From a virus, in the IMG/VR virus record IMGVR_UViG_3300030380_001620, positions 1-31,344 of that record: a stretch of 31,344 nt of DNA; one strand, 5' to 3'. The notes under the pieces are model-generated. The model was not told the DNA's origin, did no database searches, and saw only the letters and a list, made by a program, of their open reading frames with translations. The translations under genes were made by a program, and so were the position numbers. Positions 1-31,344 of the stretch are shown piece after piece. Numbering within the stretch: the stretch's first letter is position 1; every line of letters begins with the position of its first letter.

Positions 1-1
1 T

Positions 2-13
2 GGTAATTCGGAC
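2..13. repeat. Left copy of 12-bp terminal direct repeat (candidate cos / contig overlap)
   Basis: GGTAATTCGGAC here is identical to the last 12 bases of the window (31333-31344). A 12-base identity exactly at the ends is not expected by chance. It fits either a circular or concatemeric genome or a lambda-like 12-nt cohesive end next to the terminase genes. The sequence alone does not separate these options. Confidence 0.75.
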
Positions 14-22
14 TGCAAATTA

Positions 23-38
23 TTTCTAGCGATAGAAA
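23..38. repeat. Inverted repeat beside candidate cos
   Basis: TTTCTA-GCGA-TAGAAA is a perfect 6-bp inverted repeat with a 4-base spacer, between the terminal repeat and the small terminase gene. In lambda-like phages this area holds binding sites for the small terminase subunit, so a packaging-recognition role is possible. Its TTCTA half-sites also resemble the candidate operators near 25.9 kb. The function is inferred. Confidence 0.4.
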
Positions 39-64
39 CTATATAGAGGGTTGATTATAATATT

Positions 65-514
65 ATGTCGTCATTGACTGAAATAGCGCAACATTTAAAC
101 ACTACGCAACCAGCGTTATCAAAGCTGATTAAAGAAGGTGTAATCACAAAAAAGAATGGTGGTAAATACAATATTGATGAAGTCAGAGCCGAATATATTA
201 AGCATTTTAGGGCTATTGCATCTGGTCGGGCTGCGGCTGGAGATTTAGATTTAGGTGCTGAACGTGCTAGGCTAGCTAAAGAACAGGCTGACGCCAAAGA
301 AATGGAAAACGCCATTGAACGTGGTGATCTAGTTTATATTGAATTGGTGGCTAAAGACTTTGAGAAGCAATTATTAAAGGCTAAGACCAAATTATTAGCA
401 TTGCCGTCAAAAATAGCTGCTGAAGTCCATGCTAGTGCTAATGTTAAGGAAGCTAAGTTATTAATAGAAATGAACATGAAAGACGCATTAAGTGATTTGG
501 TCGGATACGGTTAA
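65..514 (+). CDS. Terminase small subunit (Nu1-like DNA-packaging protein)
   Basis: This 149-residue protein begins with a helix-turn-helix-like segment (about residues 3-28, SLTEIAQHLNTTQPALSKLI), as in phage Nu1-type small terminases that recognise the cos region and recruit the large subunit. A charged helical middle (about residues 60-100) and a C-terminal helical region would serve oligomerisation and large-subunit contact. It lies immediately upstream of, and overlaps by 23 bases, the GpA-type large subunit, which is the strongest argument for the assignment. The ATG at 65 has only a distant AGAGGG upstream (46-51), so initiation may be weak. An 'excisionase-like' annotation is possible because the DNA-binding fold is similar, but the context favours terminase. 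Confidence 0.85.
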   Translation: MSSLTEIAQHLNTTQPALSKLIKEGVITKKNGGKYNIDEVRAEYIKHFRAIASGRAAAGDLDLGAERARLAKEQADAKEMENAIERGDLVYIELVAKDFEKQLLKAKTKLLALPSKIAAEVHASANVKEAKLLIEMNMKDALSDLVGYG

Positions 515-2336
515 CAAACAGCAAAGTGAAAAATTAAGGCGTAGACTTGAAGAAGTAATGGCAACGGCTTTAGCGCCACCACCAGATTTAACGGTTTCAC
601 AATGGGCTGACAACTATAGACAATTATCCAGTGAAAGTTCTGCTGAAGCTGGCCGCTGGTCAACCAGTAGAGCCGAATATCAGCGTGGCATGATGGATGC
701 TGTAAGTGATCCAGATATAGAAAATATCGTATTAATGACGGCCGCACAAATTGGCAAAACTGAGCTAATTAATAATGTTGTGGGTTTCCATATACATCAA
801 GACCCAGCGCCAATGCTGGTAGTTCAGCCAACTTTAGAAATGGCACAAACTTGGTCAAAAGATAGACTTGCACCAGCCATAAGAGATACACCAGTATTGT
901 CAGAAAAGATAAAAGACCCAAGATCAAGAGATAGCGGCAATACAACTTTGCATAAGGTATTTTCTGGCGGTCATGTTACAGCTTGTGGTGCTAATAGTCC
1001 AAGTTCACTGGCGTCTAGACCTTGCCGAATAATATTATGTGATGAGGTTGACAGATACCCAATAAGTGCTGGTACGGAAGGTGATCCAGTATCTTTAGCC
1101 CGTAAAAGGTCAGCAACATTCTGGAACAGAAAGATTATTATGGTTTCTACTCCTACTGAGAAAAACGCTAGCAGAATAGAAGCGGCTTATGAAAATAGTG
1201 ATAAAAGAAAGTTTTTTGTTGGATGTAAGGATTGTGGCCATTCACAAGATTTAAAGTGGTCACAAGTTATTTGGACTGATAATGATCCGAATACAGCAGA
1301 ATATTCTTGCGCTAATTGTGGTTCATTATGGAATGATGCGGCCAGATGGAGAGCTATACGGGCTGGCAAATGGATTAAAACGGCTGAAGGTGATGGTAAA
1401 ACTGCTGGCTTTCATTTGTCAGGTATATATTCCCCGTGGACTCCACTAGCTGATATAGTCAGGGATTTCTTGCAGTCTAAAAGTGATCCAATGAGGCTAA
1501 GAACTTGGATTAACACAACTTTAGGTGAGACGTTTGAAGAAGAAGGAGAAGGAGTAGACGAGTTTGATCTGTTCCAAAGGCGTGAAGATTGGGGCGATAA
1601 TGTGCCTGATGATGTGCTGGTTATTACGTGTGGTGCTGATGTTCAAGATGATAGAATAGCATATGAAGTGGTTGGATGGACTAGAAATGAAAGCAGTTAT
1701 TCCCTTGAATATAATGAAATATATGGTGATCCATCCAGTAAACAGCTATGGAAAGACTTTGATGAAATCGTAAGTCAGAAATATTACCATGCTGAATTTG
1801 GTGATATGCCAATTAGAGCAACTATGATTGATAGTGGTGGTCACTTTACGCAAGCTGTTTATAATTATGTGAAGAACAGAACGGGTAAAAGAATATTTGC
1901 TATCAAGGGTGTTGGTGGTGAAGGTAAGCCAATTATTGGTAGACCGTCAAAAAACAATATTGGTAAAATAAATTTATTTCCTGTTGGTACAGATACGGCA
2001 AAAGAATTAATCTATGCACGTCTTAAAGCTACTGATGATATGGATGGGTATTGTCACTTTCCAACCGATAGGAGTGAAGAATACTTTAGAATGTTGACGG
2101 CTGAAAAGAAGGTAATCCGATACTTTAAGGGTCGGCAAAGACGTGAATGGATCAAGATTAGAACGCGGAATGAGGCGTTAGATTGCCGTGTTTACGCTAC
2201 GGCTGGATTTGCTCTTTTAAATATTAACATGGATGCAATTGCCAAACGAGGTAAAAATAGTGTAAAATCGCAACAAGGAACAAATGCAAGGCGTGTATTC
2301 AAGCCGCGTCCGAATAATTTTGTTACAGGATATTAA
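492..2336 (+). CDS. Terminase large subunit, GpA family
   Basis: This ATPase-nuclease packages DNA into the prohead and cuts the concatemer. The 614-residue protein shows a Walker A-like loop AAQIGKTE (84-91), a Walker B strand IILCDEVD (180-187), a VSTP coupling motif (218-221), a CxxC...CxxC zinc pair (C245, C248, C273, C276) and a nuclease-type GADVQDDR segment with D383. NTTLGETFEE (341-350) is also typical of lambda GpA. Length matches the family (about 600-650). The GTG at 492 is the first possible start and overlaps the small subunit; an in-frame ATG at 558 (after GAAG) would remove 22 residues and still leave a complete protein. GpA-type terminases usually act at cos sites, consistent with the terminal repeats. 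Confidence 0.97.
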   Translation: MIWSDTVNKQQSEKLRRRLEEVMATALAPPPDLTVSQWADNYRQLSSESSAEAGRWSTSRAEYQRGMMDAVSDPDIENIVLMTAAQIGKTELINNVVGFHIHQDPAPMLVVQPTLEMAQTWSKDRLAPAIRDTPVLSEKIKDPRSRDSGNTTLHKVFSGGHVTACGANSPSSLASRPCRIILCDEVDRYPISAGTEGDPVSLARKRSATFWNRKIIMVSTPTEKNASRIEAAYENSDKRKFFVGCKDCGHSQDLKWSQVIWTDNDPNTAEYSCANCGSLWNDAARWRAIRAGKWIKTAEGDGKTAGFHLSGIYSPWTPLADIVRDFLQSKSDPMRLRTWINTTLGETFEEEGEGVDEFDLFQRREDWGDNVPDDVLVITCGADVQDDRIAYEVVGWTRNESSYSLEYNEIYGDPSSKQLWKDFDEIVSQKYYHAEFGDMPIRATMIDSGGHFTQAVYNYVKNRTGKRIFAIKGVGGEGKPIIGRPSKNNIGKINLFPVGTDTAKELIYARLKATDDMDGYCHFPTDRSEEYFRMLTAEKKVIRYFKGRQRREWIKIRTRNEALDCRVYATAGFALLNINMDAIAKRGKNSVKSQQGTNARRVFKPRPNNFVTGY

Positions 2337-2339
2337 TTG

Positions 2340-2921
2340 ATGGCTAATTTATTTGACGCGACAAATGCACCAACTGAGATACCTAGAAGCTTTACCGTTG
2401 GTGATTTTGTCCAATGGAAAAACACGACTTTAGGCACTGATTACCCAAACACAGCATATACGGTGACATTTTTAGCTAGATCAGCAACTGGCACAAGTAA
2501 TGAGTTTAGTGTCACGGCTACAGCGTCTGATGATGATTACCTATTTACAATACTTTCAACTACGTCTGATGATTATAATGAGGGTCATTATCACTACCAG
2601 CTAGAGGTTTTACGCAATAGCGATAGTGCTAGGATTATTGTTGATACTGGTGAAATTGATGTTGAGCCTGATCTAGACGTTTCTAGTGATCCACGTGAAC
2701 ACGCTGAAAAGATGCTAAATAAGATTGAGGCTGTATTAGAAAACCGTGCTGACGGTGATTTAAGCAGCTATAGCATTGCTGGACGGTCACTTACTAAAAT
2801 GTCACCTGATGAATTATTAACTTGGCGTGATTACTACAGACGTGAAGTAAAAGCTATAAAACGTAAGATTGATGTCAAGCATGGCCGCAAAACATCATCC
2901 ACTATATTAATGAGGTTCTAA
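2340..2921 (+). CDS. gpW-like head-tail joining protein with extra N-terminal domain
   Basis: The gene lies between terminase and portal, where lambda encodes gpW, a small protein that completes the head before tail attachment. The last ~75 residues of the 193-residue product (helix with KMLNKIEAVL, then SYSIAGRSLTKMSPDELLTW and a basic helix) resemble the gpW/gp6-like connector fold. The first ~110 residues are polar and beta-rich, with no match I recognise; they look like an Ig-like or other beta-sandwich domain and make the protein about three times the length of lambda gpW. The ATG at 2340 follows the terminase stop by 3 bases; a TTG directly before it is less likely. The role comes mainly from position and the C-terminal pattern. 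Confidence 0.65.
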   Translation: MANLFDATNAPTEIPRSFTVGDFVQWKNTTLGTDYPNTAYTVTFLARSATGTSNEFSVTATASDDDYLFTILSTTSDDYNEGHYHYQLEVLRNSDSARIIVDTGEIDVEPDLDVSSDPREHAEKMLNKIEAVLENRADGDLSSYSIAGRSLTKMSPDELLTWRDYYRREVKAIKRKIDVKHGRKTSSTILMRF

Positions 2922-2922
2922 A

Positions 2923-4422
2923 ATGGGCTTGTTTGATTTTCTAATACCACAAAGACAAGCCGATATAGAATTAGTTAAGCGTGGTAGGAAAAGACGCAGA
3001 AGTTACGCTGGAGCTAATCAGGGTAGATTATTTAGTGATTTTATTGGTTCTAGTTCATCAGCAGATAGTGAGTTACGTGCAAGCTTACCTGTTTTACGTA
3101 ATAGAAGCCGTGATTTAGCTAGAAATAATGAATATGCAAAAAGATTTCTTAACCTAATTAGAACCAATGTAGTCGGTGAAAAAGGCTTTACGCTACAGGT
3201 TAGAGCTACAAATGATGATAGATCATTAGACGCTGCTGGTAATACAATTCTAGAAAATGCGTTCAAGGCTTGGGGAAGATTAGGTAATTGTGAAGTAAGT
3301 GGGCGTATGTCTTGGTTGGATTGCCAAAGATACGTTTGTGAGACATTAGCGCGTGATGGTGAAGTATTTATAAAGTTTGTGCAAAATAGACGATTTAGAG
3401 ACGGTTTTGCATTGCAGTTTATTGAAGCTGAACTCATTGACCAAGATAAAAATGGTAAAGCAGCAAATGGTAACCAGATTAGAATGGGTGTGGAGCTAGA
3501 TGAATATCATAAGCCAGTAGCATATTATGTTCTTACGGGACATCCAAATGATACATTGAATTTTGCAGTAGGCGCTGAACGCAAGCATATACGTGTACCA
3601 GCCAATGAAATATTACATTTATTCATACAGAATAGGATGCACCAGACTAGAGGTGAACCGTTTATGTCTCCAGCAATAGCATCATTAAAGATGTTGCATG
3701 GATATAGAGAAGCTGAGTTAGTTGCTGCTAGGGCTGCGGCTGCTAAGTTTGGTATCATTACCACTCCAGATGGTGATGAGTTTGTTGGTGATGATGAAAC
3801 AGATGATGAAGTGCCTGTAATTGATATGGCTCCAGCTTCTGTTTATCAGTTACCATCGGGGCATGATTTTAAGATGATTGATCCAGCCCATCCAACTTCT
3901 GCATTCGCTGAATTTGAACAGGCCGTATTACGCGGTATCGCGTCTGGTTTAAACGTATCTTATACAAGCTTATCAAATGATCTAAAGGGTGTTTCTTATA
4001 GTTCTATACGTCAAGGCACAATTGAGGAACGCGATCATTACAAAACACTACAATCATATATAATAGAACACTTTTGTGAGCCAGTATTTAGAAACTGGTT
4101 AGGAAGTGCTTTGTCTTTTGGTGATATACCAATACCAATATCTAAGTATGATAAATTTGCTGATAACTTGCATTTCCGTGGCCGTGGCTTTGCTTGGGTT
4201 GATCCACAAAGAGAAATTAATGCTCACGTTACAGCATTATCTAACGGTATTGTAAGCATGAATGATATAGCCGCAAATTATGGAAGGGATGTAGAAGAAT
4301 TATTTAGCCAGATAGCTTCTGACAAAGAAATGGCTGAAAGATATGGCCTATCGACTGCATTTGAACCCTTTGGGGCAAAAGCACCTGTTCAACCAGAAGT
4401 AAGTGACGCAGATGAGCTATAA
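2923..4422 (+). CDS. Portal protein, lambda GpB type
   Basis: The 499-residue protein forms the dodecameric ring at the head vertex through which DNA enters and to which the tail attaches. Its N terminus has the lambda-portal pattern of a basic stretch and then LRNRSRDLARNNEYAKRFLN (about residues 58-77), followed by NVVGEKGFTLQ and later a GVSYSSIRQGTIEERDHYK segment (about 363-381), all characteristic of lambda-type portals. It starts one base after the upstream stop, and its 3' end overlaps the capsid fusion gene by 11 bases, so the two are probably translationally coupled. Length is typical (about 500-530). Confidence 0.97.
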   Translation: MGLFDFLIPQRQADIELVKRGRKRRRSYAGANQGRLFSDFIGSSSSADSELRASLPVLRNRSRDLARNNEYAKRFLNLIRTNVVGEKGFTLQVRATNDDRSLDAAGNTILENAFKAWGRLGNCEVSGRMSWLDCQRYVCETLARDGEVFIKFVQNRRFRDGFALQFIEAELIDQDKNGKAANGNQIRMGVELDEYHKPVAYYVLTGHPNDTLNFAVGAERKHIRVPANEILHLFIQNRMHQTRGEPFMSPAIASLKMLHGYREAELVAARAAAAKFGIITTPDGDEFVGDDETDDEVPVIDMAPASVYQLPSGHDFKMIDPAHPTSAFAEFEQAVLRGIASGLNVSYTSLSNDLKGVSYSSIRQGTIEERDHYKTLQSYIIEHFCEPVFRNWLGSALSFGDIPIPISKYDKFADNLHFRGRGFAWVDPQREINAHVTALSNGIVSMNDIAANYGRDVEELFSQIASDKEMAERYGLSTAFEPFGAKAPVQPEVSDADEL

Positions 4423-7060
4423 ACCAACAGAAGGAATGATAACAGAAGCCCAGCGCGGTTTAGATTGGCGATCTGAGCATGGTAGAGGTGGTACGGCTGT
4501 AGGAATTGCCCGTGCTAGGGATATTGTTAGTGGTAAAAATCTATCAGAAGATACTGTTTTACGCATGTTTTCATTTTTTAGTCGGCATGAAGTCGATAAG
4601 CAAGCGGAAGGATTTGAGCAAGGTGAAGAAGGTTACCCATCTAACGGACGTATAGCTTGGGCTTTATGGGGCGGTAATGCTGGGTTTACTTGGTCAAAGA
4701 ATATACGGGATAGAATTAAAAAAGATGAAACTAGGGCTGTAACTGATGCAGTTCGTAAAGGTTTAGCTAAGAAAGCAGAAGATCATAATGAAGATGTTGG
4801 TAATGTTGCGTCTAAACGTACTACCACTAGAACTCTAATATCGGTATTTAATCGCGGTATTGGTGCATATAAGACTAATCCACAAAGCGTAAGACCTAGC
4901 GTTAAATCGCCTGAACAATGGGCTTATGCCCGTGTCAACAGTTATTTATATGCTTTGCGGAACGGTAAATTTAGAAGTGGCAAGCATGATACTGATTTAC
5001 TTCCATCAGGTCATCCGATGTCATCAAAGAAAAGGGATGTTACAATGGATGAAAAAAATGATACAATTGATCTAAATGAAAAAGGGTCTGAGCCAATGAA
5101 AAAGCGTCATGTTATAAACATAGAAGAAACTGAAGAAGCTTATATTGTTACTTTTGCCAAGCCTATGAATGAGCAAAGTGTAGAAGAAGCTCCGACAGAA
5201 GAAGAAAGATTTGTACGTGAAGATATGGAAAAACGCGGCCATTACATGGATGAAAAGGCCGTGGATATTGATGAAAGACGTGTAAAAGTCGGTGTATCTA
5301 CAGAAGAACCTGTAGAAAGATCATTTGGAATGGAAGTTATAGACCATTCCAGTGATAGTATGAATTTAGACTTTCTGAATAGTGGTCGCGCTCCATTATT
5401 ACTTGACCATGATATGGAAAAGCAAATTGGCGTGATTGAAGGAGTTGAACTTGATGAAGATGCTCGGCGTCTACGAGCAATGGTTCGTTTTGGAAAAGGT
5501 GGACTAGCTTCAGAAGTGTTCAATGATGTTACTGATGGCATCAGACAAAACATCAGTGTAGGCTATCGAATTGATGGCCGAATAAAACGTGATGATGACC
5601 CTGAAGAATACTACAGGGTTGCTACCACACCAATGGAAATTAGTATTGTTAGTGTACCAGCAGATCAGTCAAGTCTTGTTGGTGTCGGGCGATCAGTTCC
5701 AGCAGAACCCTTAACTCAAACATCTGAAGGAGATGAAGTTATGACTGAAGAAGTCAAAAATAACATCGATCTTGACGCGGTTAAAGCTGATGCAGTTCGA
5801 GCCGCAAGAAAGAACGATGCTGAAATCTTGGCATTAGCAGCCAAGCATAATAAACGCGACTTAGGTAATGAAGCAATTGCAAGCGGTATGTCAGTAGACC
5901 AATTCCGTGGTAATTTGCTTGATGCTATTGGTGATAAGCCACTAGACATTGCACCAGCACAAGTTGACGCTCCAGTAAAAGAGCAAAAGAGTTATTCTCT
6001 TGGTAGAATGATCCAAGCTCAAATTACTGGTGATTGGCGTAAGGCTGGGTACGAGCGTGAAATCAATGATGAAATAGCCACACGTGTTGGCCGCGATGCA
6101 GAAGGTGTTTATGTGCCTGATTTTGCATGGGGGCAACGAGGGCCATTATCAACAGCAGCTACTGGCGGTTCAGGTGCAGAAGTTGTATTTGATGATTTCG
6201 TACCAACTGAACACCGTAGTGATATGTTCATTGAGGCGCTACGTGCTAGACAAGTTCTAGGCGGTCTAGGAACAACTTACCTAAGTGGTCTAACCAACAG
6301 AATAAAAATGCCAAAACTAGCAACTGGAGCTAATGCTGCATTTGTAGAAGAATTAGCAGATGTTGGCGATGGTGCTGGTACAGACGGTGGAGTTACATTG
6401 CAGCCAAGAACAATGGGTGCATTTGTTGATATGTCACGTTTGTTAATGTTGGAAAGTGTACCAGCTATTGAGCAAATAATCAGAAATGACTTACTTGCTT
6501 CAGCAGCCGACAGAACTGAATTTTATGCAATTCAGGGTTCTGGTTCAGGTGGTCAACCAACAGGTATTTTAAATACATCTGGCGTAAATGATCTAGACAT
6601 TTCATCAGGTACTGATGTTGATAGCCTTACATGGGCTGACATCATCAACCTAGTGAAGTTGGTTGAAGAAGATAATGGAATAGTCAATGGTAATGCTGCT
6701 GGCTTCCTATCACATCCAGCAGTTAAAGCTAAACTAGCTTCAACAGCTAAAGTATCTTCAACTGATAGCGTTATGATCTTGAATGACCCGTGGAATAACC
6801 TTTACGGCTATCCAATGGGCTTCACATCAAACGTACCAACAACACTAGATCCAGGTGATGGTGGTAATGACGCTTCAGCATTGATCTTTGGTGACTTTAG
6901 CCAGTTGATGATTGCTCAGTTTGGCGCTCCAAGCATCTTAGTTGATCCATTCAGTGGTTCAAAAGCTGGAACTGTGAGAATGGTTCTACACGCTGAACTA
7001 GACGTAGGTGTGAGAAACGCTGTAAGCTTTGGTATCACTAATGAGGTATCAGTAGCTTAA
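4412..7060 (+). CDS. Fusion of accessory domains, prohead protease, scaffold and HK97-fold major capsid protein
   Basis: One open frame of 882 codons holds what are usually two or three genes. Residues 1-~105 form a domain with RSEHGRGGTAVGIARARDI and RIAWALWGG; residues ~140-210 form another with GAYKTNPQSVRPSVKSPEQW. I recognise both as phage domains of unclear function. Residues ~285-420 are an HK97-type prohead protease: LLLDHD with His333 and NISVGY with Ser382 fit the catalytic His/Ser. Residues ~444-515 are a charged helical scaffold (delta) region. From ~517 to the end is an HK97-fold capsid protein (YSLGRMIQAQITGDW, GVYVPDFAWG, GQPTGILN). ATG 4412 is preferred to GTG 4403. Internal ribosome-binding sites at 5031 and 5727 could release protease and capsid modules separately. 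A GC hairpin follows the gene. Confidence 0.93.
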   Translation: MSYKPTEGMITEAQRGLDWRSEHGRGGTAVGIARARDIVSGKNLSEDTVLRMFSFFSRHEVDKQAEGFEQGEEGYPSNGRIAWALWGGNAGFTWSKNIRDRIKKDETRAVTDAVRKGLAKKAEDHNEDVGNVASKRTTTRTLISVFNRGIGAYKTNPQSVRPSVKSPEQWAYARVNSYLYALRNGKFRSGKHDTDLLPSGHPMSSKKRDVTMDEKNDTIDLNEKGSEPMKKRHVINIEETEEAYIVTFAKPMNEQSVEEAPTEEERFVREDMEKRGHYMDEKAVDIDERRVKVGVSTEEPVERSFGMEVIDHSSDSMNLDFLNSGRAPLLLDHDMEKQIGVIEGVELDEDARRLRAMVRFGKGGLASEVFNDVTDGIRQNISVGYRIDGRIKRDDDPEEYYRVATTPMEISIVSVPADQSSLVGVGRSVPAEPLTQTSEGDEVMTEEVKNNIDLDAVKADAVRAARKNDAEILALAAKHNKRDLGNEAIASGMSVDQFRGNLLDAIGDKPLDIAPAQVDAPVKEQKSYSLGRMIQAQITGDWRKAGYEREINDEIATRVGRDAEGVYVPDFAWGQRGPLSTAATGGSGAEVVFDDFVPTEHRSDMFIEALRARQVLGGLGTTYLSGLTNRIKMPKLATGANAAFVEELADVGDGAGTDGGVTLQPRTMGAFVDMSRLLMLESVPAIEQIIRNDLLASAADRTEFYAIQGSGSGGQPTGILNTSGVNDLDISSGTDVDSLTWADIINLVKLVEEDNGIVNGNAAGFLSHPAVKAKLASTAKVSSTDSVMILNDPWNNLYGYPMGFTSNVPTTLDPGDGGNDASALIFGDFSQLMIAQFGAPSILVDPFSGSKAGTVRMVLHAELDVGVRNAVSFGITNEVSVA
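5031..5047 (+). promoter_or_regulatory. Internal ribosome-binding site and in-frame ATG ahead of the protease module
   Basis: AAAGGG (5031-5036) lies 8 bases before ATG 5045, which is in frame with the capsid fusion and sits between the N-terminal accessory domains and the protease domain. It could start a shorter protease-capsid product. This is a plausible but untested internal start. Confidence 0.4.
5727..5743 (+). promoter_or_regulatory. Strong internal Shine-Dalgarno and in-frame ATG for separate scaffold-capsid product
   Basis: AAGGAG (5727-5732) stands 8 bases before ATG 5741, ideal spacing. The ATG is in frame with the fusion gene and falls exactly at the protease/scaffold junction (codon 444). 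Initiation here would give a 439-residue delta-plus-capsid protein, the normal size of a stand-alone HK97-type capsid precursor. This would supply many capsid copies per protease copy. Confidence 0.6.
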
Positions 7061-7069
7061 TATTAACAG

Positions 7070-7093
7070 GTGGGGCAGCAATGCCCCACTTTT
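7070..7093 (+). terminator. Rho-independent terminator or mRNA hairpin after the capsid gene
   Basis: GTGGGGCA (7070-7077), loop GCAA, TGCCCCAC (7082-7089), then TTTT (7090-7093). The stem is 8 bp and perfect, with a GNRA tetraloop. The short T run suggests partial termination or a stabilising 3' end that keeps capsid mRNA above the downstream head-completion genes. Confidence 0.85.
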
Positions 7094-7113
7094 AAGCCAA
7101 TGAAAGAAACACA

Positions 7114-7329
7114 ATGAAAATTAAAGTTATACAAAAGTGTTTTGCTGGAACGGGTGAAAACCTTATGGCTGGTGAGGAATATGAAGTAATGGACAGAATT
7201 GGCCAGAAGTTAATTGACCGTGGTTATGCTGAACCAGCAGATAAGCCAAAGCCACCTAAGAAAAGCAATCGCAGTGTCGGACTAAAGAAATCCGATGAAG
7301 AATTAGAAAAGCCAGAAAGTGATGATTAA
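7114..7329 (+). CDS. Small charged protein downstream of capsid, function unknown
   Basis: This 71-residue protein starts MKIKVIQKCFAGTGENLMAG, continues with EEYEVMDRIGQKLIDRGYAE, and ends in a Lys/Pro then Asp/Glu-rich tail (ADKPKPPKK...KPESDD). Small proteins of this pattern often follow the major capsid gene in siphophages, possibly as head-completion or decoration factors, but I cannot assign a biochemical role. The N-terminal ~45 residues look like a small beta-barrel; the tail is probably disordered. It is the first gene after the hairpin, and its stop overlaps the next start (TAATG). Confidence 0.7.
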   Translation: MKIKVIQKCFAGTGENLMAGEEYEVMDRIGQKLIDRGYAEPADKPKPPKKSNRSVGLKKSDEELEKPESDD

Positions 7330-7643
7330 TGGCTATTTCTTTCGCTGATGATATTACCTTACTTCTTAATGTTCAGGAGTTTGCAAAATCTGTAACCTAT
7401 CAACGAAAGCTAGGTTTAGGTGATAGCACCATCAAAGGAATATTTGACAATGAAACTGTTCCTGTTGATGCTGGCGGTATAGCTGCTGTACATCAGGAAC
7501 AGCCACGATTTACCTGTAGAACCACTGATATACCGAATATAGCAGAAGATGATTTCCTAGTTGTAGATAGTGTAAATTATCGCGTTGTAGCTTATATCCA
7601 CGATGGAACTGGTGTCAGTGTCATTCAATTGGAAAAGCAGTAG
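7329..7643 (+). CDS. Head-tail joining (head completion) protein, gpFII-like
   Basis: The 104-residue protein begins MAISFADDITLLLN and contains a central VPVDAGGIAAVHQEQPRFTCRTTDIPNIAEDD segment and a C-terminal VNYRVVAYIHDGTGVSVIQLE, a beta-rich pattern seen in lambda gpFII-like and related stopper proteins that join head to tail. Position between the capsid and the tail terminator gene supports this. The start overlaps the upstream stop and the end abuts the next ATG. The assignment rests on size, beta pattern and synteny, since these proteins diverge strongly. Confidence 0.65.
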   Translation: MAISFADDITLLLNVQEFAKSVTYQRKLGLGDSTIKGIFDNETVPVDAGGIAAVHQEQPRFTCRTTDIPNIAEDDFLVVDSVNYRVVAYIHDGTGVSVIQLEKQ

Positions 7644-8087
7644 ATGGCACACGTAAGACGCCAGATAAGAGATAGGGTAGCAACTCTACTAAGCCAAAAC
7701 GTATCGTTGGTGAAAAGACGTGTGTTTACTACTAGGGTACACCCATTCAATGAAGAAAACTTACCAGCTATAAGCGTATATACTGGGGCTGAAGCCAGTG
7801 AGCGAATGAACGCTGGTGTTACAGACGTTATCAGAGACTTGACTTTAGACATAGATATATATGTTCGAGAAACAAGCAAGTTCGATGATGATGTGGACGC
7901 AATAGCCGTCCAAGTCGAAGAAGCAATGGCTGGAGATTTTACGGTCAATGGTCTTGCTAAATTTAGTGTTCTAACATCTACTGAAATACAATTTGACGGT
8001 GAAGCTGACCAAATATTAGGTATTGCAAAGCTGACTTATTCAATCAGATATGTTACAGCAATAAATGATGTAGAAACAGCCAAATAA
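7644..8087 (+). CDS. Tail terminator protein (lambda gpU-like)
   Basis: The 147-residue protein begins with an N-terminal helix (RRQIRDRVATLLSQNV), followed by RVHPFNEENLPAISVYTGAE, DLTLDIDIYVRE and a C-terminal strand AKLTYSIRYVT. This is the pattern of gpU-type tail terminators, hexameric rings that cap the tail tube and bind the head. Size matches lambda gpU (131 residues) and it lies directly before the tail-tube gene, as in lambda. The neighbouring gpZ-like gene of lambda is absent here; a candidate lies at 30582-31301. Confidence 0.75.
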   Translation: MAHVRRQIRDRVATLLSQNVSLVKRRVFTTRVHPFNEENLPAISVYTGAEASERMNAGVTDVIRDLTLDIDIYVRETSKFDDDVDAIAVQVEEAMAGDFTVNGLAKFSVLTSTEIQFDGEADQILGIAKLTYSIRYVTAINDVETAK

Positions 8088-8099
8088 GGAGTAACCGAA

Positions 8100-8501
8100 A
8101 TGGCAACACATACAGGAAGTGAAGGGACGGTTAAAGTCGGCACGGCTGGTTCTGACACAGCAATAGCAGAAATTCGATCATTTAGCATCGAAGAAACAGC
8201 CGACACACTTGAAACGACTAGCATGGGTGACACCGCCAGAACTTACGTCCCTTCCCTTAAACAGTTCACGGGTTCAGTTGACGTTTTTTGGGATGAAACC
8301 AATACGGGTGGTCAAACGGCTCTTACTGTTGGAGCATCTGTAACCCTTAATTTATATCCAGAAGGTGCAACTTCTGGCGATACTTATTACGGTGGTACAG
8401 CTATTGTTACTGGCCGCACTATAAATTCTACATTTGATGGGCTTGTAGAAATGACTATTTCAGTGCAAGGTAGTGGGGCATTAACTGAAACAACTGTATA
8501 A
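8100..8501 (+). CDS. Major tail tube protein
   Basis: This 133-residue protein would polymerise into the hollow tail tube. It has the expected features: a small all-beta domain, an early DTLETTSMGDTARTYVPSLKQFTGSVDVFWDET-type stretch (residues ~36-67) typical of TP901-1/gpV-like tube proteins, and a C-terminal GLVEMTISVQGSG strand. It is preceded by a strong AAGGAG-type ribosome-binding site (8088-8093) and sits between the tail terminator and the tail chaperone gene, the standard order. No extra C-terminal Ig domain, such as lambda gpV carries, is visible. Confidence 0.85.
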   Translation: MATHTGSEGTVKVGTAGSDTAIAEIRSFSIEETADTLETTSMGDTARTYVPSLKQFTGSVDVFWDETNTGGQTALTVGASVTLNLYPEGATSGDTYYGGTAIVTGRTINSTFDGLVEMTISVQGSGALTETTV

Positions 8502-8509
8502 GTAGGACT

Positions 8510-8854
8510 ATGACACTTGCAAAACGTATCGCAGCTAAAAGAGCTGATAAAGAACGCGGTCAAGTAGATATTGAAGAATGGGGCGAGGATGATAAGCCCC
8601 TTACCCTATTCTTTAATTATATTACAGCCCGTGATATTGAATTTCTACAGCGTAAAAATAAAGACTTTCTGACTAATCCCACAATGTCAGGAATGGTAGA
8701 ATTAATAATTAGAAAGTGTGAAGATAAAGATGGTGAAAAGGTTTTCACACTAGAAGATAAACCTGTTTTAATGGGTGAAACTATTGGAACTATAGCTGCT
8801 GTATTTGGCGCTATATTTGAAAACATTACAGCCGAGGAACAGGAAAAAAACTAA
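8510..8854 (+). CDS. Tail assembly chaperone, G-like product (zero frame)
   Basis: The unshifted 114-residue product (MTLAKRIAAKRADKERGQVD...) is a helical tail assembly chaperone that would coat the tape measure protein before tube polymerisation, equivalent to lambda gpG. The gene lies between tube and tape measure genes, the invariant location. Its last codons before the TAA are GAA AAA AAC, forming an A AAA AAC slippery site, so a fraction of ribosomes should continue in the -1 frame to give the longer form described separately. Confidence 0.85.
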   Translation: MTLAKRIAAKRADKERGQVDIEEWGEDDKPLTLFFNYITARDIEFLQRKNKDFLTNPTMSGMVELIIRKCEDKDGEKVFTLEDKPVLMGETIGTIAAVFGAIFENITAEEQEKN

Positions 8855-9003
8855 GGAGCGATCCATTTAGATATAGTCTCATTTCACTTGCTGAACACTT
8901 GGGAAAGACAATATCAGAAATTGAAGAAATGACATATTCAGAATATAATGAGTGGGTCGCTTATTTTAAAATAAAAGAGGAACGGGAAAAGAATGGCCAC
9001 TGA
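8510..9003 (+). CDS. Tail assembly chaperone GT-type fusion by programmed -1 frameshift
   Basis: Ribosomes slipping back one base on A AAA AAC (8845-8851) bypass the TAA at 8852 and read 50 more codons from CTA 8851 to the TGA at 9001-9003, giving about 164 residues. The added segment contains RYSLISLAEHLGKTISEIEE and then YSEYNEWVAYFKIKEEREK. That is the usual look of T-type chaperone domains (short helical domain with LA..LG.t..E......E...W.AYy). It lacks a good start codon and ribosome-binding site of its own. The T segment overlaps the tape measure start (8993) by 11 bases. In lambda the analogous gpG/gpGT pair is also made by -1 slippage and both forms are needed in a fixed ratio. Confidence 0.88.
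8845..8851 (+). other. -1 ribosomal frameshift site A AAA AAC
   Basis: The heptamer fits X XXY YYZ in the zero frame (GAA AAA AAC, then TAA). The adjacent stop codon and a long open -1 frame ending inside the tape measure start support a programmed -1 shift. Confidence 0.88.
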
Positions 9004-10402
9004 AAGACTTACGTTTGAAATGAACGCAGTTGGTAACGCTGTCCCTCAAATGCAAAAGGTTCAGCAGCAACTGGGTAACGTCAACCGACAAATGACGCAA
9101 TCAACCCAAGTTATGCAGCGTCATACACGCGCTACCCAGAGGGTCGTTAAATCAAACATGGGCATGACTAGAGGACTTGGTTTAGCATCATTACAGTTTC
9201 AAGATATGGCTGTTCAGGCTTCTATGGGTACGGATGCACTACGGATTATGACCATGCAAGGCCCACAGTTAGCATCTATCTTTGGCCCTAAAGGTATGAT
9301 TATCGGTGGTATTATAGCGGTTGGTGGTGCCATTGCTATGATGGGTAAAAGCGCAAAAAGTATGTCATTCGACTTTAAGCAGTTTTTTGCTGACATAAAG
9401 CCAGCTTTTGAGGGTTTAAGACCAATACTTGATGGATTGAAAGCAGCTTTTAATGTTCTAAAAGAAGCTGTGATAACCGTATTAAATGGTATTATCAACG
9501 CTTTTCAGGTGATGGGTGTTATTGTTGGAACTGTGGTTAGTTCTATAAGTAGGCAAATAGAAATACTTAGAGTTAAGTTTGATATTGCCTTAAAGAAGAT
9601 TCAACAAGTTATGCAAGCAGCAAAAGACGCTCTTAATATTCGAGGTGAACCAGAAATATTTGGATTTCTTCAAGATGAGTTTGGACGCGATACTCCAATA
9701 ACTGTGGTTGAAATGTTAGGGAGAAATATTGAGGAACTTCAAGATCGATTGAAACAGCTCAGAAATCAAAGCAAGCAAGAAGGTTCTTTAATTGATAATG
9801 TCGTTGGAAACATAAAAGATTTACAGCTAATCGACTTACGCAAGTATTTTAAAATGGTAGATAAAGCCAATAAAGATGCTATGGAATCCATGCAAAAACG
9901 TACACAAACATTTGCCGATACTATGAAGTCAACTCTAGAAGAAGGTTTTATGGCTATCTCAACAGGCACTAAATCAGTCAAAGACGCTTTTAGGTCGATG
10001 GCTAGAGATATAATAGCTCAGTTGTATAAAGTGCTGGTGGTACAGCGTTTGGTAGGCTCATTCAACGCTGAAACAGGAGAGGGTACGGGAATTGTCGCTA
10101 TGTTGATGAAGTCTATTCCATCATTACCAGCTAACGCTATGGGTGGGCCTGTTACTGGTGGTAGGGCTACAATAGTTGGTGAGCGTGGCCCAGAAATATT
10201 AGTACCACATAGATCAGGTCATATAATACCAAATAATAAGCTTGGCGGTCAGGGGCTTGTGATAAATCAATACAATAACTTTCAAGAGGGTGTAAGCCGT
10301 TCTGAAATACAATCTATGCTTCCTAAAATAGTAGAAGCTTCTAAATCAGCAGTATTAGACGCAAGACGTAGAGGGGGCAGCTACGCGGCTGCATTTGGCT
10401 AA
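8993..10402 (+). CDS. Tail tape measure protein
   Basis: This 469-residue protein sets tail length and is ejected with the DNA. It has a Gln-rich coiled-coil N terminus (MQKVQQQLGNVNRQMTQSTQ), a LASLQFQDMAVQASMGTDAL segment, hydrophobic segments at about residues 100-120 and 155-185, and a C terminus with GGPVTGGRATIVGERGPEIL (about 386-405), a signature of lambda gpH-like tape measures. At about 1.5 angstrom per residue it predicts a tail near 70 nm, roughly half of lambda's. The start lies inside the chaperone's frameshifted segment, so expression is probably coupled. Confidence 0.93.
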   Translation: MATERLTFEMNAVGNAVPQMQKVQQQLGNVNRQMTQSTQVMQRHTRATQRVVKSNMGMTRGLGLASLQFQDMAVQASMGTDALRIMTMQGPQLASIFGPKGMIIGGIIAVGGAIAMMGKSAKSMSFDFKQFFADIKPAFEGLRPILDGLKAAFNVLKEAVITVLNGIINAFQVMGVIVGTVVSSISRQIEILRVKFDIALKKIQQVMQAAKDALNIRGEPEIFGFLQDEFGRDTPITVVEMLGRNIEELQDRLKQLRNQSKQEGSLIDNVVGNIKDLQLIDLRKYFKMVDKANKDAMESMQKRTQTFADTMKSTLEEGFMAISTGTKSVKDAFRSMARDIIAQLYKVLVVQRLVGSFNAETGEGTGIVAMLMKSIPSLPANAMGGPVTGGRATIVGERGPEILVPHRSGHIIPNNKLGGQGLVINQYNNFQEGVSRSEIQSMLPKIVEASKSAVLDARRRGGSYAAAFG

Positions 10403-10995
10403 TGGCTATATCTTATCCACTAGATTTACCAACTCACACTGGTATCCAAAGCATATCATTTAGAGCTAGGAATGTGGTTTCTGTATCACGCTCCCCATTT
10501 AGTATGGCTCAACAAGTCGTTGCTCACGCTGGTATGTGCTGGGAAGCAGATTTAACTTTACCACCTATGAATGAAACTAATGCTGAAAAATGGACGGGTT
10601 GGCTCAATGCTTTACGCGGTCAATATGGTACGTTTTTATTAGGGCCACCATTAGCCAACAGTCCACACGGAACGGCCACATCATTAACTATTACTGGTTC
10701 TGCTGGAGATACTAGCGTTACGGCTGATGTAAATAGTGGCAGTGCTACGCTTCTGAGAGGTGACTATTTTTCGTTAGGCAGTGGAGCAAGCACTAGGTTA
10801 TATCAGGTGACACTAGACAAAACTGGTGATGGCACATTGGAAATCTGGCCATCTTTACGTGCGGCTGCATCTACAGCAACTGGTGATTTAACATACCCTA
10901 AGAGCAGATTTAGATTGGCGTCCAATGAACAGAATTGGGATATTAGTTCTGATGGTTTCTATAATATTAGTTTTAGCGCAGTAGAGGCTATCTAA
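10402..10995 (+). CDS. Minor / distal tail protein
   Basis: The 197-residue protein begins MAISYPLDLPTHTGIQSISF and has a WEADLTLPPMNETNAEKWTG stretch followed by a beta-rich half (GNN-free, Thr/Ser-rich, SLRAAASTATGDLTYPKSRFRLA). This is a pattern I associate with minor tail proteins encoded directly after the tape measure in lambda-like and marine siphophages, in the position of lambda gpM or a distal tail protein. It overlaps the upstream stop (TAATG) and the next start by one base. The role as part of the tail tip ring is inferred from order and fold pattern. Confidence 0.65.
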   Translation: MAISYPLDLPTHTGIQSISFRARNVVSVSRSPFSMAQQVVAHAGMCWEADLTLPPMNETNAEKWTGWLNALRGQYGTFLLGPPLANSPHGTATSLTITGSAGDTSVTADVNSGSATLLRGDYFSLGSGASTRLYQVTLDKTGDGTLEIWPSLRAAASTATGDLTYPKSRFRLASNEQNWDISSDGFYNISFSAVEAI

Positions 10996-11558
10996 TGTCA
11001 AGAGACTTACAATCTTCGATTACAAGTGCTTTAGAAGGTGAAGTTGTACAACCATACATGGCTGTCGATTTAGCTTTTGACGGTGCAAATCTACGTCTTT
11101 GGACGGGTGTTGGTGACTTAACAATTAGCTCTAATACATATACTGGGGCTGGTACTTTACTTTCTATAAGTAATATTGAAGAAACGGCTGAGATAGCCGC
11201 TAAAGGTGCTACATTGGTTTTAAGCGGTATACCTTCATCAATCCTATCAGATGCACTTACTGAGGCTTATCAGGGCCGTCTATGCACTATTTATTTCGGT
11301 ATTGTAGGCGGTGATAGCTCTGAAGTATTTCAGGGTTTTATGGATCAAATGATAATTGATGAAGGGCCAGAAACTTCCACTGTAACTCTTACAGTAGAAA
11401 ATAGATTAGTGGATTTGGAACGTCCTAGAGTTTTACGTTTCACAGATCAAAGCCAACAAGCAAGATTATCAGGATTAGGCGTGACAACTGATAAAGGCTT
11501 ACAGTTTGTTGATAGTTTGCAAAATAAAGTGATAGCTTGGGGCAAAACCAGTGAATGA
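10995..11558 (+). CDS. Minor tail / baseplate hub protein (DUF2163- or gpL-like)
   Basis: The 187-residue product begins MSRDLQSSITSALEGEVVQP and contains LRLWTGVGDLTISSNTYTGA, ISNIEETAEIAAKGATLVLSGIP and VENRLVDLERPR, a pattern of N-terminal DUF2163-type tail proteins found between distal tail and peptidase genes in gene transfer agents and many phages. It would help join the tube to the tip. No metal-binding cysteines, as found in lambda gpL, are visible. Its end overlaps the next gene by 4 bases (ATGA). Confidence 0.7.
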   Translation: MSRDLQSSITSALEGEVVQPYMAVDLAFDGANLRLWTGVGDLTISSNTYTGAGTLLSISNIEETAEIAAKGATLVLSGIPSSILSDALTEAYQGRLCTIYFGIVGGDSSEVFQGFMDQMIIDEGPETSTVTLTVENRLVDLERPRVLRFTDQSQQARLSGLGVTTDKGLQFVDSLQNKVIAWGKTSE

Positions 11559-11986
11559 AGTTGGTAGATTGGGATAAAAGATTATTTGATTATATAGAAA
11601 CAGTACAAGATGAGCCTTTTGAGTGGGGCTATCACGATTGTTTAACTTTTGCTAATACGTGTGTTCAAATGCAGATAGGAAGCGGTTTTTGTGATGAGTA
11701 TTTGCACAGATATGACAGTGCAAAAAATGCTTTGGTAGAATATAGAAAATTTAATACACGATCAGAATACAAAGATTTTCTTGATGCTGTAGATAGCAGA
11801 TTGACCAGAATATATACAGAATATCCACCTAGAGGCACTATCGTTGGCCGTGATATGGGTGAGGATAAAGTAGTTTTACCGATTGCATTTGGTGTGGTAG
11901 TGTCTGATTTAGCGGCTTTTGTTGGTAATAAAGGTTTGGTATTCTTACCCACAGAAAAGCCCGATATATTTTGGAGTGTCACCTAA
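11555..11986 (+). CDS. Tail-associated NlpC/P60-like protein (gpK/DUF6950-like)
   Basis: The 143-residue protein contains FEWGYHDCLTFANTCVQ around Cys29, the usual nucleophile motif of small phage tail cysteine peptidases that trim peptidoglycan or help assemble the tail tip (lambda gpK position, upstream of gpJ). I cannot point with confidence to the catalytic His that usually follows in a GD(L/I) context: the corresponding region is PRGTIVGRDMGEDKVVLPIAFGVVVSD. The fold appears retained (GLVFLPTEKPDIFW ending), but activity is uncertain and it may be structural only. It is tightly overlapped on both sides. Confidence 0.65.
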   Translation: MKLVDWDKRLFDYIETVQDEPFEWGYHDCLTFANTCVQMQIGSGFCDEYLHRYDSAKNALVEYRKFNTRSEYKDFLDAVDSRLTRIYTEYPPRGTIVGRDMGEDKVVLPIAFGVVVSDLAAFVGNKGLVFLPTEKPDIFWSVT

Positions 11987-14922
11987 TGACTTTACGAGCA
12001 TTATATAAAAGCAAGTCATTTTTAGACCAGATGCCATTTGGCCCTAAATCTTGGCAAAAAGATATACCGCAAGATCCAGTAACATTAGTTGTAGCGGCAA
12101 TCAGCGCAGCCGCCACATCAACAGCATATTTTACAACAGCTTTTGTATTTAGCACATTTGCAAGGCAATTTCTAATAAATGCAGCTATTGGCTTTGCTCT
12201 TAATGCACTTACACCAAGACCGTCTCTTGGTGATGCTGGCCGTGGATATGATGTAAATGCAGTAAACCCAGCAGCGCCACATCAAATAATATATGGTGAA
12301 ACTAAGGTTGGTGGCGTGGTTGTATATACAGAAGCAACTGACGATAACTTATATTTACACAAAGTTATTGCAGTAGCTGGCCATGAGGTGGATAGCTTTC
12401 AAAAACTTTACCTAGATGAATTGGAATTAACTCTCGATGGTGATGGTGAAGTAACAAATGCCACTGATCCTGATAGCAATACGACAACAAGATATAATGG
12501 CTTTGTAAGAATAAATACCCACGTAGGAACAGCAGGGCAATCAGCCGACAGTGATTTAGTAAGTGAAAGTGATGGTCACTGGACAAATGACCATAAATTA
12601 TCAGGAATAGCTTATATTTATGTAAGGCTAAAATATGATGCTGATGTATTTCCTACGGGTCAGCCAGTTTTTACGGCTTTAGTAAGGGGGAAAAAGGTTT
12701 ATGATCCTAGAACATCTTCAATTGGCTGGTCAGCTAATTCAGCCTTATGTCTACGGGATTATCTATTTTCTGGATATGGTTTGGACGCAAACGCCAGTGA
12801 AATTGATGACACTTTAGTTTCTACAGCGGCAAACATATGTGATGAAAATGTTACGTTAGCTGGATCAGGTACAGAAAACCGATATGAAACTAATGGCTCA
12901 TTTGTAACTTCTTCACAGCCCAAAGATATACTGGATACCCTAGCCCGTTCAATGGGTGGCTTATTATGGTTCGCTCAAGGTGAGTGGAGAATGAAAGCAG
13001 CGGCTTGGACTGCATCAATTAAGACGTTTGATGAAGATGATTTAAGATCAAATATAGAAGTCAGCACCCGTCATAGCAGGCGTGATAATTTCAATATAGT
13101 CAAAGGTACATGGCGTGGCGCTGGTAGTAATTGGCAAGAAACAGATTATAAAGAAATAAAATCATCAACCTTTATTACTGCTGACGGTGGCATAGAAAGT
13201 TCTGCTGATATTAGATTGCCAATGACATCTAGTCATTCTATGGCGCAACGTATTGCTAAGATTGCTTTATATAGAAATAGGCAGCAGCTTACTATTACTG
13301 CTGATTTTGGTTTACGGGCATTGAGCGTTCAAGTTGGTGATGTAATTAGCATTACTAATTCTAGACTAGGATTTAGTGCTAAGACGTTTGAGGTGCAGCG
13401 GTGGGCATTTGCCTTTAAGGAAACAGGTGAATTAATTGTCAATATGACACTTAGGGAGCTTACCCAAAGCGTTTTTAGCTGGTCAGCAGAAGAAACAGAC
13501 TTTGAAAAAGATAATACTGTTTTACCAAATGTCTTTGACGGTTTAGCTATAAATAATCTTACTGCATCTGGTGGCGGTAGAACAACCAGTGATGGAACAT
13601 TTATTAATTCTGTCATACTTTCTTGGACGGCTGCTAATAATAAATTTGTCGATCATTATGAAGTTGAATGGAAAGCTGTAGCAGATAGCGTTTATAATTC
13701 CACTACTACAATAGAAAATAGTATTGAAGTTTCTCCACTAGTTGATGGCGTTCAGTATACTATTAGGGTTAGGGCTGTAGGCTCACAAGGTAACAAAGGG
13801 GCATATTCTACAGTTCTATTTACTGGTGGCGGTGATACAACAGCACCAGCCGTTCCGACTTCTATATCTGCTACGGGTGGTTTTAAATTTATTACTATTG
13901 ATTGGACTAATCCAGCAGATGCTGATCTAAATTTTGTAGAAATATACGAAAATACCGTTAATAATTCGTCTGGATCAACTTTGGTTGGCATTTCTGCTGG
14001 TGATACTTTTACTAGAACAAATTTAGGATTAAATCAGACTAGATATTACTTTCTAAAATCAGTCGATTATTCTGGTAATAAGTCGGCTTTTACTTCTGGT
14101 GTTTCTGCTACTACTACATTTTTAGATGATGCTGATTTTGAAAATGGTATAAGACAGATATTTATAGATGCTGGTTTAGATATTATTGAACCAGTTAGTT
14201 CACTTCCAGCATCTGGTGATTATGTAAACCAGCAAGTTTTTCTCACCAGTGATAATAAGCTTTACAGATGGACAGGTTCAACTTGGGCTGAAATTGTTGC
14301 AGCAGTAGGGGCAAATAGTATTACTGCAACTGAAATAGCTGATGGTGAAATATCTACACCAAAACTAGCGGCCAATGCTGTAACGGCTGCTAAAATACAA
14401 GCTAATACAATTACTGCAACTCAAATAGCAGCAAATACAATTACAAGTGGTTTACTTGCTACTTCAGGGCTTATTACAAGAGTGGCACAAATTAACGATG
14501 GTTTGATAGAAAATGCTAAAATCAAAAATGCAGCCGTTGATACACTTAAAGTTGCTGGTGAAAGTATTACACTTTCAACTACTGGCTCTTTTGGAACTAC
14601 AACTTTAACAAATGGTCAAACAACGGATTTAGATACTAATGTGAGTATGAGCTATGCTGGAGGTATAATAGCTATAGCTAATTTAGCAATTTTTGGATCG
14701 GCTGGGTCAGGAGATACTGCAACCTATCAACTATATATAGATGGTACGGAGGTTTCTGGAATTAACATTACTGGGAGTATTCTTTTAGGTTTGCAAACTT
14801 TAAGCGGTGGTAAAACCGTTGCTAGTGGTACGCGAAATGTCAAAGTAACCATTTCAGGACTTAGCGGTATTACAAGCCCTACTTGCAAACTAGAGCTTAC
14901 TATCTTGAGGCGTTACAGATGA
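11986..14922 (+). CDS. Tail tip host-attachment protein, J-like
   Basis: This 978-residue protein is the central tail tip component that contacts the host receptor. It has a hydrophobic Ala-rich segment (about residues 25-70), as in the N-terminal part of J-like proteins, then a phage-tail hub region (HQIIYGETKVGGVVVYTEAT, LCLRDYLFSGYGL), and a region with DILDTLARSMGGLLWFAQGEW typical of hub domains. Two fibronectin type III-like domains lie at about 515-610 and 615-710, and a C-terminal part has tandem ITATEIA...AANAITA-type helical repeats and a beta-rich end. ATG 11986 overlaps the upstream stop (TAATG); an in-frame TTG 15 bases earlier is not needed. Lambda J is somewhat longer (1132). 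Confidence 0.92.
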   Translation: MTLRALYKSKSFLDQMPFGPKSWQKDIPQDPVTLVVAAISAAATSTAYFTTAFVFSTFARQFLINAAIGFALNALTPRPSLGDAGRGYDVNAVNPAAPHQIIYGETKVGGVVVYTEATDDNLYLHKVIAVAGHEVDSFQKLYLDELELTLDGDGEVTNATDPDSNTTTRYNGFVRINTHVGTAGQSADSDLVSESDGHWTNDHKLSGIAYIYVRLKYDADVFPTGQPVFTALVRGKKVYDPRTSSIGWSANSALCLRDYLFSGYGLDANASEIDDTLVSTAANICDENVTLAGSGTENRYETNGSFVTSSQPKDILDTLARSMGGLLWFAQGEWRMKAAAWTASIKTFDEDDLRSNIEVSTRHSRRDNFNIVKGTWRGAGSNWQETDYKEIKSSTFITADGGIESSADIRLPMTSSHSMAQRIAKIALYRNRQQLTITADFGLRALSVQVGDVISITNSRLGFSAKTFEVQRWAFAFKETGELIVNMTLRELTQSVFSWSAEETDFEKDNTVLPNVFDGLAINNLTASGGGRTTSDGTFINSVILSWTAANNKFVDHYEVEWKAVADSVYNSTTTIENSIEVSPLVDGVQYTIRVRAVGSQGNKGAYSTVLFTGGGDTTAPAVPTSISATGGFKFITIDWTNPADADLNFVEIYENTVNNSSGSTLVGISAGDTFTRTNLGLNQTRYYFLKSVDYSGNKSAFTSGVSATTTFLDDADFENGIRQIFIDAGLDIIEPVSSLPASGDYVNQQVFLTSDNKLYRWTGSTWAEIVAAVGANSITATEIADGEISTPKLAANAVTAAKIQANTITATQIAANTITSGLLATSGLITRVAQINDGLIENAKIKNAAVDTLKVAGESITLSTTGSFGTTTLTNGQTTDLDTNVSMSYAGGIIAIANLAIFGSAGSGDTATYQLYIDGTEVSGINITGSILLGLQTLSGGKTVASGTRNVKVTISGLSGITSPTCKLELTILRRYR

Positions 14923-15293
14923 CCAAATATACAATATACGATCCAGCAACAAATAATATTAAAATGATATTTGAAGGGTCAGAAAGTGATGCTCTATTAA
15001 ACGGTTCTATAATTGAGGGTGAATACTCAAGTGATGAATATAACATTATAGATGGTCAGCCAGTACGAAAGTCACAAACCGACATAGAAGAAGTGATAGA
15101 TGATTATGCTTGGAATGAATTACGCAAGAGGCGCAACGGATATTTATCCGATAGTGATTGGACACAAACGTTAGACACTCCACTAAGTGAGACTAAAAAA
15201 GCTGAATGGGCTACATATCGGCAAACGCTAAGAGACTTGCCGTCAAACACAACTGATCCAAGTAACCCAAATTTTCCAGATAAGCCATCCTAG
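14919..15293 (+). CDS. Tail fibre assembly chaperone-like protein (APC domain), copy 1
   Basis: The 124-residue product has a short N-terminal domain (MTKYTIYDPATNNIKMIFEG) and a C-terminal segment RKRRNGYLSDSDWTQTLDTP then WATYRQTLRDLP. The R.RN..L..sDWTQ..D.pL.....WA.YRq.LRdLP signature is that of phage tail assembly chaperone (Phage_tail_APC) domains that help fibres fold or attach. ATG 14919 overlaps the J stop (ATGA) and follows TGAGG. A second gene with the same C-terminal motif lies at 19088-19597. Confidence 0.75.
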   Translation: MTKYTIYDPATNNIKMIFEGSESDALLNGSIIEGEYSSDEYNIIDGQPVRKSQTDIEEVIDDYAWNELRKRRNGYLSDSDWTQTLDTPLSETKKAEWATYRQTLRDLPSNTTDPSNPNFPDKPS

Positions 15294-15311
15294 ACTTTGC
15301 AACTTCGAAAA

Positions 15312-15338
15312 AATGCGTTACAATGCGTTTGCATATGC
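15312..15338. repeat. Phased direct repeats and small palindrome in a gene gap
   Basis: AATGCGTT occurs at 15312-15319 and 15322-15329, one helical turn apart, followed by the palindrome GCATATGC (15331-15338). They occupy the 66-base gap before the gene at 15360, one of few gaps in the structural cluster. They could be a regulator-binding site or a recombination junction; this is speculative. Confidence 0.3.
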
Positions 15339-15359
15339 TAAGATAATGGAGTTCCCAAA

Positions 15360-15797
15360 ATGGCAACATTTAATAAGATTAATGACTTTGTGAAAAATGC
15401 AGTTCACAACATGGATTTAGAAAGCGATCAGATTGCTATTGCTTTATCAAATACATCACCATCTTCTGAAAGTTCAGACCCTTCAGCAGATGGCAATGGA
15501 ATATTAGGAAATGTTACTCAAGTTTCATATTCTAATTTATCATCACGAAATGTAACCACATCATCATCTGCTCAAGCAAGTGGCACATATAAGCTTGTTC
15601 TTGCTGATCTGACGCTTACTTCTTCTGGTGGTTCTACAGGCCCATTTAGATATGTTTACATATTCGATGATACTGTAAGTACTCCAGCAGATCCGTTGAT
15701 TGGATATTATGATTATGGTTCATCCTTAACACTCAATGATGGTGATAGTTTAACAGTTGATTTTTCAGCGTCTAATGGTGTCATTCAGTTAGCATAA
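15360..15797 (+). CDS. Putative virion / tail accessory protein
   Basis: This 145-residue protein starts MATFNKINDFVKNAVHNMDL and is otherwise Ser/Thr/Gly-rich and beta-type (LVLADLTLTSSGGSTGPFRY, SLTLNDGDSLTVDFSASNGV). I know similar proteins from marine phage tail and adsorption regions, where they are thought to be virion components, but no activity is established. GGAG (15348-15351) precedes the ATG by 8 bases. The neighbouring genes are fibre-like, so a role in an adsorption appendage is likely. Confidence 0.65.
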   Translation: MATFNKINDFVKNAVHNMDLESDQIAIALSNTSPSSESSDPSADGNGILGNVTQVSYSNLSSRNVTTSSSAQASGTYKLVLADLTLTSSGGSTGPFRYVYIFDDTVSTPADPLIGYYDYGSSLTLNDGDSLTVDFSASNGVIQLA

Positions 15798-15805
15798 GGT
15801 GATAT

Positions 15806-16171
15806 ATGGTTGTTTTAGCTAATCGGGTTAAGGTTGCTACGGCCACAACTGGAACTGGCACTATTACGCTTGGATCAGCGGAAAGTGGTTATCAAACATT
15901 TGCTGGTGGCGGTGTTTCTGATGGTGACACTGTACGTTACCTAGTAGAAGAAGGTAGTAACTTTGAAATCGGAACTGGTGTATATACCCATAGCGGCACT
16001 ACACTCACTAGAACGGTTTCTGAAAGTAGCAACAGTGATAATGCTATTACTCTTGCTGGCGCGGCTAAAGTTATGATTACCGCAACAAAAGACGATTTTT
16101 TTATTGATGAAGATTACGGCTTAGTAACTGGAACAGTCGCTAATTTAGACGATTATGGAGGGCTTAGCTGA
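15806..16171 (+). CDS. Putative virion structural protein of the fibre region
   Basis: The 121-residue product ([20 protein letters not shown]...) consists of a beta-rich domain with [19 protein letters not shown]. This '[17 protein letters not shown]' type of small domain is frequent in marine phage tail regions and usually encoded next to fibre genes; I take it as an accessory fibre or adaptor domain. It ends with the stop overlapping the next ATG (TGATG). No catalytic motif is visible. Confidence 0.65.
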
Positions 16172-17064
16172 TGGCTAAACAAGTTCAATTCAGACGCGGC
16201 ACAACTTCGCAGCATAGTTCATTTACTGGCGCTGTTGGTGAAATTACAGTTGATACTGACAAGGATACGGCGGTTGTCCACGACGGCTCAACGGCAGGTG
16301 GCCATCCACTTGTCAAGCAGCTATCTGATCTAAGCATTACCGCTACAGCGACGGAGCTAAACTACGTAGACGGCGTTACAAGCGCAATACAAACGCAGTT
16401 AGACGCCAAGCTTTCAGATTTGGTTAGTGACACGACTCCAAGTCTAGGCGGCAACCTAGATATGAACGGTAACGATATTGTTACTACGTCAAATGCAAAC
16501 CTAGAGCTTGCACCTAATGGCACGGGTAAAGTTGTTGTAAAAGGTAACACAAATTCAGCAAAAATAGTTTTAAACTGTGAGGCTAATTCTCACGGGGTTA
16601 CAGTTGCTAGTCCACCACATAGCGCAAACTCTACATATGAGATAGCGTTGCCTAATGCGCTAGGAACTACTAATGCAAGTGCTTTCGTTACAACAGACGC
16701 AAATGGTGTGGCTACATTCGACAACGGAACAATAGAAGAAAGCACTTCTGTTACGTCTAGTTCTAATGCTGCTACGCTTAACTTACGTGATGGTAATGTG
16801 TTTGAGCATACGCTGACTGAGAATGTAACGTATACGTTTAGCAACCCAGCCGCATCTGGCAAGGTATCTAGTTTTGTTCTCAAAATAAAACAGGATGCGT
16901 CTGCTAGTGGTTACACAGTGACATTTCCAGCAAGTGTAGACTTTGTGGGTGGTACTGCACCGACACTAACAGCAACGGCAAATGCCATTGATACGTTTGT
17001 AATATTTACCACAGACGGTGGCACGATATACAATCTGTTGGTCGCTGGTCAGGATATTAAGTAA
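16171..17064 (+). CDS. Tail fibre protein with N-terminal fibre repeat
   Basis: The 297-residue protein begins [20 protein letters not shown] followed by AVGEITVDTDKDTAVVHDGS. This is the RRGTT..H..F.Ga.GE.TvDtdk.t.vvHDG motif found at the N terminus of many phage tail fibres. A middle DTTPSLGGNLDMNGNDIVTTSNANLEL segment is another common fibre motif (about residues 86-112), and the C terminus is a beta-rich domain. It likely contributes to host recognition and is coupled to the neighbouring genes by one-base overlaps on both sides. Confidence 0.8.
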   Translation: MAKQVQFRRGTTSQHSSFTGAVGEITVDTDKDTAVVHDGSTAGGHPLVKQLSDLSITATATELNYVDGVTSAIQTQLDAKLSDLVSDTTPSLGGNLDMNGNDIVTTSNANLELAPNGTGKVVVKGNTNSAKIVLNCEANSHGVTVASPPHSANSTYEIALPNALGTTNASAFVTTDANGVATFDNGTIEESTSVTSSSNAATLNLRDGNVFEHTLTENVTYTFSNPAASGKVSSFVLKIKQDASASGYTVTFPASVDFVGGTAPTLTATANAIDTFVIFTTDGGTIYNLLVAGQDIK

Positions 17065-19061
17065 TGAAGATATCAACTAAATTATTAAAGGCAGCGGCTG
17101 GTTCGGCGGCGGCTAGTAGTGGTGGTCTTGATATTTCAGATGTGTTTTCTACAAGCTTGTACGAGGGAACAAACGCAGCACAGACAATCACGAACAATAT
17201 TGATTTGAGTTCTGAGGGCGGAATGCTCTGGTTTAAAAATAGAGATTTAGCTGAAGACCCAATGATTGTTGATACAGTACGCGGTGGAACAAAAGATTTA
17301 TATCCAAATGAAGCAAATGCCGAAGACACCGACGGAAGTATATCGTCTTTTAATTCAAACGGTTTTACATTTGTTAATACTTCTGGTGCGCGTCAAAACG
17401 TCAGCGGTTATAGTTATGTAAATTGGTGCTGGCGTCAGGCTGAAAATTATTTTGCAATTGTGACGTGGACAGGATCGGGATCACACCCAAGAAATATATC
17501 ACATTCATTAAATGCAGTTCCAGCCATGATGCTAGTGAAAAACCTAAGTGATGGATCAGATGATTGGGTAGTTTACCATCGAGGAATGCATTCTTCCGCA
17601 CCACAAGATTACGCTAATAATTTAAATCTTACAGATGCTAGGGTAGATAATGATGCTTTCTGGAGTGATACAGCACCAACTAGTACTGTTTTTACTGTCG
17701 GTGGAAATGCAACAAATCAAAGTGGTCAAAATTTTGTAGCCTACCTATTCGCACACCACCCAAATGACGGATCATCAACTGGCTTCGGAAGTGACGGTGA
17801 TAGCCCAGTTATAAGCTGTGGAGGTTTTACCGCTGGGGCTACTTTTGGAAGTTTTGAAGTCAATTGTGGGTTTGAGCCGCAATTTGTAATGTATAAGTGT
17901 GTAAGTCACAGCGGAAAAGAATGGTTTATGCTAGACGCAATGCGTGGCGCGACAGGAGATGGTGGAGCGCCTGACGATAGTGGAGCTACCTTTACAAGAC
18001 TAAGCACTAGTAACGATAAACGACTTTTTGCCGATAAAAATAACGCTGAAAGTGATCATGGTTCAATATCTATACTGCCTAATGGTTTCGCTGGGGTTGA
18101 TAGTCTAGGTGGCAGTAGAGAATACATTTACATAGCCATAGCGCGTTCGATGAAAGAGCCAACTTCAAGCTCTGAGGTTTTTGCTGTAGCGAATGGATCA
18201 GGCACAACTCTACCACTATGGAAGTCAAACTTTATTGTCGATATGGCAATTCAAAGACAAGTTACAAGTTCAAGTGACTGGCAACTAACAACTAGGCACA
18301 CAACAGGTCAATTTTTTGATGTAAATAATACTAATGCTGTAGCTAGTAATAGCACCTCTACGTTCGATTTCATGAATGGATGGTATAATTCAACTTCGAA
18401 CTTATCGACTTATTACAGTTGGATGTGGAAGCGTGCGAAAGGTTATTTTGATTGTACCGTATATTTGGGAACAGGTTCGGCACAAAACATTCCGCACAAC
18501 TTAGATGGTTCGGTGGATATGATGTGGTTGAAGTGTTTTGATAGTGGCGGCTTCGACTGGATGGTATATCACAAGGACTTGTCTTCCCCTACCACTTTAA
18601 TGCAAAAATTAAACGAGCAAGGACTTGGCACTAACAGAGCAGCTTTGTTAAACTCTACTGCTCCAACTAGCAGTGTTTTTACAGTTGGCACAGATGACTT
18701 AACAAATAAAAGCGGCTCTAAATACTTGGCACTACTATTCGGGTCATTATCGGGTATTTCAAAAATTGGAGAATACACGGGAAACGGCTCTAGTCAAAAC
18801 ATTGACTGTGGATTTTCGTCAGGTGCAGCCCTTGTAATTTTGAAGAAAAAAGGGTCTGGCCCTTGGATTTTATACGATAGTGTAAGAGGGATAAATTCTG
18901 GCACAGAGCCTCAAATGTATCTACACAACAATGGCGCAGAGTATTCAAGTCTGGACGAAATTGATCCCTACAGCGGTGGGTTTCAAGTAGTCCATGACGC
19001 AAGTGGATTTTACACAAATGAAAACGGTGTTGATTACATATTCTATGCCATAGCTGCCTAA
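17064..19061 (+). CDS. Putative receptor-binding fibre protein with repeated domains
   Basis: This 665-residue protein contains at least two copies of a recognisable unit. The first runs about residues 130-230 (FAIVTWTGSG, ISHSLNAVPAMMLVKN, WVVYHRGM, APTSTVFTVGG, FVAYLFAHH); the second about 455-560 (FDCTVYLGTGSAQNIPHNLD, MMWLKCFDSGGFDWMVYHKD, APTSSVFTVGTDD, YLALLFGS). Partial copies (GSFEVNCGFEPQFVMYKC; NIDCGFSSGAALVILKKKGS) lie between and after. Similar DUF7483-type repeat proteins occur in marine phages as presumed host-binding fibres. The N terminus (KAAAGSAAASSGG) may attach it to the tail. The repetition suggests evolution by duplication and a site for host-range change. Confidence 0.72.
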   Translation: MKISTKLLKAAAGSAAASSGGLDISDVFSTSLYEGTNAAQTITNNIDLSSEGGMLWFKNRDLAEDPMIVDTVRGGTKDLYPNEANAEDTDGSISSFNSNGFTFVNTSGARQNVSGYSYVNWCWRQAENYFAIVTWTGSGSHPRNISHSLNAVPAMMLVKNLSDGSDDWVVYHRGMHSSAPQDYANNLNLTDARVDNDAFWSDTAPTSTVFTVGGNATNQSGQNFVAYLFAHHPNDGSSTGFGSDGDSPVISCGGFTAGATFGSFEVNCGFEPQFVMYKCVSHSGKEWFMLDAMRGATGDGGAPDDSGATFTRLSTSNDKRLFADKNNAESDHGSISILPNGFAGVDSLGGSREYIYIAIARSMKEPTSSSEVFAVANGSGTTLPLWKSNFIVDMAIQRQVTSSSDWQLTTRHTTGQFFDVNNTNAVASNSTSTFDFMNGWYNSTSNLSTYYSWMWKRAKGYFDCTVYLGTGSAQNIPHNLDGSVDMMWLKCFDSGGFDWMVYHKDLSSPTTLMQKLNEQGLGTNRAALLNSTAPTSSVFTVGTDDLTNKSGSKYLALLFGSLSGISKIGEYTGNGSSQNIDCGFSSGAALVILKKKGSGPWILYDSVRGINSGTEPQMYLHNNGAEYSSLDEIDPYSGGFQVVHDASGFYTNENGVDYIFYAIAA

Positions 19062-19087
19062 TAGAATTATACGAAAGGATTGATCTT

Positions 19088-19597
19088 ATGAGTGAATATA
19101 GAGAACGCACAAGTGGCGAGGTCAAAACGCAAAGTGACTGGAAAGCATCCTTTTCAAACATGTCATTTAGTAAATGGAATGCTAATGTCTGTGATGCGAT
19201 GAATATAGATCCTGTTTTACCATCCCCACCAGCGACAGTCGGCGCATATCAGATAAGTGTGCGTGATGGTGTCGAGCAAGATAGTAAAGGCAACTGGGTC
19301 GAGCGTTTTGTAGCTCGTGACATGTTCTCTGATACTACTGACGAAGATGGCAAGAAGACTACCAAGGCAGAACATGAAGCTGCTTATCAGGCAACGCTAG
19401 ACGCAAAGACAGCCGAAGGTCACAGAATTACACGTAACAAACTTTTGGATGATACTGATTGGACACAGATGAATGACAGCCCATTAAGCAATGAGGACAA
19501 GACCGCGTGGGCTACGTACAGAAATGAGCTAAGAAATTTGCCAGATGATGATGCTTGGCCGAATTTGTCGGATGAGGATTGGCCAGTTTCCCCATAA
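19088..19597 (+). CDS. Tail fibre assembly chaperone-like protein (APC domain), copy 2
   Basis: The 169-residue product ends with RITRNKLLDDTDWTQMNDSP then EDKTAWATYRNELRNLPDDD, the same APC signature as the product of 14919-15293. The N-terminal ~110 residues differ (GVEQDSKGNWVERFVARDMF), so the shared C-terminal module is fused to different specificity domains. It directly follows the putative receptor-binding fibre gene, and GAAAGGA lies 8 bases before the ATG. It may serve that fibre, while copy 1 serves the J-proximal structure; this division is inferred from gene order. Confidence 0.75.
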   Translation: MSEYRERTSGEVKTQSDWKASFSNMSFSKWNANVCDAMNIDPVLPSPPATVGAYQISVRDGVEQDSKGNWVERFVARDMFSDTTDEDGKKTTKAEHEAAYQATLDAKTAEGHRITRNKLLDDTDWTQMNDSPLSNEDKTAWATYRNELRNLPDDDAWPNLSDEDWPVSP

Positions 19598-19607
19598 GGA
19601 GTAAGTA

Positions 19608-20855
19608 ATGTTAGGCTTTGGCCCTATAGCAGCAGCAGCACTGGCCGATGATGTTGGTGTTCAGGAATTAACATTAACTGCTGATGCTGGTAGCTTTACA
19701 CTTACAGGGCAAGCTGTAGCATTTACCATTAAAAAAGCGGCTGGAACTGGTAGCTTTACTCTTACAGGGCAAACTAGTGATGTAGTTGCAATAAGACCGC
19801 TTACTGCTGGAAGTGGGTCATTTACACTTACAGGCCAAGCTTCTGACTTGCCGCAAGGATATTCTTTAGTAGCGCCACAAGGTACATTCATTGTAACAGC
19901 GCAAGGCATAAACAACCAATACAGCAAGGTTGCTGGTGTTGGAACATTTGGCTTATCTGGTCAACCATTCGGAATAAATAAGAAATTAGAGGCTGGCCAT
20001 GTATCATATTCAGTTACTGGTCAGGACGCAGTATTTGGCGTGAAAATAGCTGGTGGTGCTGAAGCATTTGCCTTAACTGGTCAAAACATAGCCAACAGCG
20101 TAAATAGAAGCACGGGTACAGGCTCTTTTACATTAACTGGCCAAGATATAGGTATTTTCCCAACTGTATTCCTAGAGGCTGATAACGGCTCTTATACGCT
20201 AACTGGTCAGGCTGTCGAATTTAACCGTGGTTACGCACTGATTTCTGATGCTGGATCATTTACCTACACTTTCCAAGATATAGACATAGCTACTAATAAA
20301 ACAGCGAATAATGGAACTTATACGCTTACTGGCCAAGACGTAGGATTATTTATTAATAATGCTTTAGTTGGTGGTGCTGGTTCATTTACGCTTACTGGTC
20401 AAGCCAATAATTTTGATCTTGCAGAAGGTATTTTTGGTGATGTCGGTAGGTTTGTATTAGGTGTTGAAGATGCTGCAATTAAAGTAACAAATAGATTACT
20501 TGGCGGCACTGGTACATTTACGGTGACTGGTCAAGCAAACGCATTTATTGAAACACAAGTTATAACGGCTGATGTTGGCACATTCACATTTACGGGTGAA
20601 GATGCTATATTAGACCCAACTATTAGTATTGCCCCACAAGCTGGCATATTTACATTAACGGGATTTGCCGCTGGTATTGCAAATACAATAGACGTAAACG
20701 TACCAAATGCGTTTGTATTAACTGGTCAGGATGCTATATTGAGTGCTGGCCGTGCTAGGCGGTTTGAATATGCTGGCGTTGCAAATGCAGCGGAACTATC
20801 GCAAGATCAACCAAATGATGCTATACTAGTCCAAGAAATAAACGAGGCCGCATAA
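19608..20855 (+). CDS. Repeat protein with about 17 GSFTLTGQ-type units
   Basis: After a short N terminus (MLGFGPIAAAALADDVG), the 415-residue product is built from about 17 units of roughly 20-28 residues. Each has a core like GSFTLTGQxxxx, exact in several units and degenerate in others (GTFIVTAQ, GTFGLSGQ, VSYSVTGQ, GSFTYTFQ, GRFVLGVE, GIFTLTGF). Each unit looks like one or two beta strands with a Gly turn, so a beta-solenoid or fibrous rod is likely. Proteins of this type are known in marine phage tail regions; the role in the virion is not established. AAGGAG precedes the ATG by 8 bases. Unit number may vary by recombination. Confidence 0.72.
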   Translation: MLGFGPIAAAALADDVGVQELTLTADAGSFTLTGQAVAFTIKKAAGTGSFTLTGQTSDVVAIRPLTAGSGSFTLTGQASDLPQGYSLVAPQGTFIVTAQGINNQYSKVAGVGTFGLSGQPFGINKKLEAGHVSYSVTGQDAVFGVKIAGGAEAFALTGQNIANSVNRSTGTGSFTLTGQDIGIFPTVFLEADNGSYTLTGQAVEFNRGYALISDAGSFTYTFQDIDIATNKTANNGTYTLTGQDVGLFINNALVGGAGSFTLTGQANNFDLAEGIFGDVGRFVLGVEDAAIKVTNRLLGGTGTFTVTGQANAFIETQVITADVGTFTFTGEDAILDPTISIAPQAGIFTLTGFAAGIANTIDVNVPNAFVLTGQDAILSAGRARRFEYAGVANAAELSQDQPNDAILVQEINEAA

Positions 20856-21178
20856 TGAGTTTTCATATTAAGCAAAATGACACTACTCCATCTTTACGGG
20901 CTGCACTTAAAAACGGTGATGGTGATGCTGTAGATTTAACAAATGCAACTTGCCGATTTCATATGAGGGAAATAGGTAAAAGTGCAATCACAGTTGATGC
21001 GGCAGCACAGATAGTCACTGAGGCTACTGGAATAGTTCAGTATAATTGGATAGCGGCTGATACTGACACAGTGGGTTCATATCAAGGTGAATTTGAAGTA
21101 ACATACCCAGATAGTACAATAGAAACATTTCCTAATAATGGATACATTAGAATAGAAATAACGGATGATATAACATGA
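20855..21178 (+). CDS. BppU N-terminal-like baseplate / fibre adaptor protein
   Basis: The 107-residue protein (MSFHIKQNDTTPSLRAALKN..., CRFHMREIGKSAITVDAAAQ, GIVQYNWIAADTDTVGSYQG, EFEVTYPDSTIETFPNNGYI) has the pattern of the BppU N-terminal domain (DUF2479), a small beta-sandwich that fixes receptor-binding proteins to the baseplate in lactococcal and many marine phages. It follows the repeat protein directly, so it could anchor that protein. Stop and start codons overlap on both sides. Confidence 0.75.
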   Translation: MSFHIKQNDTTPSLRAALKNGDGDAVDLTNATCRFHMREIGKSAITVDAAAQIVTEATGIVQYNWIAADTDTVGSYQGEFEVTYPDSTIETFPNNGYIRIEITDDIT

Positions 21179-21345
21179 GTAAGCCAACATTAGCATCATT
21201 AGATAAGAGGGTAGTCAAAGTGGAAACGCAGTTAGAAGAACGCTGGAAAGAAACTATTACTAGAATTAAAAGGCTAGAAATGGTTATAGTTGGTTCTGCT
21301 GGCGCTATGATAATTATGCTGCTTTCTATCCTGACTAGGATGTAA
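21175..21345 (+). CDS. 56-residue membrane protein with coiled coil, XhlA-like
   Basis: The product starts MSKPTLASLDKRVVKVETQL, has a charged helical stretch up to about residue 34, and then a hydrophobic segment MVIVGSAGAMIIMLLSIL (about 36-53). A short coiled coil followed by one membrane helix near the C terminus is the layout of XhlA-type lysis accessory proteins. The ATG overlaps the upstream stop (ATGA), and its own TAA overlaps the next ATG (TAATG), which supports a real gene despite its size. It begins the lysis and membrane cluster. Confidence 0.7.
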   Translation: MSKPTLASLDKRVVKVETQLEERWKETITRIKRLEMVIVGSAGAMIIMLLSILTRM

Positions 21346-21824
21346 TGGTAGACCCAGTTAGCTGCGTAGCTTTAGCGACAGGGGCGTACAAGACGCTACG
21401 TGCGGCTATTTCTACGGGCAAGGATATTCAAGAAATGACTGGAACTTTGTCACAGTGGGGCAAAGCTTTTTCTGATTTTACTAATCTTGAAGAAAGAGAA
21501 AAAAACCCACCGTGGTGGAAACAGACATTTAAGGGCAGTGATGAAGAAACTGCACTAGAAATATTTGCAAATAAAAAGAAAATGGAGCAGATGCGATCTG
21601 AGATAAAAGACCACATTAGCTTCACCTATGGGCCTAGTGCTTGGAAAGAAGTTCTGGCTATTGAGGCAAGGATGCGTAAACAGCGCAAAGATGAGCTATA
21701 CAAAAAGCAAGAACGTATAGATGCAGCGATTAATTTTGCGATTGGTGCAGTAATATTCTGCATTAGCGGTGGGCTTTTATTTTTACTTTTCTATGCTTTG
21801 GGTAATTGGCAAGGCCGTTGGTAA
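21345..21824 (+). CDS. Membrane-anchored protein of the lysis region, function unknown
   Basis: The 159-residue product begins MVDPVSCVALATGAYKTLRA, followed by a long helical and charged middle (KQTFKGSDEETALEIFANKKKMEQMRSE, MRKQRKDELYKKQERID) and one C-terminal membrane helix (about residues 128-150: FAIGAVIFCISGGLLFLLFY). The layout suggests a mainly cytoplasmic helical protein anchored at the inner membrane. Similar proteins occur beside holins in marine phages, and I do not know a defined activity. A spanin-like or assembly role is possible but not supported by a motif. Confidence 0.6.
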   Translation: MVDPVSCVALATGAYKTLRAAISTGKDIQEMTGTLSQWGKAFSDFTNLEEREKNPPWWKQTFKGSDEETALEIFANKKKMEQMRSEIKDHISFTYGPSAWKEVLAIEARMRKQRKDELYKKQERIDAAINFAIGAVIFCISGGLLFLLFYALGNWQGRW

Positions 21825-21985
21825 TGTGGGTGTTGCTTTGGTTACAGCTAGTGAGTGGAGACTTTAGCCATTACCATGTAGGTAGTTACAGCAGTGAAGA
21901 AGCTTGTAAATCGGCCAAAGCAGAAGCTAAAGTATTAGTGACCAATACCAGTAGTAAGGTAGTTTGTATTAAGATAGAGCGGTGA
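21824..21985 (+). CDS. 53-residue small exported cysteine-pair protein
   Basis: The product begins MWVLLWLQLVSGDFSHYHVG, with a hydrophobic N terminus suitable as a short signal or anchor, followed by SYSSEEACKSAKAEAKVLVT and a second Cys near the end (SSKVVCIKIER). The layout of hydrophobic start, DAC/EAC motif and late Cys is shared with the 72-residue product at 24571-24789, suggesting a family of small envelope proteins. The ATG overlaps the upstream stop (TAATG) and the stop overlaps the next start, so it is embedded in the coupled chain. No function is known to me. Confidence 0.6.
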   Translation: MWVLLWLQLVSGDFSHYHVGSYSSEEACKSAKAEAKVLVTNTSSKVVCIKIER

Positions 21986-22095
21986 TTTTGGTAGAAAGAC
22001 GCGGAAAATACATAGTATATGACAAAAATGGAAAAGTTGTTATAATCACCAAAGATAAAAGAGTGGCGATAACTCACGCGAGGTCATTGAAATGA
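21982..22095 (+). CDS. 37-codon small ORF in the lysis cluster
   Basis: A GTG at 21982 overlaps the preceding stop (GTGA) and gives a 37-residue basic peptide (reads ILVERRGKYIVYDKNGKVVI), ending in a TGA that overlaps the next ATG (ATGA). The sequence reads like a small beta-rich protein, and the two-sided codon overlap argues that it is translated. No homologue is recognised. A later start at TTG 21988 is possible. Confidence 0.45.
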   Translation: MILVERRGKYIVYDKNGKVVIITKDKRVAITHARSLK

Positions 22096-22442
22096 ATGAG
22101 TTCCAAAAGGCTGATACAAACGGTAATGGTGTAATAGAACCAAGTGAGTGGAACAAACTAGCCTTAGAAGATCGCAGATTAGAAATGATAGACCGCGATT
22201 TAAAGAGGAACGCAGAACGTAGGTTTACAGCCTTTGCGTTAGCTGGCATGTTAATCTATCCATTCATTATATTGTTAGCGTCTGTTCTTGGTTTTGATAA
22301 AGCGGCAACATTAATTACAGACATAGCTAGTGTCTATGTTATAGCTGCATCTGGCGTAGTAGCGGCTTTTATGGGTTTTAACGCTTATGCAGCCAAAGCA
22401 GAACCAAAAAAAACAACCATAAAAATGGAGAATGAACAATGA
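22092..22442 (+). CDS. Membrane protein with N-terminal EF-hand, holin-like
   Basis: The 116-residue protein opens with a textbook calcium-binding EF-hand loop, DTNGNGVIEPSE, at residues 8-19 (D8, N10, N12, I15, E16, E19 in loop positions 1, 3, 5, 8, 9, 12). A basic helix follows, then two hydrophobic segments (about 50-68, LAGMLIYPFIILLASVLGF; about 77-98, ASVYVIAASGVVAAFMGF) and a polar tail. Small two-helix proteins next to a holin and endolysin are often holin-type pore proteins, and the EF-hand could make this one respond to calcium; both points are inference. It overlaps the following holin gene by 4 bases. Confidence 0.65.
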   Translation: MNEFQKADTNGNGVIEPSEWNKLALEDRRLEMIDRDLKRNAERRFTAFALAGMLIYPFIILLASVLGFDKAATLITDIASVYVIAASGVVAAFMGFNAYAAKAEPKKTTIKMENEQ

Positions 22443-22843
22443 TGGATTTACTAGGTAAGCTGGTAGACCCAGTTAGCAATATTTTAGATAAAGTAATTGA
22501 AGATAAAGATGAGAAAGCGAGGCTTGCACATGAAATATCTACAATGGCTGAAAGACATGCCCAAGAGCTTGCGCGTGGGCAAATTGAAATTAACAAAGAA
22601 GAAGCGAAATCGCGTAATATATTTATTGCTGGCTGGCGTCCTTTTGTGGGCTGGACATGTGGTCTTGCATTATTTTGGCACTTTCTAGGCTTACCTGTTA
22701 CGCTGTTTATAACAGGCTGGCTAAACATACAGCATCCACCACTGCCTGAGTTTGACATGAGCAGCTTAATGACTGTTCTGCTTGGTATGCTTGGACTTGG
22801 CGGTATGCGTAGCTTTGAGAAGTTTAAGGGCGTGGCTAAATGA
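22439..22843 (+). CDS. Holin, GTA-type three-transmembrane family
   Basis: The 134-residue protein has an N-terminal amphipathic/charged helix (EDKDEKARLAHEISTMAERH) and the family core AGWRPFVGWTCGLALFWHFL, FITGWLNIQHPPLPEF, and MTVLLGMLGLGGMRSFEKFK. This is characteristic of the GTA_holin_3TM family first described from gene transfer agent release. It would form membrane lesions that let the endolysin reach the cell wall. Two in-frame ATGs (22439 and 22442) are possible starts. It lies two genes before the GH108 endolysin. Confidence 0.9.
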   Translation: MMDLLGKLVDPVSNILDKVIEDKDEKARLAHEISTMAERHAQELARGQIEINKEEAKSRNIFIAGWRPFVGWTCGLALFWHFLGLPVTLFITGWLNIQHPPLPEFDMSSLMTVLLGMLGLGGMRSFEKFKGVAK

Positions 22844-23106
22844 GTGACTTAAAAATACCCGTAGCATTAGTATTTGCAATGGCTGTACAGTTGGTTGCAT
22901 TGGTCTGGTATATCAGTGGCCTTGTGCATGACATAGAACACCTAAAGCAAACTGTATCAACCCAAGATGAAATGATACGTTTAATAGATCAGGATGTAGA
23001 TGATCTATGGACGTTTTGCACCTTTACTGAAAACAAATGGGCTGAAGCATATACAAGCGATATGGTGTATGAAAGATTATGCGGTGATAAAGAAGTAGTG
23101 GAGTAA
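22840..23106 (+). CDS. Small membrane protein with coiled coil between holin and endolysin
   Basis: The 88-residue protein has one N-terminal membrane helix (about residues 6-28, PVALVFAMAVQLVALVWYIS), followed by a helical stretch HDIEHLKQTVSTQDEMIRLI and a Cys-containing C terminus (C58 and C81). The type II layout, coiled coil and position between holin and endolysin suggest an inner-membrane spanin-like or antiholin function, but no outer-membrane lipoprotein partner with a lipobox is visible. The gene starts within the holin stop region (ATGA) and ends 5 bases before the endolysin ATG. Confidence 0.55.
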   Translation: MSDLKIPVALVFAMAVQLVALVWYISGLVHDIEHLKQTVSTQDEMIRLIDQDVDDLWTFCTFTENKWAEAYTSDMVYERLCGDKEVVE

Positions 23107-23111
23107 ATAAA

Positions 23112-23654
23112 ATGCAAGATAACTGGAAAATGTTTTTCGATATGCTGATTAAACATGAAGGTGGCTTCCAAGATGACCAGCGTGACAGCGGAAATGCTAA
23201 AGGTGACGGGCATGGCAATGAGGGTTCTACTATGTGGGGCGTTACAGCTTGGAACTGGGCTAAATACACGGGCAAAGCAGCGCCTAAAGATGTTATGAAA
23301 GCGTTGACAAAAGAAGATGTTAAGCCGTTATACAAAAAGAATTACTGGGATGTAGTAAAGGCCGATAATTTGCCGTCTGGAGTGGATATTAGCACTGCTG
23401 ATATGTGTGTTAATGCTGGGCCTAGTAGAGCGGCAAAGATACTGCAAAAGGCTACTGGTGGGCTTACTGTGGACGGTGCGATAGGTAAAATGACCATTGC
23501 AGCGGTGCATGACCGTGATCCAAAAGAAGTATTAGACAATTACTATTATGGCCGTCAAAAGTTCTATGAAAGTCTAGATGATTTCCAACACTATGGAAAA
23601 GGGTGGACAAGGCGTAATAAAGAGACGTTAGAATTAGCCTTGTCTATTGTTTAA
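23112..23654 (+). CDS. Endolysin, glycoside hydrolase family 108
   Basis: This 180-residue muramidase-like enzyme cuts peptidoglycan. It has the GH108 N-terminal motif KHEGGFQDD with the presumed catalytic Glu at position 16, followed by STMWGVTAWNW (residues 39-49), LYKKNYWDVVKADNLPSGVD and, in the C-terminal peptidoglycan-binding-like part, ILQKATGGLTVDGAIGK. Length is typical (about 170-190). It has no signal peptide, so it depends on the holin for access. It is the last rightward late gene and overlaps the convergent methyltransferase by 11 bases at its 3' end. Confidence 0.92.
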   Translation: MQDNWKMFFDMLIKHEGGFQDDQRDSGNAKGDGHGNEGSTMWGVTAWNWAKYTGKAAPKDVMKALTKEDVKPLYKKNYWDVVKADNLPSGVDISTADMCVNAGPSRAAKILQKATGGLTVDGAIGKMTIAAVHDRDPKEVLDNYYYGRQKFYESLDDFQHYGKGWTRRNKETLELALSIV

Positions 23655-24351
23655 AAATCATAGCCTGTTGTGTAGGTAATTCTTGTGTTTTTTCATTGCT
23701 AACGAATAAATCGGGTTGCCGCGTAGCTTCATCAACGCGCTTGCAAGCTATCTCAAAATAATCGGGGTCTAACTCAATACCCGTGCCTTGCCTGCCAAGC
23801 TTTTGACACGCAACTAACGTTGTTCCGCTTCCTAGAAAGGGGTCTAAAATTGTTGTGTCAGATAATGGTAGATGATTAATGCACCACTTAATAACGCCAA
23901 GCGGCTTTTGTGTTGGATGACTTCTTATATCTGAGCCTTTACGGATCATTCCGTGCCAACGCCAGTAAATACGTCTGACGGCTTTTTTTAGGTTAGTCCA
24001 AGCTAACTCGCAATCTGCAAAGTCAGTATTGCCGTTCTGTTTATCCCAAACAAGCCAACATGATGATGGGGGTAAATCATAATAATTACCTCCAAAAATG
24101 ATTTGTGATTTTGCAATTGTCCTTGCTAAACTAATATGTTCATCACAAGTTGATTTATCCCATTGATCTGATTTGTAATTTCCCACAGAGGCTTTTTTGC
24201 CTCTGCTTCTATTTTTGTCGCCTCCTTCGTTGATTCCGTAAGGAGGGTCAGTTACAACGGCATCAAATTTGCCAAGCAAGGGCATGACTTTTAAGCAATC
24301 GCCTAAGATAAGCCTTTGGTTTCCTATTCTTTCTTCTTTCAAGATAGCCAT
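23644..24351 (-). CDS. DNA methyltransferase, N6-adenine / N4-cytosine type (beta class)
   Basis: This 235-residue enzyme transfers a methyl group from S-adenosylmethionine to an amino group in DNA. It shows the catalytic DPPYG (35-39) first and the AdoMet-binding DPFLGSGTT (170-178) later, with HPTQKP (145-150) between: the beta-class order of solitary phage and Dam/CcrM-like enzymes. No restriction gene is nearby, so it is an orphan methylase, plausibly protecting phage DNA or tuning regulation. GGAGG precedes the start with good spacing. It is the promoter-distal gene of the leftward operon and runs into the convergent endolysin gene. Target sequence and adenine/cytosine preference cannot be read from the sequence. 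Confidence 0.95.
   Translation of the reverse strand: MAILKEERIGNQRLILGDCLKVMPLLGKFDAVVTDPPYGINEGGDKNRSRGKKASVGNYKSDQWDKSTCDEHISLARTIAKSQIIFGGNYYDLPPSSCWLVWDKQNGNTDFADCELAWTNLKKAVRRIYWRWHGMIRKGSDIRSHPTQKPLGVIKWCINHLPLSDTTILDPFLGSGTTLVACQKLGRQGTGIELDPDYFEIACKRVDEATRQPDLFVSNEKTQELPTQQAMIFKQ
24186..24218 (+). terminator. Candidate rightward terminator inside the methyltransferase gene (antisense)
   Basis: CAGAGGC (24186-24192), T6 loop, GCCTCTG (24199-24205), then CTTCTATTTTTG. On the rightward strand this is a perfect 7-bp stem followed by a T-rich tract. It lies about 530 bases beyond the endolysin, within the methylase coding region. No hairpin is seen nearer the late operon's end, so it may stop late transcripts. 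Confidence 0.45.
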
Positions 24352-24530
24352 GCAAATAGCCTCCGCAAAATGTATGACCTCGCAAAGCTAAGAACAAAAA
24401 ATGTTAAGGTGATTTCAGCAGCAACAACTGGATTAGGCTGAAAGCCCCAAAGAGGGAACAGCCAATAAGTTGCAGCCCATGAAATAAGCAAACCGATTGT
24501 TGCATTACTTAACGCTTCTAAAGATGTCAT
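24339..24530 (-). CDS. Two-helix membrane protein, DUF7220-like
   Basis: The 63-residue protein MTSLEALSNATIGLLISWAA... has two hydrophobic helices (about residues 8-28 and 36-52, VAAEITLTFFVLSFARSYIL) and ends SYILRRLFAWLS. The pattern of a short helix, FP.(W/F)G.......e......F...S.aRSY.lRRlFe matches small phage membrane proteins of unknown function (DUF7220-like). The ATG at 24530 has GGAG 6 bases upstream, better than a TTG further out. It overlaps the methyltransferase start by 13 bases. Confidence 0.65.
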   Translation of the reverse strand: MTSLEALSNATIGLLISWAATYWLFPLWGFQPNPVVAAEITLTFFVLSFARSYILRRLFAWLS

Positions 24531-24570
24531 TTGTTTCTCCAAAATATGTTTAATAATATTACATACCCTA

Positions 24571-24789
24571 TTAATCTAAAGGCCGTGGCATAGGCTTCAC
24601 AAGCTCATTAGAGGCGTGTGGAGTGCCCTTACAGTTAATTAGCACTGTATCATGGTGATTTTCCATTATGGCGTACATAGCGCTCTTAGAATAGCTGCAA
24701 GCGTCATAGCTAGGGAATAGTATCTGATGCGTTAGCGGCTCACCTTGCACAAAGTAAGTCAGCACCATGAATGTGTAGTATTTAATCAT
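24571..24789 (-). CDS. 72-residue small exported cysteine-pair protein
   Basis: The product starts MIKYYTFMVLTYFVQGEPLT, a hydrophobic segment likely to act as signal or membrane anchor, then FPSYDACSYSKSAMYAIMEN and VLINCKGTPHASNELVKPMP. Two cysteines (31 and 53) could form a disulfide in the periplasm. Overall layout resembles the product at 21824-21985 in the lysis cluster. AGGAAG lies before the ATG. A candidate promoter lies directly upstream. The function is unknown; an envelope or superinfection-related role is only a guess. Confidence 0.6.
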   Translation of the reverse strand: MIKYYTFMVLTYFVQGEPLTHQILFPSYDACSYSKSAMYAIMENHHDTVLINCKGTPHASNELVKPMPRPLD

Positions 24790-24811
24790 TGTAACTTCCT
24801 ATAAAGTTGTT

Positions 24812-24840
24812 AATATCAATTCGGGGCAATAGTTTTTCAA
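24812..24840 (-). promoter_or_regulatory. Candidate leftward sigma70-type promoter for the cysteine-pair/methylase genes
   Basis: On the minus strand TTGAAA (24840-24835), a 17-base spacer, and GATATT (24817-24812) precede the 72-residue gene; a start near 24805 would leave a short leader containing its ribosome-binding site. The -35 is good, the -10 only 4/6. The 110-base gap at 24790-24900 is unusual in this compact genome and supports a regulatory role. Confidence 0.4.
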
Positions 24841-24900
24841 CATTTAAATTAAAGAAAGGGTCTATTAACTTTTTCGTTTATGTGTCGGAGTGACCAGTAA

Positions 24901-25047
24901 TTATTGCCTCACGACTTCCCCAATTATATGCTCACAAATAACCCTGATTGCATCAGTTTCAGACTTGGATGAATTAGGATTAGCGTCCATTGCTGCACAT
25001 AATCTAATAATTCTTTGCATATAAAGCACTAGGTTTTCTTCAGTCAC
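24901..25047 (-). CDS. 48-residue hypothetical protein in coupled leftward operon
   Basis: A GTG start at 25047 overlaps the upstream gene's TGA (GTGA), giving a soluble, helical-looking protein starting TEENLVLYMQRIIRLCAAMD and ending CEHIIGEVVRQ. GGTGA lies just upstream. The start-stop overlap and protein-like composition support translation. I recognise no family. It ends the first contiguous block of the leftward operon; the next gene follows after a 111-base gap. Confidence 0.5.
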   Translation of the reverse strand: MTEENLVLYMQRIIRLCAAMDANPNSSKSETDAIRVICEHIIGEVVRQ

Positions 25048-25142
25048 TGTATCACCATAAACTTATCTATATTTATTGCGGCCAGTGCCATCATAATGGC
25101 AAACAATACAGCTATCCATTTCTCTTGCCGATCCATTTTCAT
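25044..25142 (-). CDS. 32-residue single-helix membrane peptide in coupled leftward operon
   Basis: MKMDRQEKWIAVLFAIMMAL is followed by AAINIDKFMVIQ: a short charged start and one hydrophobic segment (about residues 8-24). The ATG at 25142 overlaps the previous gene's TAA (TAATG), with AGGAG 11 bases upstream, and the TGA overlaps the next GTG. Double coupling in so short a gene suggests that it is real. The product would sit in the inner membrane; no family is recognised. Confidence 0.5.
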   Translation of the reverse strand: MKMDRQEKWIAVLFAIMMALAAINIDKFMVIQ

Positions 25143-25378
25143 TATTTCTTTTTCTCCTCTAAAAGTGAGATCCACATTTTTACCCACCCAATAATTCCAA
25201 TTAAATTAGTCTCTCTCCAATAAAACGATTTAGTTGTTTCCATCCACGGAAAGCGTCTAAAAACCTTATCGGGAGGTGCTGTAAACTTAATAACATTATT
25301 ATTTATCTGCTCTATTATAACATTATGCTTTTTACATATTGCCTCAATTCTATCTATCGTTTTCCACCTACTTAACAT
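25142..25378 (-). CDS. 78-residue hypothetical protein in leftward operon
   Basis: The product begins MLSRWKTIDRIEAICKKHNV and ends WRETNLIGIIGWVKMWISLLEEKKK, with VFRRFPWMETTKSFYWRE (about 40-58) and a moderately hydrophobic C-terminal stretch rich in Trp that may associate with the membrane. GGGAG lies 8 bases before the ATG at 25378, which overlaps the upstream TGA (TGATG). No family is recognised. It may act with the following membrane peptide, to which it is coupled. Confidence 0.55.
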   Translation of the reverse strand: MLSRWKTIDRIEAICKKHNVIIEQINNNVIKFTAPPDKVFRRFPWMETTKSFYWRETNLIGIIGWVKMWISLLEEKKK

Positions 25379-25557
25379 CAATTCAACTCCCGTATATGCT
25401 TAATGATAATATTGATTTGCTCTATGTGAGAATCAGGCACGTACTGAGAAGGGAAAACAACTTCCTGACTGAATGTACCATGATGCTCCAAAGCAAGCTT
25501 CAGATGGCGAACCATCTGATCTAATGCGACTTTAGCTTGGGTATTCATTGTTTTCAT
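25378..25557 (-). CDS. 59-residue hypothetical protein in leftward operon
   Basis: The product starts MKTMNTQAKVALDQMVRHLK and continues LALEHHGTFSQEVVFPSQYV and PDSHIEQINIIIKHIRELN, which reads as a compact helical protein with His-rich central part. Its ATG overlaps the upstream TAA (TAATG) and its TGA overlaps the next ATG (TGATG). It is one of several small proteins from the first leftward operon. No family is recognised; regulation of host functions is a common role for such genes but is not shown here. Confidence 0.6.
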   Translation of the reverse strand: MKTMNTQAKVALDQMVRHLKLALEHHGTFSQEVVFPSQYVPDSHIEQINIIIKHIRELN

Positions 25558-25853
25558 TAGTGCAAGTCCTGTTGGTCATTGTCATATATACGTTGCCACT
25601 TCTGACGATACGCTAAGTCACGTTTCTTTGTTTTCTTTAATTGCTTGGCCTGATCTTTGAACCAGTAAATATCATCAACTATATTTTCCGCTTCCGTCAA
25701 AGTCTGTAAGCCCCAACGAATTTTTTTGCGCTCTATATCCCCTCTTATGGGGCAAGTTCTAGTGGTCTGAGATACAGATATAATATCCACACCATTACTA
25801 TCCTTAGTCCAGCGAATATTATAACCACGATACTTATATTCTTTAATTAACAT
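25557..25853 (-). CDS. 98-residue hypothetical protein, first full gene of leftward operon
   Basis: The basic product begins MLIKEYKYRGYNIRWTKDSN, has a beta-rich front half (GVDIISVSQTTRTCPIRGDI) and a strongly charged helical back half (DQAKQLKKTKKRDLAYRQKW), consistent with nucleic-acid or protein binding, though no known motif is seen. CAGGAG lies 8 bases before the ATG, within a 7-codon leader ORF whose stop overlaps this start. It is the gene nearest the divergent regulatory region and is presumably expressed early from the leftward promoter at 25901-25929. Confidence 0.6.
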   Translation of the reverse strand: MLIKEYKYRGYNIRWTKDSNGVDIISVSQTTRTCPIRGDIERKKIRWGLQTLTEAENIVDDIYWFKDQAKQLKKTKKRDLAYRQKWQRIYDNDQQDLH

Positions 25854-25876
25854 TAGGCTAACTCCTGATAGTTCAT
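25853..25876 (-). CDS. 7-residue leader ORF upstream of the leftward operon
   Basis: ATG at 25876 follows a strong AAGGAG (8-base spacing) and encodes MNYQELA, ending in a TAA that overlaps the next ATG (TAATG). The CAGGAG that serves the 98-residue gene lies inside it. It may set translation efficiency of the operon by coupling. It is too short to be a stand-alone protein of known type. Confidence 0.4.
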   Translation of the reverse strand: MNYQELA

Positions 25877-25898
25877 AATTATTTCTCCTTGTATGAGA

Positions 25899-25912
25899 CT
25901 AGAATATTCTAG
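25899..25912. promoter_or_regulatory. Candidate operator, 14-bp palindrome CTAGAATATTCTAG
   Basis: A perfect 14-bp palindrome overlaps the -10 of the leftward promoter. Part of it, TATTCTAGA (25905-25913), recurs at 25967-25975 beside the rightward start. Such sites suit a dimeric ribbon-helix-helix repressor like the adjacent gene product. Confidence 0.6.
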
Positions 25913-25929
25913 AAAATTATAGAAGTCAA
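25901..25929 (-). promoter_or_regulatory. Candidate leftward sigma70-type promoter
   Basis: On the minus strand TTGACT (25929-25924), 17-base spacer, TATTCT (25906-25901); transcription would start near 25894, ahead of the leader ORF ribosome-binding site. The -10 lies in the palindrome, so repressor binding would block it. Confidence 0.55.
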
Positions 25930-25945
25930 ATAGATTTTTCTTGCA

Positions 25946-25951
25946 TATAAT
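25946..25951 (+). promoter_or_regulatory. Candidate -10 box of rightward early promoter
   Basis: TATAAT is a perfect -10 hexamer about 50 bases before the regulator ATG. The matching -35 (AAGTCA near 25923) is poor, so the promoter may be weak or activator-dependent. A TATTCTAGA site lies just downstream of the predicted start. Confidence 0.5.
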
Positions 25952-25966
25952 AGAAAAGCTGTTAGG

Positions 25967-25975
25967 TATTCTAGA
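25967..25975. promoter_or_regulatory. Second candidate operator site TATTCTAGA
   Basis: Repeats the nine bases at 25905-25913, 62 bp away, in the leader of the regulator gene. Two sites flanking divergent starts would allow coordinate repression and possibly looping. Confidence 0.45.
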
Positions 25976-26000
25976 TATGACTAAACAAAAGGTATCATTT

Positions 26001-26168
26001 ATGAAACAATCAAGGCAAATTAATGTTCACTTAGACAGTGAATTAGTAGCTGGTTTAGACGTATTATATGATAGGATGAAGATTACCAAAACAGCAGCAG
26101 TAACGATTGCAGTAAGTAAACTTCTGAAAGATTATGATATTCAGGTAGATAAACCGAAAGCTGATTAA
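26001..26168 (+). CDS. Ribbon-helix-helix transcriptional regulator (CopG/Arc-like)
   Basis: The 55-residue protein starts MKQSRQINVHLDSELVAGLD and continues VLYDRMKITKTAAVTIAVSK: one N-terminal beta strand (residues 5-11, RQINVHL) that would insert in the DNA major groove as a dimer, and two helices. This is the minimal ribbon-helix-helix fold of phage repressors such as Arc and CopG. ATG 26001 has AAAAGG 8 bases upstream; ATG 25977 (MTKQKVSF...) would add 8 residues. It is the first rightward gene beside the palindromic sites, so autoregulation and control of both operons are likely. Its stop overlaps the nuclease start (TAATG). Confidence 0.85.
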   Translation: MKQSRQINVHLDSELVAGLDVLYDRMKITKTAAVTIAVSKLLKDYDIQVDKPKAD

Positions 26169-26581
26169 TGATTAATTCAAGAGCAAAAGGCCGAAGTTTT
26201 GAATTGCAAGTTGCTAAGATATTGCATGATGAACTAGGCTGTAAATTTTATAGAGACTTGGAGCAATACAGAAGTGTTGACCGTGGCGATCTAATTACAG
26301 ATGATTTAGACTTTCCATTTATTGTAGAATGTAAGGCTTATAAGTCTGGGAATAAATGTGATCCTGACTGGCAAAGACAAGCTTCTAGGGCTGCAATTAT
26401 GGCCAGTAAAATGCCTGTAGTAATCTATAAATTTAATTACCGTGATATAACTTGCTCCGTACCTATGGAAGTGATCAACCCAGCATATGCACAATGTGGG
26501 TTCTGGGCTGATATAAGTATGGAAGCTTTCTGTTATTTAGCACGGGAATACATGGGGCAAGAGCAAGACTATAAATTTTAA
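26168..26581 (+). CDS. PD-(D/E)XK nuclease, Holliday-junction-resolvase-like
   Basis: The 137-residue protein begins MINSRAKGRSFELQVAKILH, with a Glu (E12) in the first helix, then RSVDRGDLIT with Asp41, followed by FPFIVECKAY with E54 and K56, then WQRQASRAAIMASKMPVVIY. The E...(G)D...ExK arrangement is that of PD-(D/E)XK nucleases of the resolvase/VRR-like kind, enzymes that cut branched DNA during replication or packaging. Length and early position next to recombination genes fit. I cannot tell a junction-resolving enzyme from another nuclease of this fold. Confidence 0.75.
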   Translation: MINSRAKGRSFELQVAKILHDELGCKFYRDLEQYRSVDRGDLITDDLDFPFIVECKAYKSGNKCDPDWQRQASRAAIMASKMPVVIYKFNYRDITCSVPMEVINPAYAQCGFWADISMEAFCYLAREYMGQEQDYKF

Positions 26582-26590
26582 GGAGAAATA

Positions 26591-27385
26591 ATGATAAACT
26601 ATGAACTTACAAACAGACAGTATCATAGCCGTCCAGAACTTAGCTCATCAGACGGCAAAGCTGTTGACCAGCAAAGCGTAAAGCACTGGAGAGCAAAGAA
26701 AGATAAACCCAGCGATCCAACACCAGCCATGATAAAAGGCAGTGCTGCACACGAACTAATACTCACACCAGAAGATAACACAATCATCAGAGGGCCAGAT
26801 ACAAGGCGCGGTAATGCGTGGAAAGAGTTGTTAGAGGATGCCAATGCAAAAGATCATCTTCTGCTTACCAGTGGCGATTACGATGAAGTACAGGCTATAG
26901 CAGATGCTGTATTAAGCCATGCTCCAGCAATCGACATAATGAACGAACCTGATGCCATGAAGGAAATCAGTATATTCAATGATGATCCAGATACTGGTTT
27001 ATCTTTACGTTGCCGTCCAGATTGGTACAGCCCAAGCAAACGCAGATTAATAGACATAAAAACAACTGTAGATGCTTCACCTGATTATGGTGGATTTGAA
27101 AAGCACTTTTACAAATACGGCTATGCGCTCCAATGTGCTTGGTATGAGCAAGTCTTATATAATGAAGGCTTACCCGTAGAAGAAATAATATTTATCACTG
27201 TGGAGAATACATATCCTTATTGTGTACAGAACTTTCGTATTCCATGGGATGTAATATCTTATGGCCGTGGACGGATGAGACGGGCGTTAGACAAAATCAA
27301 TCGGGCATATGAAGCTGAAAGATTTACCACTGGCTGGCCTGATGAAGCAATAATAGAACTACCTGACTACTTACAAGGAGAATAA
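26591..27385 (+). CDS. RecE-like exonuclease (PD-(D/E)XK superfamily)
   Basis: The 264-residue protein starts MINYELTNRQYHSRPELSSS (the Y......Y....lSsS pattern of RecE C-terminal-like nucleases), has IKGSAAHELILTPE with the usual His of the GxxxH motif (about 49-60), SLRCRPDWYSPSKRRLIDIKTT with metal-binding Asp residues and DxK (about 137-158), and GYALQCAWYEQVL (about 178-190) with the Q...Y motif. These are DNA 5'-3' exonucleases that prepare single strands for annealing. AAGGAG precedes the ATG. No classical annealing protein (Bet/RecT/Erf) is seen next to it; the SSB-like gene follows 1 base later. Confidence 0.88.
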   Translation: MINYELTNRQYHSRPELSSSDGKAVDQQSVKHWRAKKDKPSDPTPAMIKGSAAHELILTPEDNTIIRGPDTRRGNAWKELLEDANAKDHLLLTSGDYDEVQAIADAVLSHAPAIDIMNEPDAMKEISIFNDDPDTGLSLRCRPDWYSPSKRRLIDIKTTVDASPDYGGFEKHFYKYGYALQCAWYEQVLYNEGLPVEEIIFITVENTYPYCVQNFRIPWDVISYGRGRMRRALDKINRAYEAERFTTGWPDEAIIELPDYLQGE

Positions 27386-27386
27386 T

Positions 27387-28076
27387 ATGTCAAAATGGAA
27401 ACAGATACAGATAGCCGATGTGGTGGCACTATGGCCGCGATTAAACCAGCCATATCGTTATAATAAAAAACTTGGTGAGAAAGGTGGCAACGAACCATGT
27501 GAAGCCACAGCCGATCAAGCCAAATATGAAACGTCTTTTGATATGACACCAACACAAGCTGAAGCAATTTGGAAAGAAATGAAACAAGCTTACGAATTGC
27601 ATAAGGAAGCCGATTGGCCAGCGTTGACAATGCCATTTAAAAAGAAAACGACTGACCACGGGATAACCACATATGAATATAAGGCTGCAAAGAAAGCAGC
27701 TTACGATGGGAAACCAAGCTATCCACCCACCCAATGGGATAGTAACGCCAATAAGTTACCACCTGAGTTTGAGCTTACTACTGGCTCAAAAATCAATATG
27801 AATGTAAAGCTTATCCCTTACAACACCTCTTTAGGGCATGGAGTAAGCCTGAGATTAATAGCCTTACAAGTCATCAGCCTAGCAGAAAGATCAAGCCCAT
27901 TTGGTAAAGTCGATAATGGTATGGGTGATGAGGATGAGGAAGAATATCAAGCGTCAAGCAATCCATTCAAAAAGGTAGAGCAAAAGCCAGATAATCCTTT
28001 TGGTGAATTTAAGCTGGAAGCTGAAACCGATAAAACAGAGGTCAAGAATGATCTTGATGATGAAATACCATTCTAA
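27387..28076 (+). CDS. Single-stranded-DNA-binding protein, phage type with acidic tip
   Basis: The 229-residue protein has a basic/aromatic N-terminal binding domain (PYRYNKKLGEKGGNEPCEAT, YEYKAAKKAAYDGKPSYPPT, GSKINMNVKLIPYNTSLGHG, GVSLRLIALQVISL) and an acidic, disordered tail from about residue 170 ending LDDEIPF. The last residues match the SSB tip of bacteria (DDDIPF), the docking site for replication and repair enzymes. Composition and layout resemble T7 gp2.5-like phage SSBs. It directly follows the RecE-like gene and precedes a terminator, so the two may act together in replication or recombination. Confidence 0.82.
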   Translation: MSKWKQIQIADVVALWPRLNQPYRYNKKLGEKGGNEPCEATADQAKYETSFDMTPTQAEAIWKEMKQAYELHKEADWPALTMPFKKKTTDHGITTYEYKAAKKAAYDGKPSYPPTQWDSNANKLPPEFELTTGSKINMNVKLIPYNTSLGHGVSLRLIALQVISLAERSSPFGKVDNGMGDEDEEEYQASSNPFKKVEQKPDNPFGEFKLEAETDKTEVKNDLDDEIPF

Positions 28077-28083
28077 AGAAAAA

Positions 28084-28110
28084 GCCCCTAGCGCAAACTA
28101 GGGGCAGTTT
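28084..28110. terminator. Bidirectional terminator after the SSB gene
   Basis: GCCCCTAG (28084-28091), loop CGCAAA, CTAGGGGC (28098-28105), a perfect 8-bp stem. Rightward it is followed by AGTTTAT, a weak T tract. Leftward it would be followed by the complement of AAAGAAAAA (T-rich), a stronger terminator. It separates the recombination and primase transcripts. Confidence 0.8.
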
Positions 28111-28171
28111 ATCCATTTCTAGTACGAGCAGATAATCCAGAATATGAACTTACAACGAAAGCTTACAACAT

Positions 28172-29965
28172 ATGGAAACGAAAAGCAAATACCCTACAGC
28201 ATATTGGGTTGAGTGGGGCGAAAAAATAATTACAGATTTGCAGCTTAAACAAACGGTAAAAGGTGAATATCATGGCAGTTGTGTCAATTGTGGCGGCAAA
28301 GATAGGTTCTGGATTAAGGACTATGACGGCAAAGTATCTGTCCATTGTCGGCAATGTAATGACTATCAGGCTATACAATCGGCTTTAAAAGCTATGCATT
28401 TGTGGCCGCAAGATGAAACCAATGATTATGACTTTCATAATATTAAGCCATTCAAGCCCGTTAAACAGCCTGTAGACCCAAGCCAGCCATATCACATCAG
28501 AAAAGGTATTAAGCTATATAATGCGGTCTTAGATAACGGTGATGTGCAATATAAAATCTATAATGTGGATGGTGACTGGGTAGGCTCACAAACAATATCA
28601 CCTAGTGGCAAAAAAGAATTTAGCACGGGCATGAAGATTGATGGTGTCTTTGGCTGGATGGGTGATAATCTAGAAGGGCTAGTCTATATCACTGAGGGCT
28701 ATGCAGACGCTTGTTCAGTGCATGAAAGCACGTCTAGACCCGTTATAAACGGCTTGAACAGCGGTAATATTCCCAAGGTAGTCAAAGCCGTAAAAGATAA
28801 ATACCCTAATCTGACGATCGTTCTGGCTGGCGATAATGACGCTGCTGGGCTGAAATGTGCTGAAAAGGCTGGTATCCCGTTTGTAGTACCAGCAGAGGAT
28901 GGCTTTGATTTTAATGATTTGCACCAAGCTAAAGGTGTCAAAGCTGTAGCAGAACGGCTGAAACAAGTTAAGTTACCCAAGCCATTATGGTCTAAAATCG
29001 GTGATCTTGAACTGAAAGAACCTGAATGGATAATAGACGGCATATTGGAAAAGAACGCTTTAGTGTGTGGCTTTGGCGCTCCAGCGGCTGGTAAGACGTT
29101 TGTAATGGTTGATATGGCGCTCTGTGTTGCGTCAGGAACGCCTTATCATGGCCGTGATGTAGATGGTGGAACAGTCTTTTACATAGCTGGAGAGGGTCAT
29201 AACGGCTTTGTCAGACGGTGTAAAGCTTGGGCTAAACATAATAAGACACCAATTGATGATATACCGTTTTTTAAATCTAATCGCTCAGTGGTGATGAATG
29301 ATGAAAAAACAGTAGAGCAAATGTTTAGCACAATAAAACAATTATCTGAGGAGTTTGGTCAGCCTAAGTTAGTGGTGATTGATACCCTAAATAGATCAAT
29401 GGGTGGCGATGAAAACAGTACAAAAGATATGTCGATGTTTATTCAATCAGTAGATAAAATAGCTGATGAATTTGCTTGCACAGTGCTTGTAGCGCATCAT
29501 ACAGGGCATGGAACAAAAGATAGGGCTAGAGGTTCATCAGCTTGGCTTGGCGCTCTGGACGCTGAATTTCAGGTGCAAAAGGTAGGTGAGTTTGATACAC
29601 ATATAAAGTTTACCAAAATGAAAGACGCACCTGAACCAAAGCCATTAGCCTTTATTAAACATCAGGTTGAGCTAATGACTAAATCTATGAAATCGGTGAC
29701 CTCATTGGCGTTGGAGAATGTGGAATATAATGAAGCGACTAAAGATGATCCTGAAGAAATCGTGATGGAAACAGTCCAACATATAGCAGAACATTCTGGC
29801 GAAAAATGGGTAGATCAGGCGGCTTTGAAGCTGGAAATTGCCATTTCCAAGGGTGTTACTAAAAAGACTGTTCACAATTGGATAGCTGGAATGGTGGCTG
29901 GAAATAAGCTTTCCAAGCGTATAGATGAGAAAAATCAATCTAAACAATGGGTTGCTATACCGTGA
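28172..29965 (+). CDS. Bifunctional primase-helicase (TOPRIM + RepA-like AAA ATPase)
   Basis: The 597-residue protein starts replication by making primers and unwinding DNA. An N-terminal zinc ribbon (C37, C40, C59, C62) is followed by a TOPRIM primase region: ITEGYADA with E175 and AGDNDAAG with D221/D223. A RepA-like helicase domain follows, with Walker A GAPAAGKT (302-309) and Walker B VVIDTLN (401-407), then HHTGHG (about 436) and a C-terminal winged-helix-like segment (about 530-590). No DNA polymerase is encoded, so the host replisome must extend. The ATG at 28172 has no clear Shine-Dalgarno; translation may be weak or leader-dependent. Confidence 0.93.
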   Translation: METKSKYPTAYWVEWGEKIITDLQLKQTVKGEYHGSCVNCGGKDRFWIKDYDGKVSVHCRQCNDYQAIQSALKAMHLWPQDETNDYDFHNIKPFKPVKQPVDPSQPYHIRKGIKLYNAVLDNGDVQYKIYNVDGDWVGSQTISPSGKKEFSTGMKIDGVFGWMGDNLEGLVYITEGYADACSVHESTSRPVINGLNSGNIPKVVKAVKDKYPNLTIVLAGDNDAAGLKCAEKAGIPFVVPAEDGFDFNDLHQAKGVKAVAERLKQVKLPKPLWSKIGDLELKEPEWIIDGILEKNALVCGFGAPAAGKTFVMVDMALCVASGTPYHGRDVDGGTVFYIAGEGHNGFVRRCKAWAKHNKTPIDDIPFFKSNRSVVMNDEKTVEQMFSTIKQLSEEFGQPKLVVIDTLNRSMGGDENSTKDMSMFIQSVDKIADEFACTVLVAHHTGHGTKDRARGSSAWLGALDAEFQVQKVGEFDTHIKFTKMKDAPEPKPLAFIKHQVELMTKSMKSVTSLALENVEYNEATKDDPEEIVMETVQHIAEHSGEKWVDQAALKLEIAISKGVTKKTVHNWIAGMVAGNKLSKRIDEKNQSKQWVAIP

Positions 29966-30285
29966 ATGATGGGTTGGAAATAGGTTGGAAAGGGTTGGAA
30001 AGGGAAATTACCAAGCTGTTGGTGGCTTGGAAGGAAAGGGGAAACCCTAGGGGTTCCCCTATTACCAGCCCCAGCGGTCGCATTACCATCCATCCACATG
30101 GAACTATAAAGATTGAACGATTGGAGACGATAGAAGAAAAGGTTAATTCTATTTGCAGTTTAGAAGAATTAAACGGGTTTGCTAACAGGTCTAAAGTTAC
30201 AGGTATCCAGTTTAGAAAGTGGACTGAAAGAGAAAGACAAATAATATTAAATCGTAAATACGAATTGGAGAAAAATAAATGTTGA
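29962..30285 (+). CDS. Hypothetical protein overlying iteron-like repeats
   Basis: The 107-residue frame begins at a GTG that overlaps the primase stop (GTGA); an earlier ATG at 29947 is also in frame. The product reads GLEIGWKGLEREITKLLVAW, then SPITSPSGRITIHPHGTIKI, and a helical C terminus with RSKVTGIQFRKWTERERQII (about 82-101). No family is recognised. The C-terminal half is protein-like with charged helices; the first 30 codons coincide with tandem DNA repeats whose 10-11-base period does not match codons, so DNA function may constrain this part. It overlaps the next gene by 7 bases. Confidence 0.55.
   Translation: MNDGLEIGWKGLEREITKLLVAWKERGNPRGSPITSPSGRITIHPHGTIKIERLETIEEKVNSICSLEELNGFANRSKVTGIQFRKWTERERQIILNRKYELEKNKC
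29972..30001 (+). repeat. Iteron-like tandem repeats GGTTGGAAA
   Basis: GGTTGGAAA at 29972-29980, 29983-29991 and 29993-30001, spaced 11 and 10 bases (about one helical turn), immediately after the primase gene. A related GGCTTGGAAGG follows at about 30023-30034. Such arrays bind initiator proteins at phage and plasmid origins. Confidence 0.65.
30037..30060. repeat. 24-bp dyad next to the iterons
   Basis: AGGGGAA (30037-30043) pairs with TTCCCCT (30054-30060), around a central CCCTAGGG with one mismatched pair. It would form a stable cruciform or hairpin 35 bases after the iterons and is a plausible origin element, or a transcription pause site. Confidence 0.55.
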
Positions 30286-30425
30286 GGTATGCAGTATATG
30301 ATGATGGCCTGAGAATATGGCTGGATGGTAAGTTGATAGGAATAATACCACCGCAAGACTTTCCGTATATAATGACTGATCTGATGGAGCATATTAGAAG
30401 CCATACACAATGGGTCACAAAATAA
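30279..30425 (+). CDS. 48-residue hypothetical protein
   Basis: The product begins MLRYAVYDDGLRIWLDGKLI, then GIIPPQDFPYIMTDLMEHIR and a polar end. TTGGAG lies 9 bases before the ATG at 30279, which overlaps the upstream stop. The sequence looks like a small mixed alpha/beta protein. No family is recognised. It is part of the compact rightward chain after the primase. Confidence 0.6.
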   Translation: MLRYAVYDDGLRIWLDGKLIGIIPPQDFPYIMTDLMEHIRSHTQWVTK

Positions 30426-30598
30426 TGGATAGATTGATTTACAGGGCTATATTTGGTATACTTAGTCATAGTTGTGCTAATGGTTTCTGTTTAGGCGCGA
30501 CATTATTTCTCCCCAATGGGCTTCACACCCATGAATGGTTGGCCTCTTTACGGGGTCAACTATTTCTGTTTAGGGTATGTTATGGTAATGTCATTTAA
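30425..30598 (+). CDS. Doubtful 57-residue ORF
   Basis: An ATG at 30425 overlaps the upstream stop (TAATG) and opens a 57-residue frame (MDRLIYRAIFGILSHSCANG, then FCLGATLFLPNGLHTHEWLA and a short end). It fills the 156 bases before the Z-like gene and overlaps it by 17 bases. Apart from its coupled start there is no support: composition is unusual, no motif is seen, and another frame in the same DNA reads as a hydrophobic helix (FTGLYLVYLVIVVLMVSV) without a start codon. A decayed gene is an alternative. Confidence 0.3.
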   Translation: MDRLIYRAIFGILSHSCANGFCLGATLFLPNGLHTHEWLASLRGQLFLFRVCYGNVI

Positions 30599-31301
30599 GT
30601 TCACATCCAATTCAAAGATAGTAAATGCTAAAATGTCCAACATGATAGCTAGGCAAACACCGTTTGCTATTTCCCGTGCATTAAATGAAAGTGCCAAGAC
30701 GTTAATCAAGAAAAATAAACAAGATATGCAAATGATCTTTGATAGACCCGTGGCGTTTACCTTAAATGCTTTCTTCTTTCGATTTGCAAAAAAGGGGCAA
30801 ACATCAGTTAAGATTAGACGTAAGGATAAAGCAGTCGGTAAGCATTATCTAGAAGTTCAGGAAGATGGTGGACTACGGCCACAAACAGGAATAGAAAAAG
30901 CTTTTGCAATGAACTTACCATATTCAGGATTATTGCAACATCTTGTACCAACCAAAGCAGCACCATTAAATAAAGCTGGTAATATGTCACAAGGCTTTAG
31001 AAATAAAATGATGTCAGCCATGCAAGTGGCGCGTGATCCACAGATGCGTAGTCGCAGCAAGGGAAAACAATTCTTTGTACCAGCAGAGACGCACCCATTA
31101 GGCAAAGGACGTAGGGCTGGTGTTTATATGCGAACCAGTGCTGGTAATGCAAAGAAGATGTTAAACTTCATACCAAACAGGATAAGTTATACACCAAGAT
31201 TGAAATTTGAACAGCGTATGAACAAGTATGCAAGTATAATTTATCCAAAGAAGCTAAAGGCGGCAATGAGACATGCTCTGGCAACTGCTAAACTACGATA
31301 A
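30582..31301 (+). CDS. Minor tail protein Z-like (tail completion)
   Basis: The 239-residue protein starts MVMSFKFTSNSKIVNAKMSN and then has FAISRALNESAKTLIKKNKQ and MIFDRPVAFTLNAFFFRFAK. The ALN.sAk..........vFDRP..fTlNa....A pattern is that of lambda gpZ-like minor tail proteins, which complete the proximal tail end before it joins the head. A basic C terminus with QFFVPAETHPLGKGRRAGVY follows. ATG 30582 with AGGG 7 bases upstream is chosen. In lambda this gene lies between FII and U; here it is last before cos and the terminase, so on a circular map it is the gene upstream of packaging, not in the tail cluster. Confidence 0.75.
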   Translation: MVMSFKFTSNSKIVNAKMSNMIARQTPFAISRALNESAKTLIKKNKQDMQMIFDRPVAFTLNAFFFRFAKKGQTSVKIRRKDKAVGKHYLEVQEDGGLRPQTGIEKAFAMNLPYSGLLQHLVPTKAAPLNKAGNMSQGFRNKMMSAMQVARDPQMRSRSKGKQFFVPAETHPLGKGRRAGVYMRTSAGNAKKMLNFIPNRISYTPRLKFEQRMNKYASIIYPKKLKAAMRHALATAKLR

Positions 31302-31332
31302 TCTAGGTTCTTTAACGTATACCCCTGCTACG
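31302..31332. other. Non-coding right end leading into candidate cos
   Basis: The stretch after the Z-like stop holds a short inverted repeat TACCC/GGGTA around CTGCTAC (about 31320-31336), which runs into the terminal repeat. Together with 1-64 it forms an untranslated block of about 95 bases between the last gene and the terminase, the expected place for cos. Confidence 0.4.
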
Positions 31333-31344
31333 GGTAATTCGGAC
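31333..31344. repeat. Right copy of 12-bp terminal direct repeat
   Basis: GGTAATTCGGAC ends the window and equals bases 2-13. The preceding base differs (G here, T at position 1), so the repeat is exactly 12 bases. Confidence 0.75.

Follow-up and report, generated by a model that had tools for sequence, protein, structure and literature searches.

A phage protease-scaffold-capsid fusion gene with a putative nested start and an exchangeable N-terminal slot

A 31,344-nucleotide stretch of viral DNA (IMG/VR virus record IMGVR_UViG_3300030380_001620, positions 1 to 31,344; hereafter the window) encodes in one 882-residue frame two N-terminal domains, a prohead protease, a helical scaffold, and a capsid protein, and carries a conserved in-frame start codon behind a strong Shine-Dalgarno (SD) sequence at the protease/scaffold boundary. 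Translation of this marine phage gene probably begins at two or more sites; most shell subunits would then lack residues 1–443, and the 882-aa protein, which bears the protease, would probably be the less abundant form. In related phages, whole modules come and go ahead of the protease between proteins that are otherwise >97% identical. Taken as a whole, an explanation that combines an internal start, an exchangeable N-terminal slot, and a protease-bearing minor isoform is in our judgement fairly probable.

Domain architecture of the fused frame

The polyprotein ORF (4412..7060, on the plus strand, as are all features of this gene) runs from ATG 4412 to a stop codon at 7058–7060 and encodes 882 aa (96 kDa); counted from an in-frame GTG at 4403, it comprises 885 codons. 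ATG 4412 overlaps the 3′ end of the portal gene (2923..4422, plus strand), and its own SD is weak (−2.3 kcal/mol). The gene series in the window runs from the small and large terminase through the head-tail joining protein, portal, and polyprotein ORF to the connectors and tail, which is the order found in isolated CRP-822-type roseophages (PMC12629253). Elsewhere in the window, a tail assembly chaperone ORF (8510–8854) has the slippery sequence A AAA AAC at its end, after which the −1 frame continues as LRSDPFRYSLISLAEHLGKTISEIEEMTYSEYNEWVAYF... (8844–8996), the expected programmed frameshift of the lambda G/GT type. The window also holds genes resembling a DNA methyltransferase (23644–24351, minus strand), exonuclease VIII (26591–27385), and a primase-helicase (28172–29965).

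Within the frame, a domain here called Dom1 (residues 1–107; 4412..4732) and a DUF5824 module (residues 110–206; 4739..5029) precede an S78 prohead protease (residues 285–425; 5264..5686), a helical scaffold or delta-like domain (residues 444–576; 5741..6139), and the predicted mature HK97-fold capsid protein (residues 577–882, 31.7 kDa; 6140..7057). An earlier note on this DNA had described a four-part polyprotein with two accessory domains; the content and order hold, but the parts listed there number five and not the four of its title. The protease matches PF04586 (S78 protease) over residues 325–423 with 38.1 bits (cut-off 21), and H333, S382, and E409, the presumed protease residues, are invariant in all 38 non-redundant relatives. 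The capsid matches PF05065 (HK97 capsid) over residues 600–873 with 103.3 bits (cut-off 24.2), and the frame thus holds the S78 protease and HK97-fold capsid that define protease/capsid fusion proteins. The curated model NF045541 scores 132.5 bits over residues 284–514 only, below its cut-off of 525 bits, and the window protein is a relative of this model rather than a member. The scaffold was placed by its homology position together with a low-confidence helix prediction.

Residues ~1–107 match part of phrog_2859, of unknown function (E 5e-30). PF19141 (DUF5824) matches residues 131–193 with 25 bits, equal to its curated cut-off of 25, and with 28.3 bits in a second search; the match spans only profile positions 61–121 of 127, and homology in relatives extends over residues ~110–206. 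Dom1 is predicted to be all-helical, and the DUF5824 module is predicted to be helical and is basic (pI 10.2). The structure prediction proposed in the earlier note gave a confident helical model of the two domains (pLDDT 89) but no significant match to a solved structure: in comparisons with the PDB no Foldseek match fell below E 1, and the best VIA Z was ~5. A DNA-binding or sigma-like role for the two domains is not claimed from these structures, as the similarity to sigma region 2 is weak (Z ~5) and under the chance level for helical models. A PDB profile search with the N-terminal alignment returned only chance matches to keratin coiled coils. Predicted viral proteins with a matching fold include prohead proteases, XkdF-like proteins, and portals, and a single-sequence search of bacterial genomes with Dom1 recovered three phage-like loci, all of them Dom1-protease-capsid fusions. 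No mention of DUF5824 was found in the searchable literature, outside which most subscription journals lie.

Candidate internal starts

ATG 5741 (Met444) is in frame, lies exactly on the protease/scaffold boundary, and follows an AAGGAG SD (5727..5732) located 8 nt before it, with a duplex energy of −8.6 kcal/mol. The predicted nested gene (5741..7060) would encode a scaffold-capsid protein of 439 aa and 46.3 kDa, made up of a ~133-residue helical scaffold and a ~306-residue capsid. Among the 46 listed in-frame ATG, GTG, and TTG codons of the gene this SD is the most stable, and few of the window's gene starts that were scored have a better one. Across 38 relatives and 25 conserved columns of start-like codons, residue 444 is an outlier, its SD having a median of −9.3 and reaching −6 or lower in 97%. 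When 99 non-redundant protease-capsid fusions are considered, the boundary start codon is ATG in 98 and GTG in the remaining one (L076). An SD of −6 or lower stands before 69 of the 98 boundary ATGs (70%), compared with 125 of 1726 other in-frame ATGs (7.2%) and 75 of 1152 in-frame ATGs that follow polar peptides (6.5%), an enrichment for which Fisher p-values are not literal probabilities because the sequences are related. The boundary SD is found in all three codon phases, where the encoded peptides differ (EGDEV, MEDVT, KEKD, QRSDP, and IEVKT). Every member of the CRP-822-type set retains Met444 (100%), in a linker that averages 55% amino acid identity. Among proteobacterial phages with fused protease-capsid genes, the boundary Met is also present in VP882 (where its SD ranks first in the gene), phiHAP-1, PPpW-3, Persinger, Alexa, RcSaxon, and others.

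Synonymous-codon conservation upstream of Met444 lies z 2–3 above the gene mean, among the highest values in the gene, with a per-pair correction applied because the uncorrected test is open to inflation by close pairs; the other linker shows average values, and a portion of the protease coding region reaches the same high level. Single-sequence synonymous-recoding tests were mostly not significant (p 0.004–0.31), because acidic and lysine-containing linkers favour SD-like codons, and the case for the internal start therefore rests on the comparative pattern. Capsid genes of relatives with a separate protease gene alongside encode 408–414 aa, and the predicted nested product, with 439 aa, is comparable in length; its AlphaFold model had too low a confidence (pLDDT 47) for a structure search. 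In Dom1-bearing relatives, the signal of the full-length start can be strong (median best SD −6.6).

A conserved in-frame internal start with an SD at a domain boundary is the arrangement of a nested gene of the lambda C/Nu3 type. In lambda, the scaffold is nested in frame within the protease gene, and a minor full-length protease-scaffold accompanies a major scaffold made from the internal start. The predicted nested start of the window would resemble that of lambda, but the lambda capsid gene E is separate, whereas the predicted nested product of the window includes the capsid.

Given that the SD of Met444 is the strongest in the gene and is conserved, we infer that most shell subunits would start there. 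The implication of the earlier note, that each shell subunit is an 882-residue precursor shedding its first ~440 residues, is probably wrong in view of this SD, and the likely proteolytic site lies further on. Maturation cleavage is predicted at R576/G577 (6137..6142), where the Arg is invariant in 38 of 38 relatives, even across lineages with differing capsid N-arms. A cut near R576 is our best guess, and it would remove a scaffold of ~133 residues, as in HK97.

We propose that the start at 4412, beside the portal stop and with weak signals, would yield a minor 882-aa protein in which Dom1, DUF5824, and the protease sit on a scaffold-capsid tail, and that this tail would take protease and passengers along into the procapsid. 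Initiation at 5741, the strong internal site, would yield the main 439-aa scaffold-capsid protein, which would build the shell. Once assembly is complete, cleavage near R576 by the S78 protease would release the scaffold and also set the protease and the N-terminal region free inside the head. The segment from Dom1 to the protease would serve as a tolerated slot, through which passengers could enter the head in small numbers of copies; in other phages such delivery could likewise proceed via the C-terminus of the 12-copy portal.

Alternatively, the gene could encode a true polyprotein, with all capsid subunits made as 882-residue precursors, residues 1 to ~576 removed by the protease, and the SD of Met444 left as a relic or as a by-product of acidic codons. 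The frame is uninterrupted in the 204 loci with protease and capsid in one ORF (all searches pooled; some loci share a contig), the protease would act in cis, and the cyanophages S-CBS1, S-CBS3, and S-LBS1 keep the boundary Met but have no SD there; together with the weak single-sequence recoding tests, these points agree with such a precursor. Against such a precursor stand the SD enrichment of 70% against 7%, its retention in different codon phases, the GTG that replaces ATG in L076, and a module length that varies by ~100 residues among near-identical phages. The volume of the head argues in the same direction. With procapsid inner radii of 22–19 nm, 415 copies of residues 1–575 would take up ~70–110% of the interior of a T=7 procapsid, such that the ~26 MDa of N-terminal protein from 415 full precursors would nearly fill or overfill it; the scaffold of the internal product would take up ~16–25%, close to HK97. 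This arithmetic, which rests on T=7 and on the radii used, supports the internal product as the main shell protein. The value T=7 was inferred from the 59–64 nm heads described in PMC12629253 and from R4C (PMC10276861). On balance, we consider it unlikely that all subunits are made as full-length precursors.

The nested-gene explanation may extend to a third start ahead of the protease, likely in many relatives and possible in the window. The candidate in the window is Met212 (5045..5047), with AAAAGGGA upstream (SD −5.2), or alternatively Met229 (5096; SD −3.8). A pre-protease start with an SD of −6 or lower is found in 41 of 79 relatives, in some with GTG instead of ATG, and the signal is thus strong in many relatives and moderate in the window.

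The slot between Dom1 and the protease

Between Dom1 and the protease, relatives carry DUF5824, a Tudor-like domain (PF11160), an ‘RPYPNEH’ domain, or a cupredoxin-like domain, or have no insert, in each case ahead of the protease-scaffold-capsid core. Combinations include Dom1 followed by DUF5824, DUF5824 with RPYPNEH, DUF5824 with the cupredoxin-like domain, and Dom1-RPYPNEH-DUF5824-Tudor, while a few complete ORFs contain DUF5824 or cupredoxin without a detected Dom1; these orders derive from profiles built here, the loci overlap so that counts are not contig counts, and weak calls among the rarer orders may err. Whole modules are present or absent, with clean in-frame joins, among polyproteins that are 97–98% identical elsewhere, as seen for DUF5824 in the pairs L064/L049 and L069/L042 and for RPYPNEH in the pair L029/CRP-406; a further gain/loss pair, L261/L262, is 91% identical. 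The isolates CRP-406 and CRP-811 lack DUF5824, which is therefore dispensable for a viable phage of the CRP-822 type. Thus the N-terminal additions reported in the earlier note are present and recur in the same order, but they are not fixed parts: DUF5824 is an optional passenger, missing from near-identical proteins, and Dom1 is nearly always kept. The cupredoxin-like module inside the capsid polyprotein of L053–L058 (for example L053:4408–5600) ends in YFCLNHSGMG and is related to pieces of tail/baseplate proteins.

In environmental phages of the HK97 type (L167, L141, and L143), Dom1 with or without DUF5824 also lies between the portal and protease coding regions, as in the window, but there the cassette forms the portal C-terminus (L167, L141), and the protease and capsid genes are separate. 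Portal, Dom1, and MuF are joined in L129 and L180, DUF5824 is attached to the portal in L254, and in L257 the Dom1 cassette is a separate 282-aa ORF directly ahead of the capsid ORF. From these fusions, L257, and the fold matches, it follows that the cassette tends to lie between the coding regions of portal and protease and can fuse with either of them; the portal C-terminus is its alternative partner.

Dom1 and DUF5824 also occur in other settings. In Pseudomonas phage PaBG (L090, 5001–5333), Dom1 stands alone as a 110-aa protein away from the head genes, with a putative RNA 2′-phosphotransferase and a topoisomerase as neighbours; Dom1 is therefore not exclusively a head protein. Vibrio phages L088 and L089 carry Dom1 at the N-terminus of a 657-aa coil-containing or a 258-aa protein, slightly upstream of the capsid gene. 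Actinomycetia phage DSL-LC01 (L086, 4767–9686) has three genes in a row that bear the annotation capsid maturation protease, with Dom1 in the first, followed by a separate capsid gene. DUF5824 lies inside an 848-aa hypothetical protein of Salinibacter phage 13_4 (L087, 4077–6623), and ~180 similar records place it in Salinibacter-phage proteins; Dom1 was not detected in any of these.

Dom1 and DUF5824 might instead be structural assembly parts, that is, extra scaffold or shell components required for head building. Such a role would suit the retention of Dom1 in nearly all intact polyproteins of the window’s family and its position, in unrelated phages, beside genes for portal, protease, or capsid, but it sits poorly with the absence of DUF5824 from otherwise 97–98% identical polyproteins and from CRP-406 and CRP-811, and with the stand-alone Dom1 among the replication genes of PaBG. 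For the two domains together we find it quite improbable; Dom1 itself, apart from DUF5824, could be structural. Our best guess for the passengers is that they are head-interior or ejected cargo. Their placement on portal C-termini and proteases would put them inside the head at low copy, and their fast turnover would seem to resemble cargo more than core machinery. A more elaborate version, which is possible but doubtful, treats the N-terminus of the nested protease-bearing isoform as a dock for interchangeable cargo: passenger domains (DUF5824, Tudor-like, cupredoxin-like, or RPYPNEH), in a few dozen copies, would enter the head with Dom1, be freed by proteolysis, and then stay or be ejected to act on the host, with the same dock on the portal C-terminus elsewhere.

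Relatives, known systems, and implications

The 882-residue frame described in the earlier note is genuine and not a product of sequencing error. It is unbroken in L001, L002, and L048, which are 98% identical to the window protein, and is kept in ~75 viral contigs that matched in a first scan and in six matching isolate genomes (CRP-406, -811, -821, -822, -823, and -831). An artefact, in which separate genes were joined by an overlooked stop or frameshift, draws on the separate protease and capsid genes of other relatives, but these are only more distant ones, and with ~75 independent contigs and six isolates sharing the frame it is already refuted for the family and has practically no probability. 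L060, in which the fusion ORF begins abruptly at residue ~295 (L060:5965) and the upstream region has no recognisable head genes, was rejected as a split gene and is probably a chimeric contig.

On gene order and capsid similarity, the window belongs with the CRP-822-type roseophages, a group marked by gene order and related capsid, portal, and TerL; CRP-406, CRP-811, and CRP-821/822/823/831 have the same gene order and a fused gene that is ~42–82% identical (PMC12629253). That gene carries no annotation beyond ‘major capsid protein’; the words ‘protease’ and ‘fusion’ are absent from the main text of PMC12629253, where nested start and module exchange are undescribed. In the accessible parts of the respective papers, protease-capsid fusions are described for Pseudomonas phage MD8 (PMC8508860), Arthrobacter clusters AM, AU, and AN (PMC5513430), and Rhodobacter RcC (PMC8601537), the MD8 gene is proposed to contain protease, scaffold, and capsid (PMC8508860), and no internal start is mentioned. 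The known fusions (NF045541; VP882, phiHAP-1, MD8, Arthrobacter, and RcC) resemble the window in that an HK97-fold capsid and a protease share one gene. A strong SD likewise marks the protease/scaffold boundary of VP882, although VP882 and phiHAP-1, unlike the window, lack the N-terminal Dom1/DUF5824 region. HK97 gp4/gp5 offers a similar S78-type protease and a delta domain comparable to the ~133-aa helical scaffold ahead of the capsid in the predicted 439-aa product, but there the protease has a gene of its own, apart from that of the capsid.

The searchable literature, outside which most subscription journals lie, yielded no description of module exchange or of an internal start nested in protease-scaffold-capsid fusions, and both the nested start at the protease/scaffold boundary and the exchange slot appear to be undescribed so far. 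On the nested-gene explanation, most shell subunits behind these ‘major capsid protein’ annotations probably begin ~440 residues later, which would affect mass-spectrometry searches, structure work, and capsid phylogenies across the protease-capsid fusion class. In abundant marine phages, the slot marks a site in the head precursor where near-identical phages gain or lose whole domains and where these change partners between portal and protease, and it would offer a testable way to find new proteins of the virion interior or ejected ones.

Follow-up and report, generated by a model that had tools for sequence, protein, structure and literature searches.

Nested in-frame start sites in a prohead protease/major capsid fusion gene point to an independently made capsid precursor

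The capsid gene of a virus related to the CRP-822-type roseophages is very likely a set of nested genes sharing one frame, in which the capsid precursor would be made independently and the protease fusion would serve as its companion. The gene lies in a stretch of 31,344 nucleotides (IMG/VR record IMGVR_UViG_3300030380_001620), hereafter the window. Two internal start codons preceded by Shine-Dalgarno (SD) sequences are found in the frame of the fusion, one ahead of the protease (site 1) and one at the protease/scaffold border (site 2). Comparison with relatives makes it very probable that site 2 also gives the shell protein as a product of its own. An HK97-type shell needs about 415 capsid subunits and few proteases, whereas a fusion gene gives one protease per subunit; one short, conserved DNA element, an internal start, would be enough to resolve this stoichiometry puzzle.

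Results

A protease-capsid fusion preceded by an N-terminal module

Searches against Pfam and PHROGs gave the order of modules in the fusion as N-module, S78 prohead protease, scaffold and HK97 capsid (Table 1). Residues 282-882 match phrog_617 ('major head protein', a protease-capsid fusion; E 2.2e-101), and since an S78 domain is followed by an HK97-fold capsid domain in one frame, the gene encodes a prohead protease/major capsid fusion. The identity of the shell domain as an HK97-fold major capsid protein is further given by TIGR01554 (74.9 bits, cut-off 27.5) together with Pfam and Foldseek. The fusion scored 132.5 bits over residues 287-517 against the NCBIfam model NF045541, for which the curated cut-off is 525 bits: it is related to this family and lies outside that narrow model. 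Genes for the terminase and a lambda-type portal are located upstream and head-tail connector genes downstream. This terminase-portal-capsid-connector order is common to the window and the CRP-822-type roseophages, which are closely related (capsid ORF identity of 82% with CRP-406 and 68% with CRP-821). In the description of these phages (PMC12629253), the gene is named only 'capsid' and the protease is not mentioned.

Table 1. Features of the fusion gene (window positions; residues numbered from GTG 4403).
Feature	Coordinates	Strand	Description
Full-length fusion	4412..7060	+	Open frame; 882 aa from ATG 4412 (885 aa from GTG 4403)
N-module	4412..5044	+	Basic (pI 9.9), predicted all-helical; phrog_2859-like plus DUF5824
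Site 1 Shine-Dalgarno, AAAGGG	5031..5036	+	Spacer 5037-5044, 8 bases to ATG 5045
Candidate nested start 1, Met215	5045..5047	+	Predicted protease-capsid product, 671 aa; positional homologue of the SD-ATG/GTG starts of relatives
Alternative nested start 1, Met232	5096..5098	+	Preceded at 9 bases by a weaker AAAGGG; corresponds to the Met-KKRHVINIEET starts in L004/L007/L008
S78 prohead protease domain, aa 328-426	5384..5680	+	Pfam PF04586, E 2.3e-9
Site 2 Shine-Dalgarno, AAGGAG	5727..5732	+	Spacer 5733-5740, 8 bases to ATG 5741
Putative nested start 2, Met447	5741..5743	+	Predicted stand-alone capsid precursor, 439 aa, 46.3 kDa; in frame with 4403-7060
Predicted helical scaffold (delta) domain, aa ~447-590	5741..6172	+	End approximate; AlphaFold helices, precursor residues 11-116
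HK97-fold capsid domain, aa 603-876	6209..7030	+	Pfam PF05065, E 2e-29

In relatives, the homologous ORFs open at MSYKPTEGM, which corresponds to ATG 4412; this codon, rather than GTG 4403, is therefore the probable start of the fusion. ATG 4412 overlaps the end of the portal gene (stop TAA 4420-4422). Anti-SD pairing is weak at both codons (0.2 at GTG 4403 and -3.4 at ATG 4412), and translation of the long product probably depends, for its start, on coupling with the portal gene.

At the protease/scaffold border the DNA is conserved rather than the peptide

A preliminary description of the window had reported, from its letters, an AAGGAG eight bases ahead of ATG 5741 with 439 residues to the stop, and an AAAGGG eight bases ahead of ATG 5045 before the protease. 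Both sets of positions are exact and both starts are in frame. The claim that ATG 5741 marks the border between protease and scaffold also holds: the domain scan places Met447 between the S78 and HK97-fold domains, and Met215 ahead of the protease. The anti-SD pairing at ATG 5741 (-9.7 kcal/mol) ranks second among the 204 internal in-frame ATGs of the window's genes, which, judged on the window alone, is suggestive. Local folding around this codon (-11.6 kcal/mol over 71 nt) does not make it especially open.

The two sites were compared across 245 related sequences drawn from IMG/VR and from phage records. Of the 109 dereplicated relatives, 108 carry in the post-protease window an in-frame ATG that an SD core precedes by 5-11 nt, and 57 of 72 do so in the pre-protease window, as compared with 254 of 2887 control windows taken from the same ORFs (8.8%). 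Counted per ATG, the share carrying an SD core was 86% after the protease, 73% before it and 11% in the controls. All 199 sequences in which the protease-end motif was recognised have an SD-paired start codon 5-28 codons past the first such motif, and in nearly all of them it is an ATG 13-20 codons on; for one (L034), the scan picked a TTG, and the aligned ATG has a GAAAGGA SD. In the 60 relatives with all three sites, the median SD energies were -6.7 at the ORF start and -8.8 at each of sites 1 and 2.

Each alignment column was also compared with synonymous recoding. The Met447 column was the most extreme of the 911 (observed -8.74, null -3.60, z -16.4), the second most extreme group being the start of the ORF itself, and the other conserved Met columns had no comparable SD excess. 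In a more conservative version, in which the ATG was chosen blind to the SD and one context was kept per cluster of divergent peptides, site 2 retained a z of -6.6 and site 1 a z of -3.9. As the relatives share ancestry and are not independent, these z-scores overstate significance; they serve to order the sites and are not true probabilities.

The way in which site 2 varies is informative. Its core is spelled GAA GGA GAT, AAG GAG, CAA AGG AGT, ATA GAG GTA and in other ways, and as it occurs in all three codon phases, selection on the peptide does not explain it. Glutamates at the SD position are encoded by GAG in 80% of cases versus 34% elsewhere, and in the relative L077 the start codon is GTG (GTG makes up 18% of Val codons overall). 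The preliminary description had named free variation of the sites between relatives as the outcome that would speak against them; on the contrary, SD core, spacing and start codon are kept, and it is the residues flanking the nested sites that vary freely. At the level of the sequences compared, what is conserved at site 2 is the DNA rather than the peptide, and the comparison makes an overwhelming case that the site is not due to chance. Because the sites survive phase changes, ATG-to-GTG changes and the insertion of a domain (see below), nested initiation is the best explanation for site 2, where it would yield a stand-alone capsid precursor.

A less certain start ahead of the protease

By the window alone, site 1 would appear unexceptional: anti-SD pairing is -5.8 at ATG 5045 (19th of the 204 internal in-frame ATGs) and -4.7 at ATG 5096. 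Its position is conserved among relatives, and this comparison provides good support, with less certainty than for site 2. The start codon is GTG in L034 and in the L040 group, and site 1 is not clear in some clades. ATG 5096 was considered as the true site in place of ATG 5045. However, Met215, in its SSKKRDVT-M context, matches the SSKRGED-M and SSKRNEV-M starts of relatives, and these local SSK contexts favour ATG 5045 as the positional homologue. Nested initiation at site 1 is thus likely from the comparison, at either ATG 5045 or ATG 5096.

In CRP-823 (L084), near locus position 4680, one extra T in CAATTT parts the frame of the N-module from that of the protease-capsid, and site 1 is intact downstream. 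The break may be natural or may come from the assembly; since one misassembled base could have produced it, and since five isolates out of the seven in that study had not been purified (PMC12629253), we count it as weak support for site 1.

Variation of the N-module and its linker

The N-module matches phrog_2859 at residues 8-112 (PHROGs) and DUF5824 at residues 134-196 (Pfam), and its model (pLDDT 83) gave no significant PDB match. Its high pI contrasts with the acidic protease and capsid, both with a pI of about 4.5. CRP-406 (L082) is without a large part of it (window residues 116-217). In one subclade (L053, L054, L056, L058 and L059, also L055, L057 and L080), a cupredoxin-like insert of ~100 residues lies in the linker between N-module and protease and ends ...YFCLNHSGMGSVINI; the SD-ATG is rebuilt directly after it, as AGGAGTGCAGAC ATG. 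In CRP-811 (L085, residues 144-194) and the relatives L166-L245, a Hva1_TUDOR-like domain (PF11160) stands in place of the DUF5824 region, and the border before it carries an SD-ATG proper to this type of linker (MTDEVRAEP or MTEEVRAEP). One further relative, L061 (IMGVR_UViG_3300017813_000038), was considered as a natural case lacking the N-module and was dropped: reverse-oriented tail genes abut a truncated capsid fusion, and the contig is chimeric.

Border starts in distant fusions

A Met with an SD at the border is also found in distant protease-capsid fusions: VP882 (M185, -9.4), R4C (M189, -9.5), PAJU2 (M197, -10.8), the actinophages Yasuo and ScienceWizSam (M241, -10.7 in the latter), as well as phiHAP-1, Persinger, PPpW-3, Mica, Bas97, Arya, RcSaxon and Nocturne116. 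The border SD of Alexa is weak (-4.3). The Synechococcus phages S-CBS3 (L086) and S-LBS1 (L258) keep the border Met and have no SD, which possibly reflects a weaker SD dependence in cyanobacteria. Gene order and homology identify the R4C ORF (L257) as a protease-capsid fusion, and the match of the Pfam S78 model to it falls short of the E 0.01 threshold; the paper on the R4C structure (PMC10276861, PDB 8gta) describes the shell only and mentions no protease.

Over 15 lineages of these fusions, the positional test for border starts gave p 1.3e-7, and the stricter synonymous-recoding test on the same lineages was weak (Fisher p 0.039), because EG or EE residues at the border already encode an SD-like sequence. 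From these two values, the border start is probably general beyond the marine family. A split case comes from the Moraxella phage Mcat3, a relative of PAJU2, in which protease and capsid have a CDS each, the two sharing an ATGA overlap. The start of its capsid CDS aligns within one residue with the internal start Met197 of PAJU2; hence the internal start corresponds to the start of the capsid gene where the genes are split.

We lean towards a broader reading, somewhat better than even in our judgement, in which S78-protease/HK97-capsid fusions throughout the tailed phages would, as a general rule, have their capsid precursor made by nested translation. The annotated 'fusion' genes would then be overlapping genes, with an unannotated internal capsid ORF giving the main product and the fusion acting as a carrier that delivers a measured dose of protease; in the marine clade, the second nested start would add a third product, with the basic N-module.

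Products and proposed mechanism

In the model of the 439-residue precursor (pLDDT 68, moderate confidence), a helical scaffold domain precedes an HK97 fold. Its best PDB match is the R4C capsid 8gta (E 1.3e-15), with many HK97 matches besides (Foldseek). The scaffold boundary was placed from the HK97-fold matches and from the start of the R4C capsid chain, which as deposited covers residues 362-629 of the 629-residue ORF.

For initiation itself, the product ratio, co-assembly, and cleavage and its order, we infer the following scheme. Ribosomes starting at ATG 4412 would make the full fusion, those starting at ATG 5045 or 5096 the protease-capsid product, and those starting at ATG 5741 the capsid precursor alone, with its N-terminal helical scaffold domain. 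The stand-alone precursor would be the main shell subunit and the longer products would be minor; by way of their own capsid domain, the latter would take the protease, facing inward, into the procapsid, and the protease would then remove scaffold, protease and N-module. Unequal amounts may be expected from the pairing energies at the fusion's own start as against that at ATG 5741.

Available space is consistent with such a mixture. The R4C shell is T=7 with 415 copies (PMC10276861). With this copy number and an assumed procapsid interior radius of 17-22 nm, 415 subunits each carrying a 26.2-kDa protease, a 23.6-kDa N-module and the scaffold would occupy ~74-160% of the cavity; in physical terms, a mixture in which long products are few therefore makes sense. 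An internal promoter in place of an internal ribosome-binding site was considered and set aside, as promoter-like sites are not in excess within the gene, so that the nesting would operate by translation and not by transcription. A search of Rfam for known RNA elements gave no match.

Alternative explanations

Several other readings of the border sites were weighed. They could be relics of ancestral protease-then-capsid genes that lost the intervening stop, no longer initiating, with the capsid produced only by autoproteolysis of the fusion. The split arrangement of Mcat3 fits this idea, as does the proposal that the capsid polyprotein of the PAJU2 type is cleaved autocatalytically (cited in PMC8306868); but unused sites would decay, and here SD, spacing and start codon are kept in all but one of the dereplicated relatives while the flanks have been replaced, the SD moving between codon phases and being rebuilt after an insertion. 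We regard this reading as improbable. Also at odds with the data is the proposal that the border Met and its acidic neighbours owe their conservation to selection on the protein, for instance as the cleavage site of the protease itself, with the SD resemblance following from the codons: K-E, E-E or E-D does precede the Met in many contexts, and the synonymous test is weak in distant fusions, yet QRSDP, IRGAE, KGDVT and ERNDD share no peptide and keep the SD, the site glutamates are biased towards GAG, and in the cases seen Val replaces Met only as GTG. This makes a protein feature very improbable. Pausing of ribosomes at SD-like sequences has been suggested for mRNAs of bacteria, and an element that sits at domain borders could be a translational pause between folding domains rather than a start site. 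A pause, however, does not need a start codon at fixed spacing, whereas the ATG stands at the expected distance, it is exchanged for GTG, and other conserved Met columns are without a comparable SD excess; we give this the least credence of all.

Doubt is greater about site 1. Site 2 could be real while site 1 is unused in the window, leaving two products only, or the middle product could start elsewhere, at ATG 5096. The moderate pairing at both codons, the modest SD-blind z and the clades without a clear site 1 would fit; the frequency of SD-ATG in relatives relative to controls and the exchange of ATG for GTG argue against it, as does the retention of site 1 in CRP-823, with the possibility of an assembly error. 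We consider this unlikely, though it deserves appreciable weight, and it is compatible with nested initiation as the best explanation for site 2.

Discussion

If nested initiation is true, the annotated starts and masses of 'major capsid' proteins would be wrong for the main product in many phage records. The nested start is a testable prediction for the isolated phages CRP-406, R4C, VP882 and PAJU2, including the delivery of the protease into the procapsid.

Protease-capsid fusions as such are already known (NF045541, PHROG 617, the 'prohead protease fused capsid protein' of PAJU2, actinophages and Nocturne116). As far as surveyed, the internal start is neither annotated in the records of these fusions nor mentioned in their literature, and no description of an internal capsid start in S78 fusions was found in a literature search that covered subscription titles poorly, and which is therefore weak evidence of absence. 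The window fusion has the identical protease-scaffold-capsid order, and a border start is present in most of the known fusions examined; it differs from them by the N-module with its second nested start.

In phage lambda, an in-frame start near the 3' part of the protease gene C gives the shorter and more abundant assembly protein Nu3. These nested genes go back to Shaw and Murialdo (1980, as cited in PMC8508860). The likeness lies in an in-frame internal start with its own ribosome-binding site at the protease/scaffold border, conserved here. However, the nested product of lambda is the scaffold, the capsid protein E being separate, whereas that of the window would comprise scaffold and capsid, and the second nested start before the protease is a feature of the window and not of C/Nu3. 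The preliminary description had seen the gene as similar to C/Nu3 but extended to the capsid, and the nested frame does extend across the capsid domain as far as the stop at 7060. With the capsid inside the nested product and a further nested start ahead of the protease, the gene would work like C/Nu3 in a different arrangement.

The gene also resembles gp4/gp5 of HK97, with an S78-type protease and a capsid precursor bearing an N-terminal helical scaffold, the 439-residue product being organised like gp5; in HK97, protease and capsid are two genes, whereas the window has one frame with nested starts. In Gifsy-2, a single gene reportedly covers protease, a central scaffold-like region and capsid, and the protease is ClpP-like, versus S78 in the window fusion. 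This tripartite capsid gene is attributed to Effantin et al. (2010, Virology 402:355, as cited in PMC8538268).

The same principle of a protease-scaffold fusion and a shorter scaffold product sharing one C-terminus is found in UL26/UL26.5 of herpesviruses and I/Z of phage Mu. UL26.5 is made from a nested transcript, and in both systems the capsid protein lies outside the nested frame.
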